DNA from: Burkholderia cepacia GG4
Lineage (GTDB): Bacteria > Pseudomonadota > Gammaproteobacteria > Burkholderiales > Burkholderiaceae
Direction of reading: 5' to 3'
Assembly: GCF_000292915.1 (NCBI RefSeq)
Contig: NC_018513.1
Coordinates: forward strand, 3,100,001-3,164,000
DNA: 64,000 nucleotides
In this document: positions 1 to 64,000 of the stretch, piece by piece
How the letters are laid out: the number at the start of each line of letters is the position of its first letter
Position numbering within the stretch: position 1 is the first letter of the stretch
Program-made: the position numbers and the translations under genes
Notes under the pieces: model-generated
Told to the model about the DNA's origin: nothing
The model's input: only the letters and a program-made list of their open reading frames with translations
The model's database searches: none

Positions 1-750
1 GTCACGCTGACGCTCGACGGCCCGCAAGGCGAGCGCACGCTGCGCGCGCGCATCGTCATCAACGCCGAAGGCGGGCTGTTCCACGAACAGCAGGCCGACG
101 CCGGCAAGCATCGCCGCGACTATGGCCAGACCGCGATCGTCGGCACGGTCACCGTCTCGGCACCGCGCCCGAACGTCGCCTGGGAGCGCTTCACGCACGA
201 AGGCCCGCTCGCACTGCTGCCGCTCGGTGGCCCGCGCCAGGCCGAGTATTCGCTCGTGTGGTGCTGCACGCCCGACGAGGCGGCCCGCCGCGCCGCCCTT
301 CCCGACGACGCGTTCCTGCGCGAACTCGGCCAGGCGTTCGGCGAGCGGATGGGGCATTTCGTCGCGATCGCGGGGCGCGCGTCGTTCCCGCTCGGGCTGA
401 CCGCGGCGCAAACACTCGTCAGCGGACGCCTCGCGATCGTCGGCAACGCCGCACAAACGCTGCATCCGGTCGCCGGCCAGGGGCTCAACCTCGGGCTGCG
501 CGACGCGCATACGCTCGTCGATGCGCTATCCACGCAAGGCTTCGAAGCGACCGCGCTCGCGACCTTCAATTCGCGGCGCGCGCTCGACCGGCGCTTCACG
601 ATCGGCGCGACCGACACGCTCGCGCGCCTGTTCACGCTCGACGCCGGGCCGCTGCCGCTGCTGCGCGGCGCGGCGCTCACCGCGCTCGAATTCGTGCCGC
701 CGCTCAAGAAGGCGATCGCGCGCCAGATGATGTTCGGCCAGCGCAACTGA
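1..750 (+). CDS. UbiH/UbiF-family FAD-dependent hydroxylase, C-terminal part (5' end outside window)
   Basis: The reading frame is open from the first base of the window, so this is the last 249 codons of a longer gene. The C-terminal FAD-binding signature of the UbiH/UbiF/Coq6 flavoprotein monooxygenases is clear: an IVGNAAQTLHPVAGQGLNLG stretch followed by LRDAH, which binds the FAD ribityl/pyrophosphate part. These enzymes hydroxylate the aromatic ring of ubiquinone precursors at the membrane face. Which ring position is modified cannot be told from this fragment. It is followed by 143 bases and then dusB on the same strand. The N-terminal dinucleotide-binding GxGxxG is off the edge, so I do not assign a symbol. 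Confidence 0.85.
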   Translation, partial: VTLTLDGPQGERTLRARIVINAEGGLFHEQQADAGKHRRDYGQTAIVGTVTVSAPRPNVAWERFTHEGPLALLPLGGPRQAEYSLVWCCTPDEAARRAALPDDAFLRELGQAFGERMGHFVAIAGRASFPLGLTAAQTLVSGRLAIVGNAAQTLHPVAGQGLNLGLRDAHTLVDALSTQGFEATALATFNSRRALDRRFTIGATDTLARLFTLDAGPLPLLRGAALTALEFVPPLKKAIARQMMFGQRN

Positions 751-893
751 CGCGCGGCGCACCGCGCGTTGCGCCCAGCCGCATCCCCCAAACCGGGTCA
801 AATCGGCGGGGCATGGGAATACGGTAAAATACCCGTTTTCCCTCTGCCCTTTCTTGCCCGCGACGCCCTGTGCCCGCGGGCGGTGCCATTGCG

Positions 894-1961
894 ATGCCCG
901 TTATCGGCCCTCACGTTTTGCGTAACAACCTGTTCGTCGCCCCGATGGCCGGGGTGACGGATCGTCCGTTCCGCCAGCTGTGCAAGCGGCTGGGGGCCGG
1001 GTACGCCGTGTCCGAGATGGTCGCGTCCAATGCGCAGCTGTGGAAAAGCGCGAAGACGATGCGGCGGGCGAACCACGAGGGCGAAGTCGAGCCGATCGCG
1101 GTGCAGATCGCCGGCGCCGATCCGGCGATGATGGCCGAAGCGGCCCGCTACAACGTCGACAACGGCGCGCAGATCATCGACATCAACATGGGCTGCCCGG
1201 CGAAGAAGGTCTGCAACGTCGCGGCCGGCTCCGCGCTGCTGCAGAACGAGCCGCTCGTGCAGCGGATCGTCGAGGCCGTCGTCGCCGCGGTCGGCACGGG
1301 GCCGGATGCCGTGCCCGTCACGCTGAAGATCCGCACCGGCTGGGATCGCGAGCACAAGAATGCGATCACGGTCGCGCGCCTCGCCGAAGCGGCCGGCATC
1401 TCGATGCTGACCGTGCACGGCCGCACGCGCGCCGACCTGTACCGCGGCGACGCCGAGTACGACACGATCGCGGCCGTGAAGGCGGCCGTGCGCATCCCGG
1501 TGGTCGCGAACGGCGACATCACGTCGCCGGCGAAAGCGAAGGCCGTGCTCGACGCGACCGGCGCCGATGCACTGATGATCGGTCGCGCCGCGCAAGGTCG
1601 ACCGTGGCTGTTCCGTGAAATCGATCATTTCCTGCAAACCGGCGAACTGCTGCCCCCGCCGCGGATCGACGAGATCCAGCACGTGATGAACGAACACCTG
1701 GAAGACCACTACGCGTTCTACGGTGAATTCACGGGCGTCCGTACTGCGCGCAAGCACATCGGCTGGTACACTCGCGGCCTTTCCGGCGCCAACGGGTTCC
1801 GGCACAGGATGAACACGCTCGATTCCACCCGCGAGCAGCTCGCCGCCGTCAATGCTTTCTTCGAGGCGCAAAAGGCGCTGTCGGACCACCTCGTCTACGT
1901 CGATGACGAAGAGGAAAACGGCCAGGGCGAGTCGGACGACCATAACCAGTTAGCAGCATGA
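894..1961 (+). CDS. dusB: tRNA-dihydrouridine synthase B
   Basis: FMN-dependent reductase that makes dihydrouridine in the tRNA D-loop. The frame opens at a GTG at 870, but the ATG at 894 gives the normal family N-terminus (residues aligning with [18 protein letters not shown] close to the start), so I chose 894 (355 aa). The family catalytic cysteine is in [11 protein letters not shown], about residue 101, and the FMN phosphate-binding region is ANGDI and GRAAQGRPW near residues 200-245. The last four bases overlap the start of fis (ATGA), so the two genes are translationally coupled, as in the dusB-fis operon of many proteobacteria. An extended -10-like GGTAAAAT lies just upstream, near 823-830. 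Confidence 0.95.
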
Positions 1962-2191
1962 GCAAGCACAACATCGAACAATGTGTCCGCGAGAGCCTGG
2001 ACGTGTATTTCCGGGATCTAGACGGCTCCAATCCGCACGACGTCTACGAAATGGTGATGTCCTGCGTCGAAAAGCCGATGCTCGAGGTCGTGCTCGTACA
2101 GGCCGGCGGCAACCAGTCGCTCGCCGCGGAGTACCTCGGCATCAATCGCAATACGCTGCGCAAGAAGCTGCAGCAGCACGGCCTGCTGTAG
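1958..2191 (+). CDS. fis: Fis-family nucleoid-associated DNA-binding protein
   Basis: A 77-residue protein almost entirely matching the Fis fold. The N-terminal helices ([14 protein letters not shown]) would form the dimer core. The C-terminal helix-turn-helix is [20 protein letters not shown] at about residues 51-70. Fis bends DNA and tunes rRNA, tRNA and metabolic promoters; Betaproteobacterial versions are shorter than the 98-aa E. coli protein, as here. It overlaps dusB by four bases and is followed after 44 bases by purH, so it is probably cotranscribed from the dusB promoter. Confidence 0.93.
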
Positions 2192-2235
2192 GCAGCCGTC
2201 CCGTCCCCGTTTCCCTGGCTATTGGTGGTTCCATC

Positions 2236-3801
2236 ATGATCAAGCAAGCGCTCATTTCCGTTTCCGACAAGACCGGCATCGTCGACTTCGCGAAGTCGCT
2301 TTCCGACCTCGGCGTCAAGCTGCTGTCGACCGGCGGCACCGCGAAACTCCTCGCCGACGCGGGCCTGCCCGTGACCGAAGTGGCCGACTACACGGGCTTC
2401 CCGGAAATGCTCGATGGGCGCGTGAAGACGCTGCACCCGAAAGTGCACGGCGGCATCCTCGCCCGCCGCGACCTGCCCGAGCACATGCAGGCGCTGGAGC
2501 AGCACGGCATCCCGACGATCGACCTGCTGGTCGTGAACCTGTATCCGTTCGTCGCGACGATCGCGAAGGACGACTGCACGCTCGCCGACGCGATCGAGAA
2601 CATCGACATCGGCGGCCCGACGATGCTGCGCTCGGCCGCGAAGAACCACCGCGACGTGACGGTCGTCGTCGATCCGGCCGACTACGCGGTCGTGCTCGAC
2701 GAAATGAAGGCGAACGGCAACGCGATCGGCTACGCGACCAACTTCCGCCTCGCGACGAAGGTGTTCGCGCACACCGCGCAATACGACGGCGCGATCACGA
2801 ACTACCTGACGAGCCTGACCGACGAGCTGCAGCACGCATCGCGCAGCGCTTACCCGGCCACGCTGAACATGGCGTTCGACAAGGTGCAGGACCTGCGCTA
2901 CGGCGAGAACCCGCACCAGAGCGCGGCGTTCTACCGCGACCTCGCGACGCCGGCCGGCGCGCTGGCGAACTACCGCCAGCTGCAGGGCAAGGAACTGTCG
3001 TACAACAACATCGCCGATTCGGATGCGGCGTGGGAATGCGTGAAGACGTTCGACGCGCCGGCCTGCGTGATCATCAAGCATGCGAACCCGTGCGGCGTCG
3101 CGGTCGGCAACGACTCGGCCGACGCGTACGCGAAGGCATTCCAGACCGACCCGACGTCGGCATTCGGCGGCATCATCGCGTTCAACCGCGAAGTCGACGA
3201 GACGGCCGCGCAAGCGGTGGCGAAGCAGTTCGTCGAAGTGCTGATCGCGCCGTCGTTCTCGGACGCCGCGAAGCAAGTGTTCGCCGCGAAGCAGAACGTG
3301 CGCCTGCTCGAGATCGCGCTGGGCGACGGCCATAACGCCTTCGACCTGAAGCGCGTGGGCGGCGGCCTGCTGGTGCAGTCGCTCGATTCGAAGAACGTGC
3401 AGCCGAGCGAGTTGCGCGTCGTCACGAAGCGCCAGCCGACTGCGAAGGAAATGGACGACCTGCTGTTCGCATGGCGCGTCGCGAAGTACGTGAAGTCGAA
3501 CGCGATCGTGTTCTGCGGCAACGGCATGACGCTCGGCGTCGGCGCAGGCCAGATGAGCCGCGTCGATTCGGCACGCATCGCGAGCATCAAGGCACAGAAC
3601 GCGGGCCTCACGCTGGCCGGCTCGGCCGTCGCGTCGGATGCGTTCTTCCCGTTCCGCGATGGTCTCGACGTCGTCGTGGCGGCAGGCGCGACCTGCGTGA
3701 TCCAGCCGGGCGGCTCGATGCGCGATGACGAAGTGATCGCGGCAGCCGACGAGCACGGCATCGCGATGATCCTGACGGGCGTGCGTCACTTCCGTCACTG
3801 A
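2236..3801 (+). CDS. purH: bifunctional AICAR formyltransferase / IMP cyclohydrolase
   Basis: Catalyses the last two steps of IMP synthesis. The start is the ATG at 2236 ([14 protein letters not shown]); the open frame further upstream is only read-through of fis sequence in another frame. The N-terminal 150 or so residues are the MGS-like cyclohydrolase domain ([26 protein letters not shown]). The rest is the AICAR transformylase, with the [10 protein letters not shown] motif near residue 280 carrying the catalytic Lys-His pair. At 521 aa the length is normal. A strong intrinsic terminator follows at 3833. Confidence 0.97.
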
Positions 3802-3832
3802 TCGCACGCGGCCCGCGCGGCTGCTGCACGCA

Positions 3833-3866
3833 AACCCGGCGGCATCGCACCCGCCGGGTTTTTTAT
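3833..3866 (+). terminator. Rho-independent terminator after purH
   Basis: A perfect 10-bp stem (AACCCGGCGG with CCGCCGGGTT) closes an 8-base loop and runs into a T-rich tail (TTTTTTATT) on the plus strand. It lies 32 bases after the purH stop and ends the dusB-fis-purH transcript before ruvC. Confidence 0.9.
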
Positions 3867-3952
3867 TGCGCGGCGCCGGCGCTCGCGACCGTGCGGCCGG
3901 CGCCGCACACCATTCGTTGTAGTATCGCTGCATCAGGTTTTTCTCCTCACTC

Positions 3953-4495
3953 ATGCGAATTCTCGGCATCGACCCCGGCCTGCGCGTCACCGGCTTCGGC
4001 GTCATCGACGTCAGCGGCCACCGCCTCGCCTATGTCGCGAGCGGCGTGATCCGCACGCCCACGGCCGACCTGGCCACCCGGCTCGGCACGATCTTCCAGG
4101 GCGTATCGACGCTCGTGCGCGAACACGCGCCCGACCAGGCCGCGATCGAACAGGTGTTCGTCAACGTGAACCCGCAGTCGACGCTGCTGCTCGGCCAGGC
4201 GCGCGGCGCCGCGATCTGCGGGCTCGTCTCCGGCGGCCTGCCGGTCGCCGAATACACCGCGCTGCAACTGAAGCAGGCCGTCGTCGGCTACGGCCGTGCG
4301 ACCAAGTCGCAGATGCAGGAGATGGTCACGCGGCTGCTCAACCTGTCCGGCCAGCCCGGCAGCGACGCGGCCGACGCGCTCGGGATGGCGATCTGCCACG
4401 CGCACAGCGGCAATACGCTCGGCACGATCGGCGGCCTCGCACCGGCGCTCGCGAAAAAAGGGCTGCGCGTGCGGCGCGGGCGGCTCGTCGGCTGA
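3953..4495 (+). CDS. ruvC: Holliday junction resolvase RuvC
   Basis: Dimeric endonuclease that cleaves Holliday junctions together with RuvAB. The N-terminal [15 protein letters not shown] carries the first catalytic aspartate (Asp7). Further acidic residues are in [15 protein letters not shown] and in [13 protein letters not shown]. At 180 aa it is of normal size. The start ATG follows a CATCAGG-type sequence after the purH terminator, so ruvC probably opens its own transcript. ruvA and ruvB follow on the same strand with 193- and 108-base gaps, the usual Burkholderia ruvCAB order. Confidence 0.96.
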
Positions 4496-4688
4496 CACGA
4501 CGGCACGCAATCGCCCGGCGCGACGCGTGGTCACGCGCGTCGCACGCGTGACGTCCGCAACCGCCCTGCCCGCGTGATCGGCCCACGCCGCGCACGCGCG
4601 GCGCATCGCCCTGACCTGACGGCCAACCCATCGGCATCGCGCCGCACCTGCGCTACACTCGCGCTTTCTTCCTCGCATCCCGCCATCC

Positions 4689-5270
4689 ATGATCGGTCGC
4701 ATCGCCGGCATCCTGCTCGAAAAGAACCCGCCTCACCTGCTCGTCGACTGCAACGGCGTCGGCTACGAAATCGACGTGCCGATGAGCACCTTCTACAACC
4801 TGCCGCAAACCGGCGAGCGCGTCGTGCTGCTCACGCAGCAGATCGTGCGCGAGGACGCGCACCTGCTGTACGGCTTCCTGACGCCGCAGGAGCGCACGAC
4901 CTTCCGCGAACTGCTGAAGATCACCGGCATCGGCGCGCGCATGGCGCTTGCCGTGCTGTCCGGCATGAGCGTGCAGGAGCTCGCGCAGGCCGTGACGATG
5001 CAGGACGCCGCGCGCCTCACGCGCCTGCCCGGTATCGGCAAGAAGACCGCCGAGCGCCTGCTGCTCGAATTGAAGGGCAAGCTCGGCGCGGACCTCGGCG
5101 CGCTCGCCGGCGCCGCGTCGCCGTCCGATCACGCGACCGACATCCTCAACGCGTTGCTCGCGCTCGGCTACTCCGAAAAGGAAGGCCTCGCCGCGATCAA
5201 GAACGTGCCGGCCGGCACCGGCGTGTCCGAAGGCATCAAGCTCGCGCTCAAGGCATTGTCGAAGGTGTAA
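4689..5270 (+). CDS. ruvA: Holliday junction branch-migration protein RuvA
   Basis: Tetrameric junction-binding subunit of the RuvAB motor. An N-terminal OB-fold ([12 protein letters not shown]) is followed by paired helix-hairpin-helix motifs ([16 protein letters not shown] and [14 protein letters not shown], about residues 77-125) and a C-terminal domain that binds RuvB (from about residue 140). At 193 aa it has the normal length. The ATG at 4689 aligns with the family start; the larger minus-strand frame across this area is an artefact of high GC. Confidence 0.96.
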
Positions 5271-5378
5271 CGGCCGCCCGACCCGGCTGTCGAAGCCAGT
5301 GTCGCGCCGCGATGCGGCGGGCGCCAGTCGGCCGTTCGGCCAGTTCGGCCGCGTGACGGTGCGCGGTACAATGGCCGC

Positions 5379-6446
5379 ATGATTGAAACCGACAAACTCG
5401 CCGCCGAGCGGATCATCGCCGCCACGCCCGCCTCGTCGCACGAAGAGGTGTTCGAACGCGCGCTGCGGCCGCGCCAGCTCGACGACTACGTCGGCCAGGA
5501 AAAGGTGCGAGGCCAGCTCGAGATCTTCATCGAGGCCGCGAAGCGCCGCTCCGAGCCGCTCGACCACGTGCTGCTGTTCGGGCCGCCGGGCCTCGGCAAG
5601 ACCACCCTCGCACACATCATCGCGCGCGAGATGGGCGTGAACCTGCGCCAGACATCGGGCCCCGTGCTCGAGCGCGCGGGCGACCTCGCCGCGCTGCTGA
5701 CCAACCTCGAAGCGAACGACGTGCTGTTCATCGACGAGATCCACCGGTTGTCGCCGGTCGTCGAGGAAATCCTGTATCCGGCGCTCGAGGATTACCAGAT
5801 CGACATCATGATCGGCGAAGGCCCGGCCGCGCGCAGCGTGAAGCTCGACCTGCAGCCGTTCACGCTGGTCGGCGCGACCACCCGCGCGGGGATGCTGACC
5901 AACCCGCTGCGCGACCGTTTCGGGATCGTCGCGCGCCTCGAGTTCTACAACGCCGATCAGCTGTCGCGCATCGTGCGGCGCTCGGCGTCGCTGCTGAACG
6001 CGCAGATCGATCCGAACGGTGCGCTGGAAATCGCGAAGCGCTCGCGCGGCACGCCGCGGATCGCAAACCGGCTGCTGCGCCGCGTGCGCGACTATGCGGA
6101 AGTGAAGGCCGACGGCCAGATCACCGCGGCCGTCGCCGATGCCGCGCTCGCGATGCTCGACGTCGATCCGGTCGGCTTCGACCTGATGGACCGCAAGCTG
6201 CTCGAGGCGATCCTGCACAAGTTCGACGGCGGCCCGGTCGGCATCGACAACCTCGCCGCGGCGATCGGCGAGGAGCGCGACACGATCGAGGACGTACTCG
6301 AACCGTACCTGATCCAGCAGGGCTTCCTGCAGCGCACGCCGCGCGGGCGCATCGCGACGCTGCTCACCTATCGCCACTTCGGGCTCTCCGCGCCCGATGC
6401 CGGCGACGCCGACCGCGGGACGTTGGACACGCCCGCCGGGAAGTAA
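5379..6446 (+). CDS. ruvB: Holliday junction branch-migration helicase RuvB
   Basis: AAA+ ATPase that drives branch migration. It has Walker [10 protein letters not shown] (about residues 68-76), Walker B FIDEIHRL (about 118-125), the sensor/arginine-finger region GATTRAG...LRDRFG (about 166-185) and a C-terminal winged-helix DNA-binding domain. At 355 aa it is complete. It ends 24 bases before the next gene, so the MpaB-type gene may be read from the same transcript, although its function is unrelated. Confidence 0.97.
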
Positions 6447-6470
6447 CCGGCCGTCCGAGCCAGCCCAGCC

Positions 6471-7424
6471 ATGACCACGCCGCCCAGCCCTCACCCAGCC
6501 GCGCCCGCTCCGGGCCGGCGCTGGGTCGAACCGATCCGCAAGCGGCTCGTGGCCGGCGTCACGCACCTGACGACGGGCGGTGGCGGTCCGTCGATCGATC
6601 TCTCGTCGCCGCCTGGAGACCCCGGGCTGTTCGGCCCTGACGCCATCTGCTGGCGCGTGCATGCCGATTTCACGTCGATGATGACGGGCGGCATCGCCGC
6701 GCTGCTGCTGCAGGCGCTCCATCCGCTCGCGCTCGCGGGCGTCTGGGATCACTCGTCGTTTCGGACTGACATCCTCGGCCGCTTGCGGCGCACCGCCACG
6801 TTCATCACGGGCACGACGTTCGGCAGCCGCGCGGACGCACTCGCGCTGATCGAGCGCGTGAAAACGATCCATGCGCGCATCTCGGGTACCGCGCCCGACG
6901 GCCGGCCGTACCGGGCCGACGATCCGGCGTTGCTGACCTGGGTGCATGTCGCGGAAGTATCGAGCTTCCTCGCCGCGCATTTGCGGTATGTGAATCCGTC
7001 GCTGTCGGGCGAGCAGCAAGACGGCTACTACGCCGAAACGGCATTGATCGCCGAACTGCTCGGCGCCCGGGGGGTGCCTCGCTCACGTGCCGAGGTAGCA
7101 GCCTATCTCGCGCGCATGCAGCCCGAACTCGAAGCCGGGCCGCACACATTCGAGGTGATGGACATCCTGCTGAACGTGCCGGTTGCAACGCCCGTGCTGC
7201 GGCCAGCCGCGTCGCTGATCATGCATGCGGGAATCGATCTGCTGCCGCCCTGGGCGCAGCGCATGCTCGGCGTGTCGACGTTCGCGCCGCTGCGACGCGC
7301 GGTGGTCCGGCCCGGGGTGCGGGCAGTCGCCCCCGTGCTGCGCTGGGCGCTCGTCAACGGCGCGTCGAAACGCGCACGCCGCCGCGCAGCCGCGCCACCG
7401 CCCGACGGCACCCCGCCCGCCTGA
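6471..7424 (+). CDS. MpaB-type (DUF2236) putative oxygenase/peroxidase
   Basis: A 317-aa protein with the layout of the DUF2236/MpaB family: an aromatic/His-containing start (HADFTSMMTGGIAALLLQAL), a conserved WDHSSF...GRLRRTATFI block near residues 88-105, and DPALLTWVHVAEVSSFL near 150. Family members include the fungal MpaB oxygenase and the latex-clearing protein Lcp, which bind haem. The histidines in the first block and in WVH are plausible ligands here, but that is inference. There is no signal peptide. It follows ruvB by 24 bases; its substrate is unknown. Confidence 0.75.
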   Translation: MTTPPSPHPAAPAPGRRWVEPIRKRLVAGVTHLTTGGGGPSIDLSSPPGDPGLFGPDAICWRVHADFTSMMTGGIAALLLQALHPLALAGVWDHSSFRTDILGRLRRTATFITGTTFGSRADALALIERVKTIHARISGTAPDGRPYRADDPALLTWVHVAEVSSFLAAHLRYVNPSLSGEQQDGYYAETALIAELLGARGVPRSRAEVAAYLARMQPELEAGPHTFEVMDILLNVPVATPVLRPAASLIMHAGIDLLPPWAQRMLGVSTFAPLRRAVVRPGVRAVAPVLRWALVNGASKRARRRAAAPPPDGTPPA

Positions 7425-7567
7425 CGATCCTGCTCTTCACATCATTTAAATTTGCCGTCGAATACTTGTGACAAGCTGACTGGCTTGCAACTGCGCACGC
7501 TCGCACGTCCAGCTCGTCCCGCCTGTCCGTGACCCGCGCGGTGTCCCGCCCACCCGACCGACACCCG

Positions 7568-8242
7568 ATGCCCGCGATGCCACGCCTGCCGATCCGTTTC
7601 GCCCTGGCCGCCAGCCTGACCACCGTCTTAGCCCTGACCGCATGCGGAGGCGGCAATGTCACCGCCGTCGCACGCTCGAACGCGCAAACGCCGTCCGGCG
7701 GCAACACGGCGACACCCACGCCGCCCGCGACCGTCGCGCCGCAAGCGGGCAAATGGAAAGCCGCCCGTGCCGGCGAGCTGATCGACGTGACGCTCGGCGA
7801 TCTCCATCCGACGCAAGGCGCGATCGGCTACGACCAGATCTACTACAAGCTCGGCCGCTACGAACTGCAGCCCGACAAGAAGTTCGACGACTTCTGCGCG
7901 GACGAAGGCCTCGGCGGCGTCGCATCGAGCAGCTACACAGCGCAATCGACGCTGCGCGGGCCAGCCAGCTACACGTGCACGACCACCGACGCGAACGCCC
8001 GCGACCGCACGCTGCTGAACGCGGTGTGGAACGCGTCGACGCGCATGGTCGCGACCACGGACCCCGTGCTCGACGGCAAGACCGGCGCCGATCTCGGCCG
8101 CGCGGACGCGATCAACGGCGGGAAGAAGTACAGCAAGGGGGAATTCGACAAGCTGCGCCAGCCGATCACGGCCGACAAGCCGGGCAAGATCGCGTACGCG
8201 CTCGACTACAAGACGCACCACGCACTGCCGCAGCAAGCCTGA
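7568..8242 (+). CDS. exported lipoprotein with ParB-like (ParBc_2-type) domain
   Basis: The N-terminus is a lipoprotein signal: two ATG choices (7568 or 7577), a hydrophobic stretch (FALAASLTTVLALTAC) and a lipobox cysteine about 25 residues in. A GTG at 7529 would give an unlikely long lead. After a Thr/Pro/Ala-rich linker, the mature part carries DVTLGDLHPTQGAIGYDQI and ALDYKTHHA. These resemble the ParB-like nuclease family often seen in secreted bacterial proteins (identified from memory of the motif). It is not a chromosome-partition protein: it is exported and has no HTH. A GC-rich hairpin follows the stop. Function unknown; possibly a secreted nuclease or regulatory domain. Confidence 0.65.
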   Translation: MPAMPRLPIRFALAASLTTVLALTACGGGNVTAVARSNAQTPSGGNTATPTPPATVAPQAGKWKAARAGELIDVTLGDLHPTQGAIGYDQIYYKLGRYELQPDKKFDDFCADEGLGGVASSSYTAQSTLRGPASYTCTTTDANARDRTLLNAVWNASTRMVATTDPVLDGKTGADLGRADAINGGKKYSKGEFDKLRQPITADKPGKIAYALDYKTHHALPQQA

Positions 8243-8293
8243 CGCAGAAGGCGGCCCCGGCCGGTCACGCCGGGCGGGGCCGGTGCAATCGGC

Positions 8294-8956
8294 TCAGAGT
8301 ACCTTGCGATACCCGTCGTCGTCACTCGCGGCGTCCAGATGCGACACGTCGGCCCATTGCACGACCTGCGCGTGGCCGTCGACGTAATCGACGACGTTGA
8401 TGCTCGTGTTGAGCAACTGATAGCTGCGCGGTGCCGACAGGTCGAGACCGTTTGCAAAGCGGTACACGCAGTCGAGCACGCCGCCGTGCGCGACACACGC
8501 GATCCGGCCGCCCGGATGCGCGGCGACGATCGGCTCGAGCGCATGCAGCACGCGGTGATAGAACTCGCGCTGCGACTCGCCGCCGTCGGGTGAGAAGCCC
8601 GGGTCGCGGGTCTGCCAGGCGGCGTAGGCGTCCGGAAACAGCGTCTCGATTTCGGGGCTGTCATGCCCCTGGAACACCCCGTACGCCCGTTCGCGCAGCC
8701 CCTCGCGCAACCGCAGCGGCAACCCGAGCGCATCGGCAAAGGGTTGCGCGGTCTGCTGCGCGCGCATCAGGTCGCTCGAATAGACGGCGTCGAGCCGCTG
8801 CCCGTCGCGCGCTTCCCGCGCGAGTCGCGCGGCCAGCCGCTGCGCCTGCGCGAGGCCCGTGTCGGCCAGCGGAATGTCGATATGGCCCTGGATGCGCTTG
8901 ATGCGGTTCCAGGCCGTCTCGCCATGGCGAATGAAGAGAATCTGCGTGGTGGCCAT
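8294..8956 (-). CDS. histidine phosphatase family protein (phosphoglycerate-mutase-like)
   Basis: The N-terminus reads MATTQILFIRHGETAWN: the RHG motif (about residues 10-12) carries the phosphate-accepting histidine. The second catalytic histidine is in CVAHGGVLD near residue 160. At 220 aa it fits the cofactor-independent-looking GpmB/CobC group, which are mostly small-metabolite phosphatases rather than true mutases. It is followed on the minus strand by nothing related; dtd and tyrS lie upstream on the same strand, 23 bases away, so a tyrS-dtd-phosphatase operon is likely. Substrate not predictable. Confidence 0.88.
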   Translation of the reverse strand: MATTQILFIRHGETAWNRIKRIQGHIDIPLADTGLAQAQRLAARLAREARDGQRLDAVYSSDLMRAQQTAQPFADALGLPLRLREGLRERAYGVFQGHDSPEIETLFPDAYAAWQTRDPGFSPDGGESQREFYHRVLHALEPIVAAHPGGRIACVAHGGVLDCVYRFANGLDLSAPRSYQLLNTSINVVDYVDGHAQVVQWADVSHLDAASDDDGYRKVL

Positions 8957-8979
8957 CGCGGCGCGTCTCCGGGAATGAA

Positions 8980-9438
8980 TCAGGGCCGCACTTGCAGCCA
9001 GAACGTCACGGGGCCGTCGTTGACGAGCGACACCTGCATGTCGGCGCCGAACTCGCCCGTCTCGACGACCGGATGGCGCTCGCGCGCGGCCGCGACGAAA
9101 TAGTCGAACAGGCGCGCACCTTCATCGGGCGGCGCGGCCGGCGTGAAGCTCGGGCGCAGCCCGCTGTTGGTATCGGCCGCCAGCGTGAACTGCGACACGA
9201 GCAGCAGGCCGCCGGCGCCGCCAGCACCGTCGATGTTCGACACCGGCAGGTTCATCTTGCCGGCCGCGTCGCTGAACACGCGATAGCCGAGCAGCTTCGC
9301 GAGCAGCTTGTCGGCCGCGGCCTCGGTATCGCCGCGCTCCGCACAGACCAGCGCGAGGAGGCCCGCGCCGATCTCGCCCGTCGTGCGGTCGCCGACGCGC
9401 ACGTCGGCACGCCTCACGCGCTGGATCAGCGCGATCAT
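8980..9438 (-). CDS. dtd: D-aminoacyl-tRNA deacylase
   Basis: Removes D-amino acids (classically D-Tyr) and mischarged Gly from tRNA, a proofreading step after charging. The 152-aa protein starts [17 protein letters not shown] and has both active-site signatures: [12 protein letters not shown] (about residues 75-86) and the C-terminal [10 protein letters not shown] with the Gly-Pro pair. Its ATG overlaps the tyrS stop by four bases. That places a D-Tyr proofreading enzyme under translational coupling to tyrosyl-tRNA synthetase, a sensible functional pairing. Confidence 0.95.
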
Positions 9439-10676
9439 GCGGTCAGCGTGACGCGCGCGAAGCGGCGCTTGCCGACCTGCACGACGAATTCGCCGGCCTC
9501 GACCTTCAGGCCCTTGTCGGACACGGTCGCACCGTCGATCTTCACGCCGCCCTGCTCGATGTTGCGCAGCGCTTCGCTCGTCGACGGCACGAGGCCCGCC
9601 TGCTTCAGCAACTGGCCGATCGCGAGCGGCGCGCCCGCGAGCGTGATCGACGGGATATCGTCCGGCACGCCACCCTTCGCACGGTGGTTGAAGTCCTCCA
9701 GCGCACGCTCGGCATCGGCCTGCGAATGGAAGCGCGCGACGATTTCCTGCGCGAGCAGCACCTTGAAGTCGCGCGGGTTGCGGCCGCCTTCGGCGTCGCG
9801 CTTGAAGCCGGCGATCTCGTCCAGGCTACGGAACGACAATAGCTCGAAGTAACGCCACATCAGCGTGTCCGAGATGCTCATCAGCTTGCCGAACATGTCG
9901 GTCGGCTTCTCGCTGATGCCGACGTAGTTGCCCTTCGACTTCGACATCTTCTCGACGCCGTCGAGGCCTTCGAGCAGCGGCATCGTCAGGATGCACTGCT
10001 GTTCCTGGCCGTACTGCTTCTGCAGTTCACGGCCGACCAGCAGGTTGAACTTCTGGTCGGTGCCGCCGAGCTCGAGATCGGCGTTCAGCGCGACCGAGTC
10101 GTAGCCCTGCATCAGCGGGTACAGGAATTCGTGGATCGAGATCGGCACGCCGCCCTGGAAGCGCTTCGTGAAGTCCTCGCGTTCGAGGATCCGCGCGACC
10201 GTGTAGCGCGACGCGAGCTTGATCATCCCGTCCGCGCCGAGCGGCATCGACCATTCGCTGTTGTAGCGGATCTCGGTCTTGTCGCGGTCGAGCACGAGCG
10301 CGGCCTGTTCGAAGTAGGTCTTCGCGTTCGATTCGATCTGTTCGCGCGTGAGCGGCGGACGCGTCGCATTGCGGCCCGACGGATCGCCGATCAGCGACGT
10401 GAAATCGCCGATCAGGAAGATCACCGTGTGGCCGAGGTCCTGCAGCTGACGCATCTTGTTCAGCACGACCGTATGGCCGATGTGGATGTCGGGCGCGGTC
10501 GGGTCGAGGCCGAGCTTGATGCGAAGCGGCGTGTTCGTGGCCGCGCTGCGCGCGAGCTTCTGCGCGAACTCTTCCTCGATCAGCAGCTCGTCGACGCCGC
10601 GCTTCGTGACGGCGAGCGCATGCCGGACTTCGTCGGTGATCGGGAAAACAGGCTTGGAACTGGGTTCGGTGCTCAT
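9435..10676 (-). CDS. tyrS: tyrosyl-tRNA synthetase
   Basis: Class I aminoacyl-tRNA synthetase. The start is the ATG at 10676 ([17 protein letters not shown]); the longer frame upstream covers non-coding sequence. The HIGH-type motif is [13 protein letters not shown] (about residues 55-67) and the KMSKS loop is [12 protein letters not shown] (about 239-250). A C-terminal S4-like RNA-binding domain covers about residues 350-413 ([14 protein letters not shown]). At 413 aa it belongs to the longer TyrRS subgroup. dtd overlaps its 3' end by four bases. Confidence 0.96.
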
Positions 10677-10818
10677 CGGTGCCGGGAAGAATGTCGCAAA
10701 GACAGGGATTTTCCCATAACTTGCGCGTGCATCGCTTAACGACGCGTCAGGTTGCGCGGATAATCGGGCGCAAGGCGCGCGGCACCGGCCCGCGCCGCAT
10801 GATCCAGGAGAACCCAAC

Positions 10819-11967
10819 GTGCCGCAACGACATCTGCAACCCGCCCATCCGGCCGACGGCACCTATTTCGGGCTGATGTCGGGAACCAGCATGGACGGCG
10901 TCGACGGCGTCGCCGTGCGTTTCGAAACCGGCCGCGCGCCGGTCGTGCTCGCGGAAGCGTTCGTCGGCTTTGCGCAATCGCTGCGCGACGCGCTGTTCGC
11001 GCTGCAACAGCCCGGTGACGACGAGATCGACCGCGAATCGCTCGCGGCGAACGCGCTCGTCACGCGCTATGCGGTGTGCTGCCACGAATTGCAGCGCACG
11101 GCCGGGCTGTCGCGCGACGAGATCCGCGCGATCGGCGTGCACGGCCAGACGGTGCGCCATCGCCCCGAGCGTGGCTACACGCGCCAGCTCAACAATCCGG
11201 CGCTGCTCGCCGAGCTGACCCAGGTCGACGTGATCGCCGATTTCCGCAGCCGCGATGTCGCCGCCGGCGGCCACGGCGCGCCGCTCGCGCCGGCGTTCCA
11301 TGCGACGGTGTTCGGTGCGCCGGGCGAAACACGCGTCGTCTGCAATCTCGGCGGGATCAGCAACATCACGATCCTGCCGGGCGAAGGCGGCGACGTGCGC
11401 GGCTTCGACTGCGGCCCCGCGAACGCGCTGCTCGACGAATGGGCGACCCGCCATCTGGGCAAGCCGTACGACGACGGCGGCAAGTTCGCCGCGCGCGGCA
11501 CCGTGCACGCGCCGCTGCTCGACGTGCTGCTCGACGAGCCGTATTTCGCCGCGCCGCCGCCGAAAAGCACCGGCCGCGACCTGTTCAATCCCGCATGGCT
11601 CGACGCGAAGCTCGCTGCGTTCGGCCAAGTTGCGCCGGAGGACGTACAGGCGACCCTCACCGCACTGACCGCCGTGTCGGTCGCACGCGAGATCGCCAAA
11701 CACGCATCGGGCTGCAAGGCCGTCTTCGTCTGCGGCGGCGGCGCACGCAACCCGGTGCTGCTCGACGCGCTCCGGCACGCGCTGCACGAGGCCGGCGTGC
11801 CGGCCACCGTCGATACGACGGCCGCGCTCGGCGTGCCGCCGCAGCAGGTCGAGGCGCTCGCGTTCGCGTGGCTCGCCTACCGCTTCACCGCGCGCCAGCC
11901 CGGCAATCTCGCGACGGTCACCGGCGCCGCCGGCAACCGCGTGCTCGGCGCGCTCTATCCGCGCTGA
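10819..11967 (+). CDS. anmK: anhydro-N-acetylmuramic acid kinase
   Basis: Phosphorylates and opens 1,6-anhydro-MurNAc released by cell-wall turnover, giving MurNAc-6-phosphate for recycling. It has the family N-terminus [18 protein letters not shown] (about residues 14-31), [10 protein letters not shown] (about 97) and NLGGISNIT (about 177), followed by [11 protein letters not shown]. The start is a GTG at 10819, preceded by CCAGGAGAACCCAAC, a good ribosome site. It is divergent from tyrS and convergent with erpA, with which it shares a bidirectional terminator. Confidence 0.95.
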
Positions 11968-12011
11968 TGCGATGCCCGCCATACGACGGGCGCCGCATCG
12001 CACACGGGCAT

Positions 12012-12040
12012 AAAAAAACGGGGCATGAAGCCCCGTTTTT
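12012..12040. terminator. bidirectional terminator between anmK and erpA
   Basis: A perfect 10-bp stem (AAAACGGGGC with GCCCCGTTTT) around an ATGAA loop has A residues on its left and T residues on its right. It can therefore stop anmK transcripts on the plus strand and erpA transcripts on the minus strand. Confidence 0.9.
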
Positions 12041-12074
12041 CATTCCGGCGAACCGGCGCGAAACTGTCGCGTGC

Positions 12075-12446
12075 TCAGACCGAGAACGACGAACCGCACC
12101 CGCAGGTGGTGGTCGCGTTCGGGTTCTTGATCACGAACTGGGCGCCGTTGAGGTCGTCCTTGTAGTCGATCTCGGCGCCGACCAGGTACTGGTAGCTCAT
12201 CGAGTCGATCAGGAGCTGGACGCCGTTCTTGTTCATCACGGTGTCGTCCTCGTTGACTTCCTCGTCGAACGTGAAGCCATACTGGAAGCCCGAGCAGCCG
12301 CCACCCTGCACGAACACGCGCAGCTTCAGGTCGGGGTTGCCCTCTTCGTCGATCAGTTGCTTGACCTTGTCGGCCGCGGCGTCGGTGAAGACGAACGGCA
12401 GCGGCATATCGGTCGTCGTTGCTGCGGATTCGGTAACAGCGTTCAT
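12075..12446 (-). CDS. erpA: iron-sulfur cluster insertion protein ErpA
   Basis: A-type Fe-S carrier of 123 aa. The three family cysteines are present: one in [10 protein letters not shown] (about residue 51) and two in the C-terminal CGCGSSFSV. The [15 protein letters not shown] start of the HesB-like domain is clear. ErpA delivers [4Fe-4S] clusters, for example to isoprenoid-synthesis enzymes IspG/IspH. The ATG at 12446 gives a short acidic/Thr-rich lead before the domain. A TACAAT hexamer at 12475-12480 (minus) could be its -10 box. Confidence 0.93.
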
Positions 12447-12509
12447 TCGAACTCTCCAAAAAGCTTTAGCCGCTATTGTAGGGCCGATCAGAAGATCGTG
12501 CTGAAGTCC

Positions 12510-12539
12510 ATGAAATCAATAGGTTCTTGTCGATTTCAT
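12510..12539. promoter_or_regulatory. inverted repeat upstream of erpA
   Basis: ATGAAATC and GATTTCAT are perfect inverted copies separated by 14 bases, about 65-95 bases upstream of the erpA start and behind its putative -10. This could be a regulator site or part of the leader; I cannot name a protein that binds it. Confidence 0.3.
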
Positions 12540-12600
12540 CAAACGTGCCCGCGCGGGCTGCCGCGGCGGCGGCCGGGGCGCGGGCAAACAAGCGGGCATA

Positions 12601-12633
12601 AAAAAACCGCCAGCATGAGAGCTGGCGGTTTTT
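12601..12633 (-). terminator. terminator of the rplM-rpsI operon
   Basis: A 13-bp perfect stem (AAAAACCGCCAGC with GCTGGCGGTTTTT) around a 6-base loop lies 42 bases after the rpsI stop. Read on the minus strand it ends in a T run. Confidence 0.92.
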
Positions 12634-12675
12634 CCGGCGGACGCCACCCGAAGGCGGCGAGGCCATGAAGCGGAA

Positions 12676-13068
12676 TTAACGCTTCGAGAACTGCTTTGCG
12701 CGGCGTGCCTTGCGCAGACCGACCTTCTTACGCTCGACTTCACGCGCATCGCGCGTGACGAAGCCTGCGCTCGACAGCGACGGCTTGAGCGTCGCATCGT
12801 AGTCGATCAGTGCGCGGGTGATGCCGTGGCGCACTGCGCCTGCCTGACCCGTTTCACCGCCGCCGTTCACGTTCACCTTGATGTCGAACGTCTGGCCGTG
12901 GTTCGTGAGTTCCAGCGGTTGACGCACGATCATCAGCGACGTTTCGCGCGAGAAGTAGTCAGCGATGGGCTTGCCGTTGACGATGATGTCGCCCTTGCCA
13001 GCCTTGATGAAGACACGTGCGACTGCGCTCTTGCGGCGGCCCGTACCGTAGTTCCAGTTACCGATCAT
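12676..13068 (-). CDS. rpsI: 30S ribosomal protein S9
   Basis: 130-aa S9 with the typical N-terminus [20 protein letters not shown] and the basic C-terminal tail [20 protein letters not shown] ending in KR, which reaches the P-site tRNA. It lies 11 bases downstream of rplM in the conserved rplM-rpsI operon. Confidence 0.98.
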
Positions 13069-13079
13069 GTGGGCTCCCC

Positions 13080-13508
13080 TTAGATCTCGAGCGCCTTCGG
13101 CTGTTGAGCCGAATGCGGATGCGTCGCTTCTGCGTAGACCTTCAGCTTCTTGATCATCGCGTAGCCGAGCGGGCCCTTCGGCAGCATGCCCTTGACCGCC
13201 TTCTCGAGCGCACGGCCCGGGAAGCGTTCTTGCATCTTGCCGAACGTCGTTTCATAGATACCGCCCGGGTAGCCCGAGTGACGGTAGTACTTCTTGTCGA
13301 GAGTCTTGTTGCCCGTGACCTTCAACTTGCTCGCATTGACGATGATGATGAAATCACCAGTATCGACGTGCGGAGTGAACTCAGGCTTGTGCTTGCCGCG
13401 CAGACGGCGTGCCACTTCGCTGGCAACACGGCCGAGAACCTTATCCGTCGCGTCAATCACGTACCATTCGCGCGTCACCTCATGGGCTTTTGCGGAAAAC
13501 GTCTTCAT
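13080..13508 (-). CDS. rplM: 50S ribosomal protein L13
   Basis: 142-aa L13. The start is the ATG at 13508 ([20 protein letters not shown]); the longer open frame upstream is leader sequence. It has the conserved [32 protein letters not shown] and [13 protein letters not shown]. It is the first gene of the rplM-rpsI operon. A strong promoter at 13630-13659 gives a leader of about 115 nt, in which autogenous control, known for L13 in enterobacteria, could operate. Confidence 0.98.
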
Positions 13509-13629
13509 GATCGATCCAAAAAAAATGCTTTGCCCGATGTGTTCGTCCTGCTTGTCTGTGTGCGCTTCGAGGCGCGGTGCAGGCTCTCCCTGTTCTTTTT
13601 CCGTGGGCATGAATGCGGAAAAGCCCTGA

Positions 13630-13659
13630 ATTATAAAGGAAATACCGGAGCACGGTCAA
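13630..13659 (-). promoter_or_regulatory. sigma70-type promoter of rplM-rpsI
   Basis: On the minus strand TTGACC (13659-13654) and TATAAT (13635-13630) are separated by 18 bases. The predicted start point is near 13623, giving a leader of about 115 nt before the rplM ATG. Confidence 0.75.
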
Positions 13660-13820
13660 AGAGAATCCACGCCCCGTGCCGGCGGCGCCTGAAATGGGCC
13701 AAAATCCGGTCGTGCCCCAACCAGCCAGGCGAACCGAGCGCCCGGTGAGGCACCCATCGACGCGCGGCACGTGACCTTGCCGCGCCAGACCGGTCACATC
13801 CGAAAAAACAACAAACAAGC

Positions 13821-14126
13821 ATGATGAAACAACGACTTACGCCCTTTCTCGCAGCTGCGTTGCTGGCCGCCGCGGCGCCCGCCGTCGCAGCCCGGACCGG
13901 CTGCGAGGCCAAGCTCGACGCCCTCGATGCCCGTATCGCCGACGCCCGGGGCGCCCATGCCGAGGATCGCATTGCCCGCCTACGTGCGGTACGCGAGCGC
14001 GTACGCCACTTCTGCGCGCGCGGCCACGGCCATGCGTCGGGCGCACACGCTCCCGCGCCGGCCGCACATTCGACTGACACGCTGCCAGGCGCGGCATCGC
14101 AACCGGCCGCACGACGGCCCGCGTAA
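13821..14126 (+). CDS. small periplasmic protein, DUF1090-like
   Basis: 101 aa with a Sec signal peptide: MMKQRLTPF, then a hydrophobic Ala/Leu stretch and a likely cut after PAVAA near residue 24. The mature part (GCEAKLDALDARIADAR...RLRAVRERVRHFC) has two cysteines and heptad-like helices, resembling the DUF1090 family of short periplasmic proteins. The C-terminal 30 residues are Ala/Pro/His-rich and low complexity. Function unknown. It lies alone between rplM (divergent) and the sRNA candidate (convergent). Confidence 0.65.
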   Translation: MMKQRLTPFLAAALLAAAAPAVAARTGCEAKLDALDARIADARGAHAEDRIARLRAVRERVRHFCARGHGHASGAHAPAPAAHSTDTLPGAASQPAARRPA

Positions 14127-14185
14127 CCGGCGTCGATACGTGGTGTCGGGGCGCGCAAACTGCGCGCCGATGTTTGCATGGGACG

Positions 14186-14213
14186 AAAAAAAGCCCGAAC
14201 GGCTGGTTCGGGC
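14186..14213 (-). terminator. intrinsic terminator of the sRNA candidate
   Basis: GCCCGAAC and GTTCGGGC form a perfect 8-bp stem around a 5-base loop. On the minus strand it is followed directly by TTTTTTT (14192-14186). Confidence 0.88.
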
Positions 14214-14276
14214 TTAATCCACCTTTGGAGGAGGGTGGAGGAGACATGCGGAGGTTGCCGCAGCGCGACAACCAAT
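14186..14276 (-). ncRNA. predicted small RNA with anti-Shine-Dalgarno loop
   Basis: A free-standing transcription unit with no open reading frame. It has a near-consensus promoter (14284-14312), a predicted start at A14276, and an intrinsic terminator with seven T's at 14186-14213. The predicted 91-nt RNA folds into three hairpins. Hairpin 1 is GUUGUCG/CGGCAAC (14272-14254). Hairpin 2 is UCCACC/GGUGGA (14239-14218) with CUCCUCCAAA in the loop. The third is the terminator. The loop is complementary to AGGAGG ribosome-binding sites, and a second pyrimidine run (CCUCCGC) is unpaired. From memory this matches the description of the 'Betaproteobacteria toxic small RNA' group (anti-SD loop, toxic when cloned), but I could not verify that. 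The promoter-to-terminator logic is seen directly; function is inference. Confidence 0.7.
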
Positions 14277-14283
14277 GAGGCTC

Positions 14284-14312
14284 ATTATACGAACGCGTCG
14301 CTGACTTCACAA
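14284..14312 (-). promoter_or_regulatory. near-consensus sigma70 promoter of the sRNA candidate
   Basis: On the minus strand TTGTGA (14312-14307) and a perfect TATAAT (14289-14284) are separated by exactly 17 bases. An AT-rich stretch lies upstream of the -35. It contains the direct repeat TGCGAAAT (14325-14332 and 14345-14352, 20 bases apart) and the palindrome GCGAAATTTCGC (14346-14357). Confidence 0.8.
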
Positions 14313-14602
14313 GAAAATTTGCATTGCGAAATCGATAACCATAATGCGAAATTTCGCGAACGGCGCAGGAGAAATCTCTTTTCTCTTTGAAATCAAATAA
14401 TTGAGAGAGATGGCCACGGCTGGAAACCCGCTACATCTAGAGTAAAACCCCTAAGGACGGCAGGGAAATCGGCGCTCGGCGCCCCGCCGGGCGCCGCACA
14501 CGCCGGCGCGGCGCGTCCCGTCCTGCAGCGCATCAGCCGACCGTTGCGCAGCGGGCTACAATGCCGGATCGAATCCGAATCAGGCAACGCTGGAGTGCAA
14601 GC
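14313..14602. other. non-coding stretch between the sRNA promoter and the OsmC gene
   Basis: The first part (14313-14410) is AT-rich for this genome and carries the repeats described with the sRNA promoter, plus TTTGAAATCAAA near 14381-14400. The second part (14440-14570) is GC-rich with several short inverted repeats (for example around GGCGCC copies). I see no further gene; it should contain the promoter of the OsmC gene. Confidence 0.5.
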
Positions 14603-15025
14603 ATGGAATGCAAAGTAAGCTGGATGGGTCAGGACGGCATGGCGTTTTCGGCCCAGACCGGAAGCGGGCATCTCGTCGCGATGGACGGCGCGCCGGAAGG
14701 CGGCGGCCACAACCTCGCACCGCGCCCGATGGAAATGGTGCTGGTCGGCACCGGCGGCTGCACCGCGTATGACGTCGTGCTGATCCTGAAGAAGAGCCGC
14801 CAGGAAGTCACCGGCTGCTCGGTCACGCTGAAGGCCGAACGCGCGAGCGAGGATCCGAAGGTGTTCACCAAGGTTCACTTCCACTTCACCGTCACGGGCC
14901 ACAACCTGAACCCGGCCACGGTCGAGCGCGCGATCAACCTGTCGCACGACAAGTATTGCTCCGCGTCGATCATGATCGCGAAGACGGCCGAACTCACGCA
15001 TTCGTTCGACATCGTCGCGGTCTGA
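14603..15025 (+). CDS. OsmC-family protein (YhfA-like)
   Basis: 140 aa starting at the ATG at 14603 (MECKVSWMGQDGMAFSAQTG). It has the OsmC-like core: RPMEMVLVGTGGCTAYDVVL with the first cysteine near residue 52, and YCSASIMI with the second near residue 118. The two cysteines form the thiol-peroxidase pair in Ohr/OsmC enzymes, and here both are kept. The closest subgroup by layout is YhfA, whose substrate is unknown. It stands alone, followed by the rnpB terminator in convergent orientation. Confidence 0.88.
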   Translation: MECKVSWMGQDGMAFSAQTGSGHLVAMDGAPEGGGHNLAPRPMEMVLVGTGGCTAYDVVLILKKSRQEVTGCSVTLKAERASEDPKVFTKVHFHFTVTGHNLNPATVERAINLSHDKYCSASIMIAKTAELTHSFDIVAV

Positions 15026-15045
15026 ACCCGCGGCGGGCCGAGATG

Positions 15046-15083
15046 AAAAAAGGGCCGGCGCTCCTCACGGAGCGCCGGCCCTT
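15046..15083 (-). terminator. terminator of rnpB
   Basis: A 14-bp perfect stem (AGGGCCGGCGCTCC with GGAGCGCCGGCCCT) and a TCAC loop lie just past the rnpB 3' end, with a T run on the minus strand. It could also slow OsmC transcripts coming the other way. Confidence 0.88.
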
Positions 15084-15096
15084 TCGCATTCGAATC

Positions 15097-15508
<412 letters not shown>

Positions 15509-15518
15509 GACGCGCATT

Positions 15519-16397
15519 CTAGCACTGCGCGCCGTCGCGGGCAGTGCGCGAGCGGCGGCCGCTGCGAAAAACGGCCGGATCGTCGTAGAACGCAGGGGCG
15601 ACGTTCGCGTCGCACCAGCCCGGCACGCCGAGCACCGGGAGCGGCGAGAAATCGCGGCTCGTCAGGTCGCGGGTCGCAATTGCGCCGGCAATCCATGCAT
15701 CGACGTGCGCGGCCCGCTGCGCGTCGGGCCACGTGAAATAGTCGTCGCTCACGTCGACGATCCACGTATGCGCGGTGCAGGATTTGTAAGGCACGACCAG
15801 CTTCTCGAGCAGCGCATGGCCGACGAGCCGCGCCTCGCAGCGCACGCCCCATGCGGCGCGCGCCGCCACCAGCAGTTGCTGCCAGTCAAAGCCGCGCAGC
15901 GCGTCGGCGAGCGCGCGGTCGGCCGTCACGACGAGCGCGGCGTTCTCGTCGAACAGCGTGAGCGCATCGCGCAGCGTGCCGCGCACCGGCCCGACGCCGC
16001 CCGCTGCGTCGATCGCCGCGGCCTGGCGTGCGTTCAGCGCGGCCTTGGTGCGCGGATACGCGAACCAGACGAGCGCATTGAAGAAGTCGTGGAGATTGTG
16101 GCGGGTCGGGACGCCGCCGGTGTCAGCGATATGGGTTTCGTACGCGACGCCGGGCGGCAGCTCGGCCTGCGGCACGAAGCGCAAGGGCCGGCCGCGGCCG
16201 CTGACGCGAGCGCCGTCGCGCAGCGCGCCGTTCAATGCATCGAGCAGCGCGGCCTCGCCCGCGAGCGCGGCCGCCTGCAGCGTGCGACCCAGCTCGGCGT
16301 AATGCGCGAGCCACGGCGCGGACCAGTCGATCCGCGCGAACGCCGCCGCACCGCCGCCGGCCGTCTGGCCGGCCGCGCGCGGCGGCGTGCCGGTCAC
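15519..16397 (-). CDS. DUF3025 domain-containing protein
   Basis: About 292 aa. I place the start at a GTG at 16397, which overlaps the pyrC stop (GTGA) and gives a protein beginning shortly before [18 protein letters not shown]; the frame is open further upstream but only inside pyrC. The DUF3025 core is clear: [40 protein letters not shown], and a C-terminal DARNP-like region ([12 protein letters not shown]). No known function. Translational coupling to pyrC is common for this family in Betaproteobacteria. Confidence 0.82.
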
Positions 16398-17458
16398 GCG
16401 AACTTCCAGCCGATCGTCTCGCCGGCGCGCAGCGGCACGACCGGCGTATCGCCCGCGAAGACCTCGCGCGGCAGTTCCCATGTCTCGCGGCGCAGCGTGA
16501 CCGTCTCGGTGCTGTGCGGCAGCCCGTAGAAATCGGCGCCGAAGCGGCTCGCGAAATTTTCCAGCTTGTCGAGCGCGCCGGCCTGGTCGAACGCCTCCGC
16601 ATACAGCTCGAGCGCGTGCAGCGCCGTGTAGCAGCCCGCGCAGCCACACGCGGTTTCCTTCGCGTCGCGCGCGTGCGGCGCGCTGTCGGTACCGAGGAAG
16701 AAGCGCGGGTTGCCCGACGTCGCGGCCTCGACGAGCGCGACACGGTGCGTTTCGCGCTTCAGCACGGGCAGGCAGTAGTAATGCGGGCGAATCCCGCCGA
16801 CGAACAGCGCGTTGCGGCTGTACAGCAGGTGCTGCGGGGTGATCGTCGCGCCGAGCAGGCCCGGCGCCGCGTCGGCGTCGCGCACGTAGTCGGCCGCGTC
16901 CTTCGTCGTGATGTGCTCGAACACGACCTTCAGGCCCGGGAAATCGCGGCGCAGCGGCGTCATCACGCGGTCGATGAACACCTTCTCGCGATCGAACACG
17001 TCGATCGACGGATCAGTCGCCTCGCCGTGCACGAGCAGCGGCATGCCGGTTTCCTGCATCGTCTCGAGCGTCTTCGCGCACTTCGCGAGATCGCTGACGC
17101 CGTGGTCGGAGTTCGTGGTCGCGCCGGCCGGATACAGCTTCACGCCGTGCACGAAGCCGCTGTCGCGCGCGCGACGGATCTCGTCAGGCGACGTGTTGTC
17201 GGTCAGGTACAGCGTCATCAGCGGCTCGAACGTCATCCCGGCCGGCAGCGCGGCGAGGATCCGCTCGCGATAGGCCTGCGCGTGCGCAGTGGTCGTCACC
17301 GGCGGCTTCAGGTTCGGCATGACGATCGCGCGGGCGAACTGGCGCGCGGTGTGCGGCAGCACGGCGGCCAGCATGTCGCCGTCGCGCAGGTGCAGGTGCA
17401 GGTCGTCGGGACGGGCGAGCGTGAGCGTCGCCGGAGAGGAAGCGTTCGAGGCAGTCAT
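16394..17458 (-). CDS. pyrC: dihydroorotase, class II
   Basis: Third step of pyrimidine synthesis: N-carbamoyl-aspartate to dihydroorotate. The start is the ATG at 17458 (354 aa). Zinc ligands are in [12 protein letters not shown] (about residues 17-28). The carboxylated lysine is in [15 protein letters not shown] (about 108), with further histidines in LVHGE, FEHITT and the C-terminal GTDSAPH. This is the short dimeric E. coli-type enzyme. It is followed by the overlapping DUF3025 gene. Confidence 0.95.
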
Positions 17459-17679
17459 AGGAGGCGTCGTGAGGAACGGGCTGGTCAGCGGCGAAATCGG
17501 CGGGATCGACGGGGCCGGAACACGCGTGCGCGGGCCGAATGACGGCAAACCGCAACACGAGGCCTTCGGTCAGCGGAATCCGCTTTTTACCGCTCAAGGC
17601 TCGGTGATATGCTAGAACCCGCATTGTACCGGGGTTCACCCGGTTCGTTACCCTGCTTCAGCCTCCCGCCCCAAGTAAA

Positions 17680-18594
17680 ATGTGCCAACTGCTAGGAATG
17701 AACTGCGCCGCGCCGACGGACGTCACATTCTCCTTCACAGGTTTCGCGGCCCGGGGCGGCCTCACGGATCACCATGCCGACGGCTGGGGGATCGCGTTCT
17801 TCGAGGACAAGGCCTGCCGCCTGTTCATCGACCAGCAGGCCTCGGCCACGTCGCCGATCGCCGAAATGGTGAAGCGCTACCCGATCAAGTCCAAGAACAC
17901 GATCGCGCACATCCGCAAGGCCACGCAGGGTCACATCCTGCTCGAGAACAGCCACCCGTTCATGCGCGAGCTGTGGGGGCGGCACTGGATCTTCGCGCAT
18001 AACGGCGATCTGCAGGACTACGAACCCGACCTCGACGGCAGCGTCTACCACCCGGTCGGCACGACCGACAGCGAGAAGGCGTTCTGCGTGCTGATGCAGG
18101 GGCTGCGCGAAGCGTTCCCCGGCGCGCAGCCGCCGTTGCCGGAGCTGTTCGAGCGCGTCGGCGAGCTGACGCGCGGCATCACCGATCACGGCGTGTTCAA
18201 CTTCCTGATGTCGAACGGCCAGGCGCTCTTCGCGCACTGCTCGACGCGGCTGCACTACCTCGTGCGGCGCTGGCCGTTCTCGACCGCGCATCTGGTCGAT
18301 GAAGACCTGTCGATCGACTTCGCGAAATACACGACGCCCGAGGACCGCGTCGCGGTGATCGCCACGCAGCCGCTCACCGACAACGAGGTCTGGACTTCGT
18401 TCGAACCGGGCGAGCTGATCATGTTCCAGTGCGGCGACGTCGCCGCGCGGATGCAGATTCCGGTGCCCGAACGCGTGCTCGAGAAGCTGCGCAACCCGGC
18501 GCTCGACGCATCGGCGTCCGCGCCCTGCGGTGCGCGTCGCGAGGCGCTTGCGGCCGGCGCCGCGGACGACGCCGACGACCCGATCGATTTCTGA
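17680..18594 (+). CDS. class II glutamine amidotransferase (YafJ-type)
   Basis: 304 aa beginning MCQLLGMN, so Cys2 becomes the N-terminal nucleophile after Met removal. It has the glutaminase motifs HHADGWGIAFF, IAHIRKATQG and WIFAHNGDLQD. There is no second synthase domain, which fits the YafJ/EgtC-like group whose acceptor is usually unknown. It lies alone; 221 bases with the pyrC promoter region precede it. The C-terminal 30 residues are variable. I cannot say what amine acceptor it uses. Confidence 0.88.
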   Translation: MCQLLGMNCAAPTDVTFSFTGFAARGGLTDHHADGWGIAFFEDKACRLFIDQQASATSPIAEMVKRYPIKSKNTIAHIRKATQGHILLENSHPFMRELWGRHWIFAHNGDLQDYEPDLDGSVYHPVGTTDSEKAFCVLMQGLREAFPGAQPPLPELFERVGELTRGITDHGVFNFLMSNGQALFAHCSTRLHYLVRRWPFSTAHLVDEDLSIDFAKYTTPEDRVAVIATQPLTDNEVWTSFEPGELIMFQCGDVAARMQIPVPERVLEKLRNPALDASASAPCGARREALAAGAADDADDPIDF

Positions 18595-18775
18595 GCCCCG
18601 CGCGCTCGCGCCCTTCCCCGCTCCTTTTCCCGTCGCCACACGACGGAACCGTTGACGGTCGCGCCCGATCGCCGTGCGCTGCATCCGGCGTCGTGCGAAC
18701 GGCTGGTACCTGCGTTCCCAGCTCGACCCGACGGCCCCCGGCGACCCGGTCGCCCCGCCCACCATCGGCGGCGCA

Positions 18776-18803
18776 GCGGGCGACGGGCAGCGGGCGACGG
18801 GCA
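18776..18803. repeat. two tandem copies of a 14-bp unit
   Basis: GCGGGCGACGGGCA occurs twice without a gap, in the otherwise empty 290 bases between the amidotransferase gene and gltL. It is a minor tandem duplication with no visible function. Confidence 0.6.
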
Positions 18804-18810
18804 GCCGGCG

Positions 18811-18844
18811 AAAAAAAACCGCCCGGTGTTCAACCAGGCGGTTT
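18811..18844 (-). terminator. terminator of gltIJKL
   Basis: AAACCGCC and GGCGGTTT pair around a 13-base loop. On the minus strand the stem is followed by a run of eight T's. It lies 41 bases past the gltL stop. Confidence 0.88.
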
Positions 18845-18884
18845 ATTCATCAGCGTGCATGCAGCGCAGGCGCTGCACGAACGC

Positions 18885-19610
18885 TCAGTGCAGGATCTTC
18901 GCGAGGAAGTCCTTCGCGCGATCCGACTTCGGATTCGAGAAGAAATCGTCCTTGCGGTCGTCCTCGACGATCGCGCCCTTGTCCATGAAGATCACGCGAT
19001 GGGCGACCTTCTTCGCGAAGCCCATTTCGTGCGTGACGACCATCATCGTCATCCCTTCCTGCGCGAGTTCGACCATCACGTCGAGCACTTCGTTGATCAT
19101 CTCCGGATCGAGCGCGGACGTCGGTTCGTCGAACAGCATCGCGATCGGGTCCATCGACAACGCGCGCGCGATCGCGACCCGCTGCTGCTGGCCGCCCGAC
19201 AGCTGGCCCGGAAACTTGTGCGCATGCGCCTTCAGGCCGACGCGATCGAGCAGCTTCATGCCCTTCTCCGCCGCCTCGTCCTTGCCGCGGCCGAGCACCT
19301 TGATCTGCGCGAGCGTCAGGTTCTCGGTGATCGACAGGTGCGGAAACAACTCGAAATGCTGGAACACCATCCCGACCTTCGAGCGCAGCTTCGACAGGTT
19401 CGTCTTCTTGTCGCCGACCGACTGGCCGTTGACGAGGATCTCGCCCTGCTGGAACGGCTCGAGGCCGTTCACGGTCTTGATCAGCGTCGACTTGCCCGAG
19501 CCCGACGGGCCGCACACGACGACCACCTCGCCTTTCTTCACCTCGGTCGTGCAATCGGCGAGGACCTGAAACTGGCCGTACCACTTCGAAACGTTCTTGA
19601 TGGAAATCAT
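18885..19610 (-). CDS. gltL: glutamate/aspartate ABC transporter, ATP-binding protein
   Basis: 241-aa polar-amino-acid ABC ATPase. Walker A is GPSGSGKST (residues 34-42), the signature is [15 protein letters not shown] (about 135), and Walker B is [13 protein letters not shown] (about 155). The start is the ATG at 19610 ([15 protein letters not shown]), which overlaps gltK by four bases. It powers uptake with permeases GltJ/GltK and binding protein GltI encoded just upstream. Confidence 0.93.
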
Positions 19611-20284
19611 CTTGTGACCTTTTTCTGGAGACCTTTGACGAGGGCAGACGCCACCGAGCAAATCACGAAATAGCATGCACCCGCGAACAGGACCATCTCG
19701 ACGGTCGTGCCGTCGCGATCGCCGACGTTGGCGGCCGTGCGGAAGAAGTCCGCGAGACTGATCACGTATACGAGCGACGTATCCTGGAACAGGACGATCG
19801 CCTGCGTGAGCAGCAGCGGCACCATCGCGCGGAATGCCTGCGGCAGGATCACGAGGCGCATCGCCTGCGCGTAGTTCATGCCGAGCGCGAACGCGGCGTT
19901 CACCTGCCCGCGCGGCACCGCCTGGATGCCGGCGCGGATGATCTCGGAATAATACGCGGCTTCGAACAGCGAGAACGCGACCATCGCCGAGGCAAGCCGG
20001 ATGTCGATCGTCGGCGACAGCCCGAGCACGCCCTGCAGCACCTGCGGCACGATCAGGAAGAACCACAGCAGCACCATCACGAGCGGGATCGAGCGGAACA
20101 CCGTCACGTACGCTTTCGCGAACCACGCGAGCGGCTTCACGCCGGACAGCCGCAGCAGCGCCAGCAGCGTGCCCCAGACGATGCCGACGACGATCGCGAT
20201 CAGCGTGATCTTGAACGTGACGATCGCACCCGTCCACAGCGTCGGTATCGCGCCGGGAATACTACTCCAGTCGAACTGATGCAT
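19607..20284 (-). CDS. gltK: glutamate/aspartate ABC transporter, permease GltK
   Basis: 225-aa inner-membrane permease of the HisM/GltK group. The start is the ATG at 20284 ([17 protein letters not shown]), one base overlapping the gltJ stop. It has about five hydrophobic segments and the EAA-type loop that contacts the ATPase ([20 protein letters not shown], about residues 105-124). Downstream it overlaps gltL by four bases. Confidence 0.93.
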
Positions 20285-21024
20285 CACTTGCCTCCGATGT
20301 AGCCGGGCAGCCGCGTGCGGCCTTCGATCCAGCGCATGAACGCCATCACGACGAGGTTGATGATCACGTACGCGAGCGTGACCGCGATGAACGACTCGTA
20401 GGTCTGCGCGGTGTAGTCGACGAGCTGGCGCGCCTGCGCGGACAGGTCGAGCAGGCCGATCGTCGACGCCACCGCCGAGTTCTTGAAGATGTTCAGGAAC
20501 TCGGACGTGAGCGGCGGCACGATGATCCGGTACGCAACCGGCAGCAGCACGTAGCGGTACGTCTGCCATTGCGTGAAGCCCATCGCGAGGCCGGCCGCGC
20601 GCTGCCCCTTCGGCAGCGCGTTGATCCCGGCGCGCACCTGTTCGCACACGCGCGCGCCGGTGAACAGGCCGAGACAGATGATCGACGCGGTGAAGAACTG
20701 CGTGCCGGGCGGCAACTGCTTGATCCAGGTACCGATCGCTGCGGGCAGCAACTCGGGCACGACGAGGTACCAGACGAAAAACTGCACGATCAGCGGGATG
20801 TTCCGGAAGATCGACACGTACACGGTGCCGAGCGCGGAGAGCCATTGGTTCGGCACCGTGCGCAGCACGCCGAACAGCGAGCCGACGATCAGCGCGATGA
20901 CCCAGGCGACGAGCGACACCTCGAGCGTCACCCAGAAGCCGGACATCAGCCATCCGAAGTAAGTCGTCGGCTCGCCGGTCGAGACGGGGCTCAGGAAGAT
21001 GCCCCAGTTCCAGTGGTAAGACAT
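20284..21024 (-). CDS. gltJ: glutamate/aspartate ABC transporter, permease GltJ
   Basis: 246-aa inner-membrane permease. The ATG at 21024 ([13 protein letters not shown]) is preferred over a TTG two codons upstream. The amphipathic N-terminus, several membrane helices and the EAA loop ([20 protein letters not shown]) are as expected for the HisMQ family. It pairs with GltK to form the translocation pore. It lies 84 bases after gltI. Confidence 0.93.
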
Positions 21025-21108
21025 GGGCAAGACTCCAGCAAAAAGAAACGGAAGAAGCGTGGCCTCTTCCGTTTCAGTAGCGTCATTTCTGCATCAACGA
21101 CCGCGTGG

Positions 21109-22002
21109 TCAGTCGAGCGCCTTGTCGTTCGGGTTCGCGTACAGCTTCTTCATCGAATCGGACAGCGGGAAGTTCAGGTTCAGCCCCTTCGGCGGGATCG
21201 GGTTCTCGAACCACTTCGCGTAGATCTTCGCGGCTTCGCCCGACTTCTCGACTTGCGAGATTGCATCGTCGACGACCTTCTTGAAGTCGCCGTCGCCCTT
21301 GCGCATCATGCAGCCGTAAGCCTCTTCCGATTGCGGCGTGCCGACGATCACCCACTCGCCCGGCTGCTTCGCCTTCGCGCGCTCGCCCGCGAGCAGCGCG
21401 TCATCCATCATGAACGCGACCGCGCGGCCCGATTCCAGCGTATTGAACGAGTCGCCGTGATCCTTCGCGCTGATGATGTTCATGCCCAGCTGCTTCTCGT
21501 TGTTCATCTTGCGCAGCAGGCGCTCCGACGTCGTGCCGGCGGTGGTCACGACCGTCTTGCCCTTCAGGTCGGCGAAGTCCTTGACGCCCGAATCCTTCTT
21601 TGTCATCAGGCGCGTGCCGATCACGAAGATCGTGTCGGAGAAGGCAGCCTGCTGCTGACGCTCGGCGTTGTTGGTCGTCGAGCCGCACTCGATGTCGACC
21701 GTGCCGTTCTGCACGAGCGGGATGCGGTTCTGCGACGTGACCGGGATGTTCTTGACCTGCAGGTTCGGCAGGTTCAGCTTCTTCTTCACCGCGTCCACGA
21801 CCTTCATCTGGAATTCGCGCGAATAGCCGACGACCTGCTGGCTCTGGTCATAGTAGGAGAACGGGATCGACGATTCGCGATGGCCCAGCGCGATCACGCC
21901 CGTGTCCTTGATCTTCTTCAGCGTGCCGTTCTCCTGAGCATGCGCGCCGCTTGCGAATGCGCACAGCGCCGCGACCATCAGGACTGCCTTGTGGAATTTC
22001 AT
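21109..22002 (-). CDS. gltI: glutamate/aspartate ABC transporter, periplasmic binding protein
   Basis: 297-aa solute-binding protein with a Sec signal peptide (MKFHKAVLMVAALCAFASGA, likely cut after AHA). The mature family-3 binding fold is clear: IALGHRESSIPFSYYD, DIECGSTTNN, VVTTAGTTSERLL. Two ATGs are possible. The ribosome site AAGGAG directly abuts the upstream ATG (22011), with no room for initiation, but is 9 bases from the ATG at 22002, which decides the start. First gene of gltIJKL. The gene gdhA, its metabolic partner, lies 250 bases upstream on the same strand. Confidence 0.94.
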   Translation of the reverse strand: MKFHKAVLMVAALCAFASGAHAQENGTLKKIKDTGVIALGHRESSIPFSYYDQSQQVVGYSREFQMKVVDAVKKKLNLPNLQVKNIPVTSQNRIPLVQNGTVDIECGSTTNNAERQQQAAFSDTIFVIGTRLMTKKDSGVKDFADLKGKTVVTTAGTTSERLLRKMNNEKQLGMNIISAKDHGDSFNTLESGRAVAFMMDDALLAGERAKAKQPGEWVIVGTPQSEEAYGCMMRKGDGDFKKVVDDAISQVEKSGEAAKIYAKWFENPIPPKGLNLNFPLSDSMKKLYANPNDKALD

Positions 22003-22143
22003 TTTGGTCATCTCCTTGGCTAAAACCCGCGCCAGTGTATCAAAGTAATGTTTTTGAAAGAACCGGTTGTTTACCGCACTACGAATCGCCCTGTGCGAAG
22101 CCGTCCTCCCGGCTTCGGGCACCCCGTGCGGCACCTGAATGCG

Positions 22144-22179
22144 CGCGCGGGCGGTGCCGAATCCGGCACCGCCCGCGCG
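22144..22179 (-). terminator. 16-bp perfect hairpin between gdhA and gltI, no T run
   Basis: CGCGCGGGCGGTGCCG and its exact reverse complement flank an AATC loop, 75 bases past the gdhA stop. There is no T tract on either strand, so it is either a Rho-assisted or pause-type terminator for gdhA, or an RNA-stabilising 3' structure. Confidence 0.55.
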
Positions 22180-22254
22180 GGTTCATGCACACAATCGGGT
22201 GGATTGCGTCATGCTTTGATCGTAGTCAACCGATCGACGATCGGCAATGACCGA

Positions 22255-23541
22255 TCAGGGGTACAGGCCGCGCATTTCGCGCGCCATCAGGATGCGCTTG
22301 CACGCGACGATGAACGCCGCCGTGCGCACCGACACCTTGTGCTCTTCCGCGACCGCCCACACGCCGGCGAACGCTTCGCGCATCACGCGCTCGAGACGGT
22401 GGTTGATCTCGTCTTCCGTCCAGAAGAAGCTCGAGAAGTCCTGCACCCATTCGAAGTACGACACGGTCACGCCGCCCGCGTTCGCGATCACGTCGGGGAT
22501 CACGAGCACGCCGTTCGCGCTCAGGATGTCGTCGGCCGCCGTCGTCGTCGGGCCGTTCGCGCCTTCGACGATGATCTTCGTGCGGATCTTCGCTGCGTTC
22601 TTCTCGGTGATCTGGTTTTCCAGTGCCGCCGGGATCAGGATGTCGGTCTCGACCGTCCAGAACTCGTCGTTCGGCATCGGTTCAGCGCCTTCGAAGCCCG
22701 CGACGCCGCCGGTGCGTGCCACGTGGTCGAGCAGCTTGTTCGAATCGAGGCCGGCCGGCTGGTAAATCGTGCCCGTGTGATCCTGCACCGCGATCACCTT
22801 CGCACCTGCTTCCTGGAACAGCTTCGCCGCGATGCCGCCGACGTTGCCGAAGCCCTGCACCGCGATGCGCGCGCCTTCGATTTCCAGGCCCTTCTTCTTC
22901 GCCGCTTCGGAGCCGACGACGAACACGCCGCGACCCGTCGCTTCCTTGCGGCCGAGCGAACCGCCGAGCGCGATCGGCTTGCCGGTCACGACGCCGGTCG
23001 ACGTCTGGCCCTGGTTCATCGAGTACGTGTCCATCATCCACGCCATCACCTGTTCGTTGGTGTTGACGTCCGGTGCCGGAATGTCGGTGTTCGGCCCGAT
23101 GATGATGCCGATTTCGCTGGTGTAGCGACGCGTCACGCGCTCGAGCTCACCGCGCGACAGCTTGCGCGGGTCGACGCGGATGCCGCCCTTCGCACCGCCG
23201 TACGGCACGTTCACGGCTGCGTTCTTCACCGACATCCATGCGGACAGTGCCATCACTTCCGACAGCGTCACGTCCTGGTGGTAGCGCACGCCGCCCTTGC
23301 CCGGGCCGCGCGACACGTTGTGCTGCACGCGATAGCCTTCGAAGTGCGCGACGGTGCCGTTGTCGAGCTCGATGGGGCAGTCGACGATCAGGATGCGCTT
23401 CGGGCGCTTCAGCGTTTCGAGCCAGCGCGACAGCGAACCGAGGTACGGTGCGACGCGATCGACCTGCTGAAGGTAGTTGCCCCACGGGCCGAGATCGTCG
23501 GCGTGCAGGTAGGACGGGATGGACTGCAGTTGCGAAGACAT
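22255..23541 (-). CDS. gdhA: glutamate dehydrogenase
   Basis: 428-aa hexameric-type Glu/Leu/Phe/Val dehydrogenase interconverting 2-oxoglutarate + ammonia and glutamate. The start is the ATG at 23541 ([15 protein letters not shown]), preceded by TGGAGC. The catalytic lysine is in [15 protein letters not shown] (about residues 110-124), and the nucleotide-binding [13 protein letters not shown] is about 233. NAD versus NADP use is not settled by sequence alone. A LysR regulator lies upstream on the same strand. Confidence 0.93.
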
Positions 23542-23811
23542 GGATGCTCCAACGTTCAACGGATTGCGCACATTGTCGAAAAACCCGTTTTTTTTATCCA
23601 ATGCCGTTTGCTTATTCGATTATGCGTTTCTTGCATGATCGGGATTTTTCGCAAATCCGCGGTCGATTTACGCAAGAACGCCCGCGATCGGTCGTGCATC
23701 GCGTGCGTGAAAAATCGTCGGGGATAGTCGCCGGACGCCCGCCGGACAGGCGTCCGACAGGCGGCGCAAGCTCGCCGTCAGCCGGTCGCGCCCGAACGGT
23801 CCGCGCTCGAT

Positions 23812-23837
23812 CCGGTTAACCGCCCACGGTTAACCGG
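23812..23837. promoter_or_regulatory. double palindrome CGGTTAACCG, overlapping the LysR 3' end
   Basis: Two copies of CGGTTAACCG (23813-23822 and 23827-23836), each a palindrome, are separated by CCCA; together they make a perfect 11-bp inverted repeat. The right copy contains the LysR stop codon. There is no T tract. It lies about 280 bases upstream of gdhA and may be a hairpin, an operator pair, or both. Confidence 0.45.
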
Positions 23838-24783
23838 TGGTGTCGCGCAGTTCGTCGCGCACCACGTCCCACAGCGCGCGCACGAGCTTCTGGCGCGGAT
23901 CGTCGCCCTGCAGCGCGAGCTTGTCGCAGTACAGCCGGATCTCCATCGTCAGCGTGAACGGATGCGTGCCGCCGCGCGCGGAACGGTCGAGCCGGATCAG
24001 GCGGCCGCTCGCAACCGCATCCTCGACCGCGCTGTGCGGCAGGAACGCGATGCCGTGGCCCGCGAGCGCCATCGCCTTCAGCCCTTCGGCCATGTCGGTT
24101 TCATAGACGCGATCGAGGAACAGCGACGTCGGTGCGTTCGCAACGATGACTTCCGTCATCCGGCCTAGATACGCGTTCGGCGTATACGACAGGTACGGCA
24201 CGCGCGCATCGGCCGTGCCCGGCAGCGTGTAGCGCGGCCGGCCCGCGCGGCCGGGCGCCGAGAATGCGCTGATCGGCTCGCTGCCGAGGACCAGCATGTC
24301 GTAGCGGGCCGGATCGAGCGCGACCGGGTGGCTCGGGTGGTGATAGCCCATCACGAGATCGCAGCCGCCCTCGACGAGCGACAGCACGGCGTCGTGCACG
24401 TTGAGCGCGCGCAGCCGCGTGTGGACCTGCCCCATCTTCGCCTCGATCCGCTGCAACCAGCGCGGGAAATAGGTGAGCGACAGCGTGTGCGGCACCGCGA
24501 ACTCGATCGTCGGCACCGGCGCGCCGACGTGGCCGCGCAGCAGCGTGCGCGCCTCGTGCGCCTGCGACAGCATCGTCAGCGCCTGCTCGTAGAAGATCTG
24601 GCCGGCCTGCGTGAGCCGCGTCGGATAGACCGAACGATCGATCAGTTCGGTCGCGAGCCATGCCTCGAGCGCCTGGATGCGCCGCGAGAACGCCGGCTGC
24701 GACACGTGCCGCAGCTCGGCGGAGCGGCTAAAGCTGCGCGTTTCCGCGAGCGAGACGAAGTCTTCGAGCCATTTGAGTTCCAT
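23830..24783 (-). CDS. LysR-family transcriptional regulator
   Basis: 317 aa from the ATG at 24783. The N-terminal winged helix-turn-helix is typical (MELKWLEDFVSLAETRSFSR, then AELRHVSQPAFSRRIQALE). It is followed by a LysR substrate-binding domain from about residue 90 (VPTIEFAVPHTLSLTYFPRW). It lies between purB (divergent) and gdhA (same strand, 288 bases downstream), so regulation of gdhA or self-regulation is plausible but not shown. Effector unknown. Confidence 0.88.
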   Translation of the reverse strand: MELKWLEDFVSLAETRSFSRSAELRHVSQPAFSRRIQALEAWLATELIDRSVYPTRLTQAGQIFYEQALTMLSQAHEARTLLRGHVGAPVPTIEFAVPHTLSLTYFPRWLQRIEAKMGQVHTRLRALNVHDAVLSLVEGGCDLVMGYHHPSHPVALDPARYDMLVLGSEPISAFSAPGRAGRPRYTLPGTADARVPYLSYTPNAYLGRMTEVIVANAPTSLFLDRVYETDMAEGLKAMALAGHGIAFLPHSAVEDAVASGRLIRLDRSARGGTHPFTLTMEIRLYCDKLALQGDDPRQKLVRALWDVVRDELRDTTG

Positions 24784-25007
24784 GCAGGCGGGCGCGGCGG
24801 GCGGCGGGTCGGGAAGAAGCCTGCATTCTACCGGTGGGCGGGGCGGGCCGCCGGCGGCGCGCGAGGCGCAGCAAGGCGGCGCTGGCCGCCCGTCAGCAGA
24901 CCGCCTGGGTGCCGTCAGGGCGCCGTTTTCCCACCGTTTTCCCGCCATTCCCCCGCAGCAGCGGCGGCCGGACCGGTTCGGCCGGGATCGACCCGCGCCA
25001 ATGGTAA

Positions 25008-26450
<1,443 letters not shown>

Positions 26451-26470
26451 GCGCCGCCGTCGCCGGACGG

Positions 26471-26508
26471 AAAAAAAGCCCGATGCGAGCAATCGCATCG
26501 GGCTTTTT
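26471..26508. terminator. bidirectional terminator between purB and the PuuB-like oxidase
   Basis: GCCCGATGCGA and TCGCATCGGGC form an 11-bp stem with a GCAA tetraloop. A residues on the left and T residues on the right extend it, so it serves both convergent genes. Confidence 0.92.
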
Positions 26509-26536
26509 CAATGGCGGCTCGCCTGCGGCCGGAAGG

Positions 26537-27958
26537 TCAGAACGAGATCATCCGCCCCGGGTTCAACGCGCTCATCACGCTCATCGCCGCCTTCGCGGCC
26601 GGAATCGCGATCGGCGACAACTGCCGGCCGAGCGGAATCTCGCGATGGTCGATGCCGGTCAGCATCGAGAAATCGTCGTTGCGTCCGACGAAATCGTCGC
26701 AGATCGCCTTGCCGATCCGCACCGTCTGCGCGACGCCGTGCCCGCTCCAACCCTGCACCATGTACATCGGCACGCGACCGTCGGTCTTGCGGCTGTCGGT
26801 CGCGCCGTTCAGCGTGAAGTCGCTGACGCCGCTCCAGCAGTAGTCGAGCGCGAAACGGCCGTCGTGCTGCGGAAACACCGTGTTCAGCCGCGTCAGCAGA
26901 TACGCGTTGACGTCGTGCTGCGCCCAGCACGTGCCGGTGCCCTGCCCGCCGAACAGCAGGCGGTTGCCGCGCACCGGCCGGTAGTAGTCGATCTGGAACT
27001 GCGTGTCGTACACCGGCATGCCGGCCGGCATCAGCGTGGCGACGTCGATGTCGAGCGGCGCCGTCACGCTCACGTAGGTAAAGAACGGCACGGTGGTCGC
27101 GGCACCGTCGTCGAGCAGCCGGAACGTCGTGTTGTGCAGCGCAAGCACGACGCCGCGGCGCGCGGTGATCGTGCCGCCCGGCGTCGTCGCGACGACGCCG
27201 GCGGGCGTTTCTTCGAGCGCCAGCACCTCGGTGCCTTCATGGAGCGCGCCGCCGTTCAGCCGGAAGCCGTGCACCAGCCCGCGCACCAGTGCGAGCGGAT
27301 GCAGCTGGCCGCCGATCGCGTCGATCGCCGCGCCGTGATACAACCCCGAGCGCACGTATTCGTCGTGCAGCTGATGGCGGCCGACGAGCGTCACGCCGGC
27401 GTCGCCGAGATGGCGGCGGGCGTCCGCGCCGTCGAGCAGCGCGCTCATGTGGCCCGGGTGGACTGCCGCCGTCACGTGGCCGCGCTTGCGGTCGAGGTCG
27501 AGCGCATAACGTGCGCCGATCGCATCGATCAGGTCCATCGACTCGGCCGACGCGAAGCGCCACAGCCGCTTCGCGTCGGCGTGCGCCAGGTGGTCGATCA
27601 TGTCGGCCGCTTCCCAGCGCGCGAGGCCCGGCGTGAGCTGGCCGCCGTTGCGACCCGACGCCGCCGAGCCGACGTGATGCTTGTCGACGAGGATCGTGTC
27701 GACGCCCGCTTCCGCGAGATGCAGCGCGGCCGATGCGCCGAGCAGCCCTGCGCCGATCACCAGCACGTCGCACACGGCGTCGTGCGCGAGCGGCCCGCCG
27801 TTCTGATGGCGCGACAACGACGCCTCGTACCAGTTGGCCGGGCGCTCGCCGTCGTAGCGGGACGGCTCGCACCAGTTCCAGTTGTCCTTTTCGATGTTCA
27901 GTTGCGTTTGTTCAAAACGCGATTCGCCCTGGATCAGGGGTTTGTCATTGGAAGTCAT
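26537..27958 (-). CDS. FAD-dependent amine oxidase, PuuB/gamma-glutamylputrescine-oxidase-like
   Basis: 473 aa from the ATG at 27958 (MTSNDKPLIQGESRF). The DAO-fold FAD-binding motif is VLVIGAGLLGASAALHLAEA (about residues 69-88), followed by GSAASGRNGGQLTPGL, a signature common to PuuB and related gamma-glutamylputrescine oxidases. YMVQGWSGHGVAQT near the C-terminus closes the FAD site. The N-terminal WNWCEPSRYDGERPANWYEA also fits that group. No other puu genes are nearby, so the amine substrate is open. Transcription is likely controlled by the divergent TetR regulator through operators at 28148-28182. Confidence 0.8.
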   Translation of the reverse strand: MTSNDKPLIQGESRFEQTQLNIEKDNWNWCEPSRYDGERPANWYEASLSRHQNGGPLAHDAVCDVLVIGAGLLGASAALHLAEAGVDTILVDKHHVGSAASGRNGGQLTPGLARWEAADMIDHLAHADAKRLWRFASAESMDLIDAIGARYALDLDRKRGHVTAAVHPGHMSALLDGADARRHLGDAGVTLVGRHQLHDEYVRSGLYHGAAIDAIGGQLHPLALVRGLVHGFRLNGGALHEGTEVLALEETPAGVVATTPGGTITARRGVVLALHNTTFRLLDDGAATTVPFFTYVSVTAPLDIDVATLMPAGMPVYDTQFQIDYYRPVRGNRLLFGGQGTGTCWAQHDVNAYLLTRLNTVFPQHDGRFALDYCWSGVSDFTLNGATDSRKTDGRVPMYMVQGWSGHGVAQTVRIGKAICDDFVGRNDDFSMLTGIDHREIPLGRQLSPIAIPAAKAAMSVMSALNPGRMISF

Positions 27959-28147
27959 GATTGCACTTGCATGGTCTTGGGCCGCCTGTCGAAGAGCCAT
28001 AAGGCTTCGCGGGTGGGGCAGCCGGTTCCACTTGGGTGTCAACGGGATAAAGGGCGCGATGGCCCGTGTTGACGGCAGGCACGCTCGTGTCTGCCTGGAT
28101 CCCGGACCGTGCGAAAGCACGCATTGAAAGGTGCCGGGACACCCAAT

Positions 28148-28162
28148 TTCTACACCGCAGAA
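28148..28162. promoter_or_regulatory. TetR operator candidate, site 2 (imperfect)
   Basis: TTCTAC-N3-GCAGAA: one mismatch from a perfect inverted repeat, and the same half-site as site 1. It lies at the predicted start point of the oxidase transcript. Centre-to-centre distance to site 1 is 19 bases, close to two helical turns. Confidence 0.6.
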
Positions 28163-28165
28163 ATA

Positions 28166-28182
28166 ATTCTACAGCGTAGAAT
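28166..28182. promoter_or_regulatory. TetR operator candidate, site 1 (perfect palindrome)
   Basis: ATTCTAC-AGC-GTAGAAT is a perfect 7-bp inverted repeat. It covers the -10 of the predicted minus-strand promoter (TTGACG at 28195-28190, 18 bases, TAGAAT at 28171-28166). A regulator bound here would block the PuuB-like gene and, by position, also its own divergent gene. Confidence 0.7.
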
Positions 28183-28195
28183 ACGCTTCCGTCAA
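28166..28195 (-). promoter_or_regulatory. promoter of the PuuB-like oxidase
   Basis: Minus strand: TTGACG (28195-28190), 18-base spacer, TAGAAT (28171-28166). The predicted transcript starts near 28159, giving a leader of about 200 nt. Confidence 0.6.
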
Positions 28196-28224
28196 GATTG
28201 CACCCCGCCGCCGTACCCGCTCCC

Positions 28225-28872
28225 ATGAAAGACAAACCCGCCCAGGGCCCGCGCGGCCTCGACAAGGACGCGATCGTCGCGGCTGCGCTCGCGCTGCTCG
28301 AAGAGGTCGGCGAAGCCGCGTTCAGCGTGCGCAAGCTCGCGCAGTCGGTTGGCTGCGACCCGATGAGCGTGCTGTATCACTTCAAGTCGAAGGACGGGCT
28401 GAGCCGCGCGATCGCCAACGCGCTGTCGCGCTCGCTCGTGCCGGTCGACCCTTCACTGCCGTGGCGCGAGCGGCTGCGCGATCTCGCGCGCCAGTACCGC
28501 GCGCTCGCGCTGCGCCACCCGGCCGCGTTCGCGCTGCTGCAGCGCCATATGAGCACCGGCCCGGCCGATCTCGCGCACATCGAGGCCGTGCATCGTGCGC
28601 TGCTCGATGCCGGCGTGGCGCGCACCGCGCTGCCGTCCGTGTGCGTCGGCTGGTATGCGAGCGTGATCGGGCTCGCCGCCGCCGAGGCCGGCGGCCTCAC
28701 GCGGCCCGCGAACGACGTCGAGCTCGCGGAGATGAACGCGCTGTCCGACACGGCGCACCCGCTCGTCAAATCGGCCGCCCCGCTCTATGCGCGGCTCGAC
28801 CCGGCCGCCGTGCACGACACGATGCTCGACGTGCTGCTCGACGGCATCGCGCAGCACGCACGCGCGGTCTGA
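28225..28872 (+). CDS. TetR-family transcriptional regulator
   Basis: 215 aa from the ATG at 28225. The N-terminal helix-turn-helix is ALALLEEVGEAAFSVRKLAQ then SVGCDPMSVLYHFKSKDGL (about residues 17-55), typical of TetR. The C-terminal ligand domain (RLRDLARQYRALALRHPAAF...) matches the TetR_C/tetracyclin-repressor-like subgroup. It is divergent from the PuuB-like oxidase, with two operator-like palindromes between them, so it probably represses that gene in response to an amine or its product. Confidence 0.85.
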   Translation: MKDKPAQGPRGLDKDAIVAAALALLEEVGEAAFSVRKLAQSVGCDPMSVLYHFKSKDGLSRAIANALSRSLVPVDPSLPWRERLRDLARQYRALALRHPAAFALLQRHMSTGPADLAHIEAVHRALLDAGVARTALPSVCVGWYASVIGLAAAEAGGLTRPANDVELAEMNALSDTAHPLVKSAAPLYARLDPAAVHDTMLDVLLDGIAQHARAV

Positions 28873-28892
28873 CCGCTTGCGGGCCGCAAACG

Positions 28893-28920
28893 AAAAAGGC
28901 GCCCCGAGGGGCGCCTTTTT
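28893..28920. terminator. bidirectional terminator between the TetR gene and gntK
   Basis: GGCGCCCC and GGGGCGCC pair around GA, with AAAAA before and TTTTT after. A nearly identical 30-base element is found at 34712-34741. Confidence 0.9.
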
Positions 28921-28952
28921 CACTGCTGCATGACGATTGCCGCGAACCGCGC

Positions 28953-29456
28953 TCAGTGCTGCTGCGCGAGGCCGATCTTCACCATCACTTCATCGACGAT
29001 CTGTTCGGGCGTCAGCTCGATGCTGACCACGATCGCTTCGTCCGGGCCCGGTTCCTCGAGCGTGTCGAGCTGGCTTTTCAGCAGCGACGGATCGAAGAAA
29101 TGGCCGGTGCGGGTCTTCAGGCGCTCGTGCAAGACCTCGAACGAGCCCTTCAGATACACGAACCGCACGTCGGTGTCGGTGCCGCGCAGCACGTCGCGGT
29201 ACGACCGCTTCAGCGACGAGCACGTGAACACGGCCGTCTCGCCGGCACGCTGCTTGGCCTCGATGGCCTCGCGGATCGTGCCCAGCCACGGCCAGCGGTC
29301 GTCGTCGGTCAGCGGAATGCCGTGGTGCATCTTTTCCTTGTTCGCCGCGCTGTGAAACGCGTCGCCGTCGGTATAGCTGCACGACAGGCGTTCCGCCAGC
29401 ATTTCGCCGATTCGCGACTTGCCCGCGCCCGACACGCCCATTGCGATCAGAATCAT
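28953..29456 (-). CDS. gntK: gluconokinase
   Basis: 167-aa P-loop kinase producing 6-phosphogluconate from gluconate. The P-loop is GVSGAGKSR (residues 8-16), with YTDGDAFHSAANKEKMHHGI (about 33-52) shaping the sugar site and LKRSYRDVLRG (about 85) a conserved arginine region. The start at 29456 has the family N-terminus MILIAMGVSG. It lies 13 bases after the gluconate permease gene, so they form one operon. It feeds Edd and Eda encoded just upstream. Confidence 0.94.
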   Translation of the reverse strand: MILIAMGVSGAGKSRIGEMLAERLSCSYTDGDAFHSAANKEKMHHGIPLTDDDRWPWLGTIREAIEAKQRAGETAVFTCSSLKRSYRDVLRGTDTDVRFVYLKGSFEVLHERLKTRTGHFFDPSLLKSQLDTLEEPGPDEAIVVSIELTPEQIVDEVMVKIGLAQQH

Positions 29457-29469
29457 TGACTACCCCTTG

Positions 29470-30831
29470 TTACAAAACCAGGCTCAGCAGCAGTGTAAAG
29501 CTCAGACCGAGCACCGAGATGATGGTTTCGAGCAACGACCAGGTCTTGAACGTCTGACCGACCGTCATCCCGAAGTATTCCTTGATCAGCCAGAAGCCGC
29601 CGTCGTTCACGTGCGAGAAGATCAGCGAGCCCGAGCCCGTCGCGAGCACCAGAAGCTCCGGGCTGACCGCCGCGCCGGACGCTGCCGCGATCGGCGCGAC
29701 GATGCCGCAGGCCGTCGTCATCGCGACCGTCGCGGAACCCGTCGCGAGACGCATCAGCGCCGCGACGAACCAGCCGAGCAGCAGCGGCGACAGGTGCGCG
29801 TGCTTCGCGGTCTCGACGATCTGCTGCGAGATCCCGCTGTCGCGCAGGACGCCGCCGAAGCCGCCGCCCGCGCCGACGATCAGCGTGATGCCGGCGATCG
29901 GCGCCAGGCACTCGCCGCAGAACTTCTGGATCTGGTCGCGGTTGAAGCCCTGCAGCTTGCCGAACGTGAAGAAGCTCACCAGCACGGCGATCAGCAGCGC
30001 GACGTCGGAGTTGCCGGCAAAGCGCAGCAGGTTGTTCGGCAGCGACTTCGGCGCGAACACCAGGTCGGCCCAGCTGCCGACGAGCATCAGCACGACGGGC
30101 AGCAGGATCGTGAACAGCGTGATGCCGAAGCTCGGCAGTTCGCGCTTGCGGCCGTCCGTGTGCGTATCGACGAACTGCGCTGCGAGCGGATTGTTGTCCG
30201 GCAGCTTCACGAACTTCGAGATCGTCAGCGCGAACAGCGGACCGGCGATGATCGCGGTCGGCACGCCGACGATCAGGCCGAACGCGATCGTCTTGCCGAT
30301 ATCGGCGCCGTATTGCTGGACGGCCAGCAGCGCGGCCGGGTGCGGCGGGATCAGCCCGTGCACGACCGACAGGCCGGCCACCATCGGCAGGCCGACGACG
30401 AGCAGCGACTTGCCGGTGCGCTTCGCGACGTTGAACGCGATCGGGATCAGCAGCACGAAGCCGACTTCGAAGAACACCGGCAGGCCGACGATGATCGCGA
30501 CGAACATCATCGCCCAGTGGATGTTCTTTTCACCGAACCAGTCGATCAGCGTGGTCGCGATCCGTTCGGCGCCGCCCGATTCGGCCATCATCTTGCCGAG
30601 CATCGTGCCGAGGCCGACGACGATCGCGATGTGGCCGAGCGTGCCGCCGGTGCCCGTTTCGAACGACTTGACGATCTTGTCCATCGGCATGCCGACGACG
30701 AGACCCAGGCCCAGCGAAACGATGATCAGCACCAGGAACGGGTAGATCTTGTAGCGCGCGATCATCAGGATCAGCGCGGCAATCGCGATCAGCGTGAATA
30801 CGAGCAGCATGCTGCCTTGGACAGCCCCCAT
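29470..30831 (-). CDS. GntP-family gluconate:H+ symporter
   Basis: 453 aa, 12 or more hydrophobic segments. The start is the ATG at 30831 (MGAVQGSMLLVFTLIAI), preceded by the strong ribosome site AAGGAGGAG. Family motifs include GGTLGHIAIVVGLGTMLGK, GLSVVHGLIPPHPAALLAV and GSGSLIFSHVNDGGFWLIK. The GntP family moves gluconate and related aldonates, and gntK directly downstream supports gluconate as the substrate. Symbol choice (gntT, gntU, gntP) is not safe from sequence alone. Confidence 0.9.
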   Translation of the reverse strand: MGAVQGSMLLVFTLIAIAALILMIARYKIYPFLVLIIVSLGLGLVVGMPMDKIVKSFETGTGGTLGHIAIVVGLGTMLGKMMAESGGAERIATTLIDWFGEKNIHWAMMFVAIIVGLPVFFEVGFVLLIPIAFNVAKRTGKSLLVVGLPMVAGLSVVHGLIPPHPAALLAVQQYGADIGKTIAFGLIVGVPTAIIAGPLFALTISKFVKLPDNNPLAAQFVDTHTDGRKRELPSFGITLFTILLPVVLMLVGSWADLVFAPKSLPNNLLRFAGNSDVALLIAVLVSFFTFGKLQGFNRDQIQKFCGECLAPIAGITLIVGAGGGFGGVLRDSGISQQIVETAKHAHLSPLLLGWFVAALMRLATGSATVAMTTACGIVAPIAAASGAAVSPELLVLATGSGSLIFSHVNDGGFWLIKEYFGMTVGQTFKTWSLLETIISVLGLSFTLLLSLVL

Positions 30832-30966
30832 GTGGCACTCCTCCTTGGATTGTTCGAAACCGGGCGAGTTGTTGCGAGTATGCCCGGCTATGCAGGTCTC
30901 CGGAACACGGGGGGTACCCACCCCGTGAGGACGCTGAATTTTACTTATCTTTACGGTCGACGGATA

Positions 30967-30976
30967 GAACCGGTTC
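30967..30976. promoter_or_regulatory. palindrome GAACCGGTTC upstream of the gluconate permease
   Basis: A perfect 10-bp palindrome with a central CG, the style of LacI-family operators. It lies just upstream of a TAAAAT hexamer (30943-30938, minus) that could be the -10 of the permease-gntK operon. No LacI-family gene is nearby, so the assignment is weak. Confidence 0.3.
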
Positions 30977-30983
30977 CATCAGC

Positions 30984-31028
30984 AAAAACCCTCGGTAAAA
31001 CAAGCACTAAGCGCTTGCTCTCCGAGGG
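30984..31028 (-). terminator. terminator of edd-eda
   Basis: On the minus strand CCCTCGG and CCGAGGG form the outer stem and CAAGC and GCTTG the inner stem, followed by TTTTT (30988-30984). It lies 25 bases after the eda stop. Confidence 0.85.
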
Positions 31029-31052
31029 TCAAACCGCCATTTGATACAAGCC

Positions 31053-31679
31053 TTAACGCGGGAGCTGGCTCGCGGCTTGCGCGAGGCGCGTGACTTCGGC
31101 CCAGTCCTGCGCGGCGAGCGCGGCCTTTGGCGTGAGCCACGAACCGCCGACGCACACGACGTTCGGCAGTTTCAGGAAATTCGGCGCCGTGTCGACCGTG
31201 ATGCCGCCCGTCGGGCAGAACTTCAGCGCCGGGAACGGACCGTGGAACGCCTGCAGCATCGGCACGCCGCCGGCCTGCTGCGCGGGGAAGAACTTGACGA
31301 TTTCGTAGCCGAACTCGAGCGCCTGGATGATGTCGCTCGGCGTCATCACGCCTGGCAGCAGCGGCAGGTCCGCGTCGAGCGACGCGAGGTGCAGGTCCTT
31401 CGTCAGGCCCGGCGACACGCCGAACTTCGCGCCCGCGCGCTTCGCCTGCGCGCAGTGCTCGGGCTTCGTGATCGTGCCGACGCCGACGACGATGTCGTCC
31501 GCGAGCTGGCTCGCGCGCTGGATCGCCTCCAGGCCGGCCGGCGTGCGCAGCGTGATCTCGAGCACCTTGACGCCGCCCGCGTGCAACGCGCGCGACACGT
31601 GTTCGCCCTGCTCGACCGAGTCGAATGCGAGCACCGGAATCACCGGACCCAGCTTCACGATTTCAGCAATCGTCTTCAT
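31053..31679 (-). CDS. eda: 2-keto-3-deoxy-6-phosphogluconate aldolase
   Basis: 208-aa class I aldolase splitting KDPG to pyruvate and glyceraldehyde-3-phosphate. The start is the ATG at 31679 (MKTIAEIVKLGPVIPVL), chosen because AAGGAG lies 8 bases before it. The Schiff-base lysine is in YEIVKFFPAQQAGG (about residue 132), with VGVGTITKPE and CPTGGI at the active site. It lies 20 bases after edd; together they are the Entner-Doudoroff pathway. Confidence 0.95.
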   Translation of the reverse strand: MKTIAEIVKLGPVIPVLAFDSVEQGEHVSRALHAGGVKVLEITLRTPAGLEAIQRASQLADDIVVGVGTITKPEHCAQAKRAGAKFGVSPGLTKDLHLASLDADLPLLPGVMTPSDIIQALEFGYEIVKFFPAQQAGGVPMLQAFHGPFPALKFCPTGGITVDTAPNFLKLPNVVCVGGSWLTPKAALAAQDWAEVTRLAQAASQLPR

Positions 31680-31699
31680 TTGATGACACTCCTTGAAAT

Positions 31700-33556
31700 T
31701 CATGCAGCGACGCTGACGGCCGTTTCGCCGACCAGCGCGCCGAAAACCGATGCGCCCTGCTCGGCCGGTGCCGCGGCCGCGCGGAACACGCCGAACAGTT
31801 CGCGCCCGAAACCGACCTCGTTCTCGGCCTGGTGCAGCGGCTGCGCGACCGGGCGCGCGTGCCACTCGGCGGCGTCGATCTCGATGTCGAGGACGCCGGC
31901 TTCCGCGTCGATCACGAGCGTGTCGCCCGTCTTCACCTTGCCGAGCGGGCCGGCCAGCAGTGCTTCCGGCGACACGTGGATCACGGCCGGCACCTTGCCC
32001 GACGCGCCGGACATGCGGCCGTCGGTGACGAGCGCGACGTGGAAGCCCTGATCCTGCAGCACGCCGAGCAGCGGCGTCAAACGGTGCAGCTCGGGCATCC
32101 CGTTCGCGCGCGCGCCCTGGAAGCGCACGACCGCGACGAAATCGCGCTTCAGCTCGCCGCGATCGAATGCCTCCTGCACGGCTTCCTGCGAATCGAACAC
32201 GATCGCGGGGGCCGTCACCTTGCGGTGCTCGGGCGCGACCGCCGAGATCTTGATCACGCCACGGCCGAGCCGGCCCTGCATCAGGCGCAGGCCGCCGTCC
32301 GGCTGGAACGGGTCGCGAATGCCGCGCAGCACATTCGTGTCGTGGCTCTCGGCCGTGCCGTCGACCCACGTCAGCTTGCCGTCGATCAGCTTCGGCTCCT
32401 TCGTATAGTGCGACAGGCCCTTGCCCGCGACCGTCGTCACGTCTTCGTGCAGCAGCCCGCCTTCGAGCAGGTTGCGCACCAGGAACGCGACGCCGCCCGC
32501 CGCGTGGAAATGGTTCACGTCGGCCTTGCCGTTCGGGTAGATCTTCGCGAGCAGCGGCACGACGGCCGACAGCTCGTCGAAATCGTTCCAGTCGATCAGC
32601 ACGCCGGCCGCGCGCGCGATCGCGACGAGGTGCAGCGTGTGGTTGGTCGAGCCGCCCGTCGCGAGCAGCGCGACGATGCCGTTGACGATCGCCTTCTCGT
32701 CGATCACATGACCGATCGGCGTGTAGCGGCCGCGCTCGACCGTCAGGTCGAGCACGCGGCGCGCGGCTTCGGCGGTCAGCGCATCGCGCAGCGGCGTGTG
32801 CGGATGGACGAACGCCGAACCCGGCAGGTGCAGGCCCATCAGCTCCATCAGCATCTGGTTGCTGTTCGCGGTGCCGTAGAACGTGCAGGTGCCGTGGCCG
32901 TGATACGCGGCCGATTCGGCTTCGAGCAGCGCGTCGCGCCCGACCTGGCCGGTCGCGAACTGCTGGCGGATCTTCGCCTTGTCGTCGTTCGAGAGCCCGC
33001 TCGTCATCGGGCCGGCCGGCACGAAGATGGTCGGCAGATGGCCGAACTGCAGCGCGCCGATCAGGAGGCCCGGCACGATCTTGTCGCAGATGCCGAGGCA
33101 GAGCGCTGCGTCGAACATGTTGTGCGTGAGCGCGATCGCAGTGCCCATCGCGATCGCCTCGCGCGAGAACAGCGACAGCTCCATCCCGGGGTTGCCTTGC
33201 GTGACCCCGTCGCACATCGCCGGCACCCCGCCCGCGAACTGCGCGACGCCGCCGTTCTCGCGCGCGGCGGCCTTGATGATGTCGGGGAAATCCTTGTACG
33301 GCGCGTGCGCGGACAGCATCTCGTTGTACGAGGACACGATGCCGATGTTCGGCTCACGGATCGCCTTGATCTGGAACTTGTCGCTGCCTTCGAGACCCGC
33401 GAAACCGTGCGCGAGGTTCGCGCACGACAGCGCGCCGCGCGCCGGGAACTTGCCCTGCGCGCCGTCGATGCGCTGCAGATAGGCGGAACGGGTCGATTGG
33501 CTGCGGGCGATCACGCGTTCGGTGACTTTCGCCAGAGTGGGGTGCAGCGACGTCAT
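31700..33556 (-). CDS. edd: 6-phosphogluconate dehydratase
   Basis: 618-aa IlvD/Edd family dehydratase, 6-phosphogluconate to KDPG. Cysteines for the Fe-S cluster are in [19 protein letters not shown] (about residue 110-128) and in LCLGICDKI. Further family blocks are [18 protein letters not shown] and [13 protein letters not shown] sequences. It is the first gene of edd-eda. Its promoter (33635-33663) has the HexR-like operator inside the spacer. Confidence 0.95.
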
Positions 33557-33634
33557 GCTGGGCGCTCCTGTATGCCGGACGACACCGGCGGTTGGAATCG
33601 TGGGGACGATCGAATGCGTCGAACGAACGAGGCC

Positions 33635-33663
33635 AGTCTAGTAGAAAAACTACACGCACGCAA
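33635..33663 (-). promoter_or_regulatory. edd promoter with HexR-type operator in its spacer
   Basis: Minus strand: TTGCGT (33663-33658), exactly 17 bases, TAGACT (33640-33635). The spacer holds GTAG-N5-CTAC (33641-33653), which shares its half-sites and spacing with the site in front of the RpiR-family gene. A bound repressor would exclude RNA polymerase. Confidence 0.6.
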
Positions 33664-33781
33664 TGCGGATCGATCTGCGTGCAACCCTTACTCCCGCCAC
33701 CAGCAAGGCTTTACCTAGTGAAAACCCTAATCAACCGCGCCGCCAGCTCCGAAAAATGCCACCCATGAAGCTAGCATTTTC

Positions 33782-33798
33782 TTGTAGATTTTCTACAA
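33782..33798. promoter_or_regulatory. HexR-type operator upstream of the regulator gene
   Basis: TTGTAGA-TTT-TCTACAA is a perfect 7-bp inverted repeat, 52 bases before the regulator ATG. It contains TTGT...ACAA ends, which agrees with the published Pseudomonas HexR pattern as I recall it (TTGT-N7/8-ACAA), with a slightly longer spacer. Suggests autoregulation. Confidence 0.65.
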
Positions 33799-33849
33799 TT
33801 CGATTGCGATACACTCGCTCATCCGAACCCGATTTTCATCCGCCGTCCC

Positions 33850-34698
33850 ATGCTGCCTCGCATTGAAGCGATCCGCGCCGAGTTGCGCCCGTCCGAGCGC
33901 AAGCTCGCCGACTACATCCTCGCCGCGCCGCGCGAGGTGCTCGACCTCGCGATGACCGAGCTGTCGACCCGCGCGGGCGTCAGCCAGCCGACCATCGCGC
34001 GCTTCTGCCAGGCGCTCGGCTGCAGCGGCTTTCGCGAATTCAAGATCCGGCTCGCGCAGAGCATCGCGCCGGGCGTCTCGTCGGTGTATCGCGACGTCGA
34101 GCCCGACGAGCCCGCGCCCGGCATCATCGGCAAGGTGTTCGACCGCACGATCGGCGCGCTGATCGAGGTGCGCAACAGCCTGTCGGCCGGCAGCGTCGCC
34201 GATGCGATCGCGCTGCTGTCGAACGCGTCGCGCATCGAGTTCTACGGCGCCGGCGGCTCGGGCATCGCCGCGCAGGACATCCAGCACAAGTTCTTCCGGC
34301 TCGGCGTGCCGAGCGTCGCGTATTCGGACCCGCACACGTTCTCGATGTCGTCGGCGCTGCTCGGGCCGCACGACGTCGTCGTCGCGATCTCGAACGCCGG
34401 CCGCACGCGCGACATCGTCGATGCCGCACGCTCCGCGCTCGCCTGCGGCGCGAAGGTCGTCGCGATCACGCAGAGCCATTCGCCGCTCGCGAAGCTCGCG
34501 ACGGTGAGCCTCGCGTCGAACGTTGCCGAGGAAACCGACGTGTTCTCGCCGATGACGTCGCGGATGTCGCATCTCGCGATCGGCGACATCCTCGCGGTCG
34601 GCGTCGCCCTGTCGCGCGGGCCGGCGCTGATGGAGCGGGTCGGCCGTGCGAAAGAAGCGATCACGCGCCGCCGGATCGACGACCCGACCAAGGAGTAG
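33850..34698 (+). CDS. hexR: RpiR/HexR-family transcriptional regulator
   Basis: 282 aa. The N-terminal helix-turn-helix of RpiR type is MLPRIEAIRAELRPSERKLA and TRAGVSQPTIARFCQALGCS (about residues 1-60). A C-terminal SIS sugar-phosphate-binding domain follows (IEFYGAGGSGIAAQDIQHK, about 131-149; VVAISNAGRTRDI, about 177). HexR of Pseudomonas senses KDPG and represses edd, eda and zwf. Placement divergent from edd and the two shared operators support the same role. Symbol given by analogy. Confidence 0.85.
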   Translation: MLPRIEAIRAELRPSERKLADYILAAPREVLDLAMTELSTRAGVSQPTIARFCQALGCSGFREFKIRLAQSIAPGVSSVYRDVEPDEPAPGIIGKVFDRTIGALIEVRNSLSAGSVADAIALLSNASRIEFYGAGGSGIAAQDIQHKFFRLGVPSVAYSDPHTFSMSSALLGPHDVVVAISNAGRTRDIVDAARSALACGAKVVAITQSHSPLAKLATVSLASNVAEETDVFSPMTSRMSHLAIGDILAVGVALSRGPALMERVGRAKEAITRRRIDDPTKE

Positions 34699-34720
34699 CC
34701 GCGCACGACGCGCAAACGAA

Positions 34721-34744
34721 AACGGCGCCCCGAGGGGCGCCGTT
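34721..34744 (-). terminator. hairpin between hexR and hemJ
   Basis: A perfect 11-bp stem (AACGGCGCCCC with GGGGCGCCGTT) around GA. On the minus strand it is followed by TTTCGTTT, so it more probably terminates hemJ than hexR. The core plus its left flank is nearly identical to the terminator at 28893-28920. Confidence 0.7.
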
Positions 34745-34790
34745 GCGCATCGATCGCCGGCCAGCGCGCCGGCGGTGCCGTCCGGAACGA

Positions 34791-35213
34791 TCAGAACGGC
34801 TTGATCACGACCAGCGCGACCGCCACGAGCATGCCGAGCACCGGCAGCTCGTTGAACACGCGATACCACTTGTCGGTGCGGCGGTTCTCGCCGCGCTCGA
34901 ACACTCGCAGCAGGTGCCCGCAATACGCGTGGTAGATGACGAGCAGCAGCACCACCGTCACCTTCGCGTGAATCCAGCCCTGTCCCTGGCCGATGCCGAT
35001 CACGAGCCAGAGCCACAGCCCGCACGCCAGCGCCGGCACCGCGATCATCGTCATGAAGCGGAACAGCTTGCGCGCCATCAGCAGCAGGCGTCGCACGGCG
35101 GCCGGATCGGTTTCCATGGCCAGGTTCACATAGATGCGCGGCAGGTAGAACAGCCCGGCGAACCACGCGGCGATCAGAACGATATGGAACGTCTTGACCC
35201 AGAGCATTGCCAT
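34791..35213 (-). CDS. hemJ: HemJ-type protoporphyrinogen IX oxidase (UPF0093/CopD-like membrane protein)
   Basis: 140 aa, four predicted membrane helices. The start is the ATG at 35213; a second ATG two codons later is possible. The HemJ pattern is clear: LWVKTFHIVLIAAWFAGLFY with the conserved histidine (about residue 10) in helix 1, and HAKVTVVLLLVIYHAYCGHL with the conserved lysine (about residue 84). HemJ oxidises protoporphyrinogen IX in the haem pathway of bacteria lacking HemG or HemY. It lies 17 bases after proA. Confidence 0.85.
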   Translation of the reverse strand: MAMLWVKTFHIVLIAAWFAGLFYLPRIYVNLAMETDPAAVRRLLLMARKLFRFMTMIAVPALACGLWLWLVIGIGQGQGWIHAKVTVVLLLVIYHAYCGHLLRVFERGENRRTDKWYRVFNELPVLGMLVAVALVVIKPF

Positions 35214-35230
35214 CGATTGTGCGCCTCGCT

Positions 35231-36502
35231 TTACTGGCGGCCTTCGCCGTGCCCGAGCACGACGTACTTCAGCGACGTGAGCCCTTCCAGGCCGACGGGA
35301 CCGCGCGCGTGCAGCTTGTCGTTCGAGATGCCGATTTCCGCGCCGAGGCCGAATTCGAAGCCGTCGGCGAAGCGCGTCGACGCGTTGACCATCACGCTCG
35401 CCGAATCGACTTCGCGCAGGAAGCGCATCGCGCGGTCGTGATCCTCGGTGACGATCGCATCGGTGTGGTGCGAGCCGTAATGGTTGATGTGCTCGATCGC
35501 CGCGTCGAGGCCGTCGACGACCTTGATCGCGAGCACCGGCGCGAGATATTCGGTGTACCAGTCTTCTTCGCTCGCATCGACGAGCGGGCCGACACCCGCC
35601 TCGTCGAGCACCGCGCGCGCGGCCGCATCGACGCGCAGTTCGACCGCCTTGTCGCGATACAGCTTGCCGAGCGGCGGCAGCAGCGTCGCCGCGATGCCGC
35701 TCGCGACGAGCAGCGTTTCCATCGTGTTGCAGGTGCCGTAGCGATGCGTCTTCGCGTTGTCGCACACCGTCAGCGCCTTGGCCAGATCGGCGCGCTCGTC
35801 GACATACACATGGCAGATGCCGTCGAGGTGCTTGATCATCGGCACGCGTGCCTCGTTGATCAGGCGCTCGATCAGGCTCTTGCCGCCGCGCGGCACGATC
35901 ACGTCGACAGATTCGGTCATCGTGATCAGCTTGCCGACCGCCGCGCGATCGGCCGTCGCGACGACCTGCACGGCGTCCTGCGGCAGGCCGGCCGCCTCGA
36001 GCCCTTCGCCGATCAGCTTCGCGAGCGCCGCGTTCGACTCGAGCGCCTCGGAGCCGCCGCGCAGGATCGTCGCGTTGCCCGACTTCAGGCACAGCGCGGC
36101 CGCGTCGATCGTCACGTTCGGGCGCGACTCGTAGATGATGCCGATCACGCCGAGCGGCACGCGCATCTGGCCGACCTGGATCCCGCTCGGGCGGTACTTG
36201 AGATTGCTGATCTCGCCGATCGGATCGGCCAGCGACGCGACCTGGCGCAGGCCTTCGACCATCGTCTTCAGCGCCTTGTCCGACAGCGTCAGGCGATCGA
36301 TGAACGCTGCATCGAGCCCCTTTTCACGGGCACGGGCAACGTCGCGCGCGTTGGCATCCTTCAGCGCCTGCGCGTCGCGCTCGATCGCGCGGGCCACCGC
36401 ATCGAGCGCCGCGTTCTTCGCGGCCGTGCTGGCGCGCGCCATCGCGCGGGAAGCGTGCCGGGCACGGCGGCCCAGGTCCGTCATGTACTGGTCGATATCC
36501 AT
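35231..36502 (-). CDS. proA: gamma-glutamyl phosphate reductase
   Basis: 423-aa aldehyde-dehydrogenase superfamily enzyme, second step of proline synthesis. The catalytic cysteine is in [13 protein letters not shown] (about residue 258), the substrate/NADPH region is [20 protein letters not shown] (about 118-137), and [13 protein letters not shown] follows. It lies between holA and hemJ on the same strand; proB is not in the window. Confidence 0.95.
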
Positions 36503-36641
36503 CGTGTGACTCGAAAAGCGAGCCGCTTGGCGCGGCGTGAATGCGTGGGGGAAGCGTGCAGCGCGGCGGCAGGAAGGCCGCGCCAGCCATCGAAATATTG
36601 TAAGCGGGTTGCGATGCGTGCGCTGAAGGCCCGGACGAGGC

Positions 36642-37736
36642 TTAACGCCGCACGCGACCCGCGGTCGGCGGTCGCTCGCCGCGGGCGCCCGCCACCGTCA
36701 TCGCAAGCTGGAACAGGCCGTCCCACGGATCGGGCGGCGGATCGTCCTGCGTGCGGCGGCCCGGCGTGACGGCCGACAGCCCCTTCACCTGGCGGTCGAG
36801 CTTCGCGGCGAATGCGAGCGCCTTCTCGAGCACGGCTTCCGACACGCGATTCAGCGCGGGGCCGATCAGCCGCTCGCGCGGGCCCCATACGCGGTTCTCG
36901 CGCAGCAGCGTGGCCAGCGGCTTGCCGGCCGTCGTGCCGCGCTTGATCCGCAGCAGCGTGCGCAATTCCTCGACGACGGCCCACATCACGAGCACGATCG
37001 CCTCGCCCTCGCCCTTCAGCCCGTCGATCATCCGCGCGAGCCGCGCGGCGTCGCCCGCGAGCATCGCCTCGTTCAGCTTGAAGACGTCGTAGCGCGCAAC
37101 GTTCAGCACCGCGTCGTGCACCTGCTCGAACGACAGCGCGCCCTGCGGATAGAGCAGCCCGAGTTTCTGGATTTCCTGGTGCGCGGCGAGCAGGTTGCCC
37201 TCGACACGCTCCGCGATGAACTGCAGCGCGCGTCGCCCGTCGTCGCCGGCAGCGACGCGCTGGCCCTGCATCGACAGGCGCTGGCCGATCCAGGTCGGCA
37301 GCTGCGCACGGTCGACCGGATCGATCTTCAGCGCGACGCCGCCGTTCTGCAGCGCAGTAAACCACGCGGACTTCTGCGTCGCCGCGTCGAGGCGCGGCAA
37401 CGTGACGAGCATCAGCGCGTCGGGATTGGGGGTTGCCGCGAGCGTCTTCAGCGCGTCGGCGCCTTCCTTACCGGGCTTGCCCGACGGAATGCGCAGCTCG
37501 ATCAGCTGACGCTCGCCGAACAGCGACATCGCCTGGGTCGCGCCGAGCAGCACGCTCCAGTCGAAGCCGCGCTCGACCGTATGCACCGAACGCTCGGTGA
37601 AGCCGGCCGCGCGCGCGGCCGCACGAATGCGGTCGCACGCTTCCTGCGCGAGCAGCGGCTCGTCGCCGTAGACGGTGTAGAGCCCGGCCATCCCCTTCGC
37701 GAGGTGCGGCTCCAGCGCATCAAGTCGCAATTGCAT
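36642..37736 (-). CDS. holA: DNA polymerase III subunit delta
   Basis: 364-aa clamp-loader subunit that opens the beta sliding clamp. The N-terminal fold ([22 protein letters not shown], here read as two blocks) and [15 protein letters not shown] are family-typical, as is the late block [15 protein letters not shown]. The C-terminal 30 residues are variable. It lies 18 bases after lptE in a leuS-lptE-holA order that is widely kept in proteobacteria. Confidence 0.93.
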
Positions 37737-37754
37737 CGGTACGTGCGCCGGCGG

Positions 37755-38306
37755 TCAAAGTGGCGGCGGCGGCAGCGGTGCACCCGGCGCAACGCCCGGC
37801 ACCACGTCCTCCGGCGCCGGCGTCAGCGAGTGGACGATCGCGAGACGCCGCATCAGCTGGTCGACCGCGTCGTTCTCCATATCGCCGTACAGGATCTCGG
37901 CTTCCTGCGCCTTCGCGTTCGTGTACTGGTCGCTGTACGTCATCGCGCGGTTCAACGCGATCGCGCTCGGCGGGATCAGCACTGTGCCGTCCTTGCTCGT
38001 CAGCGTGTAGTTCAACGTGTAGAAGAGTGCGTACTCCTGCGCCGAGCCGTACTTGTTGAGCGTCAGCGTGTTCTGGCCACGCGACTCCCACATGCGCAGC
38101 ACGGCGTCGGCGTCGTCCGCCGACTTGACGATCTTCGTGTCGCTGCCGGCCTCGACGAGGCGCACGAGGCGCGCCTCGACGGGTGCCGGCGCGCCGGCCA
38201 CCAGCAGGCGCTTGAACGCGTAGTCCTGCTGGCCGCGCAACTGGAAGCCGCATGCCGACAGCGCGACCGCGCTGCCGACGAGCATCAAAAACGATCTGCG
38301 GATCAC
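37755..38306 (-). CDS. lptE: LPS-assembly lipoprotein LptE
   Basis: 183 aa. The start is a GTG at 38306, preceded by GGAGCGAAG, a proper ribosome site; the frame is open further upstream only across leuS sequence. A lipoprotein signal peptide (VIRRSFLMLVGSAVALSAC) ends at the lipobox cysteine about residue 19, followed by GFQLRG, typical of LptE. LptE plugs the LptD outer-membrane LPS translocon. The C-terminus ends in a Pro/Leu-rich tail. Confidence 0.92.
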   Translation of the reverse strand: MIRRSFLMLVGSAVALSACGFQLRGQQDYAFKRLLVAGAPAPVEARLVRLVEAGSDTKIVKSADDADAVLRMWESRGQNTLTLNKYGSAQEYALFYTLNYTLTSKDGTVLIPPSAIALNRAMTYSDQYTNAKAQEAEILYGDMENDAVDQLMRRLAIVHSLTPAPEDVVPGVAPGAPLPPPPL

Positions 38307-38344
38307 CTTCGCTCCTTCTGTGTGCGCCCGACGGCCGGCGGCCG

Positions 38345-41029
<2,685 letters not shown>

Positions 41030-41068
41030 TCACGGTTCTCGGGCCTGCATCATGGTTCCGGAGCATCA

Positions 41069-41101
41069 CCCGGTAACCCGGAGGTTCTCCGGGCTACCCG
41101 G
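41069..41101 (-). promoter_or_regulatory. hairpin in the leuS 5' leader
   Basis: Two 15-base arms (CCCGGTAACCCGGAG and CTCCGGGCTACCCGG on the plus strand) pair at 13 of 15 positions around a 3-base loop. They lie about 130-160 bases upstream of the leuS ATG. It could be a leader control element; no leucine-rich leader peptide is visible next to it. Confidence 0.45.
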
Positions 41102-41131
41102 CGAAACCCTGCCAACCGGGCGGAAACGACG

Positions 41132-41140
41132 ATTATACCG
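41132..41140 (-). promoter_or_regulatory. extended -10 element of leuS
   Basis: On the minus strand CGGTATAAT ends in a perfect TATAAT (41137-41132), with only a weak -35 (GCCGTA). The predicted transcript start is near 41125, so the leuS leader would be about 185 nt. Confidence 0.6.
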
Positions 41141-41218
41141 TTCGTGGAGTGCGGTACGGCCGGTCTCGCGGGCCGGTGCGCATTCTTGCCTGCGCGGGAC
41201 GCGCCGGCGGCCGGCGCG

Positions 41219-41674
41219 TCAGCGTTTCGCGCCCGCGGCGGCCGGCGCGGCGGCGCCCGCCGGCGGCATGTCGGTGACGAAGCCGATCCGCGCGAGCCCC
41301 GCGGCCTGCGCGGCGCCCATCACCTGTGCGATCACGTCGTAGCGGGTCGCGCGCGATGCGCGCAGCCGCAGCTCGGGCGGCGCCGCGCCCGCGGCGGCGG
41401 CCCGGAAGCGCGCGGGCAGCGCGTCGAGCGCGACCGGTGCGTCGTCCCAGTACAGCTTGCCGGCGTCGTCGATCGACAGCGTGATCGATTGCGGCGTATC
41501 GCGCGCGACGCCGGCCGCGACCTTCGGCAGGTCGAGGCGGATCGCGTGCGTCATCAGCGGCGCGGTAATGATGAAGATCACGAGCAGCACGAGCATCACG
41601 TCGATCAGCGGCGTCATGTTGATCTCCGCCATCGGCGCGGACGTCTTGTGGTGCTCCAGCCCGCCGAATGCCAT
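41219..41674 (-). CDS. biopolymer transport protein ExbD/TolR family
   Basis: 151 aa from the ATG at 41674, preceded by GGGAGGAGCGACC. A single N-terminal membrane helix holds the ion-path aspartate: INMTPLIDVMLVLLVIFIIT, Asp near residue 25. A periplasmic domain follows, ending in an Ala/Pro-rich tail. Partner of the ExbB/TolQ-like gene 22 bases upstream. TonB-type versus Tol-Pal role cannot be settled: no tolA, tolB, pal or tonB is nearby. Confidence 0.88.
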   Translation of the reverse strand: MAFGGLEHHKTSAPMAEINMTPLIDVMLVLLVIFIITAPLMTHAIRLDLPKVAAGVARDTPQSITLSIDDAGKLYWDDAPVALDALPARFRAAAAGAAPPELRLRASRATRYDVIAQVMGAAQAAGLARIGFVTDMPPAGAAAPAAAGAKR

Positions 41675-41696
41675 GGTCGCTCCTCCCGGCCGCGCG

Positions 41697-42365
41697 TCAG
41701 GCGCCCTGCGCGCACACGAACACGTGCAGGTCGCGCGCGAAGCCGTCGAGCTCCTCGGCGAGTTGCCGCACGAGCCGCCCGAGGATGTTGTAGGCAAGCA
41801 CCGCGGGGATCGCGACGACGAGCCCGAACGCGGTCATGATCAGCGCCTCGCCGACCGGCCCCGCGACGTTCTCGATCTGCGCCTGCCCGCTCGCGGCGAT
41901 GCTGCCGAGCGCGTGGTAGATACCCCAGACGGTGCCGAGCAGCCCGACGAACGGTGCGGTGCTGCCGATCGACGCGAGCAGCACCTGGCCGAACTCGAGA
42001 CGCCGCTGCGAACGCAGCATCGCGTGACGCAGCGCGCGCAGCACGCGTTCGCTGCGCTCGACGCGCGCGGCCAGCGCGGCCGGATCGTGTTCGTCGGCCG
42101 CATCACGCGCGGCTTCGGCGAGCGGTACGAACACGCGCTCTCGATCGGCGCCGGCGAGCGCGGCGATGCCCGCGTCGAGCGACGCCGCACGCCAGAACGC
42201 GGCGAGCGCGCGCGGCCCCTGCCGCTTCGCGCGGACCAGCAGCCAGGCTTTCATGACGAGGAAGCACCAGCTGGCGATGGACATCGCCAGCAGCACATAG
42301 GCGACGGCGTGCGTGATCGCATCGCCGCTTTCGAGGTAGTGGACAACACCGGTGGGAATGGCCAT
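41697..42365 (-). CDS. MotA/TolQ/ExbB proton-channel family protein
   Basis: 222 aa from the ATG at 42365 (MAIPTGVVHYLESGDAIT). Three membrane helices: about residues 20-42, 107-130 (TAPFVGLLGTVWGIYHAL, the family signature) and 150-175 (MTAFGLVVAIPAVLAYNILG). Forms the proton channel with the ExbD-type protein downstream. It lies 19 bases after dapB, so dapB and these two genes likely share a transcript. Confidence 0.9.
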   Translation of the reverse strand: MAIPTGVVHYLESGDAITHAVAYVLLAMSIASWCFLVMKAWLLVRAKRQGPRALAAFWRAASLDAGIAALAGADRERVFVPLAEAARDAADEHDPAALAARVERSERVLRALRHAMLRSQRRLEFGQVLLASIGSTAPFVGLLGTVWGIYHALGSIAASGQAQIENVAGPVGEALIMTAFGLVVAIPAVLAYNILGRLVRQLAEELDGFARDLHVFVCAQGA

Positions 42366-42384
42366 CGGAGTTTCCCCGTGAGGG

Positions 42385-43182
42385 TCAGCGCAGGCCGAGC
42401 ACGTCCTGCATGTCGAACAGGCCGGCGCCGCGCGCCGACAGGAAGCGGACCGCACGCAGCGCGCCCTGCGCGTACGACACGCGGCTCGACGACTTGTGGG
42501 TGATCTCGATCCGTTCGCCGATCCCGGCGAACAGCACGGTGTGATCGCCGACGATGTCGCCGCCGCGCACGGCCGCGAAGCCGATCGTCGACGGATCGCG
42601 TTCGCCGGTCACGCCCTGGCGGCCGTACACCGCACACTCGTCGAGCGAGCGCCCGAGCGCGCCGGCGACGGCCTCGCCCATCATCAGCGCGGTGCCCGAC
42701 GGCGCGTCGACCTTGTGACGGTGGTGCGCCTCGATGATCTCGATGTCGTAGCCGTGCGAGAAATGCTTCGCCGCGAATTCGAGCAGCTTCAGCGTGACGT
42801 TCACGCCGACGCTCATGTTCGCCGCGAACACGATGCCGATCTTGCCTGCCGCGGCCTGCAGCTCGGCCTTCTGCTCGGCGGTGAAGCCGGTCGTGCCGAT
42901 CACGAGCTTCACGTCGTGGCGCAGCGCGGCCGCGACGTGCGCGATCGTGCCTTCCGGACGCGTGAAGTCGATCAGGTAGTCGGCCTGCGCGAACACCGCG
43001 TCGAGGTCGTCGGTCAGCTTGATCCCGGTTTCCTTGCCGAGGAACGCGCCCGCGTCCTGGCCGAGGAACGGCGAATCGGCGCGGTCGAGCGCGCCGACGA
43101 GCTGCGCGTCGGCATCGTTGAGAACGGCTTCGATCAGCATCCGGCCCATACGGCCCGATGCACCGGCAATCGCAATCTTCAT
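42385..43182 (-). CDS. dapB: 4-hydroxy-tetrahydrodipicolinate reductase
   Basis: 265 aa, lysine/diaminopimelate pathway. N-terminal NAD(P) motif [16 protein letters not shown] (about residues 3-18), GTTGFTAEQ (about 96), and the catalytic [18 protein letters not shown] (about 147-164). It lies between bamE (65 bases upstream) and the ExbB-type gene. Confidence 0.96.
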
Positions 43183-43247
43183 GGCTTTCTACACGACAGG
43201 TCTAAAGGCGGGCGGCGCATGCCGCCCTGTTTCCGCACGCCGGCCGC

Positions 43248-44054
43248 TTACTGCGACTGGGCCGGCGCGGTGAGCGGCTGGTTCTGCAGGTTGTCCGAGC
43301 CTTGCGGGCCGACCGGCGGCGCTGCCTCGTTCGACGCGTTCGGCGGCGGCGGACGATGGAACTGGAACTGCGGCTGGATCGCCGGCGCGGCGCCCGGCGG
43401 CTGGCCGCCCGGCACCGGCGCGCCGCTCGAGGCCTGCGCGGACGGCGTGAAGCGGCGTGCGGCCGCGCCCTGACCCGACACCTGGTTGGTCGCGCGGTTC
43501 GCCGCGCGCGCCGCCTGTGCGTTCGCATCCTGTTCGACCGCCGCGGCCGCGCCGGATGCCGGCTCGGGGGACGGGCTCGCGGCGGCGGTGGCCTGCGCGG
43601 CACTCGCGGCAGCGGCTTCGGAAGCCTTCTTCGCCGCGGCTGCAGCCTTCGCCTTCTTGCCGCCGCGATCGCCGTCGATATCGGCCAGCAGATCGAGTTC
43701 GGAAGGCAGGTTGTCGGCGCCCGTCCAGCCCGCGAGGCGATCGCCCGAGAACGTCAGCACGAGGTCGCGCTGCTGGACGACGGACGTCGAGCCGCGCTTG
43801 AAGTAAAAGAGGTAATCCCAGCGGTCCGCATGGAACATGTCCGTCAGCAGCGGCGTGCCGAGCAGCGCGCGGACCTGCTCGCGCGTCATCCCGGCCTGCA
43901 GCTGCGCGGCCTTCTCCTGCGACACGAAGTTGCCCTGCACGACAGTGATCCGATAGGGCGTGATGCTCTGCGCGATACGCTGCGTCACGCTGTCGTACGA
44001 CGAACAACCAGCCAGCGCGGCAACGGCGGCGGCAGCGATGATGGCACTCCGCAT
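43248..44054 (-). CDS. bamE: outer-membrane assembly lipoprotein BamE (OmlA/SmpA) with long C-terminal extension
   Basis: 268 aa from the ATG at 44054, preceded by CAGAGGAGTCGC. A lipoprotein signal (MRSAIIAAAAVAALAGC) ends at Cys17. The BamE core is about residues 30-110 (YRITVVQGNFVSQEKAAQL, GMTREQVRALLGTPLL, DRWDYLFYFKRG). The remaining 150 or so residues are a low-complexity Ala/Gln/Pro-rich tail with a Lys/Ala helix (KKAKAAAAAKKASEAAA). BamE is normally 110-170 aa, so the tail is long. BamE helps the Bam complex fold outer-membrane proteins. Divergent from fur, the conserved arrangement. Confidence 0.9.
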   Translation of the reverse strand: MRSAIIAAAAVAALAGCSSYDSVTQRIAQSITPYRITVVQGNFVSQEKAAQLQAGMTREQVRALLGTPLLTDMFHADRWDYLFYFKRGSTSVVQQRDLVLTFSGDRLAGWTGADNLPSELDLLADIDGDRGGKKAKAAAAAKKASEAAAASAAQATAAASPSPEPASGAAAAVEQDANAQAARAANRATNQVSGQGAAARRFTPSAQASSGAPVPGGQPPGAAPAIQPQFQFHRPPPPNASNEAAPPVGPQGSDNLQNQPLTAPAQSQ

Positions 44055-44196
44055 GCGACTCCTCTGAAAGTGCGAAAGAGATTCTGGGATCATTTCCGTC
44101 ACCGTGCTGGCCCGCGTCGCGGACCGCGCGTGTTTCTGGAACGGCGAAAAGCCGGTAACATTGAAGCCCTGCATTGTACTCTAGGGATGCCTAGCC

Positions 44197-44625
44197 ATGA
44201 CCAATCCGACGGATCTCAAGAATATCGGGCTAAAGGCCACCCTACCGCGCCTCAAGATTCTCGAGATCTTCCAGCAAAGCCCGGTGCGTCACCTGACGGC
44301 CGAAGACGTCTACCGCAACCTGCTCAACGAGCAGCTGGACATCGGGCTCGCCACCGTTTACCGCGTGCTGACGCAATTCGAGCAGGCCGGCCTGCTCACG
44401 CGCAGCAACTTCGAATCCGGCAAGGCCGTGTTCGAACTGAACGAAGGCTCGCACCACGACCACCTCGTCTGCCTCGATTGCGGCCGCGTCGAGGAATTCT
44501 TCGATGCGGAGATCGAAGGCCGCCAGCAGGCGATCGCAAAGGAACGCGGCTTCCGGCTCCAGGAACACTCGCTCGCGATGTACGGTTCCTGCACGACCGA
44601 GAACTGCCCGCACCGCAAGCACTGA
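44197..44625 (+). CDS. fur: ferric uptake regulator Fur
   Basis: 142 aa. N-terminal winged helix ([35 protein letters not shown]) binds DNA. Metal ligands are in [19 protein letters not shown] (about residues 85-103) and in the C-terminal [11 protein letters not shown]. Controls iron uptake and stress genes. Divergent from bamE. An intrinsic terminator follows at 44648. Confidence 0.96.
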
Positions 44626-44647
44626 TCCGCACCCATCGCGCATGCGC

Positions 44648-44688
44648 GACGGCCCGGCCGGCATCTCGCCGTCCGGGCCGTCTTGTTT
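44648..44688 (+). terminator. terminator after fur
   Basis: GACGGCCCGG and CCGGGCCGTC form a perfect 10-bp stem with a 15-base loop and a TTGTTTT tail. Confidence 0.8.
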
Positions 44689-44829
44689 TCGGGACAGGGA
44701 CCATGACACGGCCCGCGCGTCACGTGCGGGCCGGTTCGGGAACGTCGTCGATCGTGCGGCCATTGACGCGGCCGCGTGCCGTGCCGCGCCCCGCGGCGGC
44801 CTTCTGCCCGATGCCGGCTGCGCCGCGCG

Positions 44830-45354
44830 TCAGGCCGCGCTCGCGCAGGCCGGCTCGAACTCGAGCGCCCATGCGTGGTCGAGCGGGATCTCGTCGCAGT
44901 TCGGCTGCGGGCCGCCGCGATCGACGATCACGAAGTCGCTGACCGCATCGAGCGCGAGCAGCGGATGGTGCCAGACGCCCTTCGCGTAGTTCACGCCCTG
45001 CCAGCCTTCGGCCAGGAACGCACGCATCGCGTCGGGCCGGAACTCGCCGGCCGGCGCAACGACGATCGCGTAGCGCGACACGGCCGCCAGCGGGATGAAC
45101 GCCTGGCTGCCGTGCGGATGGCGCTCCATCAGCGTGATCGCGACCGGCAGCGCGCGCGGCTGCGCGCGGAACACGCTGACGAGCGGCCGGCCGCCGTCCG
45201 CGCAGACATCGATCGTCGCGAGGTCGTGGAAGCGCTCGGTCGTGCCGCCGTTGATCGGGAAATGCCGCGCGCCTTCGAGCGCGATCACGTCGCCGAACGG
45301 CGCGAACGCTTCGCGGGTCAGGCGCTCGACGCGCAGGAGATGAGGTCCGTTCAT
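44830..45354 (-). CDS. allA: ureidoglycolate lyase AllA
   Basis: 174 aa, ATG at 45354 ([20 protein letters not shown]). AllA motifs are [29 protein letters not shown] (about residues 78-92, with the metal/substrate histidine), and [13 protein letters not shown] (about 126). Splits ureidoglycolate to glyoxylate and urea, directly after allantoicase. It lies 14 bases downstream of the allantoicase gene. The start is preceded by GGAGGGCATCGGC. Confidence 0.92.
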
Positions 45355-45368
45355 GCCGATGCCCTCCT

Positions 45369-46376
45369 TCAAGCCGGCTCGCCCCACAGACGCAGGCGCG
45401 ACACGCCGCCGTCCGGGAAGATGTTCAAGCGCACGTGCGTGACGGGGCCGAGCGCGGCGAGTTGGTCGAACGTATGCACGTGGTCCATTTGCAGCTTCTG
45501 CTCGCCGAGCAGTTCGGCCCAGAACATCGCCTGCGTGACGAGCGAATCGTCGGTGCCGCCCGCGACCCACGCGGCCTGCAGCGAACAGCGGTCGGGGAAA
45601 TTGCCCTTGAAGAACGCCGTATCGACCTCGACGCGCCGGATGATGCCCGGCCGCGCCAGCGCGACGATCGCCCAGTCGTTGCCGGGCTCGCGGCGGCGCC
45701 GCGTTTCCCAGCCGTCGCCCATGTTCGCGCCGCGCCCCGGCATCAGCATCTGCGAGGCCGGGCCGAAGTGCTGGTTGTTCGCGGCCACCAGGTAACCACC
45801 GTTCTCGATCGCCGCCAGATCGACGAGTTCGCCGGCCGGCACGTGGCGCCAGTCGCGCTGCGGCTGGCCATACACGCGCAGCCGCGCGAGCCCGCCGTCC
45901 GGATACAGGTTCACGCGCAGGTGCGTGACCGGCTGCGCATCGTCGACGCTCACGTAGTGATGCGAATTGCCCTGCAGCGTCGTCGCGGGGACGATCGCGC
46001 GCCATTCGGCGTCGTCCGGCGGCGTGTCGCCGTCGACGCTGCACGCCTCGATCGACGCGGCGGGCGGGAAGTTGCCGGTGAAGTGGCTCGTATCGAGGTC
46101 GACGCCGTAAATCACGCCCGGCCGCGCGAGCCGCACCACGCAGAAGTCGTGACCGGTAGTGCGCTTGCGGCGCGTCTCCCAACCGTCCATCCACTTGCCG
46201 TGGTCGTCGTACTTGCCGGGAATGAAGACGGCCGGCTCGGGGTTCAGCATGCGCTCCTTCGGCGCGAAGAATTCGTCGCTGGCGAAGAGTGCCTGCGCGC
46301 CCAGGCGCGGGTCGGCGAGGTTCATGTAGCGCCGCGTGAAGGCCGGCGCGTTCGGATCGAGGATGGGGGCTGCCAT
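45369..46376 (-). CDS. alc: allantoicase
   Basis: 335 aa. Two tandem repeats of the allantoicase beta-sandwich, each with [20 protein letters not shown] and [17 protein letters not shown] motifs (about residues 55-72 and 212-226). Each is followed by [18 protein letters not shown] or [17 protein letters not shown] and a [21 protein letters not shown] block. Hydrolyses allantoate to ureidoglycolate and urea. Operon with allA. Allantoinase and uricase are not in the window. Confidence 0.93.
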
Positions 46377-46479
46377 GTCGTCTCCATTATCTTGAGAGGG
46401 GCCGGCGCAGCGTCGTGCCGGCCGCAGGAAATTCGCTCGCGCGGCGCAACCGGGGAAGCGGCGCCGCGCGGGGTCGCGC

Positions 46480-47802
46480 TCAGAGCGCGTGGGCCTGGTC
46501 GCCGGCGACCGGCGCGGCGCTGCCCTGCTCGTCGGCCGGCACGTAGCGCAGCTCGCGGTTCAGCACGCGCTTCGCACGGGCCCGGTCGATGTCGTGCTCC
46601 CACACCGCGACGACCACCGTCGCGACGCAGTTGCCGATCAGGTTGGTCAGCGCGCGGGCGATGCCGACGAACCAGTCGACCGGCAGGATCAGCACGAGGC
46701 CGAGCACCGGAATCGCCGGGATCGCCGACAGCGTCGCCGCGAGGATCACGATCGCCGAACCCGGAATCCCGTGCGCGCCCTTCGACGTGACGAGCGACAC
46801 GAGCAGCACGACGATCAGGTCATGCGTGGACAGCGGCGTGTTGGTGGCCTGCGCGATGAACAGCACGGCGAGCGTCAGGTAGATCGAGAAGCCGTCGAGG
46901 TTGAACGAATAGCCGGTCGGGATCACGAGACCGACCGTCGAATCCTTGATGCCCATGTATTCGAGCTTGCTCATCACCTGCGGCAGCACCGCGTCCGACG
47001 ATGCCGTGCCGAGCACGATCGACAGTTCCTCGCGCAGGTAGCGGATCAGCTTGAACACCGAGAAGCCCGCGAGACGCATCACCGTGCCGAGCACGACCGT
47101 GACGAACACGAAGCAGCTCAGATAGAACACCGCGACGAGATAGCCGAGCTGCTTGAGCGATGCGACGCCGTACTTGCCGGTCGTGAACGCGATCGCGCCG
47201 AGCACGCCGAGCGGCGCAAGCTTGATGATGAAGCCGATGATGCGGAAGAACACGTGCGACAGCTCCTCGATCAGGCTGTTCACGCGCTGCGCCTTGTCGC
47301 CGAGCAGCGACAGCGCGGAGCCGAACAGCACCGCGAACACGAGGATCTGCAGGATGTCGCCCTTCGCGAACGCGTCGATCGCGGTCTCGGGGATGATCTT
47401 CATCAGGTAGCCGGCCGTGTCCTTCAGGCTTTCGGCGTTCTTCGCGTACGACGCGAGCGATGCCGCGTCGAGCGAGTGCAGGTCGATGTTCATCCCGACG
47501 CCCGGGCGCGTGAGCCACGCGAGGACGAGCCCGATGCCGAGCGCGATCGTCGTCATCACCTCGAAATAGACGACCGCCTTCAGGCCGACCCGACCGACCT
47601 TCTTCAGGTCGCCCGCATTGGCCATCCCGCTGACCACGACGCAGAACACGATCGGGCCGATGACCATCTTGATGAGCTTCAGGAAACCGTCGCCGAGCGG
47701 ACGCAGCGATTCGGCGAAATGCGGGAAGAACGCGCCGAGCGCGACCCCCAGGATTAATGCGACGACTACCCGGCCAAACAGCGAATTGAGGAATTTCGAC
47801 AC
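46480..47802 (-). CDS. dctA: C4-dicarboxylate:cation symporter DctA
   Basis: 440 aa. I choose a GTG at 47802 because GGGAG lies 6 bases before it; the TTG at 47820 would put that site inside the gene. The protein is the DAACS family: [34 protein letters not shown] (the serine-rich substrate loop, about residue 268), [14 protein letters not shown] and the [16 protein letters not shown] hairpin. Imports succinate, fumarate, malate and aspartate. Controlled by a promoter/operator at 47844-47900 beside a GntR-family gene. Confidence 0.92.
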
Positions 47803-47843
47803 GGCGCTCTCCCGATCCAACGGTTGCAGTTTCGTCTGTTCAT

Positions 47844-47858
47844 ACTGGTAAGACCAGT
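47844..47858. promoter_or_regulatory. GntR-family operator candidate in the dctA leader
   Basis: ACTGGT-AAG-ACCAGT, a perfect 6-bp inverted repeat with the TGGT-N3-ACCA pattern of FadR/PdhR-type regulators. It lies at about +7 to +21 of the predicted dctA transcript, where a bound repressor would block elongation or clearance. Confidence 0.7.
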
Positions 47859-47871
47859 GATGTTATGGTGG

Positions 47872-47900
47872 ATAGTAGGAAGCCGATATAGTGGCGTCAA
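47872..47900 (-). promoter_or_regulatory. dctA promoter
   Basis: Minus strand: TTGACG (47900-47895), exactly 17 bases, TACTAT (47877-47872); start point near 47865. Confidence 0.65.
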
Positions 47901-48044
47901 GGACGAATCAAATAGGGATTTCCCACCCCTTCGCCCGCGCTTTCGACGCACCAAACAGGGGCGGATCGTGGCTTTCCCGTAGGTCGGTGATGCACCGTGC
48001 GCGTGCGGATTACAATGCTGGTCAGACCGGCCATCGCTCACATC

Positions 48045-48737
48045 ATGAAAAACGTTCCGCACACCGTGACCGACGCCGCCATCGCGACGATCCGCGACCG
48101 GATCGAGGCAGGCGTGTATCCGGTCGGCAGCCTGCTGCCGGCCCAGCGCCAGCTCTCCGAGGAGCTGGAGATCAGCCGCGCGTCGCTGCGCGAGGCGCTG
48201 TCCACGCTCGAGGCGCTCGGGATGCTGCGCATCCGCGCCGGCAAGGGCGTGTATGTCGAAAGCGCGCAGGCGACGGCCGCCCATCCATGGCGGTTCGCCG
48301 AGCAGTCATCGCCGCCCGACACGTACCAGATGCGCTACGCGCTCGAAGGGTTCGCCGCGCGGATGGCCGCGCACGTCGTCAGCGACGACGACATCGCGTG
48401 GTTCGAGGACAACCTCGCCGACCTGCACGTCGCGCTGACCGAAAACGCGCTCGACGAAGCGTCGCGGCTCGACTTCGACTTCCACATGCGGATCATCCAT
48501 CTCGCCGGAAACGCGGCGATCGAATCGGTGCTGCGCAGCAGCGCGGACATCATGAAGGAAAGCCAGCGCATGCCGTTCTACCGGCGCGAGCTGCTGCTGT
48601 CGACGTGGCACGAGCACCGCGCGATCGTCGACGCGCTGATCGCGCGCGATGCGCTCGCCGCGGGTACCGCGATCGAGACGCACATCGCGAACGCCGCGCA
48701 GCGCGCGGGCATCTTCTTCCCGACGCCGGGCGCCTGA
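48045..48737 (+). CDS. GntR-family regulator, FadR/FCD subgroup
   Basis: 230 aa from the ATG at 48045 (MKNVPHTVTDAAIATIR); in-frame alternatives lie 30-48 bases upstream. The winged helix (LLPAQRQLSEELEISRASLR, about residues 27-46) is followed by a C-terminal FCD ligand domain with the metal-type residues in DFHMRIIHLAGN (about 145) and HEHRAIVDALIAR (about 189). Divergent from dctA; the palindrome in the dctA leader is of its class. The ligand may be a dicarboxylate or related acid. Confidence 0.87.
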   Translation: MKNVPHTVTDAAIATIRDRIEAGVYPVGSLLPAQRQLSEELEISRASLREALSTLEALGMLRIRAGKGVYVESAQATAAHPWRFAEQSSPPDTYQMRYALEGFAARMAAHVVSDDDIAWFEDNLADLHVALTENALDEASRLDFDFHMRIIHLAGNAAIESVLRSSADIMKESQRMPFYRRELLLSTWHEHRAIVDALIARDALAAGTAIETHIANAAQRAGIFFPTPGA

Positions 48738-48779
48738 CGGCCGCCGGCCAACGCTCGCGGCCGCTCGTCGGCCGTACCG

Positions 48780-49670
48780 TCACCCTCCCGAAGGATCGCG
48801 ATACGCGAGCGCGCGCTCGATGAACGCGCGCACCGCGACGCTGCGGTACGCGCCCTTGCGCGTGAGCAGCGCGGCCGTGCGCGTCGGCAGCGGCGGATCG
48901 AGCTCCAGCGCACACAAATCGCCGCTCTCGCGCGCGACCGCGTCGGGCAGCACCGTCGCGAGCCGCCCGCAGCGCACGAGTTCCAGCACCGCGCTGACCG
49001 TGTTCGTCTCGATCGCGATCTTCGGCTGCGCACCCTGCTCGATGAAATACCGGTCGATGCTCTCGCGCGTCGCGAACGCGCGGCTCAGCAGCACCAGCGG
49101 TTCGCCGGCCAGTTCGGCCGGGCTCAGCGCACGGCGGCGGCGGGCCAGGCGGTGCGTGCGGCCCGTCACGAGCGCGAGCGGTTCTTCCCACAGCGGCAGC
49201 GCGTCGATGTCCGGCGCGCGCGGCGGCACGAACGCGAAACCGGCGTCGAGCCGGTCGTCGGCGAGCAACGCCTCGATGCGTTCCTGCGGCATCGCGTCGA
49301 TCGTCAGCGCGACGTTCGGAAAATCCGCATGGAACGCGTCGATCAGCGAGCCGCTCAGGTAGGCCGCGAAGGTCGGCATCATCGCGAGCCGCAGCGAACC
49401 GCTGCCGAGATCGGCGACGTCGTGCAGCGCGCGCTGCCCGGTGTCGAGCTCGTGCAGCGCCGCGCGCGCGTGGCGCGCATAGACTTCGCCGAATTCGGTG
49501 AGCCGCACCGTGCGCCCCGAACGGTCGAACAACTGCACGCCCAGCGTTTCCTCGAGCTGACGAATCTGCTGCGACAGCGTCGGCTGCGACACGTGCAGCG
49601 CGTCGGCCGCCCGCGTGAAGCTGCGCTGCTCGGCGACGGCCAGGAAATAACGGATGTGGCGGAGAAGCAT
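48780..49670 (-). CDS. LysR-family transcriptional regulator (CynR/CbbR-like layout)
   Basis: 296 aa, ATG at 49670 (MLLRHIRYFLAVAEQRSF). Typical HTH DALHVSQPTLSQQIRQLEE (about residues 27-45) and a ligand domain from about residue 90 (GSLRLAMMPTFAAYLSG). Divergent from an MFS transporter at 49983, with a perfect palindrome (49683-49697) next to its start. It probably regulates the transporter. Confidence 0.88.
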   Translation of the reverse strand: MLLRHIRYFLAVAEQRSFTRAADALHVSQPTLSQQIRQLEETLGVQLFDRSGRTVRLTEFGEVYARHARAALHELDTGQRALHDVADLGSGSLRLAMMPTFAAYLSGSLIDAFHADFPNVALTIDAMPQERIEALLADDRLDAGFAFVPPRAPDIDALPLWEEPLALVTGRTHRLARRRRALSPAELAGEPLVLLSRAFATRESIDRYFIEQGAQPKIAIETNTVSAVLELVRCGRLATVLPDAVARESGDLCALELDPPLPTRTAALLTRKGAYRSVAVRAFIERALAYRDPSGG

Positions 49671-49682
49671 CGCGGCCCGGGT

Positions 49683-49697
49683 ATTGGTAGCACCAAT
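49683..49697. promoter_or_regulatory. palindrome ATTGGT-AGC-ACCAAT between LysR and MFS genes
   Basis: A perfect 6-bp inverted repeat with a 3-base spacer, 12 bases upstream of the LysR start codon. It fits a T-N11-A LysR box but also the TGGT-N3-ACCA GntR pattern seen upstream of dctA. The remaining bases to 49982 hold a weak plus-strand promoter (TTGGAC 49719-49724, CATCAT 49743-49748) and no other gene. Confidence 0.6.
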
Positions 49698-49982
49698 GGA
49701 TACCATAAGGATCCAGTCTTGGACGCTATGGTTCGATTCCCGCATCATACGCACTTCCGCTCCCGCGCACGGCGCCTGGCCGCCGCACCGAAGCGGCACG
49801 CCCGGGCCGCCTTCCCCTCGCCCGCCGCACGACGATCCGCCGCCGCATCATCCAGGCGCCGGCCACGCTCCGCCCGGCGCGCACCGGTTCATCGCCGATC
49901 CGTTGACGCCGGCCCCGATTTCCGCAACCCGGCGCAGCCAACGGCTCATGCCGCCGGCCGGCGCCGCTGTTCATTCGCCACC

Positions 49983-51182
49983 ATGGAACCGCATCAAGAC
50001 AATCATCCTCCGCTGACCCGCGCCATGACGCTGCTGTTCGCCTGCGCGTGCGGGATCGTCATCGGCAACATCTATTACGCCCAGCCGCTGCTCGCGGCGA
50101 TCGCGCACAGCTTCGGCCGCCCGCCCGCCGAACTCGGCTATCTCGTCACGCTGACGCAGCTCGGCTTTGCGGCGAGCCTGCTGCTGATCGTGCCGCTCGG
50201 CGACGCGGTCAACCGCCACACGCTGATCGTGCGGCTGCTCGTGCTCAACGTCGTCGCGCTGGTGGCGGTGGCGTTCAGCACGAACTTCACGATGTTCGTC
50301 GTCGCGAACGTCGCGCTCGGCTTCGTCACCTGCTCGACGCAGCTGCTCGTGCCGTTCGCCGCGTCGCTCGCCGACGCGCGCACGCGCGGCCGCGCGGTCG
50401 GCACGGTGATGAGCGGGTTGCTGCTCGGCATCCTGCTCGCGCGCGTCGCGGCCGGTGCGATCGCCGACGGATTCGGCTGGCGCGCGGTGTACGGCGTCGC
50501 CGCGGTGATGATCCTCGCGCTGACCGGCGTGCTCGCGGTCAAGCTGCCGAAGGATCGCCGCCACGCGCGGCTCGATTACGCGGCGCTGATGAAGTCGCTC
50601 GTCGCGCTGCTGCGTGCGCAGCCGCTGATCGCGCTGCGCTCGGCCTACGGCGCGCTCGTGTTCGCGTGCTTCAGCCTGCTGTGGACCGGCCTCACGTTCC
50701 TGCTGAGCCAGCCGCCGTACGGCTATTCCGAAGGGCAGATCGGCCTGTTCGGGATCGTCGGCGCGGTGGGCGCGCTCGCGGCCACGTCGGCCGGCCGGCT
50801 CGTCGATCGCGGCCACGGCAATGCGGCGACCGGGCTGTTCGCGGCCGCGGTGCTCGCGTCGTTCGCGCTGATCGCGACCGGCGCGCATTCGCTCGTCACG
50901 CTGATCGCGGGCATCCTGCTGCTCGACGTCGGCGTGCAGGGCATGCACATCTCGAACCAGAGCGTGATCTATGCGCTCGCCGGCAACGCACGCAGCCGCG
51001 TGACAACGATCTACCTGACCAGCTACTTCATCGGCGGCGCATTCGGGTCGTTCGCGGCGAGCGTCGCGTACGGCATCGACGGCTGGCGCGGCGTGTGCAT
51101 CGCCGGTGCGGCGCTGTCCGGCGTGCTGATCGCGCTGTGGCTCGCCTCGCAGCGGGTGGGCGTGCGGCAGGTCACGCAATAA
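49983..51182 (+). CDS. MFS transporter
   Basis: 399 aa from the ATG at 49983, which lacks a strong ribosome site; an in-frame ATG at 50025 (MTLLFACACGIVIGN) is an alternative. Twelve predicted membrane helices. Motifs include GNIYYAQPLLAAIAHSFG at the start and LGDAVNRHTLIVRLL in the loop between helices 2 and 3 (motif A-like). It resembles the YnfM/arabinose-efflux-type transporters. Substrate unknown. Controlled probably by the divergent LysR gene; ends in an intrinsic terminator. Confidence 0.85.
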   Translation: MEPHQDNHPPLTRAMTLLFACACGIVIGNIYYAQPLLAAIAHSFGRPPAELGYLVTLTQLGFAASLLLIVPLGDAVNRHTLIVRLLVLNVVALVAVAFSTNFTMFVVANVALGFVTCSTQLLVPFAASLADARTRGRAVGTVMSGLLLGILLARVAAGAIADGFGWRAVYGVAAVMILALTGVLAVKLPKDRRHARLDYAALMKSLVALLRAQPLIALRSAYGALVFACFSLLWTGLTFLLSQPPYGYSEGQIGLFGIVGAVGALAATSAGRLVDRGHGNAATGLFAAAVLASFALIATGAHSLVTLIAGILLLDVGVQGMHISNQSVIYALAGNARSRVTTIYLTSYFIGGAFGSFAASVAYGIDGWRGVCIAGAALSGVLIALWLASQRVGVRQVTQ

Positions 51183-51205
51183 CCGGCTGTCGCTCCGGCC
51201 CATGA

Positions 51206-51245
51206 AAAAGGCACGCTCCGCGAACCGCGGGCGTGCCTTTTTTTT
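51206..51245 (+). terminator. terminator after the MFS gene
   Basis: AAAAAGGCACGC pairs with GCGTGCCTTTTT, with an inner CCGCG/CGCGG stem, followed by more T's. A residues on the left let it act on the minus strand too, for the convergent idonate cluster. Confidence 0.85.
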
Positions 51246-51279
51246 GCATCGACGGCGTCGTGCTATCGGCGACGCACGA

Positions 51280-52338
51280 TCACTCGCCCTCGCCCGCGAA
51301 ATCGATCAGCACCTTCATCGCGCGCTGCCGGTCGCCGGCCAGCTCGAACGCCTGGTTAGCGTCGCGCATCGGGAACACGCCCGTCACGGCCGGGCGCAGG
51401 TCGACGCGCCCCGCATTGATCAGTTGCACCGCGAGCGCGAATTCCGCATGGAAGCGGAATGATCCGCAGATCGACAGTTCCTTCGCGACCACGACGTTCT
51501 GCGGCAGGCTGACGTCGCCGCCGAGCCCGAGCTGCACGACGACGCCGCGCGGCCGCATCACGTCGAGGCCGTCGCGCAGCGCGCGCGCATTGCCGGAACA
51601 CTCGATCATCACGTCGAACGTGCCCTTGTCAGCCCCGTAGCGCGCAACCCAGCCGGTGTCGGTCGCCGCGTTGATCGTGTGGTCGGCGCCGAGCGCACGC
51701 GCCACCTCGAGCGGCGCATCGACCACGTCGGTCGCGACGATCTCCGCCGCGCCGTGCACCCGCGCCGCCGCGACCGCCAGCACGCCGATCGGCCCGCACC
51801 CCGACACGAGCACGCGCCGGCCGATCAGCGGCCCCGCGCGCGATACCGCGTGCAGCCCGACCGCGAACGGCTCGGCAAGCGCCGCGAGCGACAGCGGCAC
51901 GTGATCGGCCACCTTCACGCACTGCGCCGCGTCGCACACGAGCGCGTTGCGAAACGCGCCCTGCACGTGCGGCATGCGCATCGCGCTGCCGTAGAAGCGC
52001 ATGTCGAGGCACTGGTTCGGCAGCCCCTCGAGGCAGTAGCGGCACGCGCCGCACGGGCGGCTCGGATTGACCGCGACGCGATCGCCGACCTTCACCGACG
52101 TCACGTCCGGTGCGACCGCCGCCACCGTGCCGGCCACTTCATGGCCGAGCACCATCGGCTGCTGTAGCCGGATCGCGCCGAACCCGCCGTGCCGGAAGTA
52201 ATGCAGGTCGGAGCCGCAGATGCCGCCCATCGCGACATCGACGCGCACCTCGCCCGGGCCGATCTCGCCCGCGTCCTGCTCTTCGAGCCGCAGGTCGTTC
52301 GGCCCGTGGATCACGAGACACATGCAGCGCATACGCAT
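51280..52338 (-). CDS. L-idonate 5-dehydrogenase-like zinc alcohol dehydrogenase
   Basis: 352-aa medium-chain dehydrogenase. The start is the ATG at 52338, preceded by GAGGAGGCTGCG. Catalytic zinc ligands: GGICGSDLHYFRHGG (Cys about residue 40) and GHEVAG. The structural zinc is in PCGACRYCLEGLPNQC (about 93-108). Rossmann motif VSGCGPIGVLAV (about 176). LHYFRHGGFG is characteristic of the idonate/sorbitol group. Interconverts L-idonate and 5-ketogluconate (inferred). Last gene of a cluster with a ketogluconate-type reductase, transporter and IdnO-like SDR. Confidence 0.82.
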   Translation of the reverse strand: MRMRCMCLVIHGPNDLRLEEQDAGEIGPGEVRVDVAMGGICGSDLHYFRHGGFGAIRLQQPMVLGHEVAGTVAAVAPDVTSVKVGDRVAVNPSRPCGACRYCLEGLPNQCLDMRFYGSAMRMPHVQGAFRNALVCDAAQCVKVADHVPLSLAALAEPFAVGLHAVSRAGPLIGRRVLVSGCGPIGVLAVAAARVHGAAEIVATDVVDAPLEVARALGADHTINAATDTGWVARYGADKGTFDVMIECSGNARALRDGLDVMRPRGVVVQLGLGGDVSLPQNVVVAKELSICGSFRFHAEFALAVQLINAGRVDLRPAVTGVFPMRDANQAFELAGDRQRAMKVLIDFAGEGE

Positions 52339-52348
52339 CGCAGCCTCC

Positions 52349-53305
52349 TCAGACGACCGGCGTGAGCAGCGGTTCGCCGGCGAAGTGCGCGGCGAGGTTG
52401 TCGCGCACGAGCCAGCCCATCGCCTGGCGCGTCTCGACGGTGCCGCTCGCATGATGCGGCTGCAGCAGCACGTTCGGCAACGCGAGGAAACGCGGGTCGA
52501 TGCGCGGCTCGTTCCAGAATACGTCGAGCGCCGCACCGGCGATCGTGCCGCGTTCGAGCGCGTCGAGCAGCGCGGGCTCGTCGACGGTCGTGCCGCGCGA
52601 CACGTTCACCAGATAGCCGCGCGGGCCGAGCGCGTCGAGCACGGCCGCGTCGACGAGGTGGCGGGTCGACGCGCCGCCCGCGAGCGTGACGATCAGCACG
52701 TCGCACCAGCCGGCCAGTTCGCCCAGGCGGCCGAAGAAGCGGTGCTGGCTGTCCGCGCGCGGCGCGACGTCGAAGTAGCCGAGCTCGACGTCGAAGCCCG
52801 ACAGCCGGCGCGCGAGCGTCGAACCGATCCGGCCGAAGCCGACGATGCCGACGCGCTTGCCGTACAGGCGCGTGACGAGCGGCATGTCGCCGTCGGACCA
52901 CGCGCCGGAGCGCACGTACGCGTCGCCGGCGCCGATCCGGCGCAGCAGCGCGAGCGTGAGGCCGACGCCGAGATCGGCGACGTCGCCGGTCAGCACGTCG
53001 GGCGTATTGGTCACGCGGATGCCGCGCTCGCGTGCGGCCGCGAGATCGATCCCATCGGTGCCGACGCCGTAGCACGAGATGATCTCGAGTCGCGGCAGCG
53101 CGGCGATCAGCGTTGCATCGGCACCGAGGTCGCCGCGCGTCGCGATCGCGCGCACGCCGGCGCCGTGTTCGGCGAGGAACGCCGCGCGGTCGGCGGCCTC
53201 CCACAGCCGGTGGACGTCATAGCCGGTCGACAGCCATGCGTCGTCCCACGGCTGGTAGGGGCCCGTCATCAGCAGCTCGGGCCGCCGGGTCGATTCGTGC
53301 GCCAT
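52349..53305 (-). CDS. D-2-hydroxyacid dehydrogenase (2-ketogluconate/hydroxypyruvate reductase-like)
   Basis: 318 aa from the ATG at 53305, preceded by AGGAGCGCGCAG. NAD motif VGIVGFGRIGSTLARRL (about residues 152-168); catalytic Arg in VNVSRGTTVDEPAL (about 234), Glu in DVFWNEPR and His in LLQPHHASGTVET (about 282). Both GhrB and plant hydroxyphenylpyruvate reductases look similar. In this cluster 2-ketogluconate to gluconate is likely, but unproven. It lies 10 bases before the idonate dehydrogenase gene. Confidence 0.85.
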   Translation of the reverse strand: MAHESTRRPELLMTGPYQPWDDAWLSTGYDVHRLWEAADRAAFLAEHGAGVRAIATRGDLGADATLIAALPRLEIISCYGVGTDGIDLAAARERGIRVTNTPDVLTGDVADLGVGLTLALLRRIGAGDAYVRSGAWSDGDMPLVTRLYGKRVGIVGFGRIGSTLARRLSGFDVELGYFDVAPRADSQHRFFGRLGELAGWCDVLIVTLAGGASTRHLVDAAVLDALGPRGYLVNVSRGTTVDEPALLDALERGTIAGAALDVFWNEPRIDPRFLALPNVLLQPHHASGTVETRQAMGWLVRDNLAAHFAGEPLLTPVV

Positions 53306-53375
53306 CTGCGCGCTCCTGTCGAAAAGAGTTGGAATTCGAACGGACCGGGCCGCGTCGGCCGCCCGGCCCGTTCGT

Positions 53376-54824
53376 TCATGCATGCCGCGCCAGCGTTTCG
53401 GCGTCCGCGGCCGGCTGCTCCTGCGCGGCGTCGAGCGGATCGTCGAGATCGCGGTTCAGCGTTTCCGGCATCCGCGCGGTGGTGAACAGCGTGATCAGCG
53501 TCAGCACCACCAGGTAGGCGGCGATCGGCACCCATGCATGCACGCCCGCCGCGTGGTCGCCGCCGTGCAGCGCGATCACGGTCGCGATGATCGTTGCGCC
53601 GATCAGCGGTGCGATCCCGCCCGCGAGCACGGCCGACACTTCGCGCGAGAACGACACGCCCATGTAGCGATGGCGCGCGCCGAACAGCTCGGGCAGCAGC
53701 GCGGCCTGCGCGCCGAGCATCCCCCAGTTCGCAAAGCCCTGCGCGACCGAGATCGCGATCACGCTCGCGACCACGTTCCCCTGGCTGAAGATCCACCACA
53801 CCGGAAACGCGAGCGCGAGCTGCAGCCATGCGAACGTGCGGTACACGCGCACGCGGCCGAAGCGGTCGCTCAACCGGCCCGCCAGCGGCACCGTGCACGC
53901 GCCGACGGTCGCCGCGCACACCAGCGCGAGCGCGCCGATCGGCCCCTTCATCCCGATCACGCCGGCGAGATAGCTGACCGCGAGCGCCTGGTAGATCGAC
54001 GAGCCGCCGTTCTCGGCCATCCGCAGGCCGATGCCGATCAGCAGCGAGCGCTTCGAATGCTGAACCGCGCTCTTCAACGGATTCGCCGACAGCTGCGCGC
54101 GCTTCTCGAGCCGCACGAAGGTCGGCGACTCGTGCAGCCGGACCCGCATGTAGATCCCGACCGCGACGATCACCGCGCTGAACAGGAACGGCACGCGCCA
54201 GCCCCAGCCGTCGGTGACGCGGTCGATGTTCGCGAGCAGCAGGAAATAGACGGCCGCCGCGAGCACCGTGCCGAGCTGGATCCCGAGAAACGGCAGCGAC
54301 GCGTAGAAGCCGCGCTTGCCGGGCGGTGCGTATTCGGTCATCAGCACCGCTGCGCCGGCCTGCTCCGCGCCTGCGCCGAGGCCCTGCAGGATGCGCAGCA
54401 GCACCAGCAGCGCGGGCGCCCAGTAGCCGGCCGTTGCATAAGTCGGCAGCACGCCGATCAGCGTGCTCGCGACGCCCATCAGCAGCACGGTCGCGGTCAG
54501 CACGAACTTGCGGCCGATCCGGTCGCCGAGCACGCCGAACACGACGCCGCCGAGCGGGCGCACCGCGAAGCCGACGAAGTAGGTGCCGAAGCTCGCGATC
54601 AGCCGCATCTCGGCGGTCTGCGCGGGAAAGAACAGCGGTCCGAAGACCAGCGCCGACGCAAGCGTGTACAGCGCGAAATCGTAGTATTCGAGCGCGCTGC
54701 CGAGCGAGCAGGTCCATGCCGCGCGGTTGAGCTGCTTCGTGTCGACGCCGCGACGCTCGACCGCGTCAGCCGGCGTGCCGGGCATTGCATCGTGCCGCGC
54801 GGGCGGCGGGGAAGTGCGATCCAT
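53376..54824 (-). CDS. MHS-family (metabolite:H+ symporter) MFS transporter
   Basis: 482 aa from the ATG at 54824, preceded by GAGACAGGAGACAACG. MHS-family signature at the N-terminus: LGSALEYYDFALYTLASALV (about residues 50-69), VRPLGGVVFGVLGDRIGRK (about 98) and LRILQGLGAGAEQAGAAVLM (about 152). Twelve helices. The MHS family transports organic acids such as citrate, shikimate and ketoglutarate. Cluster context suggests a sugar acid (idonate, ketogluconate or gluconate). It lies between the hydroxyacid dehydrogenase gene (70 bases) and the IdnO-like gene (150 bases). Confidence 0.85.
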   Translation of the reverse strand: MDRTSPPPARHDAMPGTPADAVERRGVDTKQLNRAAWTCSLGSALEYYDFALYTLASALVFGPLFFPAQTAEMRLIASFGTYFVGFAVRPLGGVVFGVLGDRIGRKFVLTATVLLMGVASTLIGVLPTYATAGYWAPALLVLLRILQGLGAGAEQAGAAVLMTEYAPPGKRGFYASLPFLGIQLGTVLAAAVYFLLLANIDRVTDGWGWRVPFLFSAVIVAVGIYMRVRLHESPTFVRLEKRAQLSANPLKSAVQHSKRSLLIGIGLRMAENGGSSIYQALAVSYLAGVIGMKGPIGALALVCAATVGACTVPLAGRLSDRFGRVRVYRTFAWLQLALAFPVWWIFSQGNVVASVIAISVAQGFANWGMLGAQAALLPELFGARHRYMGVSFSREVSAVLAGGIAPLIGATIIATVIALHGGDHAAGVHAWVPIAAYLVVLTLITLFTTARMPETLNRDLDDPLDAAQEQPAADAETLARHA

Positions 54825-54974
54825 CGTTGTCTCCTGTCTCCTGCCTTCCATTCCGGAACCCGGCGCGATGCGCGCCGGGACATCGGCCCGCTCATGCGGC
54901 GGGCTCTTCTGGGAATTCGGATGCCGGCGTTAGCCGGCGCAACGGTGCTGCGCGCACGGCGCAAGCGCCGCTGC

Positions 54975-55748
54975 TCAGACGGCGCTGGTGAGCCCGCCGT
55001 CGACGAACAGCGTCTGGCCGTTCACGAAATCGGATGCGGCCGACGCGAGGAAGATCGCCGCGCCGCACAATTCGTCGACGCGCCCCCAGCGGCCGGCCGG
55101 CGTGCGCTTGCACAGCCAGTCCGAAAACGCCGCGTCATCGACCAGCGCGCGATTCAGTTCGGTCTCGAAATAGCCGGGCGCGAGGCCGTTCGCCTGGATG
55201 CCGTGGCGCGCCCAGTCGGCGCACATCCCTTTCGTCAGCATCCGCACCGCGCCCTTCGTCGCCGCATACGGCGCGATCGTCGGCCGCGCGAGCTCGCTCT
55301 GCACCGAACAGATGTTGATGATCTTGCCGCGGCCACGCGCGATCATGTGGCGCGCCACCGCCTGCGCGACGTTGAACACGCCGTCGAGATTCACGCGCAT
55401 CAGCGCGTGCCAGTCGTCCGGGTCGAATGCGTCGAGCGGCGCGCGGCGCTGGATGCCGGCGTTGTTCACGAGGATGTCGATCGCGCCGACGCGCGCCTCG
55501 AAGTCGTCGATCGCCGCGCGCACCTGCGCGTGTTCGGTGACGTCGAACACCGCGTGGTCGGCCGCGAAGCCTTCCTCGCGGAAATGGCGCGCGAGCGTCG
55601 CGGCCTTCTCCTCATTCCGATCGTTGATGACGATCGCCGCGCCGGCTTCCGCCAGCCCGCGGGCGAGCGTCAGTCCGATGCCGCGTCCGGAACCGGTAAT
55701 CAGTGCGCGGCGGCCGTCGAGGCGGAACCGTTCAAGCGCGTTGGTCAT
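54975..55748 (-). CDS. gluconate 5-dehydrogenase-like short-chain dehydrogenase (IdnO type)
   Basis: 257 aa from the ATG at 55748, preceded by GAGGAGACATCC. SDR motifs: TGSGRGIGLTLARGLAEAG (about residues 18-36), NNAGIQRRAPLDAF (about 94-107), Ser in ICSVQSE, and YAATKGAVRMLTKGM (Tyr/Lys about 160). NNAGIQRR is the hallmark of IdnO/Gno. Reduces 5-ketogluconate to gluconate, so it would hand product to GntK encoded elsewhere in this window. First gene of the cluster; divergent from a LysR gene. Confidence 0.86.
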   Translation of the reverse strand: MTNALERFRLDGRRALITGSGRGIGLTLARGLAEAGAAIVINDRNEEKAATLARHFREEGFAADHAVFDVTEHAQVRAAIDDFEARVGAIDILVNNAGIQRRAPLDAFDPDDWHALMRVNLDGVFNVAQAVARHMIARGRGKIINICSVQSELARPTIAPYAATKGAVRMLTKGMCADWARHGIQANGLAPGYFETELNRALVDDAAFSDWLCKRTPAGRWGRVDELCGAAIFLASAASDFVNGQTLFVDGGLTSAV

Positions 55749-55855
55749 GGATGTCTCCTCGTGCCAAGGGAGCCGGCTGCCCATCGCGGCCGGTCTCGCG
55801 TTGACACTATCTTCGGCTGGCGGCCGGGCCCCGCGCCAATGGTTGTTTTTGATCC

Positions 55856-55878
55856 GGTTATCATGAAATATGATTACC
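55856..55878. promoter_or_regulatory. LysR-type operator candidate between SDR and LysR genes
   Basis: GGTTATCAT-N5-ATGATTACC pairs at 8 of 9 positions. The dyad is a LysR box (TTATCAT...ATGATTA) midway between the two divergent genes, 22 bases before the regulator's start. Confidence 0.55.
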
Positions 55879-55899
55879 GCCCACGGGTGCCTACCGACC

Positions 55900-56790
55900 A
55901 TGGAACTCAAGCAATTGCGCGCCTTCGTCACGCTCGCGGAAGAACTGCATTTCGGGCGCGCCGCGCAGCGCCTGTTCATCGTGCAGCCCGCGCTGAGCAT
56001 GCAGATCAAGGCCCTCGAGGAAGAACTCGGTGCGCGCCTGTTCGAGCGCGACCGGCACAAGGTCGAACTTAGCGATACGGGGCGCGTGTTCCTGCCCGAA
56101 GCGCGAGCCACGCTGCAGCAGGCCGCGCGCGCGGAGCAGATGGCACGGCTGTCGAGCCGCGGCGAGATCGGCGCGCTGCGCATCGCGTTCGTGTCGTCGG
56201 TGCTGCCGGCGCTGCTGCCGGCCGTGCTGCGCACGATGCGCGAGCGCTATCCGCTGATCACGCTCGAACTGAAGGACCTGCCGACCCCCGACCAGATCGC
56301 CGCGCTGCGCGACCGGCGGATCGATTTCGGGATGATCCGGCTGCCGGCCGCGTATGCGGGCATCGACACGCGCGTGGTGCTCGAGGAAGGCTTCGTCGTC
56401 GCGCTGCCGCTCGACCATCCGCTCGCCGCGCACGACGCGATCGCGCCGGCCGCGTTGCGCGGCCAGCCTGCGTTCGTGCTTGCGCGCCGCTATGCGCCCG
56501 GTTTTCACGACGACATGCTGCTCGCGCTGAGCCGCGCGGGCACGACGCTCGAGATCGCGCAGGAGTTCGGGGAATTCACGACGATGCTCGCGCTCGTCGC
56601 GGCCGGCATGGGCATCGGACTGATCCCGGCGGAAGCCGCGAGCGCCCTGCCGCCGAACGTACTCGCGCGGCCGCTCGACCTGGCCGGCCACCGCACCGGC
56701 ATCGGCCTTGCATGGACCGACCTCGACAGCCCGCTGAAGCGCGCATTCGTCGACGCGGTCGAACAGGTGACCGCGCGCGCCGGACGATAA
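55900..56790 (+). CDS. LysR-family transcriptional regulator of the idonate cluster
   Basis: 296 aa; the ATG at 55900 (MELKQLRAFVTLAEELHFGR) gives the family N-terminus, although the frame opens at 55870. HTH AAQRLFIVQPALSMQIKALE (about residues 20-39) and a ligand-binding domain from about residue 90 (RIAFVSSVLPALLPAVL). Divergent from the SDR gene with an operator-like dyad between, so it likely controls the idonate/ketogluconate cluster. The stop codon TAA overlaps the T run of the gapA terminator on the other strand. Confidence 0.9.
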   Translation: MELKQLRAFVTLAEELHFGRAAQRLFIVQPALSMQIKALEEELGARLFERDRHKVELSDTGRVFLPEARATLQQAARAEQMARLSSRGEIGALRIAFVSSVLPALLPAVLRTMRERYPLITLELKDLPTPDQIAALRDRRIDFGMIRLPAAYAGIDTRVVLEEGFVVALPLDHPLAAHDAIAPAALRGQPAFVLARRYAPGFHDDMLLALSRAGTTLEIAQEFGEFTTMLALVAAGMGIGLIPAEAASALPPNVLARPLDLAGHRTGIGLAWTDLDSPLKRAFVDAVEQVTARAGR

Positions 56791-56820
56791 AAAAGCCCGG
56801 CCGGAAGACCGGGCCGGGCT
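56788..56820 (-). terminator. terminator of tkt-gapA
   Basis: AGCCCGGCC and GGCCGGGCT form a perfect 9-bp stem around a 9-base loop. Six T's on the minus strand (from 56793) overlap the stop codon of the convergent LysR gene. Confidence 0.85.
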
Positions 56821-56866
56821 CGATCGCTGCGCCGGCCGCCTCGCGGCGGCCGCGCAACGTGCGGGA

Positions 56867-57877
56867 TTACTTCGCGTTCGCGAATGCGACTGCCGTATCC
56901 AGCATGCGGTTCGAGAAACCCCACTCGTTGTCGTACCAGCTCGACACCTTGACGAGGCGGCCCGACACCTTGGTCAGCGTTGCGTCGAACGTCGACGAAG
57001 CCGGGTTGTGGTTGAAGTCGATCGACACCAGCGGTGCGTCGTTGTAGCCGAGGATGCCCTTCAGCGCGCCTTCCGATGCTTCCTTCATGATCGCGTTGAC
57101 TTCCTCGACCGTCGTGTCGCGCTTGGCGATGAACGACAGGTCGACGACCGACACGTTGATCGTCGGGACGCGGATCGCGTAGCCGTCGAGCTTGCCGTTC
57201 AGTTCCGGCAGCACCAGGCCGACAGCCGATGCAGCGCCGGTCTTCGTCGGGATCTGGCTGTGCGTGGCCGAACGCGCGCGGCGCAGGTCTTCGTGATAGA
57301 CGTCCGTCAGCACCTGGTCGTTCGTGTACGCGTGGATCGTCGTCATCAGGCCGGTTTCGAGGCCGATCTTGTCGTTCAGCGGCTTGACGAGCGGCGCGAG
57401 GCAGTTCGTCGTGCACGATGCGTTCGAGATGACGGTGTGCTCGGCCTTCAGCACGTTGTGGTTCACGCCGTAGACGATCGTTGCGTCGACGTCCTTGCCG
57501 CCCGGCGCCGAGATGATCACCTTCTTCGCACCGCCCTTCAGGTGCGCGCTCGCCTTTTCCTTCGTCGTGAAGAAGCCCGTGCATTCCATCACGACGTCGA
57601 CGCCGAGCTCGCCCCACGGCAGTTCTGCCGGGTTGCGGTTGGCCAGCACGCGGATCTTGTCGCCGTTCACGACGAGGTAGTCGCCGTCGACCGACACTTC
57701 GCCCGGGAACTTGCCGTGTGCGGTGTCGTACTGGGTCAGGTGCGCGTTGGTCTTCGCATCGCCCAGGTCGTTGATCGCGACGATCTCGAGATCGTGCTTC
57801 TTGCCGTTTTCATAGAACGCGCGCAGCGTGTTGCGGCCGATACGGCCGTAGCCGTTGATTGCGACGCGGATCGTCAT
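56867..57877 (-). CDS. gapA: glyceraldehyde-3-phosphate dehydrogenase
   Basis: 336 aa. N-terminal NAD motif [14 protein letters not shown] (about residues 7-20), catalytic [12 protein letters not shown] with Cys155, and His in the HAYTNDQ region (about 182). It uses glyceraldehyde-3-phosphate made by Eda and Tkt. It lies 87 bases after tkt; the two form the Calvin-type/pentose pairing common in proteobacteria. Confidence 0.97.
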
Positions 57878-57964
57878 GGTCTATCTCCTGATGGCTGAAA
57901 AAATTCGTTTCGTGCAGCTTCACGGTGCGACGCGCGCGAGGGGTGGCGCGCGTCGCGAATGCTT

Positions 57965-59992
57965 TTAGGCCAGCACGGCCTTCGCGGTCTCGACGACGTG
58001 CTCGACGGTGAAGCCGAAGTACTTGAACAGCACGCCGGCCGGGGCCGATTCGCCGAACGTGTCGATCCCGACGACGCCGCCTTCGAGGCCGACGTACTTG
58101 TGCCAGAACGCGGTCACGCCCGCTTCGATCGCGACGCGGCGCACGCCGTGCGGCAGCACGCGTTCGCGGTATTCGGCGTCCTGGCGGTCGAACACGTTGG
58201 TCGACGGCATCGACACGACGCGGGCCGCGATGCCCTGCTGCGCGAGCGGCTCGATGGCCTTCATCGCGAGCTCGACTTCCGAACCCGTCGCGATCAGGAT
58301 GATCTTGCGCGCGACGATTTCTTCGTCCCAGTCCTTCAGCACGTAGCCGCCCTTCTCGATGTTGGCGATCTGCGCATCGGTACGCGGGTTGAACGCGAGG
58401 TTCTGGCGGCTGAAGATCAGGCTCGACGGACGGTCGGCTGCCACCGCGTGGGTCCACGCGACGGCCGTCTCGACCGTGTCGGCCGGACGCCACACGTCGT
58501 GGTTCGGGATCAGGCGCAGGCTCGACACGTGCTCGATCGACTGGTGCGTCGGGCCGTCTTCGCCGAGGCCGATCGAATCGTGCGTGAACACGAAGATCGA
58601 CGGGACCTTCATCAGCGCCGCGACGCGCAGCGCGTTGCGGCTGTAGTCGGAGAACGTCAGGAACGTGCCGCCGAACGGCTTGTGGCCGCCGTGCAGCGCG
58701 AGGCCGTTGATCGCGGCGCTCATGCCGAATTCGCGCACGCCGTAGTTGATGTGGTTGCCGAGCAGCACGCCCGCGCCTTCCGGATTCGCGCGCACCGCCT
58801 TCGATGCCTTCCAGTTGGTCAGGTTCGAACCGGTCAGGTCGGCCGAGCCGCCGAGCAGTTCCGGCAGTGCGGCGGCGAGGCCTTCGATCGCCTGCTGCGA
58901 CGCCTTGCGGGTCGCCACCGTCTCGCCGCGCTCGTTCGCGCCGGCGATGATCGCCGCAGCCTTCTCGGCCCAGTCGGCCGGCAGCTGGTTGGCCATCCGG
59001 CGCTCGAATTCAGCGGCTTCTGCCGGGAACTTGGCGCGATAGGCCGCGAACGTCGCGTCCCATTCGGTTTCAGCGCGCTTGCCGGCTTCCTTCGCATCCC
59101 ATGCCGCGTAGACTTCCTGCGGAATCACGAACGGCTCCCAGGTCCAGCCGAGCGCCGCGCGCGTCTTCGCGATTTCTTCCGCGCCGAGCGCCGCGCCGTG
59201 CACGTCGTGGCCGCCGGCCTTGGTCGCCGCGCCCTTGCCGATCACCGTCTTGCAGCAGATCAGCGTCGGCTTGTCCGACAGCTTCGCCTTCGCGATCGCC
59301 GCGTCGACCGCGTCGACGTCATGGCCGTTCACGTTCGGGATCACGTTCCAGCCGTATGCCTCGAAGCGCTTCGGGGTGTCGTCGTGGAACCAGTTCACGA
59401 CGTCGCCGTCGATCGAGATGCCGTTGTCGTCGTACAGCGCGATCAGCTTGTTCAGCTTCAGCGTGCCCGCGAGCGAGCAGGCTTCGTGCGAGATGCCTTC
59501 CATCAGGCAGCCGTCGCCGAGGAACACGTATGTGTGGTGATCGACGATCTTCGCGCCGTCACGGTTGAACTCGTCGGCCATCAGCGCTTCGCCGAGCGCC
59601 ATGCCGACCGCGTTCGCCAGACCCTGGCCGAGCGGGCCGGTGGTCGTCTCGACGCCCGGCGTGATCCCGTATTCCGGGTGGCCCGGGGTCTTCGAGTGCA
59701 GCTGGCGGAAGTTCTTCAGCTCTTCCATCGGCAGGTCGTAGCCGGTCAGGTGCAGCAGCGAGTACAGCAGCATCGAGCCATGGCCGTTCGACAGCACGAA
59801 GCGGTCGCGGTCTGCCCAGTGCGGGTTCGTCGGGTTGTGCTTCAGGTGGCGCGACCAGAGCGCAACGCCGATTTCGGCCATGCCCATCGGCATGCCGGGG
59901 TGACCGGAGTTCGCTTGCTGGACGGCGTCCATCGCGAGCGCACGGATCGCGTTGGCCATCAGGGTGGTGGAGGCGGGAGACGAAGTCGTCAT
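57965..59992 (-). CDS. tkt: transketolase
   Basis: 675 aa from the ATG at 59992 ([18 protein letters not shown]). Thiamine diphosphate motif [18 protein letters not shown] (about residues 158-175, GDG...N type), substrate histidines in [13 protein letters not shown] (about 24-36), and the C-terminal [15 protein letters not shown] and [17 protein letters not shown] (about 458-478). Pentose-phosphate and Calvin-cycle carbon shuffling. A TAAAAT hexamer near 60136 (minus) may be its -10. Confidence 0.96.
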
Positions 59993-60210
59993 GTCGAGTC
60001 CGGAGAACGAGTCGAGGAAACGGGGGCACGGCGGCATCCGGAAGCTCGAGCGTCAATCGTTCCCGGCGCGCGGTGCGGCGCCTGACGGACGCGAAGCGGA
60101 CGGAGCCTACGGACGGGGCTGCAAAGCTCGTCATTTTAACAGATGGGCTGACATTTCCCTTGTCGTCGCGCGGTGTTCCGGCACGCTTTTCCGCTGAACC
60201 GCACGCCTCC

Positions 60211-60216
60211 TATAAT
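60211..60216 (+). promoter_or_regulatory. -10 element of speE
   Basis: TATAAT on the plus strand with a weak -35 (TTTCCG, 60188-60193, 17-base spacer). The start point would be near 60223, just ahead of the GTG at 60254, which rules out the ATG at 60173. Confidence 0.6.
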
Positions 60217-60253
60217 TCAGACGTCGGAACTGCCCGCCCCGAGCGGCCTAACC

Positions 60254-61111
60254 GTGAGCACAACTCTTCTCTTCCATCCCACGCCCGACGCCGCCTACGG
60301 CTTCCCGAACGCACGGCGGCTCGCGCACGTCGCGTCGCCGCACCAGCACATCGAGGTCTGGGAAACCCCACAGCTCGGCCGCCTGTTTACACTGGACGGC
60401 CGGCCGATGACGTCGGTCGGCGACGAATACGTGTACCACGAGTGCATGACGCACCCGGCCGCGCTCGCGCATCCGTGCCCGCGCAAGGTGCTCGTGCTCG
60501 GCGGCGGCGACGGCGGCGCCGCGCGCCAGTTGCTCAAGCACGCGTGCATCGAGCGGATCGTCGTCGCGGAACTCGACGACGAAGTGGTCGGCATGGCGCG
60601 CCGCTATCTCGACGACGTGCACCAGGGTGCGCTCGACGACCCGCGCGTCGAAGTCGTGATCGGCGACGCCGGGCATTTCGTCGCGTCGACCGTCGAGCAT
60701 TTCGATCTCGTCGTGTTCGACCTCACGCCGCCCGATTCGCCGGCCGCCGGCCTCTATACGCGCGAGTTCTACGCGCGGCTCAAGCGGATCCTCACGCCGT
60801 GCGGCGCGATCTCGATGCATCTCGGCTCGCCCGTGTTCCACGCGTCGCGCATCGCCGCGCTGCTGGACGACCTGCGCGCGAGCTTCGCGGTCGTCGATCC
60901 GCTGTCCGCGCACGTGCCGCTTTACGGCTCCCAATGGCTGATGGCAATCGCGAGCGACACGCTCGATGCGGCCGCGCTGTTCGCGCACGACATCGACGAA
61001 CGCCTCGTCGCCCGCCACGTGCAGGGATTGCGCTACTACGATGCGCGACTCCATGCGGCCCTTTTTGCCCTGCCGCGCGCGCTGCGCGATACACTGGGCG
61101 TTCGCCGCTGA
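60254..61111 (+). CDS. speE: polyamine aminopropyltransferase (spermidine synthase)
   Basis: 285 aa. GTG start at 60254 (VSTTLLFHPTPDAAYGF), chosen because the promoter -10 lies at 60211, downstream of the ATG at 60173. Motifs: LVLGGGDGGAARQLLKH (S-adenosylmethioninamine site, about residues 80-96), GDEYVYHECMTHPA (about 58), VVFDLTPPDSPAAGLYTREF (about 156-175). Transfers aminopropyl groups to putrescine-like acceptors. The amine acceptor cannot be told. Confidence 0.88.
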   Translation: MSTTLLFHPTPDAAYGFPNARRLAHVASPHQHIEVWETPQLGRLFTLDGRPMTSVGDEYVYHECMTHPAALAHPCPRKVLVLGGGDGGAARQLLKHACIERIVVAELDDEVVGMARRYLDDVHQGALDDPRVEVVIGDAGHFVASTVEHFDLVVFDLTPPDSPAAGLYTREFYARLKRILTPCGAISMHLGSPVFHASRIAALLDDLRASFAVVDPLSAHVPLYGSQWLMAIASDTLDAAALFAHDIDERLVARHVQGLRYYDARLHAALFALPRALRDTLGVRR

Positions 61112-61304
61112 GCTTCCGGGCAGCCGCATCGTTCTGCTGGTTCATCGCGACTTCTCCCGCGATCGGCCTGCGACGCGCAGGCCCGCAACGATGCAGGCGG
61201 CGCGCCGACCTACCCGCCAGGCGCCCCGGCGCCCCCTGCTCGACCGCCAGGCACGGGACCGGCGTCGCCGTCAAAGCGCCAACACTGTTCCACAGGAGAT
61301 TTTC

Positions 61305-61721
61305 ATGACCGATCCACGTCCGGCCAACGTGCCTTGGTTGACGCCTTATCTGGCCGTGCGCAATGCGCACGCGGCCATCGAGTTCTTCCAGGCCGCATTC
61401 GGCTTCGAATTGCGCGACGTCCTCGACGAGGACGGCGCGATCATGCACGTCGAGATGGTCTACCGTGGCCAGCTGATCGTGATGTTCGCGCCCGAAGGCG
61501 CGTTCGGCTCGACCGCGCTCACGCCAAAGCGTGCGGACGCAACCGCCCCGCAGTCGTTTTATCTGTATGTCGACGACGTCGACACAACCTGGCAGCGCGC
61601 GCTCGACGCGGGCGCGAAATCGCTGAGCGTGCCCCAGGACCAGTTCTGGGGCGACCGCTTCGCGCAGGTCGAGGATCTCGACGGCTACCGCTGGGCGCTC
61701 GCGCGCCGCCTCGGCACATGA
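61305..61721 (+). CDS. VOC-family protein (glyoxalase/bleomycin-resistance fold)
   Basis: 138 aa from the ATG at 61305, preceded by CAGGAGATTTTC. Two beta-alpha-beta-beta-beta modules: LTPYLAVRNAHAAIEFFQAA (about residues 12-31) and FYLYVDDVDTTWQRALDAGA (about 86-105), then the PhnB-like DRFAQVEDLDGYRWALA near the C-terminus. Metal ligand pattern and substrate are uncertain. The TGA overlaps ATG of an alternative rsmE start. Confidence 0.85.
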   Translation: MTDPRPANVPWLTPYLAVRNAHAAIEFFQAAFGFELRDVLDEDGAIMHVEMVYRGQLIVMFAPEGAFGSTALTPKRADATAPQSFYLYVDDVDTTWQRALDAGAKSLSVPQDQFWGDRFAQVEDLDGYRWALARRLGT

Positions 61722-61738
61722 GCGGAGCCACGATACAC

Positions 61739-62506
61739 ATGAGTGAAGCCACCACCACCGCGGCCGTGCCGCGCTTTTTCGTCGAAGCGGCGCTGCGCGC
61801 CGATGCGACGCTCGCCTTGCCGGCCGACGTCGCGCGTCACGCGCAGGTGCTGCGGCTGCAGCCCGGCGACGCGCTCGCGCTGTTCGACGGCAGCGGCGGC
61901 CAGTACCGCGCGCGGCTCGTCGAGATCGACAAGCGCAGCGCCCTCGCGCAGATCGAAGCGTTCGATCCGGCCGAGGCCGAGCCACCCTACCGCGTGACGC
62001 TCGCACAAGGCATCGCCGGCGGCGACAAGATGGACTGGGTGATCGAGAAGGCCGTCGAACTCGGCGTCGCGGCGGTCGTGCCGCTGTCGACCGCACGCGG
62101 CGTCGTGAAATTGTCGGGCGAGCGCGCGGACAAGCGCGTCGCGCACTGGCGCGGCGTCGTGCGCGCGTCGTGCGAGCAGTGCGGGCGCAACCGCGTGCCC
62201 GACGTCGCGGCGGTACGCGGCTTCGGCGCGTGGCTCGATACGCTGCCGGCGGCGCCGGCCGACGGCGAGTTGAGGCTGCTGCTGTCGCCGCGCGCGAGCA
62301 TCCCGTTCGCGTCGCTGCCCGACGCGCCGCCCGCAGCGGCCGTCACGCTGCTGATCGGGCCCGAAGGCGGGCTGTCGCCGGACGAAGAAAACGCGGCCCG
62401 TGCATGCGGGTTCACCGCGCTGTCGCTTGGGCCGCGCGTGCTGCGCACCGAGACGGCCGGCGCGGCCGTGCTTGCGGCGCTCGCGGCGCGCTGGGGCGGC
62501 TGGTGA
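61739..62506 (+). CDS. rsmE: 16S rRNA (uracil1498-N3)-methyltransferase RsmE
   Basis: 255 aa from the ATG at 61739 (MSEATTTAAVPRFFVEA). An ATG at 61718 overlaps the VOC gene stop (ATGA) and would add 7 residues by coupling; both are possible. Motifs: DKMDWVIEKAVELGVAAVVP (about residues 95-114), LLIGPEGGLSPDEE (about 204-217) and LGPRVLRTETAG (about 232), the knotted SPOUT fold. Methylates U1498 of 16S rRNA. Followed by a 14-bp hairpin. Confidence 0.92.
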   Translation: MSEATTTAAVPRFFVEAALRADATLALPADVARHAQVLRLQPGDALALFDGSGGQYRARLVEIDKRSALAQIEAFDPAEAEPPYRVTLAQGIAGGDKMDWVIEKAVELGVAAVVPLSTARGVVKLSGERADKRVAHWRGVVRASCEQCGRNRVPDVAAVRGFGAWLDTLPAAPADGELRLLLSPRASIPFASLPDAPPAAAVTLLIGPEGGLSPDEENAARACGFTALSLGPRVLRTETAGAAVLAALAARWGGW

Positions 62507-62513
62507 TGAGGTC

Positions 62514-62546
62514 GACGTGCCGTGCCACGAGGTGGCACGGCACGTC
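62514..62546 (+). terminator. 14-bp perfect hairpin after rsmE, no T run
   Basis: GACGTGCCGTGCCA and TGGCACGGCACGTC flank CGAGG, 7 bases past the rsmE stop. No T tract follows, so it may be a pause or Rho-assisted end, or protect the mRNA 3' end. Confidence 0.55.
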
Positions 62547-62702
62547 CCGGCCCGCACGCCACCCGGCCGCGGTGCAATACGTACCCGACGCGACGGCTGC
62601 CGCAGCCGGGCCGACCGGAATTGTCTCGAAAAAACGGGTCAGATGAAAAGTGGGGGTCGGCGCGCGACGTGCCGCGCCGGCCGGTCCGCATCGCGCGGAC
62701 GC

Positions 62703-62727
62703 AAAAAAGCCCGCTCGACGCGGGCCT
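62703..62727 (-). terminator. terminator of the RNase-barstar operon
   Basis: GCCCGC and GCGGGC pair around TCGAC, with six T's on the minus strand, 42 bases past the barstar stop. Confidence 0.85.
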
Positions 62728-62769
62728 TTCGGCGGATCGGCCGCGCTCGGGCGGCCGACGGAATCGCGC

Positions 62770-63330
62770 TTACGCGAACGAGTAGAACACGCGGAACGCG
62801 ACCTTGCGCTCGGCCCAGAACTCGGCGGCTTCGCGGAACACGTCGAGCAGCGTCTCGCGCCCTTCCTTGTCGAATTTCTGCGCGATCGGCAGCCCTTCGA
62901 GGACGATCACGAAACCGGGCTGCGCGCCGGCCTTCGCGACGAGGTCGGTCAGGCAGTCGTACAGCGCGTCGTAGTTTTTCCCGAAATGCTTCGGAAACAG
63001 GAACGACGTCGCGATCGTCTCCATCACTTCCTGCTTCGACTGCGCGGCGCCGCAGTACGCGTACAGGAAATGCTGGCCGAGCCGGCCGGCTTCGTCGGCA
63101 AGATCCTGCACGCGGAACGCGCGGATCGACTGCACGAGATTGGGTCGCACGGTCGTGAAAAGGCTCATAGGCTCCTCGTTCGATGAAAGCCCGTCGGCTT
63201 CCTGTTGCTCCGGCGCGCCGCCGGCCTGTGCCGCCGCGTGAAGTTGGATCACGCGCTGAAACAGATTGCCGTCGCCGGCCGCGAACAGTTCCGCCGCCGC
63301 CGTATCGTGCGCGTAGATGGAGTCGCTCAT
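62770..63330 (-). CDS. barstar-family ribonuclease inhibitor, possibly with N-terminal extension
   Basis: I use the ATG at 63330 (MSDSIYAHDTAAAELFA, 186 aa), 17 bases after the RNase stop; an ATG at 63339 is also in frame. An ATG at 63168 (MSLFTTVRPNLVQSI, 132 aa) has a good GAGGAG ribosome site but would leave 178 bases untranslated within the operon. The barstar core is the C-terminal 95 residues (HFGKNYDALYDCLTDLVAK, GFVIVLEGLPIAQKF, FREAAEFWAERKVAFRVF). Barstars bind and neutralise the paired barnase-type RNase in the cytoplasm. Pairing, spacing and shared strand support a toxin-immunity or secretion-safety role. Confidence 0.75.
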   Translation of the reverse strand: MSDSIYAHDTAAAELFAAGDGNLFQRVIQLHAAAQAGGAPEQQEADGLSSNEEPMSLFTTVRPNLVQSIRAFRVQDLADEAGRLGQHFLYAYCGAAQSKQEVMETIATSFLFPKHFGKNYDALYDCLTDLVAKAGAQPGFVIVLEGLPIAQKFDKEGRETLLDVFREAAEFWAERKVAFRVFYSFA

Positions 63331-63346
63331 GCCGTTCATCCCGAAG

Positions 63347-63778
63347 TCATTCAACAATACGTTTAAAACTGTTGTAGTGGTCGTCCGTGTAATAACAGTT
63401 GTCGATCCGGCGCAACGGCCCGCCACACACGATCCGGCGCGCGCCGCGATTGCGTGCGCGTGGCGTCGGCACCGTGTACTCGTGGTAGTAGCCGCGCTTC
63501 GCCTTCGGCAGGATCCGCTCGCGGTTGCCGAATACGACGCCGTCCTTCTCGTACGGATAGGGGCCACCGGCGCCGATCAGGCCAAGCGTGGTCACGGCCT
63601 CGCGCGGCAGACGGGCGGTCGGGATCGTATCGACCCCGCCGACGGCCAGGTCGGCCGAAGCGGCCTGCCGTGCGTAAGCGGCGGAAACCAGACTGCCCGT
63701 CGGCGTGCCGACGATACCCATCGCGAACATCGCGAAGACGGACGCGAGCGCGCCGTTGCGGAGCCACTTGCGTGCCAT
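63347..63778 (-). CDS. secreted guanyl-specific ribonuclease (barnase/RNase Sa-type)
   Basis: 143 aa from the ATG at 63778. Signal peptide: MARKWLRNGA, hydrophobic ALASVFAMFAMGIV, likely cut before QAASADL (about residue 37). The mature domain of about 105 aa matches the N1/T1/barnase group: Glu100 in GYYHEYTVPTP, Arg115 in ARRIVCGG, His134 in YTDDHYNSF, the expected catalytic triad. Two cysteines (118, 128) could form a disulfide. Exported RNase; the barstar-like gene follows 8-17 bases later. Confidence 0.9.
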   Translation of the reverse strand: MARKWLRNGALASVFAMFAMGIVGTPTGSLVSAAYARQAASADLAVGGVDTIPTARLPREAVTTLGLIGAGGPYPYEKDGVVFGNRERILPKAKRGYYHEYTVPTPRARNRGARRIVCGGPLRRIDNCYYTDDHYNSFKRIVE

Positions 63779-64000
63779 GAACCAGGGTTCCCGCTGTTAA
63801 ATCAAGTAGTTGACGACCAACAAAGGCGTTAGCGTAGCGCTATTGTCCGCGCGAATCAATGTTCGTTTGGGAACCGAAAGGCCAGCGCCGCACGGAATCG
63901 CGCATTTTTTACCGAAATAAGACTACATTTATCTTACACAAGCTAAAATGCGTGCGGCATCTCTCGCATGGCAAGACCCTGCCTCCTTGCCACGCTCGTT
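63779..64000. other. non-coding end of window
   Basis: Upstream region of the RNase gene. AT content rises near 63910-63950 (TTTTTTACC, TAAGACTACATTTATC), which may hold the promoter of the RNase-barstar operon or of a gene beyond the edge. I see no gene, repeat or RNA. Confidence 0.5.

Follow-up and report, generated by a model that had tools for sequence, protein, structure and literature searches.

Between two protein-coding genes of Burkholderia cepacia GG4, the window (the whole 64,000-nt stretch of contig NC_018513.1 analyzed here) contains a compact unit whose predicted RNA carries CUCCUCC in a hairpin loop. What is this RNA, and would it act on Shine–Dalgarno (SD) sequences at large, on the ribosome itself, or on a chosen set of messages? 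The argument draws on the following parts of the locus.

13821–14126, plus strand: 101-aa open reading frame (ORF) at the BCAL3348a position, without a Pfam match; matched by tblastn in 31 of 36 genus loci
14186–14276, minus strand: 91-nt sRNA, the NcS27 ortholog, Rfam RF02278; ends predicted
14186–14215, minus strand: intrinsic terminator hairpin and T run, from fold, consensus scan, and covariation
14218–14239, minus strand: hairpin 2, whose loop CUCCUCCAAA (14233–14224) is the second anti-SD motif
14237–14246, minus strand: UGUCUCCUCC, comprising the single-stranded UGUCUCC tail and the three bases that open the stem; put forward as the main seed
14253–14273, minus strand: 5' hairpin of 9 pairs, outside the Rfam model
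14284–14312, minus strand: sigma-70-type promoter TTGTGA-N17-TATAAT (TTGTGA at 14312–14307, TATAAT at 14289–14284)
14313–14352, minus strand: conserved upstream block, ATTTCGCATTATGG.. and ..ATTTCGCAATGCAAATTTTC, a candidate regulator site of putative function with limits set by eye
14561–15025, plus strand: gene for an OsmC-family protein (Pfam PF02566, 65.6 bits), a conserved neighbor

As read from the sequence of the minus strand, the unit runs from its predicted start, an A at 14276, to a T run that reaches 14186, in agreement with an original prediction of about 91 bases. The TTGTGA-N17-TATAAT promoter named in that prediction was read directly and scored 10 of 12 in a consensus scan of 14100–14600, which found 2 promoter-like sites compared to 0.2 in shuffles and also detected the terminator. 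The unit folds at −38.5 kcal/mol in ViennaRNA (z −5.4), a stability equaled by 0 of 200 shuffles, and the predicted fold consists of three hairpins, the middle one having the CUCCUCC-containing loop CUCCUCCAAA, as had been proposed. The hairpin and T run of the terminator also stood, but its stem (14215–14191) has 10 pairs rather than the 8 claimed, a count that omitted the outer two A-U pairs. The first suggestion of a stand-alone sRNA is supported.

The covariance model of RF02278, the 'Betaproteobacteria toxic small RNA' family that had been named originally, matched 14246–14185 over the full model (1–64) at 72.6 bits and an E-value of 1e-12, exceeding the gathering cut-off of 50 bits. The RNA has the UGUCUCCUCC tail, the hairpin with a CU-rich loop, and a terminator hairpin that covaries among 29 chosen sequences. 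According to PMC4603805, B. cenocepacia J2315 has four named members of this family, ncS03, ncS05, ncS27, and ncS62, and the 92-nt ncS27 lies on the complement strand between BCAL3348a and BCAL3349 in the gene order → ← →. The GG4 unit likewise lies between the plus-strand 101-codon ORF and plus-strand osmC, on the strand opposite to both, with rplM and rpsI beyond; from gene order, BCAL3349 would be osmC. As in the NcS27 group, a 5' hairpin precedes the double-hairpin core and the length is about 92 nt. Because the locus order matches that of ncS27, the unit belongs to RF02278, and the locus is found throughout the genus, we call it the NcS27 ortholog, with the J2315 locus compared by its published description. 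The GG4 unit is an already described sRNA, so the observation is real but not new, and its role, which had been called open, was characterized for NcS27 in a 2019 study as summarized in a review (PMC10987360).

Matches to RF02278 at E ≤ 0.001 were present in 51 of 61 genomes (44 over the cut-off), including all 37 of the genus and 14 of the 24 that came from elsewhere in the order, and were absent from all 14 control genomes. The 62-nt match was found in each of the 37 genus genomes searched, and a pattern combining the 5' hairpin and core retrieved 29 Burkholderia records, including B. cenocepacia NCTC13227, B. cepacia, B. ambifaria, and B. ubonensis. The GG4 genome has five matches, four of them above the cut-off, and holds four or five sibling RF02278 sRNAs, the NcS27 ortholog among them. 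The fifth match (L005:1501–1572; G000:C2:106701–106772) scores 38.5 bits, below the Rfam cut-off, has an altered loop, and is a possible diverged sibling. G043, a genome of another family, contains nine family matches, including two on one strand with starts ~380 bp apart (G043:C1:1646160–1646602).

We read the locus in 36 of the 37 genus genomes (the window and 35 others), leaving out G031, in which the match lies at a contig start. The sRNA had osmC on one side and rplM, encoding L13, on the other in all 36. The 101-aa ORF at 13821–14126, the start of which resembles a signal peptide by eye, had no tblastn match in five of these loci (L039, L047, L063, L065, and L066). Among five loci from other families, osmC and L13 accompany the sRNA in three (L070, L072, and L073); neither was detected beside it in L071 or L074. 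Beyond osmC, at 15095–15506 on the minus strand, lies the gene for RNase P RNA (RF00010, 294 bits).

The unit is 91 nt long in 36 of 36 genus loci. CUCCUCC is invariant in all 36, and TATAAT is also present in every locus; the AAA after the loop motif occurs in only 3. With columns counted from the start point without gaps, the mean modal base frequency over the 36 loci was 0.976 for the 5' hairpin, 0.978 for the core, and 0.717 downstream, and on the upstream side was 0.844 for the promoter, 0.864 for positions −76 to −37, and 0.455 for positions −100 to −77. The ten bases of UGUCUCCUCC are identical in 36 of 36 orthologs, and bases 2–10 do not vary in any of 29 family sequences. Among the pairing segments, conservation is highest in this 5' tail, where it is at least as high as in the loop, and the original focus on the loop passed over it.

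We measured covariation in 29 chosen family sequences and in 18 of the 36 orthologs. When siblings and members of other families were included (28 distinct sequences), pairing extended to 95.0% of cells, with two-sided changes in 8 of 15 pairs, a result reached by 0 of 500 shuffles; sliding the pairing partners lowered family pairing to 49.5% or less, and 7 of 10 terminator pairs changed on both sides. Among the Burkholderia orthologs, each of the 18 distinct aligned sequences forms the stems, and the 5' hairpin, in which 100% of cells are paired, has one-sided changes only. Two-sided changes numbered 0 in all three helices of these 18 sequences, and 390 of 500 shuffles paired equally well. 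Because the orthologs have no two-sided changes, the covariation rests on the siblings and other families; within the genus, where a check had originally been proposed, the stems vary too little for covariation to be informative. The sequence of the 5' hairpin was not seen in the four other-family rows, which were compared by eye as plain sequence.

These results bear on the idea that the RNA is a leader and that a small peptide encoded by it does the work, for which Bordetella S17L, described in a preprint as overlapping a 32-codon ORF (PMC11722255), offers a precedent. In GG4, however, no complete ORF within the unit exceeds two codons on the unit's strand, as the original prediction had it: two frames are open through the terminator, and the third contains only GTG-GAT-TAA. 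Constant length and conserved stem pairing also speak against a peptide, and we give this explanation practically no weight.

As their −35 hexamer, 17 of 36 genus loci have TTGTGA and 12 have TTGTGC. Upstream of this hexamer, 18 of 40 columns between −76 and −37 are invariant in the 36 loci at a fixed distance to the start, and the two-block pattern of this region occurs once in the genome, at the unit's own promoter. This conservation suggests that the 40-bp block is a candidate binding site of a regulator. By eye, 14352–14313 contains two TTTCG(C/T)A..ATG-type blocks ~21 bp apart that are partly palindromic in some species. We considered a palindromic IclR-like operator and rejected it, as some loci, such as L051 and L054, look palindromic but the window's copy pairs poorly by eye. 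According to Table 2 of PMC5688073, NcS27 levels rise 9.7-fold in biofilm, 2.4-fold in stationary phase, 3.9-fold under starvation, and 4.3-fold in glucose medium. The conserved upstream block and the condition-dependent levels of the ortholog together argue against a purely constitutive promoter, and the description of the RNA as constitutive is not supported. The authors of the 2017 paper stated that the regulator of these sRNAs' accumulation was unknown and reported, in Fig. S3, an upstream motif that three of the four siblings have in common (PMC5688073); that motif may or may not be the 14352–14313 block, and our comparison of the siblings' promoters by eye gave nothing firm for a common motif. 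The block provides a concrete site for testing what regulates these sRNAs.

The first seven bases of UGUCUCCUCC have a predicted unpaired probability of at least 0.9 in both the full and trimmed forms, and we propose that the main seed consists of the free UGUCUCC tail at the 5' end and the three stem bases next to it. Its complement, searched as GGAGGAGACA-N0-9-ATG, occurs at 13 distinct sites in the GG4 genome (14 rows), compared to 0 for the reversed pattern; the flank controls GGAGGAACAR and GGAGGARAAC gave 0 and 4 sites, respectively. The shorter pattern GGAGGAG..ATG gave 86 rows against 28 for its reversed control, and perhaps about a third of its sites are due to chance. After removal of three overlapping duplicates and one row inside the sRNA gene, 13 of the remaining 82 sites carry ACA, compared to 6 for the runner-up triplet, an excess with a binomial probability of 5e-10 under equal triplets that is overstated because triplets are unequally common before start codons. 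Translational reasons alone may explain how common GGAGGAGACA is. GGAGGAGACA sites were present in 31 of 31 genus genomes searched, with at least 4 to 21 rows each, some of them inside sibling sRNA genes (e.g. G010:C3:1041883), and the reversed control gave at most 1 row among the matches listed. Nine such loci were read in other genomes; relatives of the 13 GG4 genes (39 to 97% identity) are encoded at six of them but not at the other three. The complement of the loop core, GGAGGAG, is part of the tail complement. A loop-specific pattern, TTTGGAGGAG-N0-9-ATG, had 1 site and was set aside; because it tests the AAA kept in 3 of 36 loci only, this result says little against the loop.

Predicted duplexes with the targets had energies of −21.3 to −31.3 kcal/mol, compared to −9.8 to −13.0 kcal/mol for the 13-nt 16S tail, in a model that ignores intramolecular structure and with a longer stretch for the sRNA (29 nt). 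CUCCUCC in the sRNA loop is the anti-SD core of 16S rRNA, and this identity is what would favor competition with 16S rRNA, in which the RNA would occupy the ribosome and shut mRNAs out. A motif that equals the 16S tail instead of complementing it makes pairing through that motif impossible, and the published effects are substrate-dependent (PMC10987360); competition of this kind, one of two mechanisms originally suggested, is highly improbable. The other, pairing with ribosome-binding sites, is the best mechanism.

Such pairing could be unselective, with the RNA at high level blocking SDs in general as a damper during growth arrest. A general translation brake of this type would fit the two anti-SD motifs of the sRNA, the naming of RF02278 for growth inhibition in E. 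coli (PMC5688073, PMC4603805), and the reported accumulation of the ortholog at growth arrest (PMC5688073, PMC10987360); the positive selection of ncS27 and ncS03 transposon insertions in both host models reported in PMC12013268 fits either reading. The conserved segment, however, extends past the SD core, with its UGU pairing with ACA, and the complement with ACA is over-represented among SD-type sites. The greater stability of the target duplexes, although predicted with a longer stretch on the sRNA side, and the substrate dependence of the published effects also argue against a brake, which we regard as unlikely compared to pairing with selected SD regions.

Pfam matches among the 13 genes behind GGAGGAGACA sites identified four MFS transporters, a lactate permease, two extracellular solute-binding proteins, and OmpW on the transport and porin side, and a class III CoA-transferase, a fatty-acid-hydroxylase-family protein, and an aldehyde dehydrogenase among the others; L106 and L117, for which a Pfam match was not found, were left unlabeled. 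In a small, post hoc contrast with all controls from contig C1, transporters or porins made up 8 of the 13 genes compared to 3 of 16 controls having another triplet (one-sided Fisher 0.023). This value was 0.008 when an ABC-ATPase fragment was not counted, 0.054 when the DUF485 protein L145 was counted as transport-linked, and 0.047 (or 0.091) for C1 targets only. As controls, 23 non-ACA loci (22 distinct sites) yielded 16 distinct ORFs with a minimum length of 80 aa, one or two of these ORFs being probably internal starts.

We consider it very probable that the NcS27 ortholog is made from its own promoter, acts in a trimmed two-hairpin form, and blocks GGAGGAGACA-type SDs of carbon-source genes. 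In GG4, transcription would start from this promoter, probably controlled by a regulator through the conserved upstream block, and would stop at the intrinsic terminator. Removal of the 5' hairpin would then probably leave a form of ~61 nt with two hairpins. The free 5' tail of this form, UGUCUCC(UCC), aided by the CUCCUCC loop, would pair with GGAGGAGACA SD regions and keep ribosomes from loading onto particular mRNAs, many of which encode carbon-source transporters, porins, and catabolic enzymes. When strongly overexpressed, the RNA would also reach many further SDs, and the growth inhibition that gave the family its 'toxic' name may stem from this. Trimming, a need for Hfq, and repression of the named targets in GG4 are proposed by analogy with Bordetella S17, for which 5'-end pairing, RNase E trimming, and Hfq binding have been reported. 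We hold more tentatively, and would sooner doubt than assert, that a dedicated regulator at the 40-bp site and a genus-wide GGAGGAGACA leader code jointly shut off carbon-uptake and catabolic genes. Our additions are modest, consisting of the ortholog's place in GG4, the emphasis on the 5' tail, the target list, and the conserved promoter block, and they narrow follow-up to one conserved upstream block, 13 genes as candidate targets, and the 5' tail in combination with the loop.

Among known systems, NcS27 of J2315 is closest, being alike in length (92 nt compared to 91 nt in GG4), strand, gene order, and RF02278 membership, with a reported folding energy of −37.8 by mfold and z of −5.1 (PMC5688073) compared to −38.5 by ViennaRNA and −5.4 for GG4. 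The corresponding locus is also present in G002 (L036), with some bases differing from the GG4 window. For NcS27, PMC5688073 reports that overexpression slows growth, whereas antisense to the CU-rich 5' region has the opposite effect, and that dRNA-seq indicates a processing site leaving a short two-hairpin form. The 2019 study, as described in a 2024 review, found that growth was attenuated on phenylalanine, tyrosine, glycerol, and galactose and not on other substrates, and that expression of predicted targets changed (PMC10987360). The siblings ncS03, ncS05, and ncS62 share the UGUCUCCUCC tail, two hairpins, and terminator but are shorter (57–67 nt as published in PMC5688073), and by eye start approximately at the tail without the 5' hairpin and have a UGUCUCC-type loop and other promoters.

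Bordetella pertussis S17, which its authors relate to RF02278, resembles the GG4 RNA in its conserved 5' region, the trimming of a long form to a short one, and its ribosome-binding-site targets, many of them transporters, according to the preprint PMC11722255. That source describes the 27-nt 5' region of S17 as fully conserved across Betaproteobacteria species, supports direct 5'-end pairing with a leader by compensatory mutations, and reports RNase E trimming and Hfq binding. S17 differs in lying between a glycosyltransferase gene and coq7, in having a 190-nt precursor, in being higher in the Bvg+ mode, and, unlike the 'toxic' family label, in being non-toxic in E. coli BL21 (PMC11722255). 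The NmsR sRNAs of Neisseria meningitidis, likened here by description, are also siblings that present two CU-rich unpaired stretches to ribosome-binding sites, but they are arranged in tandem and have TCA-cycle targets (PMC5688073).
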